DNA of 64,000 nt from Diospyros lotus (Eukaryota; Streptophyta; Magnoliopsida; Ericales; Ebenaceae), in NCBI RefSeq assembly GCF_014633365.1, contig NC_068349.1, positions 19,544,753 through 19,608,752 of the forward strand, given 5' to 3'. Positions 1 through 64,000 of the stretch are shown here, piece after piece. The translations under genes and the position numbers were made by a program. Numbering within the stretch: position 1 is the stretch's first letter; every line of letters begins with the position of its first letter. The notes under the pieces were generated by a model that saw only the letters and a program-made list of their open reading frames with translations, did no database searches and was not told where the DNA came from.

Positions 1-168
1 GTCATCCGATTGACTCTTTAAAATCTTCAATTACTAGGCAAATGTCAATTTTTTCATACCATCCTGACAATAGTACATAATGTGTATAATTATTTAATTT
101 AAACATTAATATAAGATAAAAATAAGGATATAATTCATTAAAATTTAGAAAAAATTAACTCCTCATCA
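1..168 (-). repeat. Start of the 3' LTR (window-truncated)
   Basis: Near-identical to 12715-12882. In the element's orientation it begins TGATGAGGAG immediately after the polypurine tract. The rest of the LTR lies before base 1. Confidence 0.9.
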
Positions 169-180
169 TACCCCCCACTT
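169..180 (-). other. Polypurine tract of the Athila-like element
   Basis: The minus strand reads AAGTGGGGGGTA directly against the TGATGAGG start of the 3' LTR. This is the expected plus-strand priming site for reverse transcription. Confidence 0.85.
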
Positions 181-1765
181 AAACATTGCTAGTCCTTTAG
201 CAATCAGACTATACACCTGCCAAGATTTATTCACAATAATCGTATGAATATAAAAATTTCAAATTCGAAACCGAAATACATAAAATCGAATAAGTAGTTT
301 GACATATAGTCGAACATTCTAAATCATATTTTTGGTTAAAGGTCATACAATCTCAGGAATGGCAATCAGGATGACCAACACACAAAGTTACTTCCTTGAA
401 GTTTTGACTTTAAACCTACTGTGGATTTTCCCTCTAATAAAAATGATTCTTCAGGTGTACACACAAGGGGGTGCACCATTATAAGAGTAAATACAAAACA
501 AGTTCAAACTCGGTGTCATCCCAAATATAAAGAATGTATTTTCATGGAAAAATAAGGAAATTGACATAGCTTCATGACTGGAATAATGCCCTAGATGAAT
601 AACTTCTGAATTTAAACAGAATTCCTTACTCCGAACTCAAATCCTGAGATCACATGATTTATAGCATCAAGAGGGACCAGACTAGGTTGTAATGGGGCTA
701 TGAAGTTAATACGGGTTATCAAATAAAAGGGTAAAGTGTGCAAAGGGTGTGTCGGGATATATATATATTTTTTTAACCTAGACATATTGTTTTCTTCAGT
801 ATTTATTTTGAAACACTAGTGCTGAATAACTAAGAGAACTTCCTATTTTTTTCTTCTTTTTTCTTTTTTTTTTTTTGCACTTTTTTTTATATATGAACAT
901 ACCGAGATATACTGATTACATCAGGTTTGGACAAACTTCATGCGGTTATGGTTTAGATGAGGGTAAGAAAAAAAATTGTGCTAAGAACTGATCAAATGGA
1001 CTAGCAAGGGAGGTTAATGTAAAGAAAGAAAAAGATTAATAGACCCAAATTGAAAGAAATTGATCCCCCTATCATGTTTCTACAAAACAATATTACTCAG
1101 TCAACTAATTCAGAGTTTGAAACCAGTCAAATTCATCCTCTATCATACCAGACATTCAAAGCGAATTGATGTTTTGAAGCTACTGAAAAGATGAGATAAA
1201 CAATAAAGCACATTTAGAGTAAGTGTTAATTTCACTCAGAATCAACAATTATTAGGTTCAAATACTCACTCGAGTAATAATCTCCACTTATGTTGAGGGA
1301 TCATGCAGTGTACTAATCAACTAATTACTGTTACCTTTGACTTTATGACCAATAACCAATTTCTAATTTTTGAATACCCGATGAATGTAAATTACCTGTT
1401 CTAATGCATATACGTTTTCAAGAAAAAGAAATTAATGCATTCATGTTTCATATTACAAACTTAACAGGCTATCAGTGTAAAACTACAAAGCTTTAGGGAT
1501 AGCATTATTTAAAACACAAAAAAAAAAATATTAATAAGAGTAGATAAAGATAACCAATTCACACAAAACTTCAAGCAAGCAATAGCAAATTTACAGTTAA
1601 ACATGAATCAAATAATTCATAACTAGTCCTTACTTACCCCAACTTGAATTGCAATAATAAAATATGATTGTTAGGAATATCTGTAACTCCACAAATCCAT
1701 AAATTTATTGTGAACTACTATAATTCAAATAAACAAATTAGCATATATTTTCACACCAAAATAAA
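181..1765. other. Non-coding 3' part of the Athila-like internal region
   Basis: AT-rich sequence between the polypurine tract and the LOG copy. It has homopolymer runs but no domain or long reading frame that I recognise on either strand. Confidence 0.6.
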
Positions 1766-1999
1766 AAAAAAAATTCATGCAAGTCATAAGATAAACAAAA
1801 TGCGTCTCAAGAGTACAAAAAATACTCCTTACTCAGTCATCTTATCATAGACTTGCCTAACAACATTCCACAGTTTTGTTTTTCTTTTTTTAAAGAACAC
1901 ACACAAAAAAAAAAATTTCATGCAAGTCATAAGATAAACAAATGCATCTCAAGAGTACAAAAAATACTCATTATTCAGTCATCTTATCATAGACTTGTC
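1766..1999. repeat. Tandem direct repeat, two copies about 143 bp apart
   Basis: 1766-1857 and 1909-1999 are nearly identical. Both contain TTCATGCAAGTCATAAGATA and end CTTATCATAGACTTG. A related core (GATGCGTCTCAAGAGT, then ACTCCTTACTCAGTC) recurs at 2980-3030. The copies therefore lie on both sides of the LOG sequence, and the second ends exactly at its stop codon. Confidence 0.85.
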
Positions 2000-2659
2000 T
2001 TACAGGCATAAATCTAAATTAATTGGACCCCTTTCGCGCTTGTTTCTAATTGCCTTAGACCAGTCTATTCGAGACTCATAAGGATCGTGTTGTAGAACAT
2101 AAGCGTGTAATTTTTCTAGCAACTCCTCAATGGTGGATGCAAAAATGAGAATCTTTCTTGCTGAAAGAGAAATGAACTTTTGGTCCATACCCTGATCAAG
2201 AAAAGAGAGCAACTCATTGAAAAAATAGTTAACATTTAAAAGTCCAATGGGTTTGGTATGGAGTTTTATCTTGACCCATGAGATTATACAAAAGATTTCT
2301 TCAAGTGTATTAAAACCTCCTGGTAAAGCAATGAAGGCGTCTAACTGATAAATCTTACAAGCCATGCGCTCAGATATAGAAATCCTTTCTATAAGTTGAC
2401 CGTGTGTAATCCCGAAAATGTGTGGATCAGGCAAAGGAATTGGCATTACACCTACCACATATGATTTTCCAAGATGTGCAGCTTGTGAAACACAACCATT
2501 CAATCCACGACTTCCCCCTCCATATACCAAATTAATTTTTCGCTCTCTCAATTTTAGGCTAAGTTCGCTTGTTGCAAGTGTGTAATAGCTATCGTTCCCG
2601 AGTTAAGAGCCACATAATATACATATGGTATTGATTCGACGAACTAACTGGCATTCCAT
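2000..2659 (-). pseudogene. LOG: LOG-like cytokinin riboside 5'-monophosphate phosphoribohydrolase, inside a retrotransposon
   Basis: LOG enzymes release active cytokinin free bases from cytokinin nucleotides in the cytosol. A frame opens at ATG 2659-2657 and runs 219 codons to the stop at 2002-2000, matching the family's usual 210-225 residues. It holds ICILCGS (codons 12-18), LVYGGGS (44-50), a conserved Arg (98), DAFIALPGG (107-115), TLEE (118-121) and KPIGLLNV. One in-frame TAA at codon 19 (plus 2605-2603) sits where family members have Ser in CGSS; the frame is otherwise open. The PGGxGTxxE signature reads PGGFNTLEE, so a normally invariant Gly is Asn. Plant LOG genes have several introns and this copy has none, which suggests capture from spliced RNA. 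It lies between integrase and the polypurine tract, in the same direction as pol. No poly(A) is seen. The start was chosen because homology extends back to it. Confidence 0.88.
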
Positions 2660-3106
2660 TTGTGTTTGTTATTTATGTGTACCCTAAAAAGAGGTTTAGC
2701 GATCAAAAGTAGCTATACAAGAATTCAACAAGAAATAAACACAAACAAAAATCATGTGTATATACAAGTAGTTGTGATTGTAGCTCACATCTTCCTCTGG
2801 TTTTACATCCAGAAACAGCTTAAACACCTTCTATGAAATGGGGATAGGCTTTCCATCAAATTTTCTTATAGATTGGCAAATAGGGTTATTTATAGTAAGA
2901 TTCCCAAGACTATAGCGTTGGTAATCACTTATGAACTGGGTTCATAAAGCAAGAAGTTCTCGTTGCACTATTCCACACGGATGCGTCTCAAGAGTCAATC
3001 AGATATCATCCAAAGACTCCTTACTCAGTCCATCCTTTATGAAACTAATTTTATCTTCTCGATTTATGGACACGAACCCCACAGATTTACATCGTGTGTT
3101 ACAAAT

Positions 3107-3370
3107 TCATCGAGCACATTTGTGACAACCTTTCACTCTTTTTGCTCTTCGTTTCTTCACAAAACTACTCTTTTCCAAGCCTGGAAAGTGCTTAAAATTA
3201 GGTGAAGTTTCGCTAGCTAATCGAACTTTTTCTTTGATCAACCAACAAATATCTTTAGGGATGTTATTACGCATCAACAACCTAAGTCTTTCACACCTAG
3301 TGGCATAATTTTTTTTCAAATCATTCTGTGCGAAAGGTGGATAGTACTTGCGAATTTTTGAGAGCTGAAT
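3107..3370 (-). pseudogene. Unrecognised basic reading frame upstream of the LOG copy
   Basis: The minus strand stays open for more than 85 codons, with protein-like composition. It contains IRKYYPPFAQNDL, RCERLRLLM, IPKDICWLIKEKVRLASE, then a Lys/Arg-rich patch KKRRAKRVKG and a closing CHKCAR. No ATG lies near the beginning and a T-run (plus 3371-3382) encodes poly-Lys, so the true start is unclear. I do not recognise the family. The position, upstream of LOG and downstream of integrase, is where Athila elements hold an env-like region. A remnant of that region or a second captured host fragment are both possible. Confidence 0.35.
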
Positions 3371-3867
3371 TTTTTTTTTTTTAAATAAAACACAACTATA
3401 GTAAAAAGAAAGTAAAGACCTATGAACTTTACAAAAGGGATGAGAGTACCTAATCAGAGAACAATAAAAATGAGAGAAGACTGTGTTTGCAGAAGTGTGA
3501 CTTGCCTTATATAGATACGGGGTCTCTTATAGGGCAGTGGAAGTCACTATTCCAATCACCACATTTCTCTTGAGGCATGCCATAATTGTACTGTCACGCC
3601 TAATGTCTATTTTTTCAACATTTGACAGTGTGCCTTTTTCTTTATAGGGCAGTGTGATTGCACTGCCTGAGAAAAATGGTTGCCACCAGCGTCAAGTCTG
3701 TCTCTCTCTTTTCTCTCTCATTTTTTTTATTATATTTTTTTTTATTTTTTTTAAAGGGACCCAATAAAATCACATATACCACACAAGACAATATTATCGA
3801 GTCAAACAAAATTATTTGCACAATTGATCAATTTCAAACACCAATGAATCAATTTCTAGGTATACCT

Positions 3868-3902
3868 TACCCCTCCACTTGAATTGCGCATTGTCCTCAA
3901 TC
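3868..3902 (-). other. Second polypurine-tract-like sequence
   Basis: The minus strand reads TTGAGGACAATGCGCAATTC followed by AAGTGGAGGGGTAA. This is the pattern found before the 3' LTR in Athila/Tat elements. It lies inside the larger element, next to but outside the solo LTR at 3932, so it is probably a scrap of another element. Confidence 0.5.
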
Positions 3903-3931
3903 GATAATAAAAAGGATAGAGGATAGGTATA

Positions 3932-5358
3932 TGTTCGCATATTCTTTCCCGCAAGTGAACGGAATCGTAACAAGTAATATAATGATGAATAGAGTATCGT
4001 TCCCACGAGGATTAGCTTTCAATCCTTACTTTAACCACTATTAGCTTTAATAAACCACACAATTAAAATAATACTCACTGCAAGTTTTATATTAACTAAA
4101 ACTAACTCACTAAATGAAAACACAAAATAATTCTTTAGATTTTTGAATGTAGAAATCTAATGTACTAGGGTTCATAAATCCACCGTAGTTCTTTAATTGG
4201 TTTAATCTTTTAGTGATCGGGTTTCATAATTCTTACTTTGAGATGAAAATCGATGATCCTAAGTTAATCAAAAGCCTCTCTCAATGGTCAATCGAATCTA
4301 TGCTTACATATGAGATTAATTATCTCAAATTAATCTGCAAATATACAAACATGCATTTATCCACAATGATCATCAAAATAGGATTTCACAAGGCATAACG
4401 GTATCTCTACCTATTATTGAACCTCATGTCATTTATTACCAAGTGTTAATCTATATTGAATCTCTCGAAAGCAATATAAATCACAAACACATTATAATGG
4501 CGGTCAAGCATCAAAACAGAATTAGTGCATAACAAACGATCAACTCGAAAGACAAGAATATAATAAAACCCAAATACTTTAAATTAAACCATCATTGAAC
4601 TAGGTTTCATCAATCACCCTAGCCACAAAGTACTTAGCCTAACATAGTTTCAACCAATGAAAGAATAATAAAAATAAAGTTCATGATGTTGGAGAGAAGA
4701 AAGAACGGAAAAATACAACCAAACCGAAGATCTTCAAGAATCCTAGACTTGCCGTCTTCTCCTCCTCAAAAAGCTCCTTAATCTCTTAAGAATCCTTCTT
4801 TTTATAATGGTTTTTAGGTTTTCAAAGTTGTGCCCCTTGAGAGAGCCCATCTCCACTTGATTTGAAAGGAAACGGGCTCCAAACGACCTTTTTATGAAGC
4901 TTAGAGCCTTACCGCAGCCTTACCACGGAATGCTTTCCGCGGTAAGGTTGTGAGCCACAAAACACTTCTTCAACCACGAGCTTACCACAGAATGCTTTCC
5001 GTGATAAGATCGTGAGCCACATAAAATAATTCTTACCACGACCCTACCACACAATGCTTTGCGTGACAACACCGTGAGCCGTTTCTCTTTGATTTCCAAC
5101 ACTTCACTGATGACATCATTCTTCCAGTGCTTTGTGACATCATCATCCTCGACCCTGAATGTACCTTTGACCTTGCCTTTATTGCCATTTTAGCTCCAAA
5201 AATGCGACATCATCATCACTTTGTGCTCCAATTGTCTTCAACACATGCTCTACATCTACATAACCATATATTGAACCAAATCAAGTAGAAATCATGCTCA
5301 TTGAATGTATAAATGCTAAGTTTATAGATCAAAATAAGTGTATAAAAGACACTTATCA
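3932..5358 (-). mobile_element. Solo LTR nested in the Athila-like element
   Basis: In the minus direction it starts TGATAAGTGTCTTTTATAC and ends GCGAACA after a CTCGTGGGAACGATACTC segment typical of the 3' part of Tat-type LTRs. It is flanked by GTATA (3927-3931) and GCATA (5359-5363), a 5-bp duplication with one mismatch. No primer site or internal sequence follows. Length is 1427 bp. Confidence 0.75.
4911..5083. repeat. Three palindromic repeats of about 60 bp inside the solo LTR
   Basis: Three units share CTTACCACGGAATGCTTTCC, then GCGGTAAG and GTGAGCC. The first half pairs with the second (CTTACC...GGTAAG), so each unit can form a hairpin. The third unit is the most decayed. Confidence 0.75.
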
Positions 5359-5543
5359 GCATACCTAGCGGTCTTCAATGCATGACGTCGTATGCAAAAA
5401 TTTTGTTTAGACTGCACATAGAGAAGCACTATTTGAGTCAAAGTCAATTAAGTAATGTAGAAAAGGAATAATTTTATTTTATATATTTTTAATTTTTTTT
5501 ATTTTTATTATATATTTATTTTTTATTATATATATATAATTGA

Positions 5544-6570
5544 TCACTCCCTTTTGTCTGGATCAGCGAGATCCATATATTCCTCCTCTCCAATCAACAT
5601 CTCTAGATAGGGCTTCAACCGATGCCCATTGACTTTCAAAATTTGTCTTGACTGAAGGTTTTCTATTTCACATACCCTGTGATTTGAGATAGAGCAGACC
5701 TTGAAAGGTTTTGTCCATCTGGACTTAAGTTTTCCAAGGAATATGTGGAGTTTTGAATCATAAAGAAGCACATGTTGCCCGACTTGCAAAATTTTTCGGT
5801 TAATGTGCTGCTCATGTAACTTTTTCATGTGGAGTTTGGACATTTTAGCATTTTTGAATGCTTCATTTCTTATCTCCTCAAGCTCAATCATTTGAAGTTT
5901 TCTATTGAGACCTGCTTCAGTGAAATTTTCATTGATTTGGTGGATGACCCAATAGGCTTTGTGTTCTATTTCCACAGGTAAGTGACACGGCTTTCCAAAG
6001 ATGATCCTATAGGGAGACATACCTAGAGTGGTTTTATATGCAGTTCAGTATACCCAAAGAGTATCAACTAACCTAAGGGACCAATCCTTCCGGTTGGAGT
6101 TGAAAGTCTTTTCTAAGATGCATTTGATTTCTCTATTGGCTAACTCTGCTTGACCATTGGTCTAGGGATGATACGAGGTTGACAGCTTATGAGTTACCCC
6201 ATATTTCTTCATTAATTTTGCTACGAGCTTGTTGCAAAAATGAAAACCACAATCACTAATTATTGCTCGTGGCATCCCAAAATGACTGAAAATATTTTCT
6301 TTCAAAAACTTTACTACAGTCTTATGGTCATTAGTTCAAGTTGGTATGGCCTCTACCTATTTGGACACATAATCGTCAGCAAACAGAATGTATTCGTGTC
6401 CAAACGAATTGACAAACGACCCCATGAAATCCATACCCCAATAGTCAAAATTTTCAAGTATGCAGATGGGGTGCAAAGGCATCATGTTTCTCTTGTAAGA
6501 CTTCCTAGCCTTTGACATCGGTCACAAGAAGAGCAAAATTGATGCACATCCTTAAAAAGTGTAGGCCAAT
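5544..6570 (-). pseudogene. Integrase domain of the Athila-like polyprotein
   Basis: This joins element cDNA to host DNA. The first intact stretch (6020-5544) covers the end of the catalytic core and the C-terminal domain, from [20 protein letters not shown] to HRLKPYLE. Upstream, after removing stops, the catalytic triad context is still readable: WGMDF, then IISD, then [11 protein letters not shown]. At least three in-frame stops interrupt the core. It is immediately followed by the extra region that holds the nested solo LTR and LOG. Confidence 0.88.
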
Positions 6571-6775
6571 AAAATCCACTTTGCAAGATTTTTGCAATTG
6601 TTTTCTTAGTGGAAAAATAACCTCCACATGCTAGGGTGTGACAAAAATTCATGACACTTTGTTGTTCATGCTCAGGGATGCATCTTCTAAGTATTTGATC
6701 AGCACAATACTTGAAGAGGTAGGGCTCATCCCAAAAGAAAGTTCTAACTTTTCTGAAGAATTTCTACCTATCTAG

Positions 6776-7483
6776 CTAAATCCAGTGGTCTGGGATCAGA
6801 CCAGTTGCCAGGTAGTTCACAATGTCGGCATATAAAGGGATAACAAACAATGCAAAAATATCATTCACTTCAAATAGTTGCTTATTGGGGAAATTGTCAT
6901 GGATTGGTTCATCAAATTGAGTAAGATCTTGACCTAGAATCCTTGACAGATGATCAGCCACCACATTCTCTACTTTCTTCTTGTCTCTGATTTCAATGTT
7001 GAACTCTTGCAGGAGTAAGACCCATCAAATGAGACGCGACTTGGCGTCTTGCTTGGTAATGTGGTATTTTAATGTGGCGTGATCAATGTAAACTATGACC
7101 AATGATCCCACCAAATATGATTTGAATTTATCCAGGGAAAAGACTACAACTAACAATTCATTTTCAGTGGTGGTGTACTTTTTTTGAGCCTCATTGAGAG
7201 TTTTGTTGGCATAGTAAATGACATATGGTCTTTTATCCTTTCTTTTCCCTAACATTGCTCCCACTACAAAGTCACTAGCATCACACATCAATTCAAACGG
7301 TAGGGACCAATCAAGTGATTGAATGATGGGTGCGGTAACAAGTGCATTCTTTAGTTTCTCAAAGGCATTCTGGCAATCTGATGTCCATTCAAATGGAACA
7401 TCCTTAGATAGCAAATAGCATAGAGGTCTTGCCATGGTGCTGAATGAAGCAATGAATCGCCGATAGAACCTGACGTGACCCAA
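6776..7483 (-). pseudogene. RNase H domain of the Athila-like polyprotein
   Basis: This degrades the RNA of the RNA-DNA hybrid. FLGHVRFYRRFI opens the RT-RNase H connection. CDASDFVVGAMLG and YTTTENELLVVV mark the RNase H fold with its catalytic Asp and Glu, and YIDHATLKY follows. VADHLSRI (around 6960) marks the end. It is open for about 150 codons in 7483-7025, then a stop before the tail. Confidence 0.88.
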
Positions 7484-7654
7484 GAAAGATCAGACGTCTT
7501 TAACATTTTGAGGGGTAGGCAATTTTTTTATAGCTTTCACTTTAGTTTCATCTACCTCTAATCCCCTTGATGAAACAATGTGCCCTAACATAATGTTTTG
7601 AGTGACCATAAAATGACATTTTTCCCAGTTGAGCACTAAGTGGGTCTCCTCACA

Positions 7655-8404
7655 TCATTTCAACACTTTCTCTAAATTTTCTAGACAAGTTTTAAAACTG
7701 TTCCTATAGACTGAGAAATCATCCATGAAGACTTCTAACACTCTTTCAACCATTTCACTGAATATACTCATCATGCACCGCTGAAAAGTGGCGAGTGCAT
7801 TGCATAAGCCAAAGGGCATGCGTGTGTATGAAAATGTCCCAAATGGGCATGTGAATGTGGTTTTCTCTTGGTCTTCAAGTTCAATTTCTATTTGGTTGTA
7901 TCCAAAGTATCTATCCAAGAAACAGTAGTAAGCTTGTCCTGTAATTTATTCCAAAACTTGATCCATAAAAGGTAATGGAAAATGATATTTTCTTGTCAGA
8001 GAATTAAGCTTTCTATAATCAATGCATATACGCCATCTTGTCTGGATGCGCATGGGAATCAGTTCATTGTTCTCATTTTTTATAACAGTGACTTCAAATC
8101 TTTTTGGTACTACCTGTGTCGGGCGAACCCATTTAGAATCAAATATAGGGTAGATGATGCCAACATCTAAGAGTTTCAACACCTCCCCCCTAACCACTTC
8201 CTTCATGTTTGGGTTTAACCTTCTCTGCATCTGTTTCATAGGCTTTGCATCATCTTCCAAAAAAATTCTGTGGGTGCAAATTAAGGGACTAATGCCATGC
8301 AGGTCCGATATAGTACAACCTAAAACTTTCTTATCTGCCTTTAACTGATTCAACAATTGCTCCTCCTGTTGAGGATTTAGACTTGATGAGATCACCACTG
8401 GCAA
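7655..8404 (-). pseudogene. Reverse transcriptase domain of the Athila-like polyprotein
   Basis: This copies the element RNA into DNA. Motifs are in order: HRIFLEDDAKP, WRICIDYRKLNSLTRK, DRYFGYNQIEIELEDQEKTT, CPFGTFSYTRMPFGLCNA, and the catalytic box VFMDDFSVY. FMDD is normal for this lineage. The frame shifts near 7918-7946 between the second and third motifs, and a stop follows the catalytic box near 7655. Confidence 0.92.
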
Positions 8405-8583
8405 TGATTCTTTTTCACCTAGGAATGCATACTTAAGGTTGTTTGGAAATGGTTTCCTTTCAAGTGTGGGTGAGCAACTTGATAATGGCAGAGGTTTACT
8501 TGGTGAAGATCCGAGATGTTCTGGTTTTGGGTTATCGTAGGCTATGGATAAGATAGATTAAGTTTTCTCTCGAGATAATCTTG

Positions 8584-9276
8584 CTACTCCACAAATTCCT
8601 CCAACTCGAAATTTTTCTGAGCAAATTCACACTTAATGTACTCCTCACTCAGTGTCTGTATCAAGTTAGCTTCTTCAGTCTCGTTCTCCATGTCAGGTTG
8701 TTTGGAAACCCTAAAAATATTTATTTCCAAAGTCATGTTTCCAAATGAAAATTCCAAGATTGCATTCCTATAGTTGATGATGACATTTGATGTGGCAAGG
8801 AATGGTCGACCTAAGATGACTGGCACATGAGGTTAAGGACCCTAATGCGGCTGGGTGTCCAAAATGATGAAGTCCATTGGAAAGTAGAACTTATTGATTT
8901 GCACTAAAACATCATCCACAATTCCTCGTGGAATTTTAACTGATCAATCAGCCAGTTGTAGGGTCATTCTAGTGGGTTTGAGCTCACCTAATCCCAACTG
9001 TTGATACACACTGTATGGAAAAAAATTGACACTAACTCCTAAATCCAAGGGTGCCCGATCAACCTTTTGACTTCCTATGATGCATGTAATGGTTGGGCAG
9101 TCTGGGTCTTTGTATTTGGGAGGAGTTTTCAATTGAAGAATGGTGCTGACTTGTTCGGTTAGGAACGTCTTTTCATGCATATTTATTTTTCTTTTGACAG
9201 TGTACAGATCTTTCAAAAATTTTGCATATGAAGGTGTTTGTTTAATTGCATCCAACAGCGAGATGTTAATTCTCAC
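8584..9276 (-). pseudogene. Retropepsin-type protease region of the Athila-like polyprotein
   Basis: The upstream part has CIIGSQKVDRAPLDLGVSVN. DLG is the active-site triad, with the usual D(L/T)GA altered to DLGV. LGLGELKPTRMTLQLAD follows. Downstream is PVILGRPFLATSNVIINY, the second conserved protease box. The two halves are separated by stops between 8826 and 8944. Confidence 0.85.
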
Positions 9277-9474
9277 TTAGTTGAATACTTCATATATGTC
9301 CGCATTTTGTTGATCCTTCTTTGCACTGATCAGTCTTTGAGGGCAATGAGGTTTAGGCTTAAATTGAGATCCTTCTACCACATTTTTGCCTCTGTCCTCA
9401 TTTTTGCTTGGTTCTTGCTCTTCCTCCAAGGTTGTTTTGATAACCGAATCACTGTGATCGGCTATTTCTTCTTC

Positions 9475-11103
9475 TTACACAATAGGATGTGACATCCTAA
9501 GGTCTTCAGGTTTCTCAATTATTTTTCCACTCATCAAGACAGTTACTGCTTGCACTTGCTCATAACTTTTATTTTCATTAGATGAGGCTTCTACCAGATG
9601 GGTTTGACCTATGAGATTCGGATTGAGTTGGGAAGGAAATTGTCTAGGTTCTCTTACACTCAATGTCTGGGTCAGTTTGGTCAATTGGCTTCTAATGTCT
9701 TCCATGGCTCTATTGGTTTGTTCTTGAAATTTGGCCACTTGTGCATTTGTTCCCATTTGGTCTTGCATGAATTGATTGAGGGTGTCTTCTAAGGATCTCC
9801 TATGAGGAGGTTAGTATGTGTTGGTTGTAGACCCCTGATTAGCTTAAAATTATGGAGGTTGTGAAGGGAATGGCGGATGGGCTGCAGAATCATTTCTCCA
9901 TGAGAAGTTAGGATGATGACGAAGGTTGGGATGATAAGAATTGAAGTTCGTATGGTGACCTTCAGAATGAAAATTCCCCCCTTGATTCTGGTTTGAATAT
10001 TGCCTTCTTTCATTGTTATGTGAGTGTGTGTTTCCAATTTGACCATACAATACCTCATTAAAAACAGGTAATGTAGGACAATCCTCTTTCTTGTGGTTTG
10101 AAGTCTCACACACGGCACACCTAACCTCAATTTCATTAACAGTCTGGGCTTTCTTTATCTCTAAAGTTTCAATCTTCCGGGTTAACGCAGCTAATTTGGC
10201 ATTCAAATCATCACTCTCATTCAGCTGATGTTTACTCTTGGGCTATTTATAGTCTCTTGAATCATTGGTTGATAGTGGCTGAACCTCCCAATTTCTAGTA
10301 TTTTCTACTAAAGTGTCAAAGAACTGAAACGCCTCATTAGGCGATTTGTCAAAGAATTCCCCATTGCACATGGTTGACACTATCATCTTAAGATTAGGGG
10401 CCAAAGCATCATGGAAGAAGCTAACCACTCTCTACTGCTCAAAAGCGTGATGTGGACAGGCATTAAGAAGGTCCTTGAATCGTTCCCATGCTTGGGCAAA
10501 ATTTTCATTAGGTTTGCAGGAAAAATTCATCATTTGCCTTTAGAGATTTGCGGTTCTATTTGTTGGAAAGTATTTTTTCAAGAACATGGTTTGCATTTCT
10601 CTTCATGTTCCAATAGATCAATACGCAAGCGTGTTTAATCACATCTTTGCCTTATCTTTTAATGAGAATGGAAAAATTTTTAATCTAACCACATCCTCAT
10701 TGACAGTCTGTTCCATACAGGTTCCACAAACTTCCTCAAACTCCTTCATGTGAATGTAAGGATTTTCAGAATCCATCTCATGAAAAGTGGGCAACAGTTG
10801 GATAGTGCCAGGTTTAAGATTGAATCTATCATGATTAACCGGAAGCTCTATGCAAGAGGGTGTAGTTTGCTTAGGAGGGTGGAGATATTCCCTGAGAAGC
10901 CTGCATGTATCAAGTTCAAAAGAATCTTGATCACCATAATCACTCCCAAGTATAGGTGGCATGTTATTAGGTGCAGGTGGCATGTTCTCATTGTGTTGAG
11001 ACATGAGTGATTGTGTCAGTGATAGTTCAGTGATAGATAGAGAGTTAATAGGGCCATATAACGGATTTTGATATTCTACAATCCTACTTGACCTAAGTAT
11101 CAT
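9475..11103 (-). pseudogene. Gag of the Athila-like element
   Basis: The structural protein of the particle, in four broken pieces. The N-terminal piece (11103-10639) has LREYLHPPKQTTPSCIELP, FNLKPGTIQLLPTFH, ENPYIHMKEFEEVC and VVRLKIFPFSLKDKAK, typical of plant Athila/Tat Gag. 10428-10243 continues with NEAFQFFDTLVENTRNW. 10206-9850 has a CX2CX4HX4C zinc knuckle (CAVCETSNHKKEDC). 9768-9475 is a QAx/QMGT-type linker. Stops separate all pieces. Confidence 0.9.
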
Positions 11104-11211
11104 ACACCATGCACAAACAAAAATAAAGTTAAAAAAAAAAAAAAAGAGTTACCGGATTTATTAGGAGATGCTTATTATTATTTTTTTTCTTTTTATTTTT
11201 ACCTTAATCTT

Positions 11212-11227
11212 CCCGGCAACGGCGCCA
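11212..11227 (-). other. Primer-binding site, tRNA-Asp type
   Basis: The minus strand reads TGGCGCCGTTGCCGGG, complementary to the 3' end of plant tRNA-Asp(GTC) including CCA. It lies five bases inside the 5' LTR boundary. Confidence 0.9.
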
Positions 11228-11232
11228 AAATT

Positions 11233-12882
11233 TGATTGCACTCTCACCCTGCAATTAAAACACAACAAAATTTATATTAGATTTTTTTTTTATTTTGGTG
11301 AGAGGTTTATACTCGCTAGTGTACGAGTACAGTTGTAGTCCAAATTTAATTTATTTTCTAGATGAGTCTATGTCGTCCACTGAAAGATTTATTTATGACA
11401 AAAGAAAAAGAATGTCACGCACACACACACGCATCTGGATGAATTGGCAACGTGATTTTTTTGTGGATTTTCAGATAATGGATGTTAGGAAATAAAACAA
11501 GGCAAAAATTAAAATAGACACTAAATGTGAGAATATAGAATTGAATAACACTTAAGTTAAGACAATTTCAGCACCAACCCACTGACCCCCAATTTTTAGC
11601 AGAAAAGATTAGCAACATTAATTTAATTTCAGATATGAGGGTCTGCTATTAAATGCAATTAGAGATGATGATAGTTCTAGTTTAAGCAATCCCCATACAT
11701 GATATGCGGGATTCTAGTTTAAGCAACTACCATAAATCTGATTACAATTAATACACAAAACAACTAAATTAATCATCCGAATTTGGGTATGATAGCGTTT
11801 CCAGTTCTAGTAACTCTCATACGTGGTATGAAAGCTCTAAGTTAGACTTACGCTCCAATTCAAACCTAGTGATTTCTTAATAATTAATACACACTCATAT
11901 TGAAATTTAAATTAATGTCACTCATTTAAAGCGTAACTTTCTTTGGGAATCATTGGCATTGGATACTGTTATTACCTTAACCCAAGATTGGATTTAACCG
12001 GCCATAGTCAGACAATAACATAAAATAAAACTTTAGAAGCAAACTATCTACACCGCTTAAAATAAGAGGAATAGAAAGTATAAATTAACCGGCCATACTC
12101 AGGTGGTGGATAATAAAGAGACGAAAATTAAAATTACAAAAATTAAATGACATAAATTAAATAGCAGAAATTAACAGGCCATAATCAGGCGGTGGATAAT
12201 AAAGATGATAGAAAAATAATATAACGCAACTATATAGAAACTAAAGTTGAAAGATTGAAAGAGAAATTTTAAGAACACAACTATGCTTTGATTCAAGAAT
12301 GATAGATTTTGCAAGTGCAATTAAGTGAGTTATTTATAGCCCACAAGATGCAATACAAATCACACAATTTAAATTATACAACTAGACATAATTATATCTA
12401 ATGGGCACTCACAAAACATTCACCTAACTAGTGGAAGGAAATTAGCTAAGAGACACACCTAAAGTTAAATGGATTTTAGCTAAAAGATACACCTAAAGTT
12501 AAATGGATTTTAGTTAAAAGACACACCTAAAAAAAACACTCATAAAACATATATTTAAAAATAAAAATAAAAATAGATTTTCAGAAGTTGGGTTTTTAAT
12601 CTTCTTTATGTTGGATTTGAGTATTTCTTGTGATTAAAATGCTTGGGTCTTCCTTGTGTTAGACTCCATTTAATAGTTGACCCAATTGCACTTGAATTTG
12701 AATAGTAATGTTGGCTATCCGATTGACTCTTTAAAATCTTCAATTACTCGACAAATGTCAATTTCTTCATACCATCCTAACAATAGTACATAATGTATAT
12801 AATTATTTAATTTAAACATTAATATAAGATAAAAATAGGGATATATATTTATTAAGATTTAGAAAAAATTAACTCCTCATCA
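11233..12882 (-). repeat. 5' LTR of the Athila-like element
   Basis: In element orientation it starts TGATGAGGAG and ends TGCAATCA, next to the primer-binding site. Length is 1650 bp. The end at 12715-12882 matches 1-168. It has AT-rich content with internal near-repeats (ATGGATTTTAG and AACCGGCCATA segments). Confidence 0.88.
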
Positions 12883-12887
12883 AGTGG

Positions 12888-13325
12888 ATAAGACAAGAAG
12901 ACATAACTGTTAAGCTTGAGATATGGAAGGACATTTTAGAATCTAAAGGTTTTAAGTTTAGCAAATTGAAAACCAAATATATGGAATGTAAGTTTAGTAA
13001 AAATATTGGTGTGAATGTGTAATGATAAAACTAGAAGATCAAGTCAAACTAAGAAAAGATCAGTTCAAATATGTAGATCAATCATCTAAAAAGATAAGAA
13101 AATTAATGAGGATGTTACTGAAAGAATCAAGGCAGGATGGTTAAAACGAAAAAATGCATCCAGCATTTTATTTGATAGTAACATTCCATTAAAACTAAAA
13201 GAAAATTTGTATAAAGATATAAGATCAACTTGTTGTATCACAAAAAAATATTGGACAATAAAGCAGCAACATGTACAAAATATAAGCATAACAGAGACAT
13301 GGATGTTAAGATGTATGTGCCTTGT
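12888..13325 (+). pseudogene. LINE (L1-type) reverse transcriptase C-terminal fragment, part 1
   Basis: Three-frame reading on the plus strand recovers the plant LINE RT tail: [30 protein letters not shown], then a degenerate IKAGWLKRKNAS-type segment, IPLKLKENLYKDI, and QQHVQNISITETWMLRCMC. Several stops and frame changes are present. The upstream part of the LINE would lie left of the Athila-like insertion, outside the window. Part 2 resumes at 15987 after a solo LTR. Confidence 0.8.
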
Positions 13326-13504
13326 ATTTTGGGCCATTTTCAATGGGACCTCCCTATGATTACTTTTGAAATTTAAGATCCCCATGCATTATTTATTTTA
13401 TTTTTTTCCCAAAGATGACTCTTCCACTTAAGGAGAAAAACTTGAAATATAGCCAAAACATAAAAGTAAAGCACAGGAAAGTAGTGTCTGAAAAAAAAGT
13501 AAAG

Positions 13505-15986
13505 TGTAATACCCAATGTTTAATATTAAAAGTGTTTTCAGAAATTACGGGGTCAGAATTGGTATTTATTATAGTTTAGGGCCTACGTGCAATATTCAAA
13601 ATGCAACCGAAGGGTGAGGGACTATGTCAAGCAAGCCAATGAAGGTGAAATTGTCCAAATAAGAAACATTTGATAAAATCAAGAGATTCGCGAAGGTTTG
13701 AAGTCAAAAACACGCGATTAGAGCATCCGAGCAAAAGTGCAGATTTTGCAAACTACCCGAAGGAGGTCGAAATGACGAATTTTCAAGAAATTCTTGAGGG
13801 AAATGAATAGTTTAGAACTTGTGGGTAGTAGTGGAAGTGTTAGAAAATATAGGGGTGCCAAGGATAGGGAGAAAAGCAATTAGAAATTTCTTGGGGACAA
13901 AATTGCAAAATTTTAAAATTGCATGGTGTGAATTCGACCGGCCGCTTGTGGCCGCCGGCAGCCACCTCTAAAGCATCGAGAAGGTCACCCGAAGACTCTA
14001 GGGTAGTCTCCAGGCGATGATGAGGTCGTTAAAGGTTGCCATTGGTTGAAAAATGGCAAGATGTGATCAATTTTAATGGCGGATGGGATGTTCGATTTGG
14101 CCAATTTTTTCGAAGGCTATAGCTCATGATTTGGGGCTTTTTGATTAATTTTGAGGGTAGATTTGGGCTTAAGGGATAAGGACAAGCAAGATATGGTGGG
14201 AATCAGGTCGAGAACGAGTATAAAATGAGATTGAAGGCCGAGGGTTTCGAAGCACAATCGGCCAAAATTACTCTCGTTTTAGGCTGAATCGAACTTCTGG
14301 GATAAGGGGTTTTTGTTCCTTGGGTTGTGAGGATCATTTCTAGAGCGTTTAAAGTCGATTGGTGAAGGTTAAGTAAGGTTTTAGAGCTTCGGCCGGAAAG
14401 TCAGGCTCACTGGCGTCGCGACCTGCAACCGGGTTTTAAACTCTTTTTCGGCGACTATTATGGCCATTTGAAGGCACCATCATGGTCGTTTCATCAAGAC
14501 CTTCAAGCCCCTATAGTCGTTTGGAGCATCGGAGATCACTGGAGCCAGAGAAAAGGGCCAGAGAAGATAGCTGCACCGGTCGCACGTGGGCTTCACTCGC
14601 CGAGTCCCTGGGTGGCGCATGAGGTAGGCTTTTTCTTTGTAATTAATTTTGTAATTTCGATAAAATTATTTTAGGAATTATCATGGAAGAATATTTGGTG
14701 AAATTTGGTTTTAAGTATTTTTAATGAATTTTCGAAGGTAAGAAAGGTTTAAAAATGGGGAAAAATAGAGAAAATTGAGCAAAAATGGAAATATTGATTC
14801 CTAAGGTCTTAAATGGTAAATAAAAGACGATTGGACTGTTGAAAGAAATGATTGCATGATTTTCGAGGTGTGGCACCTTTTTTGAGGTAAAAATTAAACT
14901 TTTTTGAATTGAGGTGAGTGGTTTGATTCTAGCTTTACCCTATCTTGAATGTGTGTTGGAGTGTATGTAATGGGTTCTGGCGAGCGATTTTACCCTCCTG
15001 AGCTTAGAATACACATGATTGGACTAGTTTTAATGAGCGGTTATACCCTCCAAAGCTTGGGTTGTTTACAAGGCGTTTCACTTATGTACTTGTAGCATCA
15101 TTTGCATATTGAACATGTGGTATATTGCATTAACTATTTTAAACTTATGAAAGAGTCGGTGCATGGCGTATGATTTTCTTTTATCATCGGGGTATTGGTT
15201 TTCGTGTCGTTGTTGGGTCCATATGGGACGGGATGGGGTCTTCTTGAGAATGGGATAAGGTTAATCCTGGTGAACGAGTGATACGGTAGGGCACTCGAGG
15301 GATTAAGTATGTCGCGGCAAAGTCAACCCCAACGGTGTGTGGAATGGATTTTCCACAGGAGGTTGAGAATGTCAAGGAGATTTCTCAAGTTAGACGTATA
15401 TGCATGTTGTCGCTTTGTTTGTTATGCCATGCTCATATGTCTTTAATGCATTGTGTAAATTGTTTCATGCCTATCACTTAGATGTTTTATCATTTAACCT
15501 GGCTTATGCCCCTAGAACATTCAACGTTCCAGCCAGGGACTGCTGCGAGGTCGAGGATATGGCTGGTGGGGCCAACGGTGTTTAGTTGATAGTCGTTGTA
15601 CCATTTTGAAGATGTCAGTATTTAATTTGATATATATACAATCGGTTGTATGATACTGTTGTTGTCATTTTGTAACGTTGTAATTCGTATTTCGGTGTGG
15701 GAACACCTTGTATGAAACTCGTGGTAAGTCACGACATTTTGATGTTAATTATTCCGCTGTGCTATACTATATCTCGTTTAGTTTTAAGTCTATTGATCTT
15801 GTTGGTTAAACGAGTAAGATTGGGGTTCTCGAAATCACTGTGGGCGCCAACCATTGTATGCGACGAGTGTTTCATCTGCATGTGAAGATTGTTCTCATGG
15901 CACCGCGTGTGATAGACTTGGAAAAAAAAATAATAATTCCCGAGATTCCCTTATAGTGACGCGCCCGAGTAAGGCGGGGTGTTACA
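13505..15986 (+). mobile_element. Solo LTR, 2.5 kb, TSD TAAAG
   Basis: Starts TGTAATACCC and ends GGCGGGGTGTTACA, with perfect TAAAG copies at 13500-13504 and 15987-15991. There is no internal coding region. It belongs to the TGTAACACCC-type large-LTR family found several more times here. Long LTRs with these ends are typical of chromovirus (Del/Tekay-like) gypsy elements. The family label is inference; the boundaries are seen directly. Confidence 0.9.
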
Positions 15987-16390
15987 TAAAGAATGGGCAT
16001 CTTATATGCCAAAGGTAAACCACATGGAGTCTCTTTGAAATGATACAAACCATGGAGATCTAGGTGAAATTTATCAAAAGATAAAATTAGAAAAATGGTT
16101 ATTAATAAAAAGGTTAGGAGTGGCTCTTATCGAATATAAAGTGAGTGAGGCATTATTAAGATAATTTGATTATATGAGAAGAAGAGCAATAGGAATGAGT
16201 GGATGGAATGGAACAAATATCTAGTAAAAAATTGTAGAGGAATACCAAGAACAACTTGATGGGGGACATTAAGCATGACATGAGTTAAATAAAAGCCTTA
16301 TAGAAGATGAGGTCATAGATAAAAATAATTGTTGAGGTAGAAATCATGTAGTCACAACATATAGAGGGATGAGGACTTGATATGTTATCC
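15987..16390 (+). pseudogene. LINE RT fragment, part 2
   Basis: Continues the tail of the LINE protein in broken frames. There is a segment like DKIRKMVINKKV, then YEKKSNRNEW, GIPRTT and a WGTLS-type motif, corresponding to the RLRWFGHVxRRP...GRPKxTW end of plant LINE RTs. An AT-rich tail with TAATAATA repeats follows to about 16590. Confidence 0.65.
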
Positions 16391-16599
16391 TTACACAATA
16401 TTATAATAATATAATTTAAAATTGATTGATAATAATAATATCAACAATTTTAATATTATAAACAGTAAAATTGGCTAATGATAAATATTAAAAATATTAA
16501 CAACAACAATAGTAATATTATAAAATTCTTAAGATGAATAAAAGAATTAAAATTTACAATTAATACTTTTTTGGGGGTATGTAATTTACAATCAATATC

Positions 16600-17535
16600 A
16601 TTGATGATTCAGTGACAGAATTAGTCTATCGCTAATTAACGATAGATAGCGACGGATATTCCATCGTTAATATTTTTAAATATTTTTTTAATTTAGCAAC
16701 AGAATTAGTGAAGGAAACCCCATCACTAAAAAAGAAAAAAAATTAAATTAAAATTTTAAACTTTAGCAATGAAACAAATTCGTTGTTAAAAAATAAAAAT
16801 AAAAAAATTTAAAACTCAAAATTTAGCGACGGAACAAATTTGTCGCTAAAAACAAAAAAAAATTAAATACAAAATGTAAAACTTTAGCGATGGGGTTATA
16901 CCCATTGCTAAAAAAGAAAAAAATTAAATTCAAAATTCAAAATTTTGCGACGGAAGAAATATGTCGCTAAAAAATGAAAAAAATTAAATTAAAATTTCAA
17001 AATTTAGCGATGGAACAAATTCGTCGCTAAAAAAGAAAAAAATTAAATAAAAAATTTAAAATTTAGTTACAGGATTATAACTGTTGCTAAAAAAGAAAAA
17101 AAATAAATTCAAAATTCAAAATTTGGAGACAGAACAAATCCGTCTCCAAAAAAGAAAAAATTAAATAAAAAATGTAAAACTTTAGCATCAGGATTATACC
17201 TATCGCTAAAAAAGAAAAAAAATTAAATTCAAAATTTAAAATTTAGCGACAAAAAAAATCCATGGATAAAAAAGAAAAAAATTAAATTAACATTTAAAAC
17301 TTTAGTGATGGATTTATACGCGTCGCTAAAAAAGAAAAAAATTAAATTCAAAAATTAAAATTTAACGACGGAACAAATCTGTCACTAAAAAAATTAAATT
17401 AAAATTTTAATTTTTAAATTTAATTAAAAATTAAATAAAAATTTTGAAACTTTAACGATGGAACAGATCTGTCCAGTTTATAAACTTTAGAATTTATAAA
17501 AATTTCAATTAAATTCAAAATTAGTGATGAAAAAT
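16600..17535. repeat. Array of 12-13 palindromic units, about 62 bp each (TTAGCGACGG type)
   Basis: Each unit contains TTTAGCGACGGAACAAAT followed by a complementary CGTCGCTAAA and an A-rich spacer (GAAAAAAATTAAATTCAAAA). Units can fold into a hairpin with a short loop. Subterminal repeats of plant CACTA transposons have this form. A related block lies at 22680-22905 beyond the Tat-like insertion. I could not fix CACTA termini for this copy. Confidence 0.75.
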
Positions 17536-17820
17536 TTCGTTGTTAAGTTGCAAAATTAATAAAATATAAAATTACAAATTGAAATCAAAATAAGAACATA
17601 ATTTTTTGCTGCTAATATAATAATTTATAAACTTCTATTTAAATTAGTAATGAAATAAAATTAATAAATATTAAAATTTAAATTAATATTCATTTTCCTC
17701 TACTAACATTGATATTAAAATTAATATTCATTAAATAAGTTTGAGAAATTTTGGAATGTAAATATAATTCTGGAAAGTTTGGATGAAAATATTATAAATA
17801 TAATTTATGCACATTAATAG

Positions 17821-18269
17821 TGATGATGGTTTTTGGGACCGACCACCACGTGCCACCTCTGCGACTGAACCTCGGGAATGGAACCTCGGACTTAGGGATG
17901 TCGGACCTCGGGTGTAGGACTTGCAAAACAATGGAAGGCCGGGGCTTGGATCCCCCGGGGTGGATCCGACGCTCAAATCAGTAGAGTAAATGCGAGTAGA
18001 AGTAAATGAGAGAGCTGTAGAGTTTGAATATACCTAGCGAGAGTCCTTGTCTTTTATAGGTGAACCCGTTTTGGGGTACCCGAGATGAGCGGGCACTACT
18101 CCCGAGAATCCCAGTCAAGTTGGAACGGGTCTTGCGGTTCGACCCAGATTTCCCGAGCTCCGCTCCGGAGTGTTGACTTGCCACGTGTCGGTCTCTCTGG
18201 TGATCCACGTGGCAGGTGAGACTATTAGCGCGTATGGGTATTCTAGTAATTCTAGGTGATGCCACATCA
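17821..18269 (-). repeat. 3' LTR of the Tat-like derivative
   Basis: 449 bp, TGATGATGGT to GCCACATCA on the plus strand. It matches 22046-22495. Confidence 0.95.
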
Positions 18270-18286
18270 CTTGCCCCCACTCCTTG
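18270..18286 (-). other. Polypurine tract of the Tat-like derivative
   Basis: The minus strand reads GGAGTGGGGGCAAG directly before the LTR start TGATGTGGC. Confidence 0.8.
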
Positions 18287-18519
18287 AGCCGAGCTGAGAA
18301 TCTTGCTGGGTCGAGGAGTAACTTAATTTCTGAATTTATTTGACTGTAAATTTTTCCCAATGTGCACAAGAATATTTCTAAGTATGAGACAACCAAACCC
18401 CAAACTCTTAAGGTTAGTTCTTTTTTTTGCTTTTTCTATTTATATTATTTTTATTTTATTATTTTTTACTTTTGCTTCCCTTTTGCTTTTTTTTTTTTTT
18501 AAATCAAATTTTCCCTCGG

Positions 18520-18995
18520 CCAGGCGCCTCTGCCTGGCCGAGGTCGACCTTGCCAGGCCGCCTCGGCCATGGCCGAGGTCGGCCTGGCCTGGCTTGGCCC
18601 GACCTCGGCCGCGGCCGAGGTCGGCCGTGCTCTGCCTCGCCAAGGCGAGGCCGAGCTTCCTCGGCCATGGCCGAGCTCTGGCTCGGCCTCGCCAGATCTC
18701 GGCGAGACCGAGCCCCTCGGCCACGGCCGAGCACTTGGCTCGGCCTGGCCGAGGTCGGCCAGGGCCGGGGGGTTCGGCCCTGGCCGAATCGGCCATGGCC
18801 GACCCCCTCCTACTTCTTCTTCTGCAATTTTTTTTTAATATATATATATACATATATAATATATATATATCAGGGGCGTCCTTGGGTCGGCCATGGCCGA
18901 CCCTTGAGACTTTTGCCCCCTTTTTTTATTATTATTTATTTGTTATTATTATTTTATATATATATATATTTTTATCCCCTTGGGTTAGCCATGGC
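18520..18995. repeat. GC-rich cluster of overlapping palindromes (TCGGCCATGGCCGA type)
   Basis: At least a dozen copies of GGCC(A/G)(T/C)GGCC-centred palindromes such as TCGGCCATGGCCGA lie in about 300 bp of very GC-rich DNA, with three more outliers in AT-rich sequence at 18885, 18990 and nearby. All long open frames across this block, on both strands, are by-products of the repeat. It lies in the 3' untranslated part of the element. Confidence 0.85.
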
Positions 18996-19329
18996 CGATC
19001 CTTGGGCTTTTCCTTTGTTAATAATAACAAAACGATCTTTAAAACAAGGCTTAACTTCACTAACCTGTTTCCTTGGCTCTTTTTTTTCGCAGGCGTGACT
19101 CGAGATTTTTCCAAGCTAAATCGCGTCTGTTGAGCTCCTTTTGGCTTGTGTCCAGCTGTGGTTTTCCTTCCCTGACCTCTGTCTTTCTTCTCTTGGTCAG
19201 GCTGGGATATCCTCTAGTGGGATTCCTTGGTCTGGCTGATCAGGCTGAGATATCCTCTTGTCAAGATGGGGTCCCTTGGTCTCTTGACCTTTGGATTTCA
19301 GTCACTCCCACGCAGAAGAGGGTGCTGGG

Positions 19330-20080
19330 CTTTGATTTTTTTTTTTTGCCGTTAGTCCACCTTCGGCTTGGGGACGGCTTAGGATCCTGACCCTTGGGTT
19401 CTTGTCACTCCCTCGTCGAGGAGGGTGTTGAGTTTCTTCCGGCCGTTAGTCCACCTTCTACTTGTGGACGGCCTAGGGCACTTGACCCTTGGATTTTAGC
19501 CACTCCCTCATGGAGGAGGGTGTTGGGCTAGAGATTTTTCGGGGCCATTAGTCCACTTTGAGGACGGCCTAGGGCTCGTGACCCTTAGATTTTAGTCACT
19601 CCCTCACGGAGGAGGGTGTTAGGCTAAAGTTCTTCCGTGGCCATTAGTCCACCTTTGGGGACGGCCTAGGGCTCGTGACCCTTGGATTTTAGCCACTCCC
19701 TCACGGAGGAGGGTGTTAGGCTAGAGTTCTTCCGTGGCCATTAGTCCACCTTTAGGGACGGCCTAGGGCTCGTGACCCTTGGATTTTAGCCACTCCCTCA
19801 CGGAGGAGGATGTTAGGCTAGAGTTCTTCCGTGGCCATTAGTCCACCTTTGGGGACGGCCTAGGGCTCGTGACCCTTGGATTTTAGCCACTCCCTCACGG
19901 AGGAGGGTGTTAGGCTAGAGTTCTTCCGTGGCCATTAGTCCACCTTTGGGGACGGCCTAGGGCTCATGACCCTTGGATTTTAGCCACTCCCTCAAGGAGG
20001 AGGGTGTTAGGCTAGAGTTCTTCCGTGGCCATTAGTCCACCTTTGGGGACGGCCTAGGGCTCGTGACCCTTGGATTTTTC
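19330..20080. repeat. 97-bp tandem repeat array, about 8 copies
   Basis: Successive GGCCTAGGGC landmarks lie at 19470, 19566, 19663, 19760, 19857, 19954 and 20051, a period of 97 in the uniform part. A shorter, more diverged unit lies at the left edge (19377). Each unit carries CACTCCCTCACGGAGGAGGG, itself a near-palindrome. The array sits between integrase and polypurine tract. Confidence 0.95.
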
Positions 20081-20189
20081 TTTGGCGAAGTGTTGGCCTT
20101 TGTGAGATTGCTATTAGATGGAGAGAATCCGAAGTCTTGCCATTAATCATAAAAGAAAGAGTACAAAGAGGTTCGAGGAATTCCCCTCC

Positions 20190-20372
20190 TCATTGAAAAA
20201 ACTTCCTTAAGTTTTGGACATTCCAGGTACGCTTCAAGGACTTGCTTCCCATGTCTTCTAGTCGATATGCCCCCGGACTTAAGGATTCTATCACCTGGTA
20301 CGGTACTTCCCAATTCGAAGTTAGTTTATTTACGTCTCGAGGACGACTCAAGTCAAACCGTCGCAATACCAA
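20190..20372 (-). pseudogene. Integrase C-terminal fragment of the Tat-like derivative
   Basis: VLRRFDLSRPRDVNKLTSNW, then EVPYQVIESLSPGAYRLEDM and RTWNVQNLRKFF, is the last 60 residues of a Tat/Retand-type integrase. It follows gag with less than 100 bases between them, marking the deletion that removed the rest of pol. Confidence 0.85.
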
Positions 20373-20459
20373 ATCTCATGGCATGAAACTCTTAGCGTGG
20401 ACTCATCGGTTATAGTACATAATAATGCAGCCTTTCGAATTTATGATAGGTCTTGGAGC

Positions 20460-21902
20460 TCATCCACCCCCAGTGCGCTGTTTTCCTTCTCTCCGGGATG
20501 GTGTCCAACTTCGCTCTCGGAAGTGATCCCGAGTGGGAGACCTCCTATTATCTGACTTGGACTCAACTCTACCCGAACTCATGCCTTCTTGGTCAACGAA
20601 ATCTTGGAGGTAACCCCGGTTGATAAGCTCCCGAATCTCTTCTTTTAACTGGATGCAATCCTCTGTAACATGACCATGGTCGCGATGAAAACGACAATAT
20701 TTCCTTTTACTTCGAGTGTTGGGTGGAGACCTCAACGGTGGAGGACGTCGCAGATAATCCTTATCCTCCAATGCCAGTAAAATCTCTGCTCGACTGGCGT
20801 TGAGGGGAGTGTAACTCACCGGGCTTCCCCATGCACCCCCAAAACCCGAGCGATCTGAAGCTCGGGAGGGGCGGTAGTCCGTCTTCTGTTCCACCATCGG
20901 CCTTTTCTTCTCCTTCTCTCTTTCCTTCTTATCAAGCTGTTCAGCCCTCTTCACCTTCATCACCTCTTCCGCATTGATGTACTTATTAGCCCGTGTAAGG
21001 GCTTCTGTGAAAGTACGAGGTGGAGTCTTAGCCAAGGACTGAGCGAATGGTCCAGCCCTCAAGCCATTCTGGAGAGCCACCATGGCGATCCGTTGATCAA
21101 ACTCGTCAATGCTCAACGCCTCCTCATTGAACCTAGCCACGAAATCCCTTAGGGATTCACCCTGATTTTGCTTGATGTTCACCAGAGCCATGGAAGACTT
21201 CCGGTGGCGCTTCAAGGGAGCGTAATGGGCTAGGAAAAAAGTCTTCAGCTCTTCCCAGCTATTGATGGAACGATGGGGAAGGCAGGAGTACTAGGTCCGG
21301 GCATGTCCTCCTAAAGTAGCCGAAAATGCCCGGCACCACATCGCGTCCGACCCCGATTACACCAGCATGTGAGAGGAGAAAAGCTCGACGTGATCATAGG
21401 GATCTGTGCTTCCATCATAGAGCTTGATGGAGGGGATACGAAACCCTTCCAGTGGAACCTCCGCCATGATGCCCTTACTCAAGGGTTGGTTAAAGCCGAG
21501 GTGGAGCAACTCTTCCTTTCCCTTCTTGAGTTCCTGGACTTGCTTCTCTAGGAAACGCAATCGCCTCTCCTGCGAAGTCCCTCTTTCTCGCGAGGGGGCA
21601 GAAGTGGATCATGCCGCCTCGGAAGAGTGGATTTCTTGGCCCGTCTGGCGGGATTGACGAGGCTCTCGAGCAAGAGGAGGTGACTGATGCTCCGCTCGCT
21701 GAGAGGGCAGATGCAAACGATGTTGTTCAGCCTGGTGTAGATAACCAGTCAACAACTCAGTAAGTTGTTGGACCTGGTTTTCCAACCTGGTGAGTCGGTC
21801 CTCCGGCATTGGATTGGCTGGAGGTGGTGGATTTTCCCCTTGCTGCGAGGCCTCTAGATTGGCTCCGACCTGGCTACGAGTCACGTCTCTTCGGGGAGCC
21901 AT
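20460..21902 (-). pseudogene. Gag of the Tat-like derivative
   Basis: The structural protein of the virus-like particle. The start at 21902 gives MAPRRDVTRSQ and a short coiled coil (DRLTRLENQVQQLTELL). 21560-21357 has IPSIKLYDGSTDPYDHVELF, the conserved plant Gag entry. 21215-20460 (251 codons) has ALVNIKQNQGESLRDFVARF, LQNGLRAGPFAQSL and a degenerate zinc finger (CRFHRDHGHVTEDCIQLKEEI). Stops or frameshifts separate the three pieces (around 21600 and 21215-21357). It is the first gene after the primer site. Confidence 0.92.
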
Positions 21903-22028
21903 GTAGTTAGTTATAGCAAGGAGTGAAAGTCATTTGACACTCGTGGAAAGACCGAGGTTTGAGGTGAGGAGTTGAAGTCCGAAGCGTGAGGTAGGGAATG
22001 AAGAGGCTAGCGAGTTTGGACGTCGGCC

Positions 22029-22043
22029 CCACGGTGGGCGCCA
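22029..22043 (-). other. Primer-binding site of the Tat-like derivative
   Basis: The minus strand reads TGGCGCCCACCGTGG two bases from the 5' LTR. This is the primer site common in plant Tat-type elements. I do not assign the tRNA. Confidence 0.8.
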
Positions 22044-22045
22044 AA

Positions 22046-22495
22046 TGATGATGGTGTTTGGGACCGACCACCACGTGCCACCTCTGCGACTGGACCTCGG
22101 GAATGGAACCTCGGACTTGGGGATGTCGGACCTCAGGTGTAGGACCTGCAAGACAATGGAGGGCCGGGGCTTGGATCCCCCGGGGTGGACTCCGACGCTC
22201 AAATCAGTAGAGTAAATGCGAGTAGAAGTAAATGAGAGAGCTGTAGAGCTTGAATATACCTGGCGAGAGTCCTTGTCTTTTATAGGCGAACCCGTTTTGG
22301 GGTACCCGAGATGAGCGGGCATGACTCCCGAGAATCCCAGTCAAGTTGGAACGGGTCTTGCGGTTCAACCCGGATTTCCCGGGCTCCGCTCCGGAGTGTT
22401 GACTTGCCACGTGTCGGTCTCTCTGGTGATCCACGTGGCAGGTGAGACTATTAGCGCGTATGGGTATTCTAGTAATTCTAGGTGGTGCCACATCA
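22046..22495 (-). repeat. 5' LTR of the Tat-like derivative
   Basis: 450 bp, TGATGATGGT to GCCACATCA on the plus strand. It is followed at once by the AATAG target duplication. Confidence 0.95.
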
Positions 22496-22679
22496 AATAG
22501 TCAATAAGGCTTCCAGATCAATTGACTCGCACATGTGCATATAGGTGCTTGGTCCTTGGAGATTGGGGGCTCGATTCCAAGGTGCAACACTTGGGATTAT
22601 TATTGGGATTATTATCCCAGCGTTGCCACGTAGTGTGCATATGAGATGAGGGTGGACGGTTGTTGATTTTACAAGCATG

Positions 22680-22905
22680 CGCTAAATTTAGCGATGGAAT
22701 TGTTTTCCATTGCTAATTTAGTGACGGGTCAAAATCCAGTTGCTAATTAGCGATGGGGGTTATACCCGTTGCTCTCGTTGCTAACCCCATCGCTAAAAAA
22801 AATCCGTCGCTAACCTCGTTGCTAAATTTCAGCGACGCCTTTTTTAGGGACGGATTTTGATGTTTTAGCAACAAAAGTTTTTGTCGCTAAAACGTTGATT
22901 TTTTA
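22680..22905. repeat. Second block of TTAGCGACGG-type palindromes
   Basis: Tightly packed copies such as TTTAGCGATGGAATTG and CCATTGCTAA, GCGATGGGGGTTATACCCGT, and TTTTAGCAACAAAAG paired with TTTTTGTCGCTAAAA. It is related to 16600-17535 and separated from it by the Tat-like insertion, so both were probably one element's two ends. Confidence 0.75.
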
Positions 22906-23953
22906 AAGTATTTTGAAATATAGGTTTATGTTTTGCTATTTTGAAGTTTTTAGCTTAAGGATTCAACTAAACTCACACAAAACCATAAATCTATGAACAA
23001 CAAACTCCCAAAACACCCACGACATTCCTTTAAACCCCACATAAGTCCACCTTGTTCACTAACCCGAAAACTTTGGGTCATTGCACAACTATTGGTGTTT
23101 GTTTATTTCATCTATCATTCAAGGAGTTAGGGTGTGTGATGTGTCCCTTTTAATGGTCAACCACATTTCAGAATCAAAGAGTCATGGTGCTTTTATTATA
23201 AGTTAGTAAGAACAAGTTGGACTACATTAAATGGTAAGATGGGCACCACAAATGAAGGGCACACTTTTGAATCTAAAAATTTTAATATATGCCAGATGTC
23301 GATGAATTTGCGGAATGTACCAGAGCATCCTATTATAAGCGTGTGCCTCAAATAGAGAAATAAAAGCTAGGGTCTTTATGAATAAGAAGTATTTCACCTA
23401 AGTAACTCATTCAATAGGTGGATGGCTATGTAATAGAATAACACTTGTGCAAACTACCTTATCTAAGGAAACAACCCAAATTTCCAGCACTTTTTTTTTG
23501 TGTTGTCTTACTTAAGGTGTTACATATTTTTACCCTTTATATTATGCTAAACCAACTAGCTATAACCCAATTTCACATAGGTGAGCAAAGGCCTTGAGAT
23601 GCCATCTATTCCCCAAGGTAAACTTAGAGAATGAGAAACACACAAATAGATAGATAAAAAGAAACGAAGAAGAAAAAGAGTTACCTTATAGTAGATGAGA
23701 ACATAAACAATCTGTGGTGATATTTACACAATGGTGGTTCAATCATAAGAGAAAGGAGAAGAAGAAGAAGAAAAGAGTGATGAAAGGTTACCTCATGTCG
23801 AATGAAAGTACAAATTATCGGTGGCAATGATAACGATTTGGTTGCTAAGAAAGAGATATAAAAACAGGGAAACTATTCAAAATATAAAGACATTTTGATT
23901 ATTCTTAAATATTAGCTAGGGTTAACTAACAAAATAGAGAAGAATGTAACTTG
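22906..23953. other. No feature recognised
   Basis: AT-rich with no long frame and no LTR or TIR boundary that I can support. Two similar GAGAAAGGAGAAGAAGAAG / GTTACCT segments lie at 23660-23800. Confidence 0.5.
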
Positions 23954-25146
23954 TGATATTGATAGCATGCATATTTATACCATATTTTGGCATTTCACCT
24001 CATTCTTATTAGGCCATTTGAAGCAATTTTTGCTGATATTTCATTGTTTCTATTTTATTATGCTTCAAATTGTCCTTGCACTATTTTCTATCTTACCTCT
24101 ACTCTATGGATCCAGGCTTTAGGGAATATTGGATGGGCTAGAGAAGTGGCTCAACTAAAGGAGCTTGGGCCTACTTTCAAGGAGCAGACTTGGGCTACTC
24201 ATTGTGCTGTTTTGGGCTCACTTGTTTTCTGTTGGGCTAGGCCCAACCCTAGCCTCCCTAGCCTTTCCTTTCTTAGCCATGTATTTAAGGCCTCTTAATA
24301 TGAATTTCCAAAGATCATGAGGAGATAGAAAGGGAGGAGAAAATAGAGAGGATTCTGCCCGTTTTTGTTGTTGTAGCATTTTTCTGTTTTCTACATCTTT
24401 TGTTCCATTTTGTTTTCCTAGCTGTAATGATAGGCTAGAGCATTTGTAACCGGTTGTGTGTCTTGAATCCATGTGGAATTTGAGTCCCGGATGAGCTACA
24501 AGAATCTGGTTTGTTGTTTGTTTCTTATTCATTTCTATTTGGTTTAGTTTGAACAGATTTGTGAATGCATGGAGTTCATGGCAGGTTTGTGTGAATTTGC
24601 ATGGTTTCATTTTCTGTTAAATGCTTTAGAGAGCAGAATGTTATAGCCGGTTGGTATAACATCTAGGAAATGAATATTATGTGCTTGAACGGTTGTTCTT
24701 GCATAGGTCCGGATAGGTTGAATAGAGAGTGAATGGCTGCATTTTGTTTACAAGAGATTTCTGTATTCATTTTGTTGTTCCAATCATTCTAATCCTTGGA
24801 CGGTTGTTGAGGATGCTTTGAGTTTGTTATCCGGATATCAAAACATCTAGCAAGCCAAGGTATATAGGTTGGACGAGGAAGATTTCATATAGGAGACAAA
24901 TACACAGCCGGTTGCATATCTTTTACTGATTTTTCATCCATCTTTATCTTTCTGTTTTGCCAATTAATTTTCTGTCAAAAACCCCCCCTAAACAAACTGT
25001 TGGTTATGTTGGTTCTCCTTTGTTGGTAGAAGAAAGTGAGGCTCCTTGTGAGAGATGACCTAGGGTGCACTTTGCTGCAAACTAGAGAAGAGATGCAAAC
25101 ATAGATCTCTAATTCTGGAGTGGTTCGACAGTCGGCCAGATATAAA
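23954..25146 (+). mobile_element. Probable Tat-type LTR (solo or truncated)
   Basis: Begins TGATATTGATAGCATGCATA and has promoter-like GTATTTAAGGCCTC near 24285. It closes with CTTGTGAGAGATGACCTAGG and GGTTCGACAGTCGGCC, the end sequence seen in many plant Tat/Ogre-type LTRs. No matching right-hand target duplication is visible, because another LTR-like sequence begins at 25147. Confidence 0.55.
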
Positions 25147-26340
25147 TGTATAACAATGGCACCAAAATCCAAGAGGGGGTGAATTGGGATAATTTACAAA
25201 ATTGATTTTTCTTGATAAAATCTTGATCGATAATAATGTTTGAAGAAATGAAAATGATAAACAATAAGCAATGCTTAAGAAAAATACAGGAAATAAAACA
25301 ACCACAATAAACAATGATGTGTAGTGGTTCCGCTTTCCAAACATAGTCAACTATACTGGCTTCCCACCAAGGATTTTGAAATCAATCCACTAAAAAACCC
25401 CATACTTAAGCCAAGTAGATTCTCTAGTCTGCGACTAGGAAAATTACATACATTCCACTCAAATGGGCCTTCTAACTTGTGCTAGGTATACAGAAAAGTG
25501 AATAAGAGAATCTAGGAGTAAAACTCTTAGTTACAATTTCTCTCTACAGAAAAATGAGAGGCTTAAAATGAATATAATAGTGTAAATACAAGGCCTCAAA
25601 AGATAAGAACAGAGAGAATGAAATTTAAGGCTCGATGTAAACTTGAATGCTCAGTAATTGAAATAATAAATGTTCTTAGCAATCTTCAACGATCATTCAA
25701 CCACTTATTTATAATTAATGGTAGATAAATACAAAAATTCGACCGTTATGATAGTTGAGCAAGCATTTAATGCGCTTAAAACTAACCCTTACATCTTTAT
25801 GTGAAACAAACTGTCGACAAACTCAAGAGGTTAGTCGACCATATTTTTGAATAAAATTAAGACATAGTCGACAGAGCCATAAACATAATCGATAGATAAC
25901 TAACCATATTTACTAATAGTTGACAATCACCTTTACATAGTCGACATATCCAAAATGTGAAGAAAACTTCTACTATCATACACACTGATAGTCGACAGAT
26001 GAAATTAAACTGTCGACAGAATCATCAAGATAGTCAACAGAATAAAACATAATCAACAGATGCTAGGCATAATCAACAGATCAAATACACTTAGTCGACT
26101 ATTCACTTAAAAAAACTAAACACTTAGATGACAATATGTAGAAGAACACTTGATTGATATAACAGAGATTCCAAACATAAGATTATTAATCATTGAACTC
26201 TCTTAACTTTGTTTCTTTTGAAAGCAAGTTGAGATTATCAAAATGATATTGATTTTGAATTTAAACACTGAAACTTATTTCTTTAGATTTCAAAATTGAT
26301 TTTCATAACTTTGTGTCATTATCAAAACTACTCCTTTAAT
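25147..26340. repeat. LTR-like sequence, GTGAATTGG / GTCGACAG family
   Basis: Near its start it has CCAAGAGGGGGTGAATTGG, then a segment with about ten scattered copies of TAGTCGACAG-like motifs (25810-26100). The same plan recurs at 38603-39924, where TSDs prove it to be a mobile LTR. The right edge here is not clear. Confidence 0.55.
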
Positions 26341-27993
26341 TTTCGAGAGTAAAAATATCAATTTGATATTAAAACTCATGGATACTCATATTGTCTCAAA
26401 TGTTAGGGGTAATTCTTGTAATTATCCTTAACCTTAAGGGGTGCATACAATTTTTGCTATTTTATGTGTGTATATATATATAATTTTTATTAAAAATATC
26501 AAAATACATTTTATGTAATTTAAAAATATACTTTTTATAATTACAATATATTCGAGAAAATTGGGTATTTGACAATTGATGACCAGTAATACCTTATTTA
26601 CCAAACATGATACAGTATTATTTAGACTCATTACTCTTTCATCCCATCACTACTTAATTCGAATGTCAAACAAGTTGCTAGTTAAGATCTTTTACGAGAT
26701 TTGTCTAAAATACACTAACTACCCCCGTGTTTGAAAAATATCACCAACGTTCTTTGAGGTTAGTTACCATGCATCACATACCCCCATGTTATTAACAACA
26801 ACAAATTTTATTAAAAACTCCAAAATGCCCTTATTTCCCTATAATTAAAAAACAAAATGATGATGGTGTTGGCATTGTCGGTGATGGGTTTAGAGCTTAC
26901 CAACGATGGAGTATGAAGAATTGTACCGGTTCTTCTTCTCTAGAAAAATCAATTAGCTTAATGGTAGAAAGAGAGAGAGAGAGGAATGGCAATAAGGTTT
27001 CTTCGCCATTGTCGACAACGATGGGCCCATAGAGATAGGTAGAGATATAGGGACAAAGATACAGAGAGATAAAAAGAGTGAATTAGCATAGGGGGTTTCT
27101 TCCTTACTGCCGATGATGTTTTTTAAAAACCTATCAATTGAGGTGGGTTTCTAGAGAAAACACTCATTGACTGTGATAGATGTTTTGTAGAAAGCCATCA
27201 TGATTTAGGGCTTTTGAAACCCAACATTGTTGATAGGTTATTATCTGTTGAATTAATATATTAATGATGTTAATGATATAATATTAATACAAAATTTTAA
27301 TTAATTATGTATAAAATAATCGGGCAAACTCTTGTGATTAAATCAAGAAATCTAAACCTGCTTGAGCAGAGTATTTTATCAATTGAGTGACTATAATATG
27401 AAAGTTAGTCTTAGCAAACTTTTAACCCATACCGGAGTATTCATGTGTTAGTAATCCAGTAGAAAAGTATTTTAAGCTTACTATAATCGAGTATTTGCTT
27501 GTCAATCTCAATATTTATTTGCTAGTCTTCAATCGAGTAAATCAACAAATAAATATGAAAGTTGCACCATAATTAGAGAAGAAATCTAACATTATTTCTC
27601 TTCGTGATTCATTCAATGATAATGAGACACTTGTAGAGTGAGTTTATTTGGCACCCATATTATTAATCAACAATTAGTTTTAATGGAATGAGACGATAGC
27701 CTAGAATTAAAATCAAATATTTCAATTAATAAAATAAAAAAAAATTGAGCAAAATTAAGAACAATGTGAACTGACTCTTTTAAAAAGAGTTTTGATTACC
27801 ATTCAAACGTGTTCAAGATAAACAAATTAGGGGAGAAAATGAGAACTCAAGTTGCAACAAGAATTCATTTGATTTGAAAGAAATCAATTAAAGTTAGAGA
27901 AAAACACAAAACAAATAAATAAATAAATTGAAGGAAAGGGATTGTTTTAAGCTGAAAGATTAAATGATGTAAAATAAGAGAGCAAAAACCAAC
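26341..27993. other. AT-rich stretch without recognised genes
   Basis: No coding domain is recognised. 26400-26800 contains the CTTAACCTTAAGGGGTGCAT and ACTACCCCCGTGTTTG kind of phrase that is common in plant dispersed repeats, but no ends are visible. Confidence 0.5.
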
Positions 27994-28065
27994 TGCGTTT
28001 GCCGGGAGTCGAACCCGGGTCTATTGCTTGGAAGGCAATTATCCTAACCGTTGGACTACAAACGC
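27994..28065 (-). tRNA. trnG-UCC: tRNA-Gly (anticodon TCC)
   Basis: 72 bases, nuclear type. The acceptor stem GCGTTTG pairs with CAAACGC. The anticodon arm is TTGCCTTCCAAGCAA with TCC in the loop. The T arm is GGGTTCGACTCCC. The A box is TAGTCCAACGG and the B box GGTTCGACTCC. A pol III terminator (TTTTT on the minus strand, plus 27984-27988) follows within 10 bases. No intron is present. It is the only locus here that looks fully functional. CCA is not encoded, as expected for a nuclear gene. The trnG-UCC name is only descriptive. Confidence 0.95.
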
Positions 28066-28345
28066 GGTTCAGTTCATAGTTGCTTATGAACATATAAATA
28101 ATTATAATTAAGATAGAAAATGAGGCCCCCGTCCTCCTCGCTTTTGCAACGAAGAGCGTGTGGTTAAACCTCAGAAGGAATACTTTTAAGGATCACATTA
28201 GCAACTTATGTTCCTATTTTAATTTTTTAAATATTATATTTGACATCTTAAAGTATAAATTAAGTAATTCATTGTATACTTTAGGGTTAAAGGTGTTTTA
28301 CTTATTTTTAGTCAATCATAATTCTGGACAAAGAAAAAATAGTTC
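28066..28345. other. No feature recognised
   Basis: AT-rich sequence upstream of the tRNA gene (in its orientation). No motif beyond the internal pol III promoter is needed. Confidence 0.5.
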
Positions 28346-28477
28346 GTGTTAAGTAACTAATATGACATATTATGGAGAAAAGAGAAAACGTTATATGTAA
28401 CAACTTAATTAGTGTTAAGTAACTAATATGACATATTATGGAGAAAAGAGAAAACGTTATATGTAACAACTTAATTA
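28346..28477. repeat. 66-bp tandem duplication
   Basis: Two almost identical copies beginning GTGTTAAGTAACTAATATGA lie 66 bases apart (28346 and 28412). High identity suggests a recent slippage or short duplication. Confidence 0.92.
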
Positions 28478-28823
28478 ATAGGTCAATAAAATAGAACAGA
28501 AAAATAATTAGTTCATCAACAAAAAAAAAAGAAAGTAAATTGACTATATATCTTTTCAACTTTGGTTATTTGATTTATACTTTTTAAAAAATTCCTTTAT
28601 TTTATCAAAATGAAATCCTAAATAATCTCTAAGAACATTTGAATTGTTAATGTTTTAATAATAATAAAATGACTTAAGCATAAGGGTGGTAACTTAATTG
28701 GTAAGAATGTCACCCTTTGTTGAATCAAAAGATGAAATCTTCTTAAATACATAATCTACCAAATAGACCCTAATAGCAATCGAGGGGCGTGGGGCCTACT
28801 ATTATGCTACTCACCTTTCTAAC

Positions 28824-29796
28824 CAGAGGCGGAGCCACATGAGGCCCACTTATGGCGGTTGCTCTATTGGGTTAGGATTTTTTTGGTTGATTTTTGGGTA
28901 TTTAAAAAAAATATTTTATATTAATAAATCAAACACTTAAATAATTCTTCATAAACTGCCTTTTAAAAGAAATCTATAAGCTTAAACTCCACCATAAACA
29001 ATACTCAACAAAACCTTAATTATATTTTAATACTATTGTTGTAAAGTTTTCCCTATAATCTCTTTACTAGTTTAGTATTCTAAAATGTGAATATTTTGAA
29101 TGTGATTTCCTAGAATAGTAATTTGACCGATCTTACTCTTAGCAAGATAATTAGTTTTGCTAAAATTTAGAAAGTTCCAATAAACATGTATTTGAGGAAG
29201 TATAAAAATAAAGATTTAGATATAAGATATATTAAGAATTAATTAAAACAAACAAGTAAATAAATTTAATTAGAGATTATTTATCTCTTTTTAAGTAAGA
29301 TGTCAAAGACAACCAAATACATAATTGATAGCCTCATGATAGGCAAAGATGGCAATGGATTAGGGATGAGTCCCAATTACTTATTTAAAATTAAAATAAA
29401 TATAAAAATTAATATATAAACATAAGAGTCATTTAACTATTTATTAAAATAAGTATGCAACTGAGAAATCTCAATTATTTATTAAAAAATAAAAATATAT
29501 AAAATTAAGATATAGACATAAAACTTATTTAAAAATTCATCAAAATAAATATGTAAATAGATAAATAAAAAACCTATTGCTATATTTAGCAACAAGGTTA
29601 AGACAGAAAACAAGACTAAAAAGCCTATGAAAAACCTAAATCATCTTTAGTAGCATTACCAAAGTATGAAAAATCGTAAAGAATAATTATAAAAAATTTT
29701 TGCATTTTAATATTATTATTATTGTCTTATTTTTAAAATTATATTTTTTATATTTAAATTTATTTTCACTGAATCAAAATCCTGACTCCACCCTTA
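28824..29796. mobile_element. Non-autonomous hAT-like element, TSD TTTCTAAC
   Basis: The left end is CAGAGGCGGAGCCA, and the right end read inward is TAAGGGTGGAGTCA. These are imperfect terminal inverted repeats of the GGGCGGAGCCA type common in plant hAT elements. Perfect 8-bp duplications TTTCTAAC flank it (28816-28823 and 29797-29804). The 973-bp interior is AT-rich with no transposase frame. Confidence 0.82.
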
Positions 29797-29962
29797 TTTC
29801 TAACGATAGAGAACTCTTATAATCATGCAAAATGGAAGTTGTTACATTGATTAAAAAATAGACTGTAAAATGATGTAAAAGATTTAAATTTCATTATTTG
29901 TAGTTTTTTTTTTTTTTTTAACATAATAGCCTTAACCTAATTGGTAGAGAGTTAAGAGTACA

Positions 29963-31003
29963 TGTAAGACCCCAAGATAAAAGAAATTAATTTTAGAAGT
30001 GTTTTTAGAAATTTTTGGTCTGAAAAAATTTAGGTGATAAGATTTTACAAGTAACTATAACTCTCGAGTGATTCGAAGAATTAGAGTTCACATAAGAACT
30101 GAATTAATAAGTGATCGAATTAATTGTAAGTAAAGTCTTGAAACTTAGATATCTAAGAAAAATTATAAGTGATTGACGAGCGTCTCGAGACAAGATTTAT
30201 GATAATAAAAGTAATTAAAAATGGACAATTTTTGGTATAACTAAAATACAGTCTGAAAAATTGAATGATCATAAGGAGCTTCCGAAAAGTTAACAAAATC
30301 CTGAGAGGGTTCAGATTTTACATAAAGAATAACTCTAAAGTGGTTTCGGGATGAAACAAATGTGTTATGAGGGCGCAGAGAGAGAAGTGTACTTATTAAG
30401 TAACTTTGAGGTATTCATTTTAAATTTTAAGTATTTTAATAAATATTAATTTAATATTTAAGGGTATAGAAATAATTAAAGAAATGCTAAATGAAAATAT
30501 GAAAAATATTGTAGAAATTTTTTTTTTCTATTCATATTACATATAAATATAATATATATACTATAATATACCATATACATGTGTGGAAGAAAAGTTGCTT
30601 CACATGGATTCTTTTTCCTTAGCATCCGTTCTTCCATTTTCTTCCTAGCTCCGTGCAAGTGCAACCATTTAATGTATATATATATGTGATGATGCGTGCA
30701 CATACATAAAAGTGGGATGTGTAAAGAAATAATATTATAAGTTAGGGGAAGGAAAGAAAGGCAGGAGAAGCAGCAGGAACGCAGCTGGAATTTTCCAGCA
30801 TCATCTGGGCACCAAACGACGCCATTTAGGGGCCAAACTAAGCAGCCAAGTGGCTGCCTCCAACAGTCACGCGTCCAGCTCCACTCCTTCCTCAAACTTT
30901 AAGATAATGTTGGATTTAAATAGTTTTTACGAGTTATTATGTTAGATTTTATTAAAGGAGCGTAGAGTTATAGTTTTGGCCTTTCGGATACTTTTAACAA
31001 TTT
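29963..31003 (+). mobile_element. Left part of a large-LTR-family sequence (interrupted)
   Basis: Starts TGTAAGACCCCAAGATAAAA, matching the TGTARYACCC start of the solo LTR family here. It has a T-rich block and a GGCGCC-free promoter-like region around 30540-30720. It is cut at 31008 by a Tat-like derivative and continues at 33785. No right-hand TTACA end or target duplication could be found. Confidence 0.6.
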
Positions 31004-31008
31004 AAAGA

Positions 31009-31497
31009 TGGACTGTCTGGATCCAATCTCGGCCCTCTCCTTAATCCCAATCTTGGTCCTCTCTTTGGACCTAGTCTTAGCCCAGCGCTAGCCTACCACG
31101 ACATCATTACGATCTCCATTGGGTATCTGTGCAACCGCCTCAGATCCCACCCTCATTCATGACGGATTTCATCCGCATTAATGAAGGTCTCGTCGCCACT
31201 ATGCTATCACGTGTGAATCTCTATCGGCGCCGAATAGTCAGTCACATCACCTACAAACGCACGACGTATGCATGCAGGATGACATTTCCTCCTCCTATAT
31301 CAGCTAACTCTTCTTAAAGCCAAGGTATGTTATGATCTCTGACTTACGGATACACTGTCTCTCCTTACTCTCTTACTCATTCGAGCGTCAGAGTGCTTAC
31401 AGGTGCTAACTGCCCCCCGGACGGACCCATAGCTGGAGCCCGCGCCCTGTCGTTGTGATCCTTTATCTGATTATCCTCCTTTGATCAGGAAGGAATA
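31009..31497 (+). repeat. 5' LTR of the small Tat-like derivative
   Basis: Shares long matches with 33289-33779, for example ACGACATCATTACGAT versus CCACATCATTACGAT, GCATGCAGGA, and CCCCCCGGACGGACCCAT. It ends AGGAATA at the primer site. Confidence 0.9.
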
Positions 31498-31520
31498 TCT
31501 CGCGCCCATAGTGGGGCCCG
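31498..31520 (+). other. Decayed primer-binding site
   Basis: Reads TCTCGCGCCCATAGTGGGGC, a mutated form of the TGGCGCCCACCGTGGGGC site used by 17821-22495. Confidence 0.7.
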
Positions 31521-31581
31521 ATAAAACTTACCTACCCCATAATCTCACAAGTGCCTCTCAACCCAACCCTCTCACCTTACC

Positions 31582-32152
31582 ATGGTGCGAGCTAGAAACG
31601 CCCATACCCAGGAGCTAAACGACACCAACCACCTCCCACAAAACTCAGCTGTCATTGAGGTCCTTCTCCAGGCTGTCCAACAACTTCAAAACCAAGTCAC
31701 TAAGTTAACTAGAAACCAACAACAAGTTTTAGGACTTTTGTTAGGAGCTCAACATCCACCAGGTCTTCACCTCAATTAAACACCCTTAGACCAACAGCCA
31801 AGTAGAAGCCGCCAATAATGCCATCTTAGTCAGTCTTAAAAAATGACTCAATGGCGCTAAAAGCGCATGGACAAAAAAACTCTCTATGGTGTTGTGGTCG
31901 TACCACACCACAGCTCAAACCTTGACCGTGGAAACACCCTTTCAACTCACCCACAGATTAGAGGCCATGATCCCTGTAAAGATTGAAGAACCTAGCCTCA
32001 GGCGACAACATTTTTGTGAAGACACCAATGATGAAGAACAACGAGCTGACCTTGACCCTATCCAAGAAACTAGAGACCAAGCCCAAATCCATGAACAAAC
32101 TACTAAACAAAGAGCAACTCAGAAATACAGTAATCTCGGCCACTCTCCCTGA
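31582..32152 (+). pseudogene. Gag N-terminus fused by deletion to the integrase C-terminal half
   Basis: 31582-31779 (65 codons) begins MVRARNAHTQ and contains the coiled-coil stretch VLLQAVQQLQNQVTKLTRN, like the Gag start of the other Tat-like derivative. From about 31780 the frame changes to integrase: TNSQVEAANNAILVSLKK, a stop, then SAWTKKLSMVLWSYHTTAQT, ETPFQLTHRLEAMIPVKIEE and a C-terminal tail rich in charged residues to 32152. The rest of gag and all of protease, RT and RNase H are missing. It is not functional. Confidence 0.85.
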
Positions 32153-32450
32153 AGATAGCCTTATATCAAATGGACATTTGCAAATCTCGAGCTTCCTCAG
32201 TCTAGCCCCGGCCTCAAGTAACCTCGTTCACTCTCCCTGAAGATAGCCTTGTATCAAACAGGCATTGGTAGACCTCGAGCTTCCTTGGTTTAGCCCCGGC
32301 CTCGCGTAATCTCGGCCGTTCTTCTTACAGATAGCCTTGTATCAAACAGGCATTGGAAGACCTCAAGCTTCCTCGGTCGAGCCCCGGCCTCGAGTAACCT
32401 CGGCCACTCTCCCTGAAGTTATCCTTGTATCAAACAGGCACAGCATAAAT
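32131..32450. repeat. 88-bp tandem repeat, 3.6 copies
   Basis: TAAYCTCGG starts at 32131, 32219, 32307 and 32395, exactly 88 apart. Units contain GATAGCCTTGTATCAAACAG and GAGCCCCGGCCTCG. Confidence 0.95.
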
Positions 32451-32539
32451 AGATCTTGGGTTACTTCGAACTCACTTAACCCGCTAAATATAAGGTACCT
32501 AAGAATTTTTCATTTTATTACTCGTAACTCATTCAATAC

Positions 32540-33110
32540 AAGTATTAGCAGGACCTCGAGCTTGCCTTGGTCCTGCCTTAGCAGTGCTCCGAACCTAGGT
32601 TGACGCGGTCAGTCACAGGACTTCGAGCCCGCCTGCAGTGCTCTGAACCTAGGTCGATGTGGTCCGTCACAGGACCTCGAGCCTGCCTTGGTCCCCCGTT
32701 TGTAGCGCTCCGGACCTAGGTCAACGCAATCCGTCACAGGACCTCGAGCCCGTCTCGGTCCCCCGTTTGTAGTGCTCCGAATCTAGGTCAATGCGGTTCA
32801 TCACAAGACCTCGAGCCTGCCTTGGTCCTCCTTTAGTAGTGCTCTGGACCTAGATCGAAGTAGTTCGTCACAGGACCTCGAGCTCATATCGATCCCCCTT
32901 TTGCAGTGCTTCGAAACTAAGTCGATGCGGCCCGTCACAAGACCTCAAGCCCGCCCTGATCTCTCGTTTGTAGTGCTTCAGACCTAGGTCAACGCGGTCC
33001 ATCATAGGACCTCGAGCCTGCCTCAATCCCCCATTTGTAGTGTTTCGGACCTAGGTTGATGCGGTTCGTCACAAGACCTCGAGCACGCCTCGATCAAACT
33101 TTCGCTCTCA
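32540..33110. repeat. 67-bp tandem repeat, about 8 copies
   Basis: CAC/CAGGACCTCGAGC landmarks at 32668, 32735, 32802, 32869, 32936, 33003 and 33070 are 67 apart. The leftmost unit is shorter (54). Units carry ACCTCGAGCC, GGTCCCCCGTTTGTAGTGCT and GACCTAGGTC. The array lies between integrase and the 3' LTR. Confidence 0.95.
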
Positions 33111-33288
33111 AGTCGTGCCATGTATCAGACAGGCACGCCAGACCTCAAGTCTACCTAGGCCCGACTCCAAAGTCGTGCCTCGAATTAGACATCCAGCTCT
33201 CCAAAACTGGCATATGCAACAAAAATCGTCCAGGCTTCCTCCTCTCTAGCTCGAACGCTCGCTTCTCGAACATCCGACGTAGAAGGGC

Positions 33289-33779
33289 TGTGAACCGTCC
33301 AGGCCCAATCTTGTCCCTCTTCTTAGGCCCAATGTTGGTCATCCCTCTAGACCCAGTCTCGGCCCAGCACCAGCTTGCCACCACATCATTACGATACCTA
33401 CTAGGTATCCGTGCAGCCACCTTAGATCCCACCCTCATTAATGGCAGATCACATCCACATTAATGAGGGTCCCGTCGCCACCATGCTACTATCTAGGAAC
33501 CTCCATTGGCGTCAGATAATCAGTCCCATCCCCTGCAAACGCACAACGCATGCATGCAGGAGGACATCTCATCCTCCTATATTAGTCAGCTCTTCTCAAA
33601 ACTAAGGTATGTTCTAACGTCTGACCTACTGATACACTATCTCTCTCTACTCTCTTACTCACTCAAGTGTCTGAGTGCTTGCAGGTGCCAGCCGCCCCCC
33701 GGACGGACCCATTGTCGGAGCCCGCGCCCTGCCGTTGTGATCTCGCCTCCAATCGTCCTCCTTTGGTTAGGAAAGAACA
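33289..33779 (+). repeat. 3' LTR of the small Tat-like derivative
   Basis: Starts TGTGAACCGTCCAGG after a purine run and ends AGGAAAGAACA before AAAGA. Confidence 0.88.
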
Positions 33780-33784
33780 AAAGA

Positions 33785-34800
33785 GTAATAGCTGAGGCAA
33801 GTTCTCTTTCCTCCTTAATTTATTTTGGAGGCAAGTCTTTAACTGTAATTGCAAGTTTCATTCTTTATTCCTTGTTGTTGCAAGTTCCTCTATCTTGACT
33901 CTCTAATTTGCAAGTTCTCTTCCCATATTTGCAAGTTCATGTTTCTATTTTAGCAAGTCTTTTCTCATTTTGCAAGTTATTTCTCTTTTCTAGTGAATTA
34001 TTTCATGGTTCTCGTTTATACCTACTGAGTCTCAAATAGGGTTTTGTATCACCTTATCTTCCCTTGGAAATGATTCTTTATTGAGGACATGCAAGGGTTT
34101 GATATTGTCTTGAATGGGTTTTGTCTCTCATGTATGTTGTCTCAAGTAATCGTATGTCAGCTATGTGCAATAGGTCATTATAATTTGCATAATGTGATGA
34201 TGCATAGAGAATGTACACGAAAATGGTTTAAAAATTTGTAAAGGTTTTATAATGCGCGCAGCGGACGAGTCTGTAGGATATATCCACAGAGAAAGCTTCA
34301 GCTCAGAAAATGACTTCGATCCCATGGTTTTGGACTTTGGTCCCATAATTATTGTTTTAAAATATTACGTATGAGCATGAATGCATGTTTTATCTTGTCA
34401 TCATTTAAAGTAATGAGAAGAGGTGGAGCGTGTGTGCCATAAATAGTATACATGATTCTATTTGTCTCTCGATACCCATGATTTTCATGCTCACTTTCTT
34501 TCAGTTATACTTGCTGGGCCTTATAACTCATATTTGTTTGCATTATTTCAAGTTGAGGAAGGAAAAGTTCGAGGGCGAGTTTAGTGGTGTCAAATTCTTG
34601 TCAGTAAATATGTGTACGTGACTCTCTTAACCAAAAAGATCTCGAGGGTGTGTTGGACATAGGGGCGCTGGTGTCATGTTTTATTGTGGTTGTCAATATG
34701 TTTTAGTATAGTGTTTCCCCTGAGGTATGTATTATGGTTGTTAATATGTTTTAGTATAGTGTTTCCCCTGAGATATGTATTAATAGTTATTTGCGCTTCC
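33785..34800 (+). mobile_element. Right part of the interrupted large-LTR-family sequence
   Basis: Contains several GCAAGTT-centred near-repeats (33790-33990) and TACTTGCTGGGCCTTATAACTC, which corresponds to CTTACTGAGTCTCGCGACTC in the solo LTR at 45304-47896. A 49-bp tandem duplication (34685-34733 and 34734-34782, GTTTTAGTATAGTGTTTCCC) lies near the end. No clear terminus is visible. Confidence 0.5.
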
Positions 34801-35351
34801 GTTGTTGTGAAAGAAGATTAGTATCAGAATATTGTGTAGGAATAAAAGAATTTATTTGATATGAAAATTTTCAGTCATTGCAATACACATGGAGTTGGTT
34901 TGTGATTTATATGAACTTAAATCCCCCAATTTAATCCAATCAAAATTAAGTAGGAGGGTTGGCACAATTCCTACATGAAAATGAAATAATCAGAAAATAA
35001 ACTCTTCTAATTCTTATAAATAATGATAAAAGTCCTGGCAACCAGTTGTAATTAAAATTATATATTATCAACAATAAACAGAAATGATGCCCAAACCATA
35101 GATATATATATATATATAGATCAACTAAATATTTATTAATATATATTTTAATTAAAGATTATCTAAAACTATTTAATGCTACATAGTTTAAAAAGAAATT
35201 GATTAAAATTGGGAACCAAAAATAACTGAAGCTAACATTGTCAAGTGTCTAGCACATGAAAATGGACTTTTCAATTCCATTTATTTTCTCCTCATTTATC
35301 AGAGACAAAAAAAAAAAGGATTTTGAATCAAATGAATAAGAAAAATATTTT
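34801..35351. other. No feature recognised
   Basis: AT-rich, with an (AT) microsatellite at 35101-35118. No coding domain. Confidence 0.5.
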
Positions 35352-35903
35352 CACCTAAATAATATGAAAATAAAATGATGCATCCGTCGCTGATTCTCGT
35401 TGAATCAACGATGGGCCTTCTCCCGTGGCTAAATAGAGAAAAAAAATATTTAAAAAGATAAAATAAAAAATATTAAAAATATAAATTATAGAAATAAAAA
35501 ATTATATAAAAAATATTTAATAAATATTCAAAAATTTGTTTATATTTTATATTTATTTAGAAATAAATTTTTTTATATATAAATAATATTTAAAATAATT
35601 AGAAAATTTATTTTACTTAATTAAAACCATTTATTTAAAAATAAAAACTTAGCATTCATATATTTATAAAAAATTAACATTCATAAATATTCAGTTACAA
35701 TCATCATTTTGTTCCTCATTATAAAATTGGTCTCTCGGTCTAGGTTGAGTCGAAAGTCCAGGTTACTATAACGCCATCATCTGTCTATTCATCTGCTCCT
35801 ATCATGCCATCATCTATTGTTGCCACTGACGTAACTATACATTCTCATTTTACATCTCTGTCACCTGGATCCGAGCGGAATGCAATTCCTCGTTCATATG
35901 GGT

Positions 35904-37540
35904 TCAGGTGAAATGCAGCTCATTTTGCACCTCAGTCACCTGGGTTCGAGCGACATGTTGCTCCTCATTCATCTGGGTGACTCTCAGTCTTATTTGTTCT
36001 AATTCCGATGACAACTCATATAAACCACTGGAGCTACTATCAGATCCAACTGGGTAAGACTGCCTAGTTTGATAGTCGAGATCGTAAATAGGACCCTTCT
36101 TATTCCTACCAGAGATAACCTGATAAAATATTTGACGCTCATCAACTATAGGTGGAGAGGACAACTAGTTACTGCCGGTTGATGCTGAAGATGCATTTGC
36201 ACTTAATTTCTCGAACGCCTCATCTATAAATTAAAATATTAACATGTTAATTAATAAAAGAAATCATTAAATTATAATATTAATTAAATTGTACATAAAT
36301 ACAATTACCGCAACGACATTTGATCTATTATCAACCCACACTTCTTGTCATTGATCATCCTTCCAAGTGTGGGTTCTCCTGAAAATCTCAAATTCATTGG
36401 GCTCGTAGTCTAATTCCTTTGCCTGCATGACAAATGTATGAAGTAAATAAAATAAAATATAAACCATTATATAAGTTTATAAAATTTACATTTAAGTTAA
36501 AAAACTAATTACCATCATTCTTCGGCTCTCGGTGAAATGAATGGATCCGCCTGTGTGGACTGACCCAGCACGATTCTTTTTGTTTTGTTCTGATTTTTTC
36601 TTGTATTCATCTTCATCCCACTTTGTCTGCAATGTCCGTCGTACCATCGGATCCATCCACTCACCCTTATCAGCACCTCTTTTAATTTTGTTTAAATTAT
36701 TTTTGAAACTTCTCCGACAAGATTTATTCCAAGCGATCCATATTCGATCACTCTTATTGGGTTGCCACTTGAACTCCTTCTACTAGAAGTTAAAAATGAA
36801 TAAATATGTATAAAATTTTAAATTAAAACTTTCTATAATTAAGAATTGCAATTATACTAACCCTAAATTCTTCCAGCCACATTCGTCGTGTTAATTCTGG
36901 CACGTCGTCCCAATGAAGCCAAGCTTCAGTGTACTGTCTTTTTCAAATTTTTTATTGTACATTTGGTAGGCCAACCTCAGGGAAAAAACTATAAAACCAA
37001 TATTGATAAAATAAGAATATGCATTTCTGTGTATAACAATAACAAACAATCAATTAAAATTAATATATAAGATACTCACTGATCACAGATCTAATTGCAG
37101 GATAACTCTACTCGGTGATCAACTCGGTTGGTATCCACTGGCTCAGATGGAGTCGATTTAACATTCTGCACAGGAAAAGAGGACACAGGATGTGCATGTT
37201 GTGTCGGCATAAATAAGTATAGGTATGAACCTCCTAGGGGATGAAAAGTCGACCTATGAGATGTGATAGATTGTGGTGCAGTCTCAGATGGGTGGGATGT
37301 GGGTAGAACTGTAGTATAACTCGTAGCATATTGCATCCTAGTAAATGGCTGTTGGAACTGAGTCATTGGAACGAAAGCATGTGGGTGCGATGATTGAGGA
37401 TATAAAGGAGTAGACGGGACAACATATGTGGAGACAAAATGAGAAGATTGTGAACCAACACTACTAGGATCTAAGGAAGGTGTGTCCCTATAAAATCGAC
37501 ATCTACCCCTACCCCTGCTTGGTTCAGGAGATGAATGTCT
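35904..37540 (-). pseudogene. TNP1-type protein (Transposase_24 family) of the CACTA element
   Basis: Plant CACTA elements encode a second protein that binds subterminal repeats. Minus-strand pieces in order are: a Pro/Ser/Thr/His-rich N-terminal part (37540-37091, with GRGRCRFYRDTPS and QPFTRMQYATSY); a basic part (36790-36520) ending GSVHTGGSIHFTESRRMM; KELDYEPNEFEIFRRTHTW (36420-36320); then 36164-35904 with VDERQIFYQVISG and a heptad-like tail LYELSSELEQIRLRVTQM. The VHTGGS-SRRM and EIFRRTHT boxes are typical of the Transposase_24 family. AT-rich gaps between pieces are probably introns, but stops also occur within pieces. Confidence 0.75.
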
Positions 37541-38602
37541 TAATATCTGTTTTTAAGAATTACATGAAAAATAAAAACATGGTATAACATATAAGGTCAC
37601 AGACATTAAAAAATACAAAAGATATTATATCATAGCATATATAAGTGAATTAACATATTAAAAAATAAATCAATCTTCTTTTACATATTCATCACTATCT
37701 ATGTCTCAAACAATAACTCTTTCTCGTCGTCTTCTGATAGAGATTCTTCCTCTGCATCATCATCATTTTGATCAATTTGTAAGAGTTTTGGTATCTCATC
37801 CTCCTGGAAAGGTTCTTCCATGTTAGTTTCTGGGGCAGTAATTGTAGCTCATGCTTTTGTTTTAATAACAACCATCCAATCATGTTTATCACGACAAGTG
37901 TCGGGGTATGACGCGTAATATACTTATTCAGCTTGTTAGAAAAATATGAAAGGATTATATTTCCTATACCTTTTTGACGATCGAACCTCCAGAATACCAT
38001 ACTTATTGTGTATTTTGGTTCCCCAAGGACTTGGATCGTACCACATTTGAACAAAACTACCCTTTTGATTGGTAGGCCTGCATATTTCGATTCAATAATG
38101 TTTATAATTTTTCTGTAATAATAGGTTTCTGAGGATCCAACCCCTGTCCCATGTACACAAACACCAAAATTTTTGGTAGATCTACTATTACTCCATTCAA
38201 CGGTATGAAATTTATATCCGTTCGTGAAATACATTGTCCAATACTGCATATTTGGAGTCAGTCCCCATCCTATGTTCTGAATTAATGGATCTGTAACAAC
38301 TCGAGTACTCGAATTAACCTGATAAAATGTTTGAATCACTTAATGTATAACTAAATTTTAATTTAAAAATAATATAGTATGAAGTAACATGATGATGGAA
38401 TCACTTAGGAAAATGTTCTCCGATTTGTTTGTCTATTTCTGCATCTGTGATATTTGAAGATAGCTGATGCAATAGATTGGTGTAATGTTGAAAAATTAAA
38501 ATGATGTATGAACCAAATAATATGAACTAAGTATGAACTTATAAATATATTTATTTAAATTTTAATTCTTACTCAATATAAGGTCTGACCTCCAGAGTAT
38601 TC

Positions 38603-39924
38603 TGTTAGAATATTGCTATGACATACACCAAGAAAGGGGTGAATTGGTATATTAAAAATTCTTTTGATACCAATGAGATGTCGTCTATGAAGACCAAGGC
38701 TTCGTTAAACCTCAAGACCTTGAAATGACACGATGAGATATCAACCGTGTAAAGACAATCTCGTTTTGATAATGGAAAACACAAGAATGAAAAGTATAAA
38801 ATCTTTTTCAATGAAGGGTTTAAATATGTGAAGCAAAATAAAAATCAAGAAATGCTTGAAAAGATAAACAGGAAAGATCATAAGCATAAGAGAACACAAG
38901 GATTTATAGCGGTTCAGCTTAACTAAGCCTAATCCACTACCTTAGCTTCTCATTAAGGATTTTCAAGCAAAACATTATAACTCTCCTATCACACCGGATA
39001 GGCCCTCTAGCATTAAGCTAGGAAGATACAAACCTCTTGCTTAAATAAGCAAGCCCTATAGCAAACCTAGATAATACAAATCTTCTACTTTGACAAGAAG
39101 GTCCTCTAGCTATACAAGCTAGGAACACAAGAAATGATACAAGAGATTAGTTTCTAAGAGTTTGCCCACTTAGTTACAGTAATCAAGAATAAATGCAAGG
39201 CTAAAAATTATGCTTTGAAACAAATAAAATACAAGCCTTGAAAGCAAGAGACTTAGGGCACAATTAAAGCACAACGATTGATGAGCACTTGGGAGCTTGT
39301 AGATAGATTGCTTCGGTTGTTTGAATTCTTCTTCTTGACTTGCATTTATAGAGGATTGAAAGACAAAACTTGAAATCATCCCATTGCAAGTGGAGAGAAC
39401 ACTTGAGAGAGGTGGTCACTAGCCGTTAAAAGCTATCTGCGACAAGCCGGTCAACAGGTTAGTTTAAAATTTGAACACCGGTTGATAGGTGAGCTAAAAC
39501 GGTCGACAACTTCAGAGAACCAATCAACAGGTTAAGATGCAAAGGCAGTCGACAGCAAACAACTAAGAGCATGTTGTCTAGCCAGTCGACAGCCTTATCT
39601 TAACCAGTCAACAATTTGAAGCAACCGGTTGACAGGTTCATAGTACTGGCCGATAGTTTCTTATGATTTGAACACAAAAGCTATCATTTTACATTCATTT
39701 TACAAGGCAATTTAAAACGACGATTTGGAACATAATAAAACCAATGTGTTTGAGACAAAATATGATGATTTTGCTATGATATAAATATGAAATATTGTTT
39801 TTGATTGAATTTGATTTACTTTGTATAAGATAACTTGATTGAAAAATAATTTGAAATTGATTTTATTTTCATAACATATATATAAGTTTTGTCAACCATC
39901 AAAATCAAAACATCAACATCATCA
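38603..39924. mobile_element. Solo LTR, 1.3 kb, GTCGACAG family, TSD TATTC
   Basis: Starts TGTTAGAATATTGC and ends AACATCATCA. Perfect TATTC copies at 38598-38602 and 39925-39929. The insertion cuts the TNP2 frame between AAKLYMLLN and NTLEVRPYIE, which independently proves the boundaries. It has AAGGGGTGAATTGG near the start and many CGGTCGACAG-like motifs (39440-39660). The family was not identified. Confidence 0.9.
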
Positions 39925-41650
39925 TATTCAACAACATATATAATTTGGCAGCTTCAAACTCTTTCCCATTCATCCACCTGATTTTTATTGCTCCCACAAC
40001 ACGACCTGGATAATTGAAAACAGAAATTTGTAGATATGAAGAATCTTCCTCATCATTATTTCGAGGGACTCTCATCATTTTTTATGGAACATTTGGTGCA
40101 AAATAATATGAACCAAATATAGACGTCTCCTCAATTAAATATACCTTACATATAGATCATTTTACACGAGCTTTATTGCGAACCTTCTTCTTTAAAGTGT
40201 TGAGGAACCTAAATCATTCGAAGATCTCCTCAATATAGGAAAATTTTATTTTCTTTAAAAATAAACAATTCAAATTATATCAAACATACTGTTTAAAGGG
40301 ATACATCCATCTGTATTGTACTGGTCCATCCACCTTTGCTTTGTAAACTAAGTGTATTTGGAGATGTTCCATTGGGTTAAACCATCCCGAAGGAAATTCA
40401 AGCTCTAATTTGCATAAAATGATGGGTATGTTTTGTTTCATGATATCTAGGTGTTCAAGGCTCAATATTGTTTGAGAAAATGTCTTTGAAAATTGACATA
40501 ACTCAATGACCAGATTTCAAATTCGATCTGGTAATGCTACAAATGCCATTAGAAGTAATTGCTCCATGAAAACATGACAATCATGACTTTTCAATCCAAA
40601 TAACTTTGTGTTTCTCATATCAACGCATTTACCCAATCTGGAAGCATATCCATCAGGGAGTTTAAGTTCTTTTATCCATGTTAAAACACTTAACTTTTGT
40701 TCCTTTGTGAACGTGTATTGGGCCTTGGTTTTCCAATACTTACCACCGCCACGGTCTATTAGTTTAAGTTCTTTCAGCCTACAATATTCTTTAAGATTCA
40801 TTTTAGCCTTGGTATTATCTTTACTTTTACCCTTCAAATCCATTATTGTATTGAAAAGGTTGTCAAAACATTTTTCTCAATATACATGACATTTAAGTTG
40901 TGTCGGATCATATTATCTGTCCAGTATGGCAATTCCCAAAAAATGCTCTGTTTCGTCCAATTGTGCTCCACACTATACCCAAACATCGCACAGTCTTATA
41001 GCTGTAAGATAAATGAAAAATTACAAACTCTTTGAAAAACGTTATCTCTTGTTAATCGTGGTGGTAGAGAAGAATTCTCAACTCTATTTTTTTTAAATGC
41101 ACTCCTATTTCTCCGAAGGGCATGATCCATTAGCAATAATTGCCTGTGACAGTAAAAAAATGATGTCTTTCCATCATACTTGAGGTTGAAAACTTTAGTT
41201 TTCTCCATACAATATGGACATGCTAATCTACCAGATGTCATCCAATCAGATAACATTCCATATGTAGGAAAATCATTGACAGTCTATAATAGAGCAGCAT
41301 TCATCAAAAAATTATTCTTTGTTGATATATCATAAGTCAGAACACCTTCGTACCACAACAATTTAAGTTCATTAATTAGAGGCTCTAAAAACACATTTAT
41401 TTTGTTTTTCGGATTTGATGGACCTGGAATAATAGCAGTTAGAAAAAGAAACTCTCTTTTCAAACACAATACAGGAGGAAAGTTATATGACGTCACAATG
41501 ACCGGCCAACAAGAATACGGGCGACCCGATTTACCATATGGAGTGGACCCATCTGCAAAAAGACCAAGCCTCACATTTCTAGGATCGGTGGAGAAGTTAG
41601 GATATTTCTTATCAAAATGTTTCCATGCTTCCTCGTCTGACGGGTGAGAC

Positions 41651-43983
41651 TGTGACAACCCAGAATTTCTTGAATCTTTATTTACACCTAGATAATAACT
41701 CAATCGCATGGGCTGAAAATTTGCCCCATTATTATACAACAACGAAAGCAAATTAAATATAAATATAAATCCCAGAGGCATTTCCATACTCAATAAAACA
41801 TCAATTAGTCAAATATCGCATATACATAATTAGATCCCCTGATCACAACTCACACCCCAAAGATCTTTTCAATTGGGATTGCCCTGTACACACATAATCC
41901 AAAGAAAAGAATAATAATCGCCATAGCAATCCTCCCCGAACACCATTCTTCTCAACTTGAAATAATGGTAAAACAAAGTGAGCCACAAGGCTCAGTAAGC
42001 ATAACAGAAGAAATATGGTACGGTTGGGAATAAATCTCTCATACTAAATATCACACATCAAATGTCGTGATGGAAATCAAAGTGCCATACCATGCCATGT
42101 ATTACAACATGCAACCATCAACACAAATAAATAAACCAATGCACACAATGGCAGTCCTTGGGGCCTACATAAGAAATGCACAACTTGGCACCCAAGTCCT
42201 CATACAAACTTACCGCAGCCATGGATTGGCTAACACACACCATATGGGCCTGAAGCCCGAGTATAAGTCATATGAGCCCAAGGCCCTGGCTAGCAAAGAT
42301 AGATGAGCCCACGGTCCTGGCTAGTAAATATATATGAGCCCACAGCCTTAGCTAGCAAAGATATATGAGCTCACGGCCCTGGCTAGCATAAATAAATGAG
42401 CCCGAGGCCCTGGCTAGCATAAATATACAATATCGTAACCATGCAATGCAACAAGTAATAAATGCAATGGCTTATGCAGCATTAACATGATGACAAGGCC
42501 CCCATAAACCAAGCATCAGGCTATACTACGCCCACGTAGGAATTCACACAAGAGAATGCTCTAAGTGCATATGCTCGCCTAACATACACAAGTCAACACT
42601 TAGTAGGCCAATTGTGTCATGCCAATACACACACCCCCAACACATACAAGCATGATCCCCAATGAATGCAAGCCCAATCCTATGCAATATGTCACATAAT
42701 GGCACAGCCAGTCGACAGTGACTAGGCATCAGTCGACAATCTATGACTAAGGATCAACCAGTCAACAACCATCCTAGGTCCGATCGACGATTTGCTCCCG
42801 TGTCACAAAATGGTCATCACGTCACCTAACCGGTCAACAGCTCATGCCTCCATTTATTAAGACTCCTACTCATGGGAAACCATAACCACAACCAAATCCC
42901 GCCAATCCTCTATGAACCTAGCCCTGGATTAGGTTCGACATCATTCTCAATAAACTAGGGGCGTCACAATACCCCGTAGGCACACAACAAATAAAACCCT
43001 AACGAGTCTCATATTTAATTTAAATTAATTTATGCTAATAAAATCCTTGATTCGTATAATTAATACGTGAAATTGAATCGAATTAAGGAGCGCACAAAGG
43101 AAGTAAGATGTGGGATTCATAAAATGGAAGGAGCTCACAAAGGAAGTAAGAAACTTGCCTCTATTTAGCAGATTTAAGCATTTTTACACTCGCACGTCAC
43201 CAAATTAATACACGCTGTAAAATAATATAACTCCCAAAATTAACCAAATTGCACCCAAAATTAAATTTAAACCGTATGGGATTATTAATACATATTTCCC
43301 TACTTATTGACCAATTAAATCTCGATTAAATCATATTTAATCTTGAATTTCCCCTAAATTTTGTGGCTTCTGCGCGCCCTTCTTCCTCTTTTATTTGCTC
43401 ACTACTCACTGCCCAAAATAAACCCCGAATCTTGCTAAAATTGGGGGTTAAAATGGAAAAAAGAAGGCTGCTCAGCGCGCGCTGCGTGGCAGCCAAGGGC
43501 TGTCCACCACCTTGCCCAAAACAACGCCGTTTTGGGCAAGGAATGGCTAGAAAATTCCAGCCAAAATCTTCCCTCGTGCACGCACCTGCAGGCTTGAACC
43601 CGCTTCACCCCTTGGTCCCTCACACGTGCGACCGCCCGCGCTACACGCTGCCTTCAACCAATATATGCTTCAAGTTAATTTTAAGGTGATTCTAGCACAT
43701 TTCCATTTGCATTTAGACCCCATCAATTTTGGAAATTATCATATGCACCCCACTTATTAATAACACTCATACCCTGAATTCTCAACAATTAATTACCCAT
43801 TTCTCTAATACCAAAATAAATTAATATTTCCTTTAAACTGACAAAGATTTAATAATCACCTTATACGCAATAATTAATAATTATCAACTATTCACTAAAT
43901 TATTCAATTCCAATAAATCAAAAATCACTTCAAATGCATAATTTAATAATTATTAACTACTCCCAAATTATCGGGATGTTACA
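41651..43983 (-). mobile_element. Solo LTR, 2.3 kb, TSD GAGAC
   Basis: Plus-strand ends are TGTGACAACCC and CGGGATGTTACA, so in family orientation it reads TGTAACATCCCG...GGGTTGTCACA. Perfect GAGAC at 41646-41650 and 43984-43988. It interrupts TNP2 just before SDEEAW. Segments such as CCTGATGCTTGGTTTATGGG are shared with 45304-47896. A run of tandem-like GAGCCC(A/G)AGGCCCTGGCTAGCA units (about 37 bp) lies at 42265-42420. Confidence 0.93.
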
Positions 43984-45303
43984 GAGACAATACATCAGGC
44001 TCCCTCTGACTTTTATGATACCATCTCATGCTCGTAGCTATAACAGTAGAAGCATATATTCTCTATAGTCTTGTTTATGAGAGGCAAATACCACATTTTT
44101 TTATAAGAAATTTGTTTAAATTTTTCCTTCCCACTTCTTACAGGTTTGAAACGAGGATAACCGCAAAACTCACAATTCATCTCAGATTCGTCATCCTTAT
44201 AATACAACATACACTTATTTGAATAACAATCAATTTTCTGATAACCGATGCCAAGCTAGGAAACCACCTTTTTGGTATGATAAAAGTCAGTGGGCACATG
44301 ATTACCAGTTGGCATTGTTTGATGCATAAACTGCATGATTTCATTATACCCACCTTTAAGAATGTTGTAATCAGACTTAATACTCAACATCCTAACTGCA
44401 GCAGAAAGTTCACTTTCTACTTCGCAGTTCGAATACAATGGAGTTTGTGCAGCAGACAACATGTCATAAAATGTTTGGGCATTTTCATTCGATGCTTCAT
44501 TTACATTGTCAGTTTGATAACTACTTCCACTATTAGGACCTTACATTACATATGATGCATTCGATGGTCCGGCCGCATCCATTACCATCTGTTCATAGGA
44601 ATTAAACTGCTCCATAAAATCGTCTTCTCTATAATATTCATTTTCAACAACCAAATGAGTCACTACGGGCACTTCTTCACCATGATGCGTCTAATAATAA
44701 TAACCCTTCATGAATCCATATTTATCGATATCTCTTTTCACCTCATTAATTGATTTGAACTTCAGTCATTCACATTTCATACAAAGGATTTTAACTTTCC
44801 TTCTAGTCTTATGAAACTTTCTTGGATAAATGCAAATTGAATAAACTCAACACCTTGATAAAATTCTCTAGTAATCTCGTCCCTTCTTGGGTTACACCTA
44901 TTATCAATTTATTTACAATGCAACGGGATTTTCATTTTAAATTTAATAACATATATGACGAAAAAAATTATCCTGAAAATTCACAAGGTCATCTTTTAGT
45001 ACTGCAGATCAACATACTTCTTAATTGCACAAAGTCATCTTTCACTAACCTAGACCACAACTTTTTATTTATTTTAATTATGTATTATTGTCTAATTTTA
45101 TTAATATTTGTCTTCATTAAATCTAGAGTAAAAATATTTCATATAATGAGTAAAAATATCTAATTATATCCACCCATTCATTATTAAAAAATTAGAAACC
45201 ATATATTTAATAATTTTAATTTATAGTATATAATTTAAAAACATCCCAATTAAGTTTTTTTTTAATTTCTAATAATAGATTTAATAAAAAAAATAAGTTA
45301 AAC

Positions 45304-47896
45304 TGTAGCATCCCAAAAATTTAGAGATAAGTAAAAATAATTAATTTGGGTGTTTGAGAATATTTTAGAGTATTTGGAGATTTAAAAAAAAAAACATACT
45401 TATCTATGTTATTTTGAGAAAATAGGAAATTAAGGTAATTAATTAGTTTAATTGAGAGTGTTTATGAAAATAATGGAATAAATTAATAACAATAATAGGG
45501 ATAATGTTAATAATAATAAAAATGTGTAAATTAAATTGAATTAACTTAACTTAAATTAATAAACTAATATATAAATACATATATACATACATACTTATAT
45601 GTAATGTGCGTGGCCCCCAAGCATGCTATAGGGGGCCAATTTTGTTGGAAATAAAAATAAAGAGAGAGAGAGAGAGAGAGAGAGAATGAGAGCTTGCGAG
45701 AGAGAGGGCAGCGAGCCGAGAGCTAATGCGAGAGAGAGAAAGATAGAGAGAGCTCGAAGGCCAATCGGCCATGGAAGCCACTGCCATGGCCGACGAGGAA
45801 GAGCAGCGGCGGGCCAACGTCGATGCTGGGAGGAAGAAAAGAAAAGAAGAAGAAGAAGAAGCAAAAGAGGAAAGAAAAGAAGGAAGGGAAAAGAAAAGGG
45901 AAGCATGGTATTGCAGGAGTAGGGGCGGGAGAAGAAAGGAAGGAGAAGAAGAAAGAAAAGAAAAGAAAAGAAAAAGAAGAAAAATAAGGAGAAAATGAAG
46001 GAATTTTGGGATTTTTCGGCATGAAAAGTGATCAGGTACATGGGTAAAAATTAATAGAAGAGTGATATGTTTAAATTATAAATTTTACACGATTAGAATT
46101 AATTAATTTAAGTCCCGGTTGTGTTATTTAGTATGAAATGTTTTAATTCGCATCGGGAGCACAAGAGAGGCTGAAAGCAGCTGATTTCAGGCAAGCTCCT
46201 AATTCCCTCCTCATGATCTTTATTTCCTGTGAGAGTCTTCGTTATTTCTGATATTTTAAACCCTCCATCACCGTGACTCGGTTCCACGCTTTAATAATAA
46301 AAATCTGTGTGGTAACCACCCTATGACTTATATTTTATTAATGGGTTTATTGTTAATGGATTGAGTTAAACAATGATGTCATGGTGTCGTTCATTTTGAC
46401 CGTCACGGAGCCTCGTATCGTTCCGTTTTCCCTTGGGAATGATGCCGAACCCATTGGGGCTAGGTTCTTAGAAAAGTTGATTGTAGTTTAATGGGGATAT
46501 GTTAATAATTTATCAAGAATGTGGAGATGGTTTTATGTGTAAGAGAAGAAACGATAACATGAATGACATAATGGTGTCTATGTTGTTATGGATAAAGTGA
46601 GCGAAATGATGAGTTTAAGTGTATAAGTTTGATATTCTCAATAAGTGTCTAAGGGTATGAGGTACAAAATCACTGACTGTCAACCGTGGGTCGTGGCAGT
46701 TGATGGCTGGATGTATGGGCGTCAGTCATCGACTGTTACGATAAGCGCTAGATGAGCCAAAAGAGCTGGTACTACCAGATTCCCGCCTTGGCTTGTGCAT
46801 ATCACGATGTGTGTGTTGCATAGGGATTGAGTTGCATTCACTTGGGGACATGCTTTGTGTGTGATGGGATGTGTGAGCATCTGCATGACCCAGTTAGTCT
46901 AAGAGCTAACTTGGGTTCTTTAGGTGAGCCGATGCATTTAAAAGCATAACGCATGTGTGAATTCTTATGTGTGGGCGTAGCAGGACCTGATGCTTGGTTT
47001 ATGGGGGCCTTGTCATCACGTTTATGCTACAAAAGCCGTTGCATTTCTTATTTGTTGCACTGCATGGAGAAAATGTGCCGTTTTAAATGTTGAGTATGGA
47101 TAGTGGATGTGGTCACGATAAGACCGGGGTTAGAGTCCCACGACAGCGTGGTCCACGGAAAAACTGGGGGTTAGAGTCCCACGACAACAACAAGACCGGG
47201 GGTTAGAGTCCCACGGCAACGGCATGATAAGACGATAATGACAGGAAAATGGACGTGTAAGGGAAATGGAATGGTAGCCTATAAAAGGCTGCCAACAGGT
47301 ATGTATGTGGGACTTAAGCGCCAGTGTGTGTTTTATGTGGGCCCCAAGGACCGTTTATGTGAAGTTTATTATATGTTTATATATCTAAAAGTAAAGCAGG
47401 TATTGGGCATGGCATGACATGACGTTGCATTGGCACGAATTGCATGGAGTGTCATGGGAAGAGTTCTATTCATAACCAGTTGCCTTTCTTTCTAGAGCTT
47501 ACTGAGTCTCGCGACTCATGTTTGCTTTACATCATTCTAGGTAAGAGTGTCCCGAGACCGCAGATACATTCAGCGAAGTTGGGTCCAGATAGTCAAATCA
47601 TGATAGTAAGTGCAGAGCTCTCCTGAAACTAGATCCTGGGTGTCATTGTACTTGTGTTAAGGTTAATATTTTATATTTGAGATATATGTGTATTATGTAA
47701 GTCAAATAGGCACACGGTGATCAGCTATGTAAGGACGATTATGAGATGTTATATATATATATATATATAAAAGAAATATAATTTAATAAGGGTTGTTTGT
47801 GAGTTGTAGTCATGTTATTGTTTGGTATCATTTTAGTAATGACCCTCTCACGGATCATCTATCCGCGATAGGGGCTTTAGAAGGCGGGCCGTTACA
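45304..47896 (+). mobile_element. Solo LTR, 2.6 kb, TSD TAAAC
   Basis: TGTAGCATCCCAAAAATTTA to GGCGGGCCGTTACA, with perfect TAAAC at 45299-45303 and 47897-47901. Contains a (GA) microsatellite (45661-45685), a purine-rich block to 46000, and a triplicated segment ACCGGGGGTTAGAGTCCCAC (47120-47215). Same family as 41651-43983 and 51598-54249, opposite orientation. It sits inside the 385-bp array of the CACTA interior. Confidence 0.93.
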
Positions 47897-49010
47897 TAAA
47901 CAATTAGAAAATAATCTTAACAACAAAATTAGTACATAAGTTTTTATTTATTTCAATTATATATTATTATCTAATTTTGTTAAGATTTATTTTAATTAAA
48001 TTTAAAATCAAAATATCTCATTTAGTGCAAACTAATTTTATTTTTACCTACAAAAATTAAATCCCAACCATATTATTAATATTAATAACATATTCTTAAT
48101 TTATAAATTAAATCTAAATAAAAATATAAATTTTATTTAAAACTTATTATTAAAACAACCCCCCTTGGAACGGCTGCCCCTTCCCCTTTCTGTTATTTAG
48201 TTTTAATTTTTTATAATTAAAATTAAATAAAAATTTAAAATTTTATAAATAATTTATTATTTAACCCCCCTCCCAACCCAAACAATCCCCCCTCCCCCCT
48301 CCTCTGAATTTCACTATGGTTATTATTAATTTAATTTTAATTATATATATTATTATCTAATTTTATTAAAATTTATTTTAATTAAATTTAAAAATAAAAT
48401 GTCTCTGTTGCAAAATAATTTTATTTTTACCTACAAAAATTATTTAACAACTATATTATTAATATTAATAACATATTATTAATTTATAAATTAAATCTAA
48501 ATAAAAAATTTATTATTAAAACACCCCCCAAACAACTCCCTTGAACACCACCCCCTCCCCCTGTTATTTAATTTTAATTTTTTATAATTAAAAGTAAATA
48601 AAAATTTTAAATTTTATTAATAATTTATTATTTAACCCTACTTCCCCACCCAAACAACCCCCCTTCCCCCGGGTTGCCCCCCTCCTTTGTGAATCCCACT
48701 GTGATTATTATTAATTTTGTTTTAATTATATATTAAATTATCTAATTTTGTTAAAATTTATTTTAATTAAAACATCTCATTTGGTGCAAAATAATTTTAT
48801 TTTTACCTACAAAATTATTTAAAAACTATATTAGTAATATTAATAACATATTATTAATTTATAAATTAAATCTAAATAAAAAATATAAATTTTATTTAAA
48901 ATTTATTATTAAAACACCTCCCCCAAACAACCCCCTCCCCCCTTTTGTTATTTAATTTAAAATTTTTTAAATAAAACTAAATAAAATTTTTTAATTTAAT
49001 TTAAAATTTA
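47897..49010. repeat. 385-bp tandem repeat, about three copies, AT-rich with C-runs
   Basis: Copies of TCTAATTTTRTTAARATTTA begin at 47971, 48357 and 48742. Each unit ends with long cytosine runs such as CCCCCCTCCCAACCC and CCCCCTTCCCCCGGG. A diverged unit at 45090-45298 lies left of the solo LTR, so the array predates that insertion. Confidence 0.88.
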
Positions 49011-51597
49011 TTTAGGCTGCCAGCAAAACAACACCCTCTCACAGTTTGACCAACTACGCCACCCCCCGCCCCCCACACTGAAACCTTCTAAATCGCTTAC
49101 TCTTTTGAATTTAATTTTTTTTATTTAAATCACATAATACACAATAATAATATATACAGAATATATAATAATATATATAAAATAAATAATAATAACGTGC
49201 AATAAAAATAAATAATAGAAATATTAAGATTAACCGTTAATCAATAAACATATATATTAATAAAGTAATAAATAACTATTTATTACTCAATAATTAATCA
49301 AATAATATCTATTATGTATGAAATATTCAATATTACATTTTAATACTAAGATGATTAACAGATAAAAATATAATATATAAAAAATTAAATACCTTCACTT
49401 GTTGATGAGATTTGTCTCTACTGGATGATTTGCTACGAAATGACACAAAAAAATAAAGAAAAATAAGAAGAAGAAAATTTGATAAGTGAAAGAGAAGAAA
49501 AATGGACATGAGGGCATTTAAGTAGGGGAATGGGGTGGGGGGTTGTTGGGGATGGGGGGCATGTGGCACGAGAGAGGGGTGGGGTGGGGTGGGTGGGGGA
49601 TTGGCGCTCGCCCTCTCCTCAATGCGCATTGGGAAGGGGGCGAGCACCAGTGCCCTCATTCAGCGACGGGCAGGTGCTTGTCGTTGAATGTGGCGTCGGT
49701 AAGGTCAGTGATGAGTAGCTGTCCGTCGCTAATTTAAATATATTATATTTTTTTGTAAATTTATTTTTGGAATCAATAAATATATATTTTTTAAATTAAT
49801 ATATAATTTTTTTAAATAAATATATATTTATTAACTATTTTAAAATATACTTGATTTATAAATATTTAATTTTACGATATTAAACTAATCAGGAAAAAAA
49901 TTTAAGATATAAAGAGAAAAAAATATAAAAATAAATAAATTACTAAAAGTACTTAAATGATTAATAATTTTTTATGTTATAAATAATAATAATTATATAA
50001 AATATTTTATTAATTAATATGTAATTTTAAATTATATATATTCTTTAAACTAAAAATTATAAGTCTCTTAAGAGAAAATCAAAATCAACATTCAATTAGA
50101 AAACATAAGTATAAGAGATAAAGAAAGAGGCAAAAAATTAAAAAAATTATATGTAATTCAAATAAAACACTAAGAGTACTTGAATAGCAATAACTGAATA
50201 ATGAAATAAATTTTTTTTATTAAAATATTTTTTAATAGTATGCAAGTTTATTCTTAATTATAAAATGAGAGGTTAATATTAATCTTTTATTTTATAAATG
50301 ATAAATAGTTTTTATGTTATAAATAATAATAATTACATAAATTATTTGAGTAATTAATTTTTAGTTTTAAATTATATATATTCTTTAAACTAAAAATTAT
50401 TTTTAACAAGTTCATTATTTAATGCAGTTCAACCGTCCCCGACGACTCAATTTTTGACATTTCTTGCCTTGAACTATAAATACTTGGTTGGTGCAATATT
50501 TATAGGGTTAGAGAACATTCATTACAAATGTCTAAGTGTTCTAAGTTACAAGTGCTCATATTTTATCTCTCATACTTTAAATTGAAACAATTTTACTCAA
50601 GTCTATTGTTCCATTCATTGTATTATTTAATTTTTAAGCTTTGTATTAATTGAGAGATATTATAACTGAGAAATTTATTTCTCGTATTCTCTCTTTTAAT
50701 TTAAGCTATTTTTTTTTTTTGGGTATTATTTAGCAAGTGTTATAGGGCCTACAAGTATTGTAGGAGGTCGTATCATTTAACATTCTTTCTAGAAATCCTA
50801 TCTCGTGGATAAGATAAGTCTCTTAAGAGAAAAACAAAATCAACAATCATCTATTTAAAAGTGTTATTTGAAATAAAGTTGAAGATTCTTTCATTGATTA
50901 AAGAATAAAATTTTATATTATTGTTCTATTGAGTAAAACAATATAGATATAATATAGTAATAAAAAAAACTTTGTAGTCTTGCTTTTCAATTTTTCACTA
51001 AAAATATTAAAAATATTATCAAAAATTATTATTCATCTCAATTATACAATTAAATGGAGTGTAGCATAGTAAAAAATTTAGTTAGCTAATTAAATATATA
51101 ATTTTGAGTATAATATTATAATTAAAAATATGTATCCGTTAATGGGCACTTCCTACTCCACTATTAATAAAAATATGTACCTACTCTCGAGAATTATTTT
51201 TTTAGCGAGCGAGTCATTCTTACAATTTTCAAGGATTGAACCCTAAATCTCTTAGCCTCCAAAAACCTACATGCACATATGCGACCACTTGATCTAAATG
51301 TCTCCTTAATTTATTATGCGCATAAAATGTTTTTATTATATTTTTATTTAAACTTTTTAGAATTACACTTGCAAACCACTATATTTTTAAAACTTATTTT
51401 CAAAATATGTTTGAAAACTCATTTTGAATTTATTTTGTAATTTCATATTTTATTAATTAGCAACTTCAAAATAGAATATTCCGTCACTAATTTTAAATTT
51501 AATTGAAATTTTTATAAATTCTATATTTAATTATGAAAATTTTCATTTTCAAATCAAATTTTATATTTAATTTAAATATTTTATGAATTTCACATTA
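49011..51597. other. CACTA interior, AT-rich, with a G-rich island and subterminal-type palindromes
   Basis: 49525-49600 is strongly guanine-rich (GGGGTGGGGGG, GGGATGGGGGG, GGGGTGGGGTGGGG). CAGCGACGGGCAG and CTGTCCGTCGCTAA palindrome halves lie at 49660-49735, and another TTAGCAACTTC...CCGTCACTAA at 51458-51490. No coding domain is recognised. The frames around 49530-49740 are by-products of the G-runs. Confidence 0.6.
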
Positions 51598-54249
51598 TGT
51601 AAACACCTCTGCCCGAATACCCTAATCACCCAGACTACTCGAATGGGAGAGCCTACGAAAGGAGAAATAATGAAACATAAGGCGGGAACTACCTTGGCAT
51701 GCATACACAAGAATTAATACAACGGAAGCTAAGCTATACACATGCATGCATTACGGGTATTCCGCTAGCACAACGATCACATGATAAGATAAATATATAT
51801 AAACTCCTGTGCCAACATACAAGAGACACGAGAAACGACCTGGCACAGTCGAAAATGATATAAGTCAATCCCTCTCCAACATCAGAGTTGACTAGGGCTA
51901 ATGGAGGAATGATAGGGACTAACGAAACTGCCTGTACACCATACCAACTCTGCTACTAGAAGTTGACTCCCTTGCCCATAACCCATACTGCTATTACCTG
52001 GAATGATGGAAAGCAAAATAAGTCGAGAGACTCAGTAAGCATAAAGAAAAAAGGTAATAGGCTGAACACATCCAGTAAACTCTCCCCAGAACACCAACCC
52101 CCAAGCGCACACAAGCCATGAGACGCCCAACACAGTGTAAAAGCATAAAAAAAGCACGTACCGGTCCTTGGGGCCCACACAAGACACACGACACCCAGTC
52201 CCATACCAACCTGTCGCTGCCTTGGTAGGCAATAAATATCTCCAACAAACTTGTGTGCGCCATCCCGGGTTGATGCTCTCGTCACCCGAATGCTCGCGTT
52301 GGTCCTCTCGACACTCGAGCTGTAGAATAACATAGCCATAAGCTCCTTCAGAACGGTCCTCCGTCTGAGACCAAAGAACTATCGATAACCATGCAATGCA
52401 CATAAAAATGCAATGGCATAGTGAGCATCAACGTGATATACTGGCGCCCATACATTCAAGCATCAGGCCATACTCCGCCCACATAGTAAACCACACGCGA
52501 TGCATATGCTTGTGCCAGATGCAATCTAACCCTGCTAGAATGTCAGTGTCCAAGCATACTCAATAAATGAATACCCCAACATGCATCTCGTACCCATGTG
52601 CATATCAAATCATGAACGGTAATACAACATAATGAATCATGCAGTAAATCGCATAATGGCAAAGCTAATCAGTAGTGTTCGACACCAGTTAACGGTCAGT
52701 GACTAGGAGTATCCGTCTGACGATCCACTTCAGGGCCGTACAATAATCTACTCCACGTCACCAAACAGTCGACCCTTGCCCCACTGCTCGATAGCTCTAA
52801 CCGATCCATACCCGAGATATCCATAAATAAACCCGTACCACTAAGAACCTAATCCCCAAGTTGGGTTCAGCATCATTCCCAAGAGGAGTAGGGGCGGTAC
52901 AAACCCCCGTAGGTCCACAACAAATAAGGTTCTAGAAGTCCCAGATTTAATTTAAATCATACCAAATGAATAGTAACTCAATAAATAATGTTAGGTGCTG
53001 ATTAAAGTAATGGATGTGATAAAATACGAGAAATCACGGAGTATCTCATGAGAATTAAAGAACATGAGGAGAGGGTTAAGAGCTTGCCTTTTAATAGAAG
53101 GTTCCCACATCCTTGCTTTGCCTCTGCACAAATTAGTAAATTTTACTAATTAAACTAAGCTTTGATATAAAACCCATACACGTATCTCCAATAATCTAAC
53201 TAAATCGGTATAAAATTGAGGCTATTATGGGTATACGAGGTCACTAAAAATTAGAGAGTGAAGAGAGTTTGCCTTAATTCGCAAATTTTTAGCCTTAAAT
53301 GCCCACACACTGCAAAATAATAATAACACTAAAATAGCCCAAAATACAGCCCAAAAATAAGATTTAATCCGTAAAAAATGTTTAATACAAGCTGATTAAC
53401 CTATCTCGCCCTTCAGAACTTCAATTGCACAGAGGAAAAATAATTTTCCTGATTTTTCTTTCTATTTTTCTCCTTTTTTCATGTTGCTTTGCGCCTGTTT
53501 CTTCTCCCGAACGCTCTCTATTTTTTTTTATCTTAAATTAAGCTTCAATTGAAGCTTTAAGTGGCAGCAGAATTCGGCCAAATGCATGGCCAATTTTGGC
53601 CTAAAAAATTGAGCAAAAATAGAGGATGAAAGGGCAGCAGCGCGGACGCACCAGCGCACGCCACGTGGCAACGCATTGGCCAGCACTGGCGCCCCAAAAC
53701 GACGTCATTTTGGCTGCCCTCTGCTGCCCAAAATTAATTCTTCTTCCCCAGCGCGCTTGCCTCCCCGCGACCTCACCCAAGCTTCCCTTGCGCGCGACCA
53801 CCAAGCTAGCCACTATCCTCAATCATATATGCGCACAAAATTAACTTTAAAGTGACTCTCAGCCATTTTTGAATTTTACATTTCAGCACCCAAAAATTTT
53901 CGAAAATGCCACTCACGCCCCCACACTTCTTTTATTTCTTATTTCACTTTCACCCCATAATTTTCAGAAAATCCTCTAAATTAATTTATTTTATTATTTT
54001 CCTAAATACTCCCTAATAAATAATTATTTTCTTTAAACGATAAACACTCAATAATCATCGAAAATACAAATTAAATCAATATTTTCTTATTTCCAGAAAT
54101 ACCCCCAAATAACTTAATTAATTACCTAAATTTCCTATTTCCTCAAAATAACATAAATATTATTTTTTTTAAATCTCCAAATACCCAATAATGACCTCAA
54201 ACACTGGTTTTAATACTTATTATTTATTTTCAATTTTCGGGATGTTACA
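51598..54249 (-). mobile_element. Solo LTR, 2.7 kb, TSD CATTA
   Basis: Plus-strand ends are TGTAAACACCTCTGCCC and TTTTCGGGATGTTACA, with perfect CATTA at 51593-51597 and 54250-54254. In reverse it starts TGTAACATCCCGAAAA, like 45304. Shares GGCCTGATGCTTGAATGTAT and GCATTGCATGG landmarks with its relatives. Confidence 0.93.
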
Positions 54250-54909
54250 CATTAAATTTTTATAAATATTTTATTAAAGATTAATTTCAGTAACATTACT
54301 AAGTTCTTGTGTAAACTCCTGAATTATATAGTGTGACATCATATAATTAATGATGAAATTTAAAATAAGTGAAATATATCATTTGAACATTATGGATATT
54401 ATTTTTATTCTATCTCATATTATTATTATTCAATTAAAAAAGATGGGTATCCACCAAAGGATAACATATTACTCAATAATGAAAATCAATATCTTTAAAA
54501 AATATATTCGTATATGGAGCACATATAGATTTTTATTTATGTACTATTACGTTTTGTTTTGTATAGTTATTTGAATTTTTTATTTTTTTAATTACACTTA
54601 TTTATTTATATTTTTAAGTTAAATTTATTTTTATATCTATATATTTTATTCAATTTAACCACTTTACTTTAATGTATAAAAATAAAAAAGATAAATACAA
54701 GTACATAGATGTAATCAAAATAATGAAAAGTTTCAGTTATCACAATTAAAAAAAAGTATATTTAATTAAATTGAGTCAAAAATATAAATTTAGTTACTAA
54801 AATGTGAAATTAAAGTCTGAATTTTACATTTTATAAATTTTTTACAAATTTTTACACATTTTTTAAAGTGTAAAAATTAAAGTTTGAAATTACCAATTTT
54901 TTAATTTAT

Positions 54910-55454
54910 TTTTATTAGTGACGGATTTATTTCGTCGCTAAAGTTTTTATTTTTTATTTTTTTCTTTTTTTAGTGACAAATTTTTTTAATTTTTTTAGAT
55001 ACGGAATAAATCTGTCGCTAAAGTTTTAATTTTTTTTATTTTATTCTTTTTTTTGGGACGAATTTATTTCGTCGCCAAATTGTCTATTTTTTATTTTTTT
55101 TATTTCTTTAGCAACGGACTTTTCCATAACTAATTTTTTTTAATTTTATATTTTTACCTTTTTTAGAGACAAACATTTTCTGTCACTAAATATTTAAATT
55201 TTATTTTTTTATTTTATTTTTTAGCGACAAAAATTTCTGTCACTAAATTTTTTATTTTTTAAAATTTATTATTGTTATTTTTTTGTGACGGGTATCCCGT
55301 CGCTAATTCCGTAGTTAAATTCAAAAAAATTTAATAATGAAAATAGGCATCATAAATCCGTCACAAAAAATTAGCGACGAAAATCCATTGCTAATCTATG
55401 ATGAATTTTGTCCTATCGCTAATTTCATAGCTAAATTGTATATTTCTTTTAGTG
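54910..55454 (-). repeat. CACTA terminal region: subterminal palindromes and TIR
   Basis: At least seven TTAGCGACGGAATAAA-type units in alternating orientation, with T-rich spacers, then TATTTCTTTTAGTG at the tip. TNP1-type proteins bind repeats of this kind in CACTA elements. Confidence 0.8.
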
Positions 55455-55704
55455 TTTTCTCCCTTTCTTCCATGCAAGTATCATTCAATATTTGCCACAC
55501 CACGCATGTCTTCTTCTTTTGCATCTCTCTAGAACCACAAGATTAGTTGCCATTGTGAAACTATTATTATCTTCTACCATTGGTCACCCTACCCCTATCT
55601 TCTTCTTTTTTGTCCCCCTTATCATTTTTCCTCCTATGGTTATGTTGCAACTGTCATTGTTGTTTTCTCTATTCTCTCTCTCTCTCTCCCCCCCAATTTC
55701 AATT
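55455..55704. other. No feature recognised
   Basis: Pyrimidine-rich with a CT microsatellite near 55675-55692. No coding domain. Confidence 0.5.
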
Positions 55705-56643
55705 TGTTGCCCAAAAAAAATAACCTAAGAAGAGGGTGAATTGAGTTTTAAGAAAATTCTTGAAATTTTTTGGCTAAACATTTTTGTTTAGTGAGTATAA
55801 TTTTAAATATGCTTCGTTAATAAATATAGATATGCAATCGTAGGAACAATCAAACACACAAATAAGATTTATAGAGGTTAAATTTTAAGAGACTGTGCTC
55901 TTTCTCTTCAAGCTCAAGCTTGATAAATTCACCATGCAACAAAGTAAACCCAAGCTTTTACTATTAGATAGAAACCTTGCAACCCTAACTCTTGATAAGA
56001 GGTTGAAATGTTACAACAATCTCCTTGCTTAACAAGAACGTTCTTGGAGTAAGTCAAATTAAATCCCTCACACTCAATGTGAGATCCTCTCACACATAGA
56101 TGAGTTAATTACAACACAATAATTTTTTTGAAACTAGAAAAATTAAAGATGAAGGAAAAAACAACAATGATATATATATATTAATGAATGTTTAAACACC
56201 TTCTTTTTTGAATGTCCAAATCTGAGAGTTTATAAGTGTCTTTAATGAAGGTCCAACTTATCCTTTTATACTTCATTCAATTACATTTCTGCCGTTAAAG
56301 TCCTCACCTTTTGAGATAATTCAAATTTGAAACCAACTGTGAACTTGTCCTAAGCATTTTTCAGCTTTGCAAATTATAGAGCTTAAATTCATGTATTTGT
56401 TAATAGCTAAACACTATCTTAGTCCAAGATCAATAAATGTCAAAAAAACAAAAGAGAAAGGTTGCAAGTCTTAGAATGTATCAAAAATGCAAAGAAATGA
56501 CTCACAAGAAATTAGATTGTATGATTTGTGTATTAGGTCAACCAAAAGATAATGTAATAGATCCAAGCTAATTAATGCTAGAAACCAAAAGGGAAACGGT
56601 AGGTTTCTATTATGTTAAAATGCATTTTTGTGAAAATAATTAG
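55705..56643. repeat. LTR-like sequence of the GTGAATTGG family, left part
   Basis: Begins around TAAGAAGAGGGTGAATTGAG and continues with the AAGAGAGGTTGAAATG / CAACAATCTCCTTGC layout. It is cut by the solo LTR at 56644 and resumes at 59195. Confidence 0.55.
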
Positions 56644-59194
56644 TGTAATATTCGGTATTACATGGTATTGAGAATAAATAATTTTTTATTATTTTGAAAG
56701 AACCTCGAGTGGTCTGGGAAGCCCAAGGGTCAGTTTCGAGAAATTAATTAATAAAATTGCTAAATTGATGGCAGAGAGTGCCTCGGGACTTGGATGTCCA
56801 AGGAAGAGGGCAAGAGATTGATAAGAGTCTAGAGATGAGGATAGTGACATTGGAAGCGGTCCGACCGAGAATAATTTTCGGAATAAATTCTGTATAAGCC
56901 CAAGTGAATGCCAATACCGAATAGTCAGAGGGGACCTCTTGGAAGCTGAGGGGACCTTAGGGGTGGTTTGGTTTTCTGAGTAAGGCAACCCTTAAGTATT
57001 TTCGGGTCGAATAAAGGTTCTGTGCAGGTGCAGGGAAAAATCAAGATTTTATGTGATTTTGTGATAATTAATTAAGACTTAGAGGGGAAAGTGTTATAAT
57101 AAATTCCTTAAGTGGGATTAAGGATATTTTGAAGTGAAAATATTAAGAGTTGGAGGGGATAATATGTAATTATATATATATGTATATATATACATAGGCG
57201 TGAGTTGCTTGCTACCTTTCATTTTCAAAATTTGAAATCGAAAATCAGAGAGGGAGGGAAAATAAAGCATTTGGCCGAGAGCGAGAGCTGAGAGAGATAG
57301 AGAGAAGGAAAGCAAGTGGCTGGAAGAAGAAGCCAGCGGCAAAGGCAGCCATGGCCGAGTGGTGAAGGAGATAGCAGCGCCCAAATGGTGGCGCCGGCAG
57401 CGCGCGGTGGCTCGCGTGGGGTGGTCGGCCGATGTCTGGCTGGGATGGTGGCCTGCAACGGCTTGAAGCGGCGGCCAGAAACTGGGTAGCAGTGCTGGAG
57501 ACGCTAATAAGGGCAGCCATGGCAGCGGTGGTGCGCGCATGGGAGGTCCAGCCATGGCAGTTCACGCCGATGGCAGCCATGGTCGGGGGCCAGCATTTGG
57601 GTGGCGACCAGGAGCGGCCGACGGTGGTGGCCACAACTGCAGCGTGGGCTGGCGGAGCCGCGACGGTGGCGGGTGGCGGGCATAAGCGCTACGCGCGTGC
57701 AGGCTTGGTGAAGAAGAAGAAGGCAGCGCGCGGGAAGCCAGGGAAGAAGAGAGAAAATAAAGAAGAAAAATAAAAGAAAAATAAAAGAGAAAAGAAAAAT
57801 TAAAAAAAAAGAAAAGGAAAATGAAAATTAGAGGAAAAATGTTAGAAAATTTTAGAAAAGTTCTGAAAATTATTTCGAGACTCGTGGAGCATAATGGAAG
57901 CTCGAGAATGGGATTTCGGGCATGAGATAGCAGTCAATGAGGCAACGTCGGTGTGGGCGATTGGCCGATTTTTCCTTCCAGATTAGATGAGGTAATTAAT
58001 TTTTTTTTTTAAATTATTTGCTTATGTGAGATGTTGTAGAGTAATTATTTATTGGATTAAACCTTTGGTCGGGGTTATTTGGAAATTATTAACGGCTGGT
58101 GTATGACATGGTTGGTGTTCCTCGGAGACAGTGTTGATGGGTGATTTTGCGGTGTAAGCAAAAGCGAAGACATTGGTTAACGTTTGATATTGTGGGGTTT
58201 TGTCTGTTTGCCTCTAGGTTCGACCGAGAAGACAGTGATCCTAGAGGACTTGAGGTTCAGGCTGGAGTTCGTGCCTAGACAGAGTTGAGGTTTCGAGCCA
58301 GATAAGGGACGGCCCCATGTGGAGGTGGCCTTGCAAGTTGGTAAATGTGTTTCATAATATTTTTATGTTGCATTTTTATGTAGTGGTTAACACTTGCGTG
58401 ATGTGAGATCTAGTGGACCTGTGGCCATATGGAGGACTAGTGTTGTAAGGGCTAATAGGTTAATGCCTCAAACCTTGGAGGGTTGTGAGGATGAGTGGGC
58501 CTAGCCTCATTTGCATGCATTGGCATACATAAACATGGTTATATTCATATTTACATGCATTGCACCCTTATTGAGTCTTTGTGAGTCATGAGGTTTTACT
58601 TCATGTGTAGATGTTGCAAGTTCAGATGCAAGCAAGGATGGCGTCAGGAGGCTGTTGTAGCAACTAGCTGTGTTGCCTGAGTTGTGTATTTTATTATCTC
58701 TTGTACGTAGCCATGTGGTGTTATGTATGTATACCCTTGTGATTAAATGTGTGTGTTGTTGAGCGTTAAATGTATTTAATTGTTGAAATCATCATAGTGT
58801 GATAAATGATTGTGAGATTGTTCGTTGTATATGGCTTAGTTGGAGAAGCCGAGTTTTGGATCGAGTAAAGATCAGCGAGGTATGTTCTCATAAATCCCCA
58901 ATACTCAGCAAAGTTTTTGTTATGCTAGCTTTGTGCCTGGATCACATCTGGCTTGCTATGAGGCGAGCTGAAGAGAGGTGAAGCTCACTCAGGTTTCGGG
59001 TTTCGGTCCGCTAAGTTTTTCTTGTTTGACTTGAGACCGATTCCTGAGTAGAGCGAAGGGAAGGACGAAGCCTAATTTTCACCTAGGGCGTTTCCTGTTG
59101 AAACATAGTCCAACCCTTCAGTTGTGGTTCATCGGGTGAGTAATCCGGTCGATTATTTACCAGTGGCGCCCGTAAGTGGGAGCGGGTCGTTACA
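56644..59194 (+). mobile_element. Solo LTR, 2.6 kb, TSD ATTAG
   Basis: TGTAATATTCGGTATTAC to GAGCGGGTCGTTACA, with perfect ATTAG at 56639-56643 and 59195-59199. The GC-rich segment 57340-57720 (GCCATGG-rich) generates spurious frames on both strands. CATTGCACCCTTATTGAGTC (58558) matches the CTTACTGAGTC landmark of the other family members. Confidence 0.93.
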
Positions 59195-59919
59195 ATTAGT
59201 GAGACGAAGATCAATCGGGTTTGTTTCCAACACTGAAGATGAAATTTTTGTTTGACTTACAATAAATCATATAAGATTGTCAAGAAAAATGATTAAAATA
59301 TGAGTAAGACAGAATAAAATATGAATGAGATTGGATCACAAATTGTGCCCAAGATGCATTGTGAATGTCGCACTTTCAAAAGATGAACTTTTATTTATGA
59401 TAGTTTTTGGTCGACTAAATTGACTTATTAGAATATTCATGCTTTATCTTTGAAGCCTTTGGTTAACCCAACTTTAACTTTGGTTGACTAAACAGTCATT
59501 TAAAAACATTATCTAGGTTACTAGATGATATCAGTTGACCATACCCGAGCTTTAATCAACTAAACTCAAGTATTAGATATTTAAAAAACTTATTGTCCAA
59601 CTTTTGGTTGTCTATACACTTTGAACAACCAAACTATTCTTTTGGAGAAAACTATAGATGACCAGTTTTGGTTGACCAAAACATAACTTTAGTTAACCAA
59701 ACTACATTCAATTTTGATGAAATTTAAGATTGGCTTTTAAAACTTTTGAGGAACATTTTTTGGTGAAAAAGTATGATATCCTTAAACATTTGGATTTACC
59801 AAAACATTAGAGTAGAAACCCAAAATAGTTGTCTTCTTTTGAGATGAGATTAGAGCATTTCAAAATATTTTTCAAAAGAAAATTTGTATAATAAAGTTGT
59901 TTTTGTTATCATAAAAAAT
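59195..59919. repeat. LTR-like sequence of the GTGAATTGG family, right part
   Basis: Carries a run of GGTTGACTAAAC / TTGGTCGACTAAATTG motifs (59405-59700), corresponding to the GTCGACAG-rich segment of its relatives. It appears to end near TTGTTATCA. Confidence 0.55.
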
Positions 59920-60558
59920 TACTGATTGTACCCTTGAGGTTAATATTATTGTTGTTGTGTTGTTTGTCTTGCAATACCATCTTTGCTCCCCCTCCTTAAT
60001 TCCTTTCTCTCTCCCCCACCCCTCTAGGAAGGTTTCGAAAGCTAGAATCTATCATTAATACTAGATAGGTTCTAGTTGTCAATGATAATTGTTGTTGCCA
60101 AAATACAACAATTAAACTTTGTTTGTTGTGAGGAAACTCAATGAGCAACCGAAAGAACGAGAGGCATCCCTTGGCCTTCCTACCTTGACCACAAGACCTG
60201 AGGGGAAAGGACGTCATCTGTGGTGGACCCGATCCACTAGCCCAAGACTCGATTTGTTGGTTGGAAGAGTTATAGAATCCAAAGAATTGGGGCTGTTGAG
60301 ACGCATTGAGAAATGCCTCATCTTGTGGACAAATCTGTAAGAAAAGAAGTAATCAGGGGCACAAAGGGATTTCTCTTGTGTGGGCCCTTCGATGCTTAAT
60401 TAAGATGAAGTCTCCATGTAGTGCAAGATGTAATAGTAGTAAAGATGCAGAAATGTCGTGCAGGATGGATGTTGTATTGTGTATTTCTTCTATTGCCTAT
60501 TTTCTACCTTTTTACTATTTTCTCATTGTCCTCAGAATTGAAAAGTTGGGGGCTATTT
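59920..60558 (+). other. 3' internal region of a gypsy-type element ending in a polypurine tract
   Basis: No domain is recognised, but it closes with GAAAAGTTGGGGGCTATTTT (60539-60558) directly before TGTAGGCC. This is the usual polypurine tract and LTR junction of Tat-type elements. Confidence 0.4.
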
Positions 60559-61415
60559 TGTAGGCCTCAAGGGGGATAGGGACACATAACACGTGTGTAC
60601 GAGGGTGTGATGCTCTTTCCCAAGAAAGGGTAATGCATCTCCCCTATCCGCAGTGTTGTCCTAGGGTTAAGCTCAGAAGGGCCTTCAAGAGAAACCTTCT
60701 TATGGAGAAAACCCCCCCAGAAGGAAGTGGGTCTAAAACAAGTGTGTCGCATTGCCCTAGGGTAATTCAAGTGGAGGACGTGCATGTCTCCTTATGCTCC
60801 TTAAGAAGTATGGCTAGACCAAGGGGAACTACATAGGTTTAAGAAGCTTGTCTTGGATGGATGATGGGCAAACAAGGGCTTTCACAGGGAAAAATGCTTC
60901 GACCTTGAGAAGGTCTTTCATCGAAGGGATGGCTTCCTCTGGGATTGCTAATGCACAGGCTACTTTGAAAGGACTCTCCTAGGAGGCTATGCCACAACAA
61001 TGGCTCCCCACTTTTTGCTCTAATTGAAAGTAAAAGGAAATAGTAGATAAGATAAATGAGTCATTTTGAAGGATGTAGGATTTACTTTGAAACGAGCGCT
61101 ATATAAGATAAGAATGCAATGTGATTACTCAGGAGAGGGAATTTGAAAATCTATTTTGGAAAATGGCGTGAAGAAGAATCAGAAGAGGTGCTTGTGCAAT
61201 GATGACATGTCAATTTAGCTTCCGGACGTGGGGGTCTATAAATAGTCAATGGTCCTAGAAGGTCTCTATTGTCCCTTCACTCTGATAGATATTTTCGAGC
61301 TTAAGATTCATCTTGAAGAACCTCAATTCCTGAGGAGAGCTTGAGTTTTTCCTCAGAGTAGTAGTCACATAACGTAATTTTTTCGAAAAAGAATTAAACC
61401 AATTGCTGGAAAACA
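60559..61415 (+). mobile_element. Putative LTR flanked by internal sequence on both sides
   Basis: Starts TGTAGGCCTCAAGGGGG after a polypurine tract. It contains a promoter-like GGTCTATAAATAGTC (61230-61244) with a transcription-start-like context, and ends about GCTGGAAAACA. Directly after comes CACCGTCCTTTGGCTAGGGG (61416-61435), a weak match to the GGCGCCGTCTGTGGG primer-site class. No second copy is visible in the window. Confidence 0.45.
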
Positions 61416-61435
61416 CACCGTCCTTTGGCTAGGGG

Positions 61436-63470
61436 AAAGATGAATTGGTTAAGGAATGCTATGAAGGAGAAGATTGCAAAAGAGCATGCACACATAGGCT
61501 AGGATCATGAGCAACGAGTGAAAGCTCCTAAAGATGAAGGTTCCTAAATCCTTTTGTAGAGACAGAACAAAAGACCAAGATAAGAGGCTAGTTCCTTGCA
61601 CCAATTGGCATTAATCCCTCTACAAACGATCCCACAACCAACAAAGGAGGCTTGTGAGTTAGTGGGGAAAGAGCCTTCGAGATTTTTGTAAGGCATTGTT
61701 GCTTTTGTAGAATAGTTGGAAGTTGAGATTGTGGAAGCATCAACGCAACCCAATGTTGAAATTGCATATAAACATTGACTTTTCCAAGTAATGAGGGGTC
61801 ATGCTCAGAAATTAAAATATTACAAGATGAATGTTTTGTAGTTAGAGAACCCTTATTAGCTGCCAATTTTATCAGAGGTTCCCACTGTGTAAAGGGAGAT
61901 GACTCTACCTAATGGTTGGCATCTTCATGGTGAAAACATCAGTACTAGACACGGGGTACTAGACACTGATTTGGTGACCGACCTAGGGGTCGAAAGAAGG
62001 TTGGTTTATTTGACCATCCTGCCTCAAGATGAGGTAAAATTTTTCAAGCAAGCTATCGAAGACATGGATTAGGAAGAACACCTGCTGATTGAATTAAGAG
62101 TTCTACACCCTTTGATTTTTCTTTAGATATTCATTCTTAGAAGCTTATTTTGGCAAGATTATATATACTTTGCATGGGGGGTTAAAGCCATGGTAGTGGA
62201 AAATAAGGCTAACCGTGTTCTCTTCAAGGAAGGGGCCTTTGTAATTAGAACTCAAGGCGTGAGGTGGAATTCTGGCAGTAGGAGTGTTACCAATTCAAGT
62301 CTCGCATCGACGATCTAGAGGAGGAAAAGAACCAACTACAGGGCCTAAGGCCGAGAGTGGGGATGTAAAAATAAAGCTTATGTCCATGGAAGACAAACTA
62401 AAGAGATTGAGGAGCATCAGGGAGACCTAGTGAATGGTGGTGAGAGATATGCAGAAGGCTTACTTGACTCTCTCCAAAGACCATAGTCAAATTTTGGGGG
62501 AGTTGGAGCAGTAGCCCGCAGACAACACATATCTACAGACTTGTCTTTGAGAGGCAGATCGATTTCTTCAACAGATGAATAGGGACAACACCAATGCTCA
62601 AGCCATCAAATAATATCAATTTTCTTGGGACTACCACAAAAGAAAGAGTTATATGCTCAGAACTTTGAAAAACGAGGATTTTACAAGGCTTGAAGTATGT
62701 TGGAGATGATGCGTGCTAGGGAGGCATTCCTCAATCTGATATATTTGGGTGAGGTTGCGAGGATAGAGGTCTTGGATTAGAGGATATGATCTAGATCTCT
62801 ACACCTTGGAGCAAGTTTTGGCGATAGATGCCTAAGATAACTTGGTGAGTTTGTTAAGGCCCTAGAGTCTGTACTTGTCGGAGCCTGATCCTTCTCGAGT
62901 ACTACTAGGGTCTTTTGAAGTGGACCGATCTAGGAATTAGTTTGAAATTCTTGAGGTGCCTACTGGCTTCTTTGATGGGCTCTTTACGCCTTGGAATAGG
63001 TACCCCTTGTGGGTGATTTTTTGACTTAGATAGGGAATTTTTTTTGTAAATTGTATTGGAATGAAGCACAACTTAATGAGTATAAAACTTTTTGGGATTT
63101 AAGAAATTGTTTCCTAGTACATAGTTGATGTATGCAAGATGCAAGTGATAAGGTTAGGAGTACCTGGCACTTGATTTTTTGTTTGATCTCCCCAAATCCT
63201 ATCAAACCATAAAGGTTAGAGAAAAAAGGAATGGAAGAATCGAGTTTGAGCAATGCCTTACCTCGAGGTAAGGCATGATTCACAACAAGGTGCATCTGCT
63301 ATTATTTCCTTATCATTACAACAATAAAAACAAACAAAAATACCACGATTCCCCAGTGTAAGCTAGGGGAGGCTGGTGGTTGCTTTGTAGAAGACAGGTT
63401 AGTTGTCATAATGTAAGGGAAAGCAGAAAGTGTATATTATGTCTTCTAAGCATACCTTTGAGGTTAATGT
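61436..63470 (+). pseudogene. Degenerate reading frames with coiled-coil character, unidentified
   Basis: No long frame, but short plus-strand stretches look protein-derived. About 61955 reads LVTDLGVERRLVYLTILPQD then EVKFFKQAIEDMD. About 62288 reads ECYQFKSRIDDLEEEKNQLQ. About 62440-62520 reads MQKAYLTLSKDHSQILGELE. About 62700-62775 reads LEMMRAREAFLNLIYLGEVA then RIEVLD. All are charged, heptad-like and broken by stops. I do not recognise the family. Position after an LTR suggests the Gag-type or extra ORF of a gypsy-like element. Confidence 0.4.
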
Positions 63471-63479
63471 CACGAGAGC

Positions 63480-64000
63480 TTTGGGATTTCATTTTTGGGG
63501 TTCGAGTTTCCCTACATCTGCAATAGAATACCAGGAGAGGTTTTATTAAGGTTGTTCAGCACGCAGTGCCTGCCTCCACAACTAGAATGTTGTAAGGTGA
63601 TTTTTGTTTTCACGATTCAACTTAGTTTACATTCGAAAGAAGAGTGCCAAATATTTTGTTTTAGCGGTTCAACATATGATGCTTACTTCCGCAACCAAGT
63701 TATCTTAAGACAGTTTAACTTCACTCCTACGTGTGCAACCAAGTTTTGTTGAGGCGATTTAGCTTCGTGCCTACTTTTGCAACCATAATACTAGTATTTT
63801 GTTTAAGCAGTTCGACGTGTGGTGCCTACTTTTGTAATTCGAGAGATTTTGGATGACGCATTTTGGATGAAGCTTACATCTGCTGCCAGAGGCACCTTTT
63901 GGGTAATGTGGTTCGAATAAAGCTTACATCCGTAAGGGGAGATTTTAGCAACACGGTTCGACGAAAACCACCCTACATCAGCACTTTTGGAGGTGCAGTT
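63480..64000. repeat. Decayed tandem array running past the window end
   Basis: Roughly eight diverged units of about 50-65 bp share GCGGTTCAAC(A/G)T, a GTGCCTACTT or GCTTACATCTG segment, GCAACCA and TTTTGTT(G/T)AG. It lies in the same position (after coding, before 3' LTR) as the arrays of the two Tat-like derivatives. Confidence 0.7.

Follow-up and report, generated by a model that had tools for sequence, protein, structure and literature searches.

Why does an LTR retrotransposon of Diospyros lotus carry a frame of the cytokinin-activating LOG family, and does this frame serve the element or only travel with it? Transposons are mostly seen as passive users of the germ line that are silenced by the host. 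The frame lies at 2000-2659 on the minus strand of the stretch of DNA that was analysed (64,000 nt, AT-rich with 36% G+C, hereafter the window). An initial annotation described it as an intronless LOG copy between pol and the polypurine tract (PPT), in the sense of pol, within an LTR retrotransposon. This is borne out by the LTRs, the primer binding site (PBS) and the PPT, each of which was found. The element runs from right to left as 5' LTR, PBS, interrupted gag/pol, extra region, PPT and 3' LTR, with the parts given here; numbers starting with L are loci, and groups A and B are copies from elsewhere in the genome with and without pol, respectively.

about 11233-12882, minus strand: 5' LTR (LTR comparison; left limit set by eye at the PBS)
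11211-11230, minus strand: PBS region, TTTTGGCGCCGTTGCCGGGA on the minus strand (by sequence; L045, L046 and L048 have this site or one almost identical to it)
9475-11148, minus strand: gag-region frames, interrupted (part match to group A and group B copies)
7946-9276, minus strand: reverse transcriptase N-terminal and protease-region frames of pol, interrupted (76-88% identity to group A copies, two stretches)
7025-7489, minus strand: RNase H frame of pol (PF17919, E 5.1e-30)
5544-6044, minus strand: integrase C-terminal frame of pol (69-70% identity to the integrase frame of group A copies)
2831-3376, minus strand: NABP-like gene, related to Viral_NABP and Carla_C4, with three in-frame stops (limits from alignment to the intact ORF of L048)
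2000-2659, minus strand: LOG-family gene of the cytokinin riboside 5'-monophosphate phosphoribohydrolase type, broken (Pfam, structure matches, alignment)
169-184, minus strand: PPT, GTTTAAGTGGGGGGTA on the minus strand (counterpart TTTAAGTTGGGGGGTA in L045-L048)
1-168, minus strand: start of the 3' LTR, which continues past the left edge of the window (L075); diverged, partly alignable

The landmarks that had been claimed for the LOG frame (CGS, LVYGGGS, DAFIALPGG, TLEE and KPIGLLNV) are present, but on the minus strand. Its open part (2000-2602, 200 aa) matches Pfam PF03641 with E 5.9e-26 and 91.6 bits against a cut-off of 27, and comparison of the frame with plant LOG-type structures yields 2a33 (E 3.7e-42, 148 bits) and 1ydh (E 4.3e-37, 132 bits). 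At such scores the matches are not chance. The frame has an in-frame TAA at 2603-2605, directly after CGS, and its PGGxGT motif reads PGGFNT, so the window LOG is a pseudogene; it shares 89% DNA identity with the intact LOG of young copy L048. Given the stop, the broken PGGxGT and the decayed pol, the window copy is, judged from its sequence, unable to encode a full LOG and dead. It is also old, since its 3' and 5' LTRs show 84% identity, counting gaps, over 764 alignable bases.

A segment of about 1.4 kb at about 3932-5365 of the window (minus strand), starting with TGATAAGTG, is absent from twelve 10-kb stretches of other copies described below and looks like a solo LTR or a nested insertion. 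The sole Rfam match on 1-13000 is plant snoR71 at 10442-10541 on the plus strand (40.2 bits against a cut-off of 40), which lies inside the gag region of the element and may be chance. Elsewhere the window contains a second gypsy-like gag frame (20460-21290, minus strand; Retrotrans_gag E 9e-13), a tRNA-Gly (tcc) gene (27994-28065, minus strand) and a CACTA-type transposase fragment (41284-41808, minus strand; Transposase_21 E 6.6e-46).

Just upstream of the window LOG, at about 2831-3376 on the same strand, lies a second gene that was absent from the initial annotation. The stops of both genes were kept as stops and the pieces between them searched separately. The shorter NABP pieces reached E 0.0014 and 0.0022 against Pfam, and the frame at 3107-3526 gave a weak match to Carla_C4 (carlavirus nucleic-acid-binding protein) with E 0.01, all below the cut-off. 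The intact gene is found in L048 as a single open frame of 181 aa (L048 4949-5491) that matches PF05515 (Viral_NABP; E 1.4e-8, 35.4 bits against a cut-off of 23) as well as PF01623 (E 3e-4, 21.1 bits against 20.9). A search of 5.8 billion proteins identified 527 relatives, with Populus, Orobanche, Xanthoceras, Acer and Rhamnella named among the best 120; PF05515 was matched by 44 and PF01623 by 43 of the 48 relatives scanned. What had been described as the capture of a lone LOG is hence one of two paired genes, LOG coming second after a gene of betaflexivirus type.

The likeness to the NABP or cysteine-rich proteins of betaflexiviruses (PF05515, PF01623) consists of the profile match above the cut-off together with a basic stretch and a Cys cluster; the element protein differs in being carried by an LTR retrotransposon. 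Its cysteines are spaced C-x2-C-x4-C-x3-C, and the spacing in viral NABPs is longer. The AlphaFold model is weak (mean pLDDT 65.7), and Foldseek comparison of this model with viral proteins gave 38 matches, none below E 0.001; the ten best of these non-significant matches comprise eight proteins named RNA silencing suppressor, the 15kDa protein of cherry mottle leaf virus and one nameless protein. The viruses behind these best matches are presumably betaflexiviruses. A profile search of the PDB with NABP returned no match. Taken together, the L048-type gene appears to be of the betaflexivirus NABP type, with nucleic-acid binding and silencing suppression as predicted functions. A viral example is p12 of chrysanthemum virus B, described as activating transcription in the nucleus and suppressing silencing in the cytoplasm (PMC7588395).

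The Diospyros lotus genome (630 Mb in 43 contigs) was searched for the family. A DNA search with the window LOG gave 893 candidates, the best 40 of which were scored. P0002, a protein that bears the annotation Diospyros lotus LOGL10, served as the query of a protein search that gave 1128 LOG candidates; among the best 150, 141 are stop-free and 14 match P0002 at full score and identity. With a third query 1058 candidates were obtained, 148 of the best 150 being stop-free and about 50 places (counted by eye) lying beyond those of the P0002 search. Since only top-ranking copies were scored, these figures overstate how many copies are intact. Twelve stretches of 10 kb all show NABP, LOG, a 1.8-kb tail and LTR sequence, always in that order. 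Pol lies upstream in seven of them (group A) and is absent from five (group B, L044-L048), which have only gag-like sequence there. Over the part examined, the group A pol is open in one frame in L040, L041, L042 and L049, open in two overlapping frames in L039, and interrupted in L043 and L050. In L043 pol segments 1-982 and 1650-2628 form a direct repeat with 95% identity, hence its broken pol; NABP and LOG are open there. Among every sixth copy of ranks 31-145 of the P0002 search, a sample of 20 copies including three that had been examined before, ten have an integrase, eight are of the pol-less B type and two are neither.

In group B, LOG is open in all five copies and NABP in four. The LOG of L048 matches PF03641 with 114.7 bits (cut-off 27) and has PGGxGTxxE and the catalytic Arg and Glu, which we take to be the signature of LOG phosphoribohydrolases. 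The LTR pairs, of about 1.8 kb, are 100% identical in L048, 99.9% in L046, 99.7% in L047 and 99.4% in L045, all of them group B copies. L047 has its near-identical LTR pair and a PPT; TSD and element end are readable only in L045 (CATGG), L046 (GCATT) and L048 (GTTTT), which combine LTR pairs, 5-bp TSDs, PBS and PPT as LTR retrotransposons do, the paired LTRs of which have TG..CA ends. Stops among L009-L050, six of which are the same copy twice, occur only in L035 (in LOG) and L044 (in NABP). L001-L008, the eight loci closest to the window copy in DNA sequence (L001 is that copy), have at least one stop in each gene, the NABP alignment of L004 being partial. Thus, although the window copy is dead, the family still has intact, recently mobile and young members. 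The earlier suggestion that a mobile element could spread LOG if other copies were intact can be put more firmly: other copies are intact and young, and LOG is spread by the element. Some copies lie 11.8-13.4 kb or 7.3-7.4 kb apart (C7:5468165-5493955, C11:16479278-16494645 and C10:29875577-29883534); these are probably tandem arrays with common LTRs.

A copy search and a dN/dS comparison had been proposed in the initial annotation for elements with the order LTR-PBS-gag-pol-LOG-PPT-LTR. In group A LOG and LTR sequence follow pol, and pol is lacking in group B. Group A copy L039 and group B copy L048 differ at 17 of 1206 sites in NABP and LOG (1.4%) and at 99 of 1798 (5.5%) in the non-coding tail (Fisher p 1.6e-9). 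The 17 changes are nine synonymous and eight nonsynonymous, which corresponds to a dN/dS of about 0.25 (p 0.005). For both genes jointly, nine copy pairs gave dN/dS values of 0.25-0.54, and 17 single-gene comparisons gave 0.12 to 0.96; these are few pairs of non-independent copies, under a simple site model that ignores transition bias. The highest joint value comes from comparing L048 with the window copy, in keeping with the latter being dead. The synonymous divergence between A and B (0.03-0.04) is itself below the 5.5% of the tail, and the low divergence of NABP-LOG could also result from exchange of this part between the two groups. Because of this possible exchange and the simple model the evidence for constraint is good, not final; it points to protein-level constraint on both NABP and LOG. 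In an alignment of 29 LOG rows, R98, E121 and G117 are present in at least 90% of the rows, R98 and E121 presumably being the catalytic residues. Twenty-five of these rows (two of them Diospyros genome copies) end in LxLxL, mostly after a basic patch, which we regard as a possible EAR repression motif; the LOG proteins without this end are host-type P0105 as well as P0006, P0036 and P0042.

The pair is not confined to Diospyros. In three predicted proteins of Orobanche gracilis an NABP part precedes part of LOG, on account of which we reject a recent single capture. When 39 contigs with LOG and 43 contigs with NABP matches were compared, three identical sizes above 2 kb (8723, 4511 and 2128) were found, which are probably the same contigs; common sizes among the shorter contigs may be chance. 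The identities of paired NABP and LOG proteins covary (r 0.76 over ten non-independent comparisons from five lineages, the Populus pair being assumed), and in a quick LOG tree the Diospyros copies group together on a long branch, nested within a wider set of similar plant proteins. The pair thus occurs, by these predictions, in Orobanche and probably in other eudicots, so that the capture looks old. Given the pair in Orobanche and relatives of both proteins in several eudicot families, the event seems neither recent nor local. That a spliced LOG mRNA was captured is plausible. The host donor LOG was not found in the Diospyros genome, where element copies swamp the matches of a host-type LOG query.

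We favour, and give an even chance to, the explanation that the window element is a decayed copy from a Ty3/gypsy family with an NABP-LOG accessory module that would dampen silencing and raise active cytokinin. The module is placed between pol and the 3' LTR, NABP first and LOG second, and its genes might be expressed through splicing or from an internal promoter. NABP would act as its betaflexivirus relatives do, either weakening the small-RNA silencing of the element or altering host transcription, and LOG would free active cytokinin, by which the cell would stay dividing or meristem-like. More cells of the germ lineage would then carry active copies; with silencing reduced and more cells dividing, more of these copies would be passed on. 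Through its LxLxL tail the element LOG may also be tied to transcriptional repression in the host. Where pol has been lost its products can be borrowed, and the fact that the module is kept in such copies suggests that it favours the element that carries it. A bolder form of this explanation is possible, and we put it forward tentatively: an old plant LTR lineage would possess a host-manipulation cassette, composed of a virus-type silencing suppressor or transcription factor and a hormone-activating enzyme, under sufficient selection in cis to survive the loss of reverse transcriptase. Such a lineage would be virus-like without particles or spread, countering silencing and driving the host cell towards division.

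A purely nuclear role of the pair, in which the LOG enzyme is irrelevant, seems unlikely to us. The basic patch and the EAR-like tail would, for instance, recruit TOPLESS-type co-repressors and NABP would be their DNA-binding partner, in agreement with the LxLxL end in most LOG rows, its absence from P0105, P0006, P0036 and P0042, and the activity of viral p12 as a nuclear transcriptional activator (PMC7588395). However, most rows also keep R98, E121 and PGGxGT, which a purely structural role would not need.

It is rather improbable that the module is a passive passenger, with a host LOG and a viral-type gene transduced once, copied unused and intact only because the copies are young. Most intact copies that were scored are indeed near-identical and young, the older ones examined are broken, and exchange between A and B could mimic constraint. 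Yet in the comparison of A with B the two genes diverge less than the tail, at the low dN/dS given above, and NABP has a mean column identity of 72% over 24 rows, Populus, Orobanche, Xanthoceras, Rhamnella and Acer among them (67% over 48 rows). Also against a passenger, the module is kept in elements without pol and is paired in Orobanche too.

Even less can be said for an RNA virus that carried both NABP and LOG and was endogenised in the element. The betaflexivirus type of NABP would fit this very improbable origin, but LOG is plant-like, the organism-named LOG relatives among the best 120 are plant proteins, two scans of viral contigs with NABP found no relative, and the open-licence literature yielded no paper that combines carlavirus with lysine decarboxylase. 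The link of NABP with these viruses does raise the question whether plant RNA viruses gained NABP from retroelements or the reverse. An artefact has practically no chance of being the explanation, whether as an erroneous join in the assembly or as a host LOG next to an element whose other members lack LOG. Nothing was found in its favour, and the NABP-LOG order recurs in the twelve stretches, on several chromosomes and with LTR pairs and TSDs, which rules it out.

We turn back to the class of the family with an accessory module. In L039 the domains follow the order RVT_1, RT_RNaseH, Integrase_H2C2 and rve, which is the reverse transcriptase-RNase H-integrase order of Ty3/gypsy. About 108 residues separate RNase H from H2C2 in this copy, without a match to a second RNase H, the mark of Tat, among profiles that include none for aRH. 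The Athila ORF-1 domain, itself found in just 16% of Athila elements (PMC6317226) and so missing from most, had no match among the gag frames that were scanned. Great length and extra ORFs between pol and the 3' LTR are shared with Athila and other OTA Gypsy elements as described in that paper; in the Diospyros family, at most a candidate member of Athila, the extra ORFs are a pair of recognisable genes.

The initial annotation knew of no described LOG-carrying family. A YgdH (LOG-family) domain is nevertheless in print for Gypsy consensus sequences of two Citrus species and, when no filter is applied, of Populus trichocarpa (PMC9289625 section 12), a result that is placed there in line with Steinbauerova et al. 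2011. A LOG-family domain in plant Gypsy elements is therefore not new, and the Diospyros elements resemble those of Citrus and Populus in this respect. That section consists of one passage on a domain screen, in which NABP, a module of two genes, elements without pol, constraint and Diospyros do not come up, and the words Carla and NABP are absent from the main text of the paper. Among the open-licence papers examined we found no report that ties an NABP-LOG pair to retrotransposons; nor do they describe the partner gene NABP, elements without pol, constraint on the pair or the scale of the family in Diospyros. Gypsy elements of Phalaenopsis likewise have an extra enzyme ORF, of m6A demethylase type (PMC9289625); this enzyme is one of RNA modification, is found in that account in Phalaenopsis only, and is described without mention of an NABP-type partner gene. 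Plant LOG phosphoribohydrolases, for instance Arabidopsis At2g37210 and At5g11950 (PDB 2a33 and 1ydh), belong to the same fold family as the window frame. The element LOG differs from them in being intronless and in its C-terminal basic patch and LxLxL tail, and has 48-52% identity to host-type P0105.

If the favoured explanation is correct, a family that has recently spread in the genome of a fruit tree would be a case of a transposon altering the state of its host cell. With both the cytokinin activator and the viral-type suppressor encoded by intact genes, the family makes it possible to test directly for effects on cytokinin and small RNAs and for a part in the transposon burst. There is also a practical side, since the public gene annotation Diospyros lotus LOGL10 (P0002) has the same protein sequence as retrotransposon copies. 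Frames of the element can thus be annotated as host LOG genes, by which counts of the LOG family in such genomes may be inflated and expression studies distorted.

The module region has a further feature, a repeat CTGAGTAAGGAGT..ACTCTTGAGACGCAT that is present within the NABP gene and, in shortened form, behind LOG. In the window it takes the following positions.

2978-3040, minus strand: hairpin-forming repeat (ACTGAGTAAGGAGT..ACTCTTGAGACGCAT) inside the NABP gene (repeat comparison, folding)
1940-2004, minus strand: second, shorter copy of the repeat, directly behind LOG (repeat comparison, folding)
1798-1862, minus strand: third copy of the repeat, behind LOG (repeat comparison, folding)

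The counterparts in L048 are found at 5297-5344, 6344-6380 and 6504-6540. NABP could have a binding site here, or the repeat could act as a decoy of its own gene. All six copies that were folded form hairpins, with modest z-scores of -1.1 to -2.6, and the number of perfect matches to the motif is exactly three in 30 of the 42 loci L009-L050.
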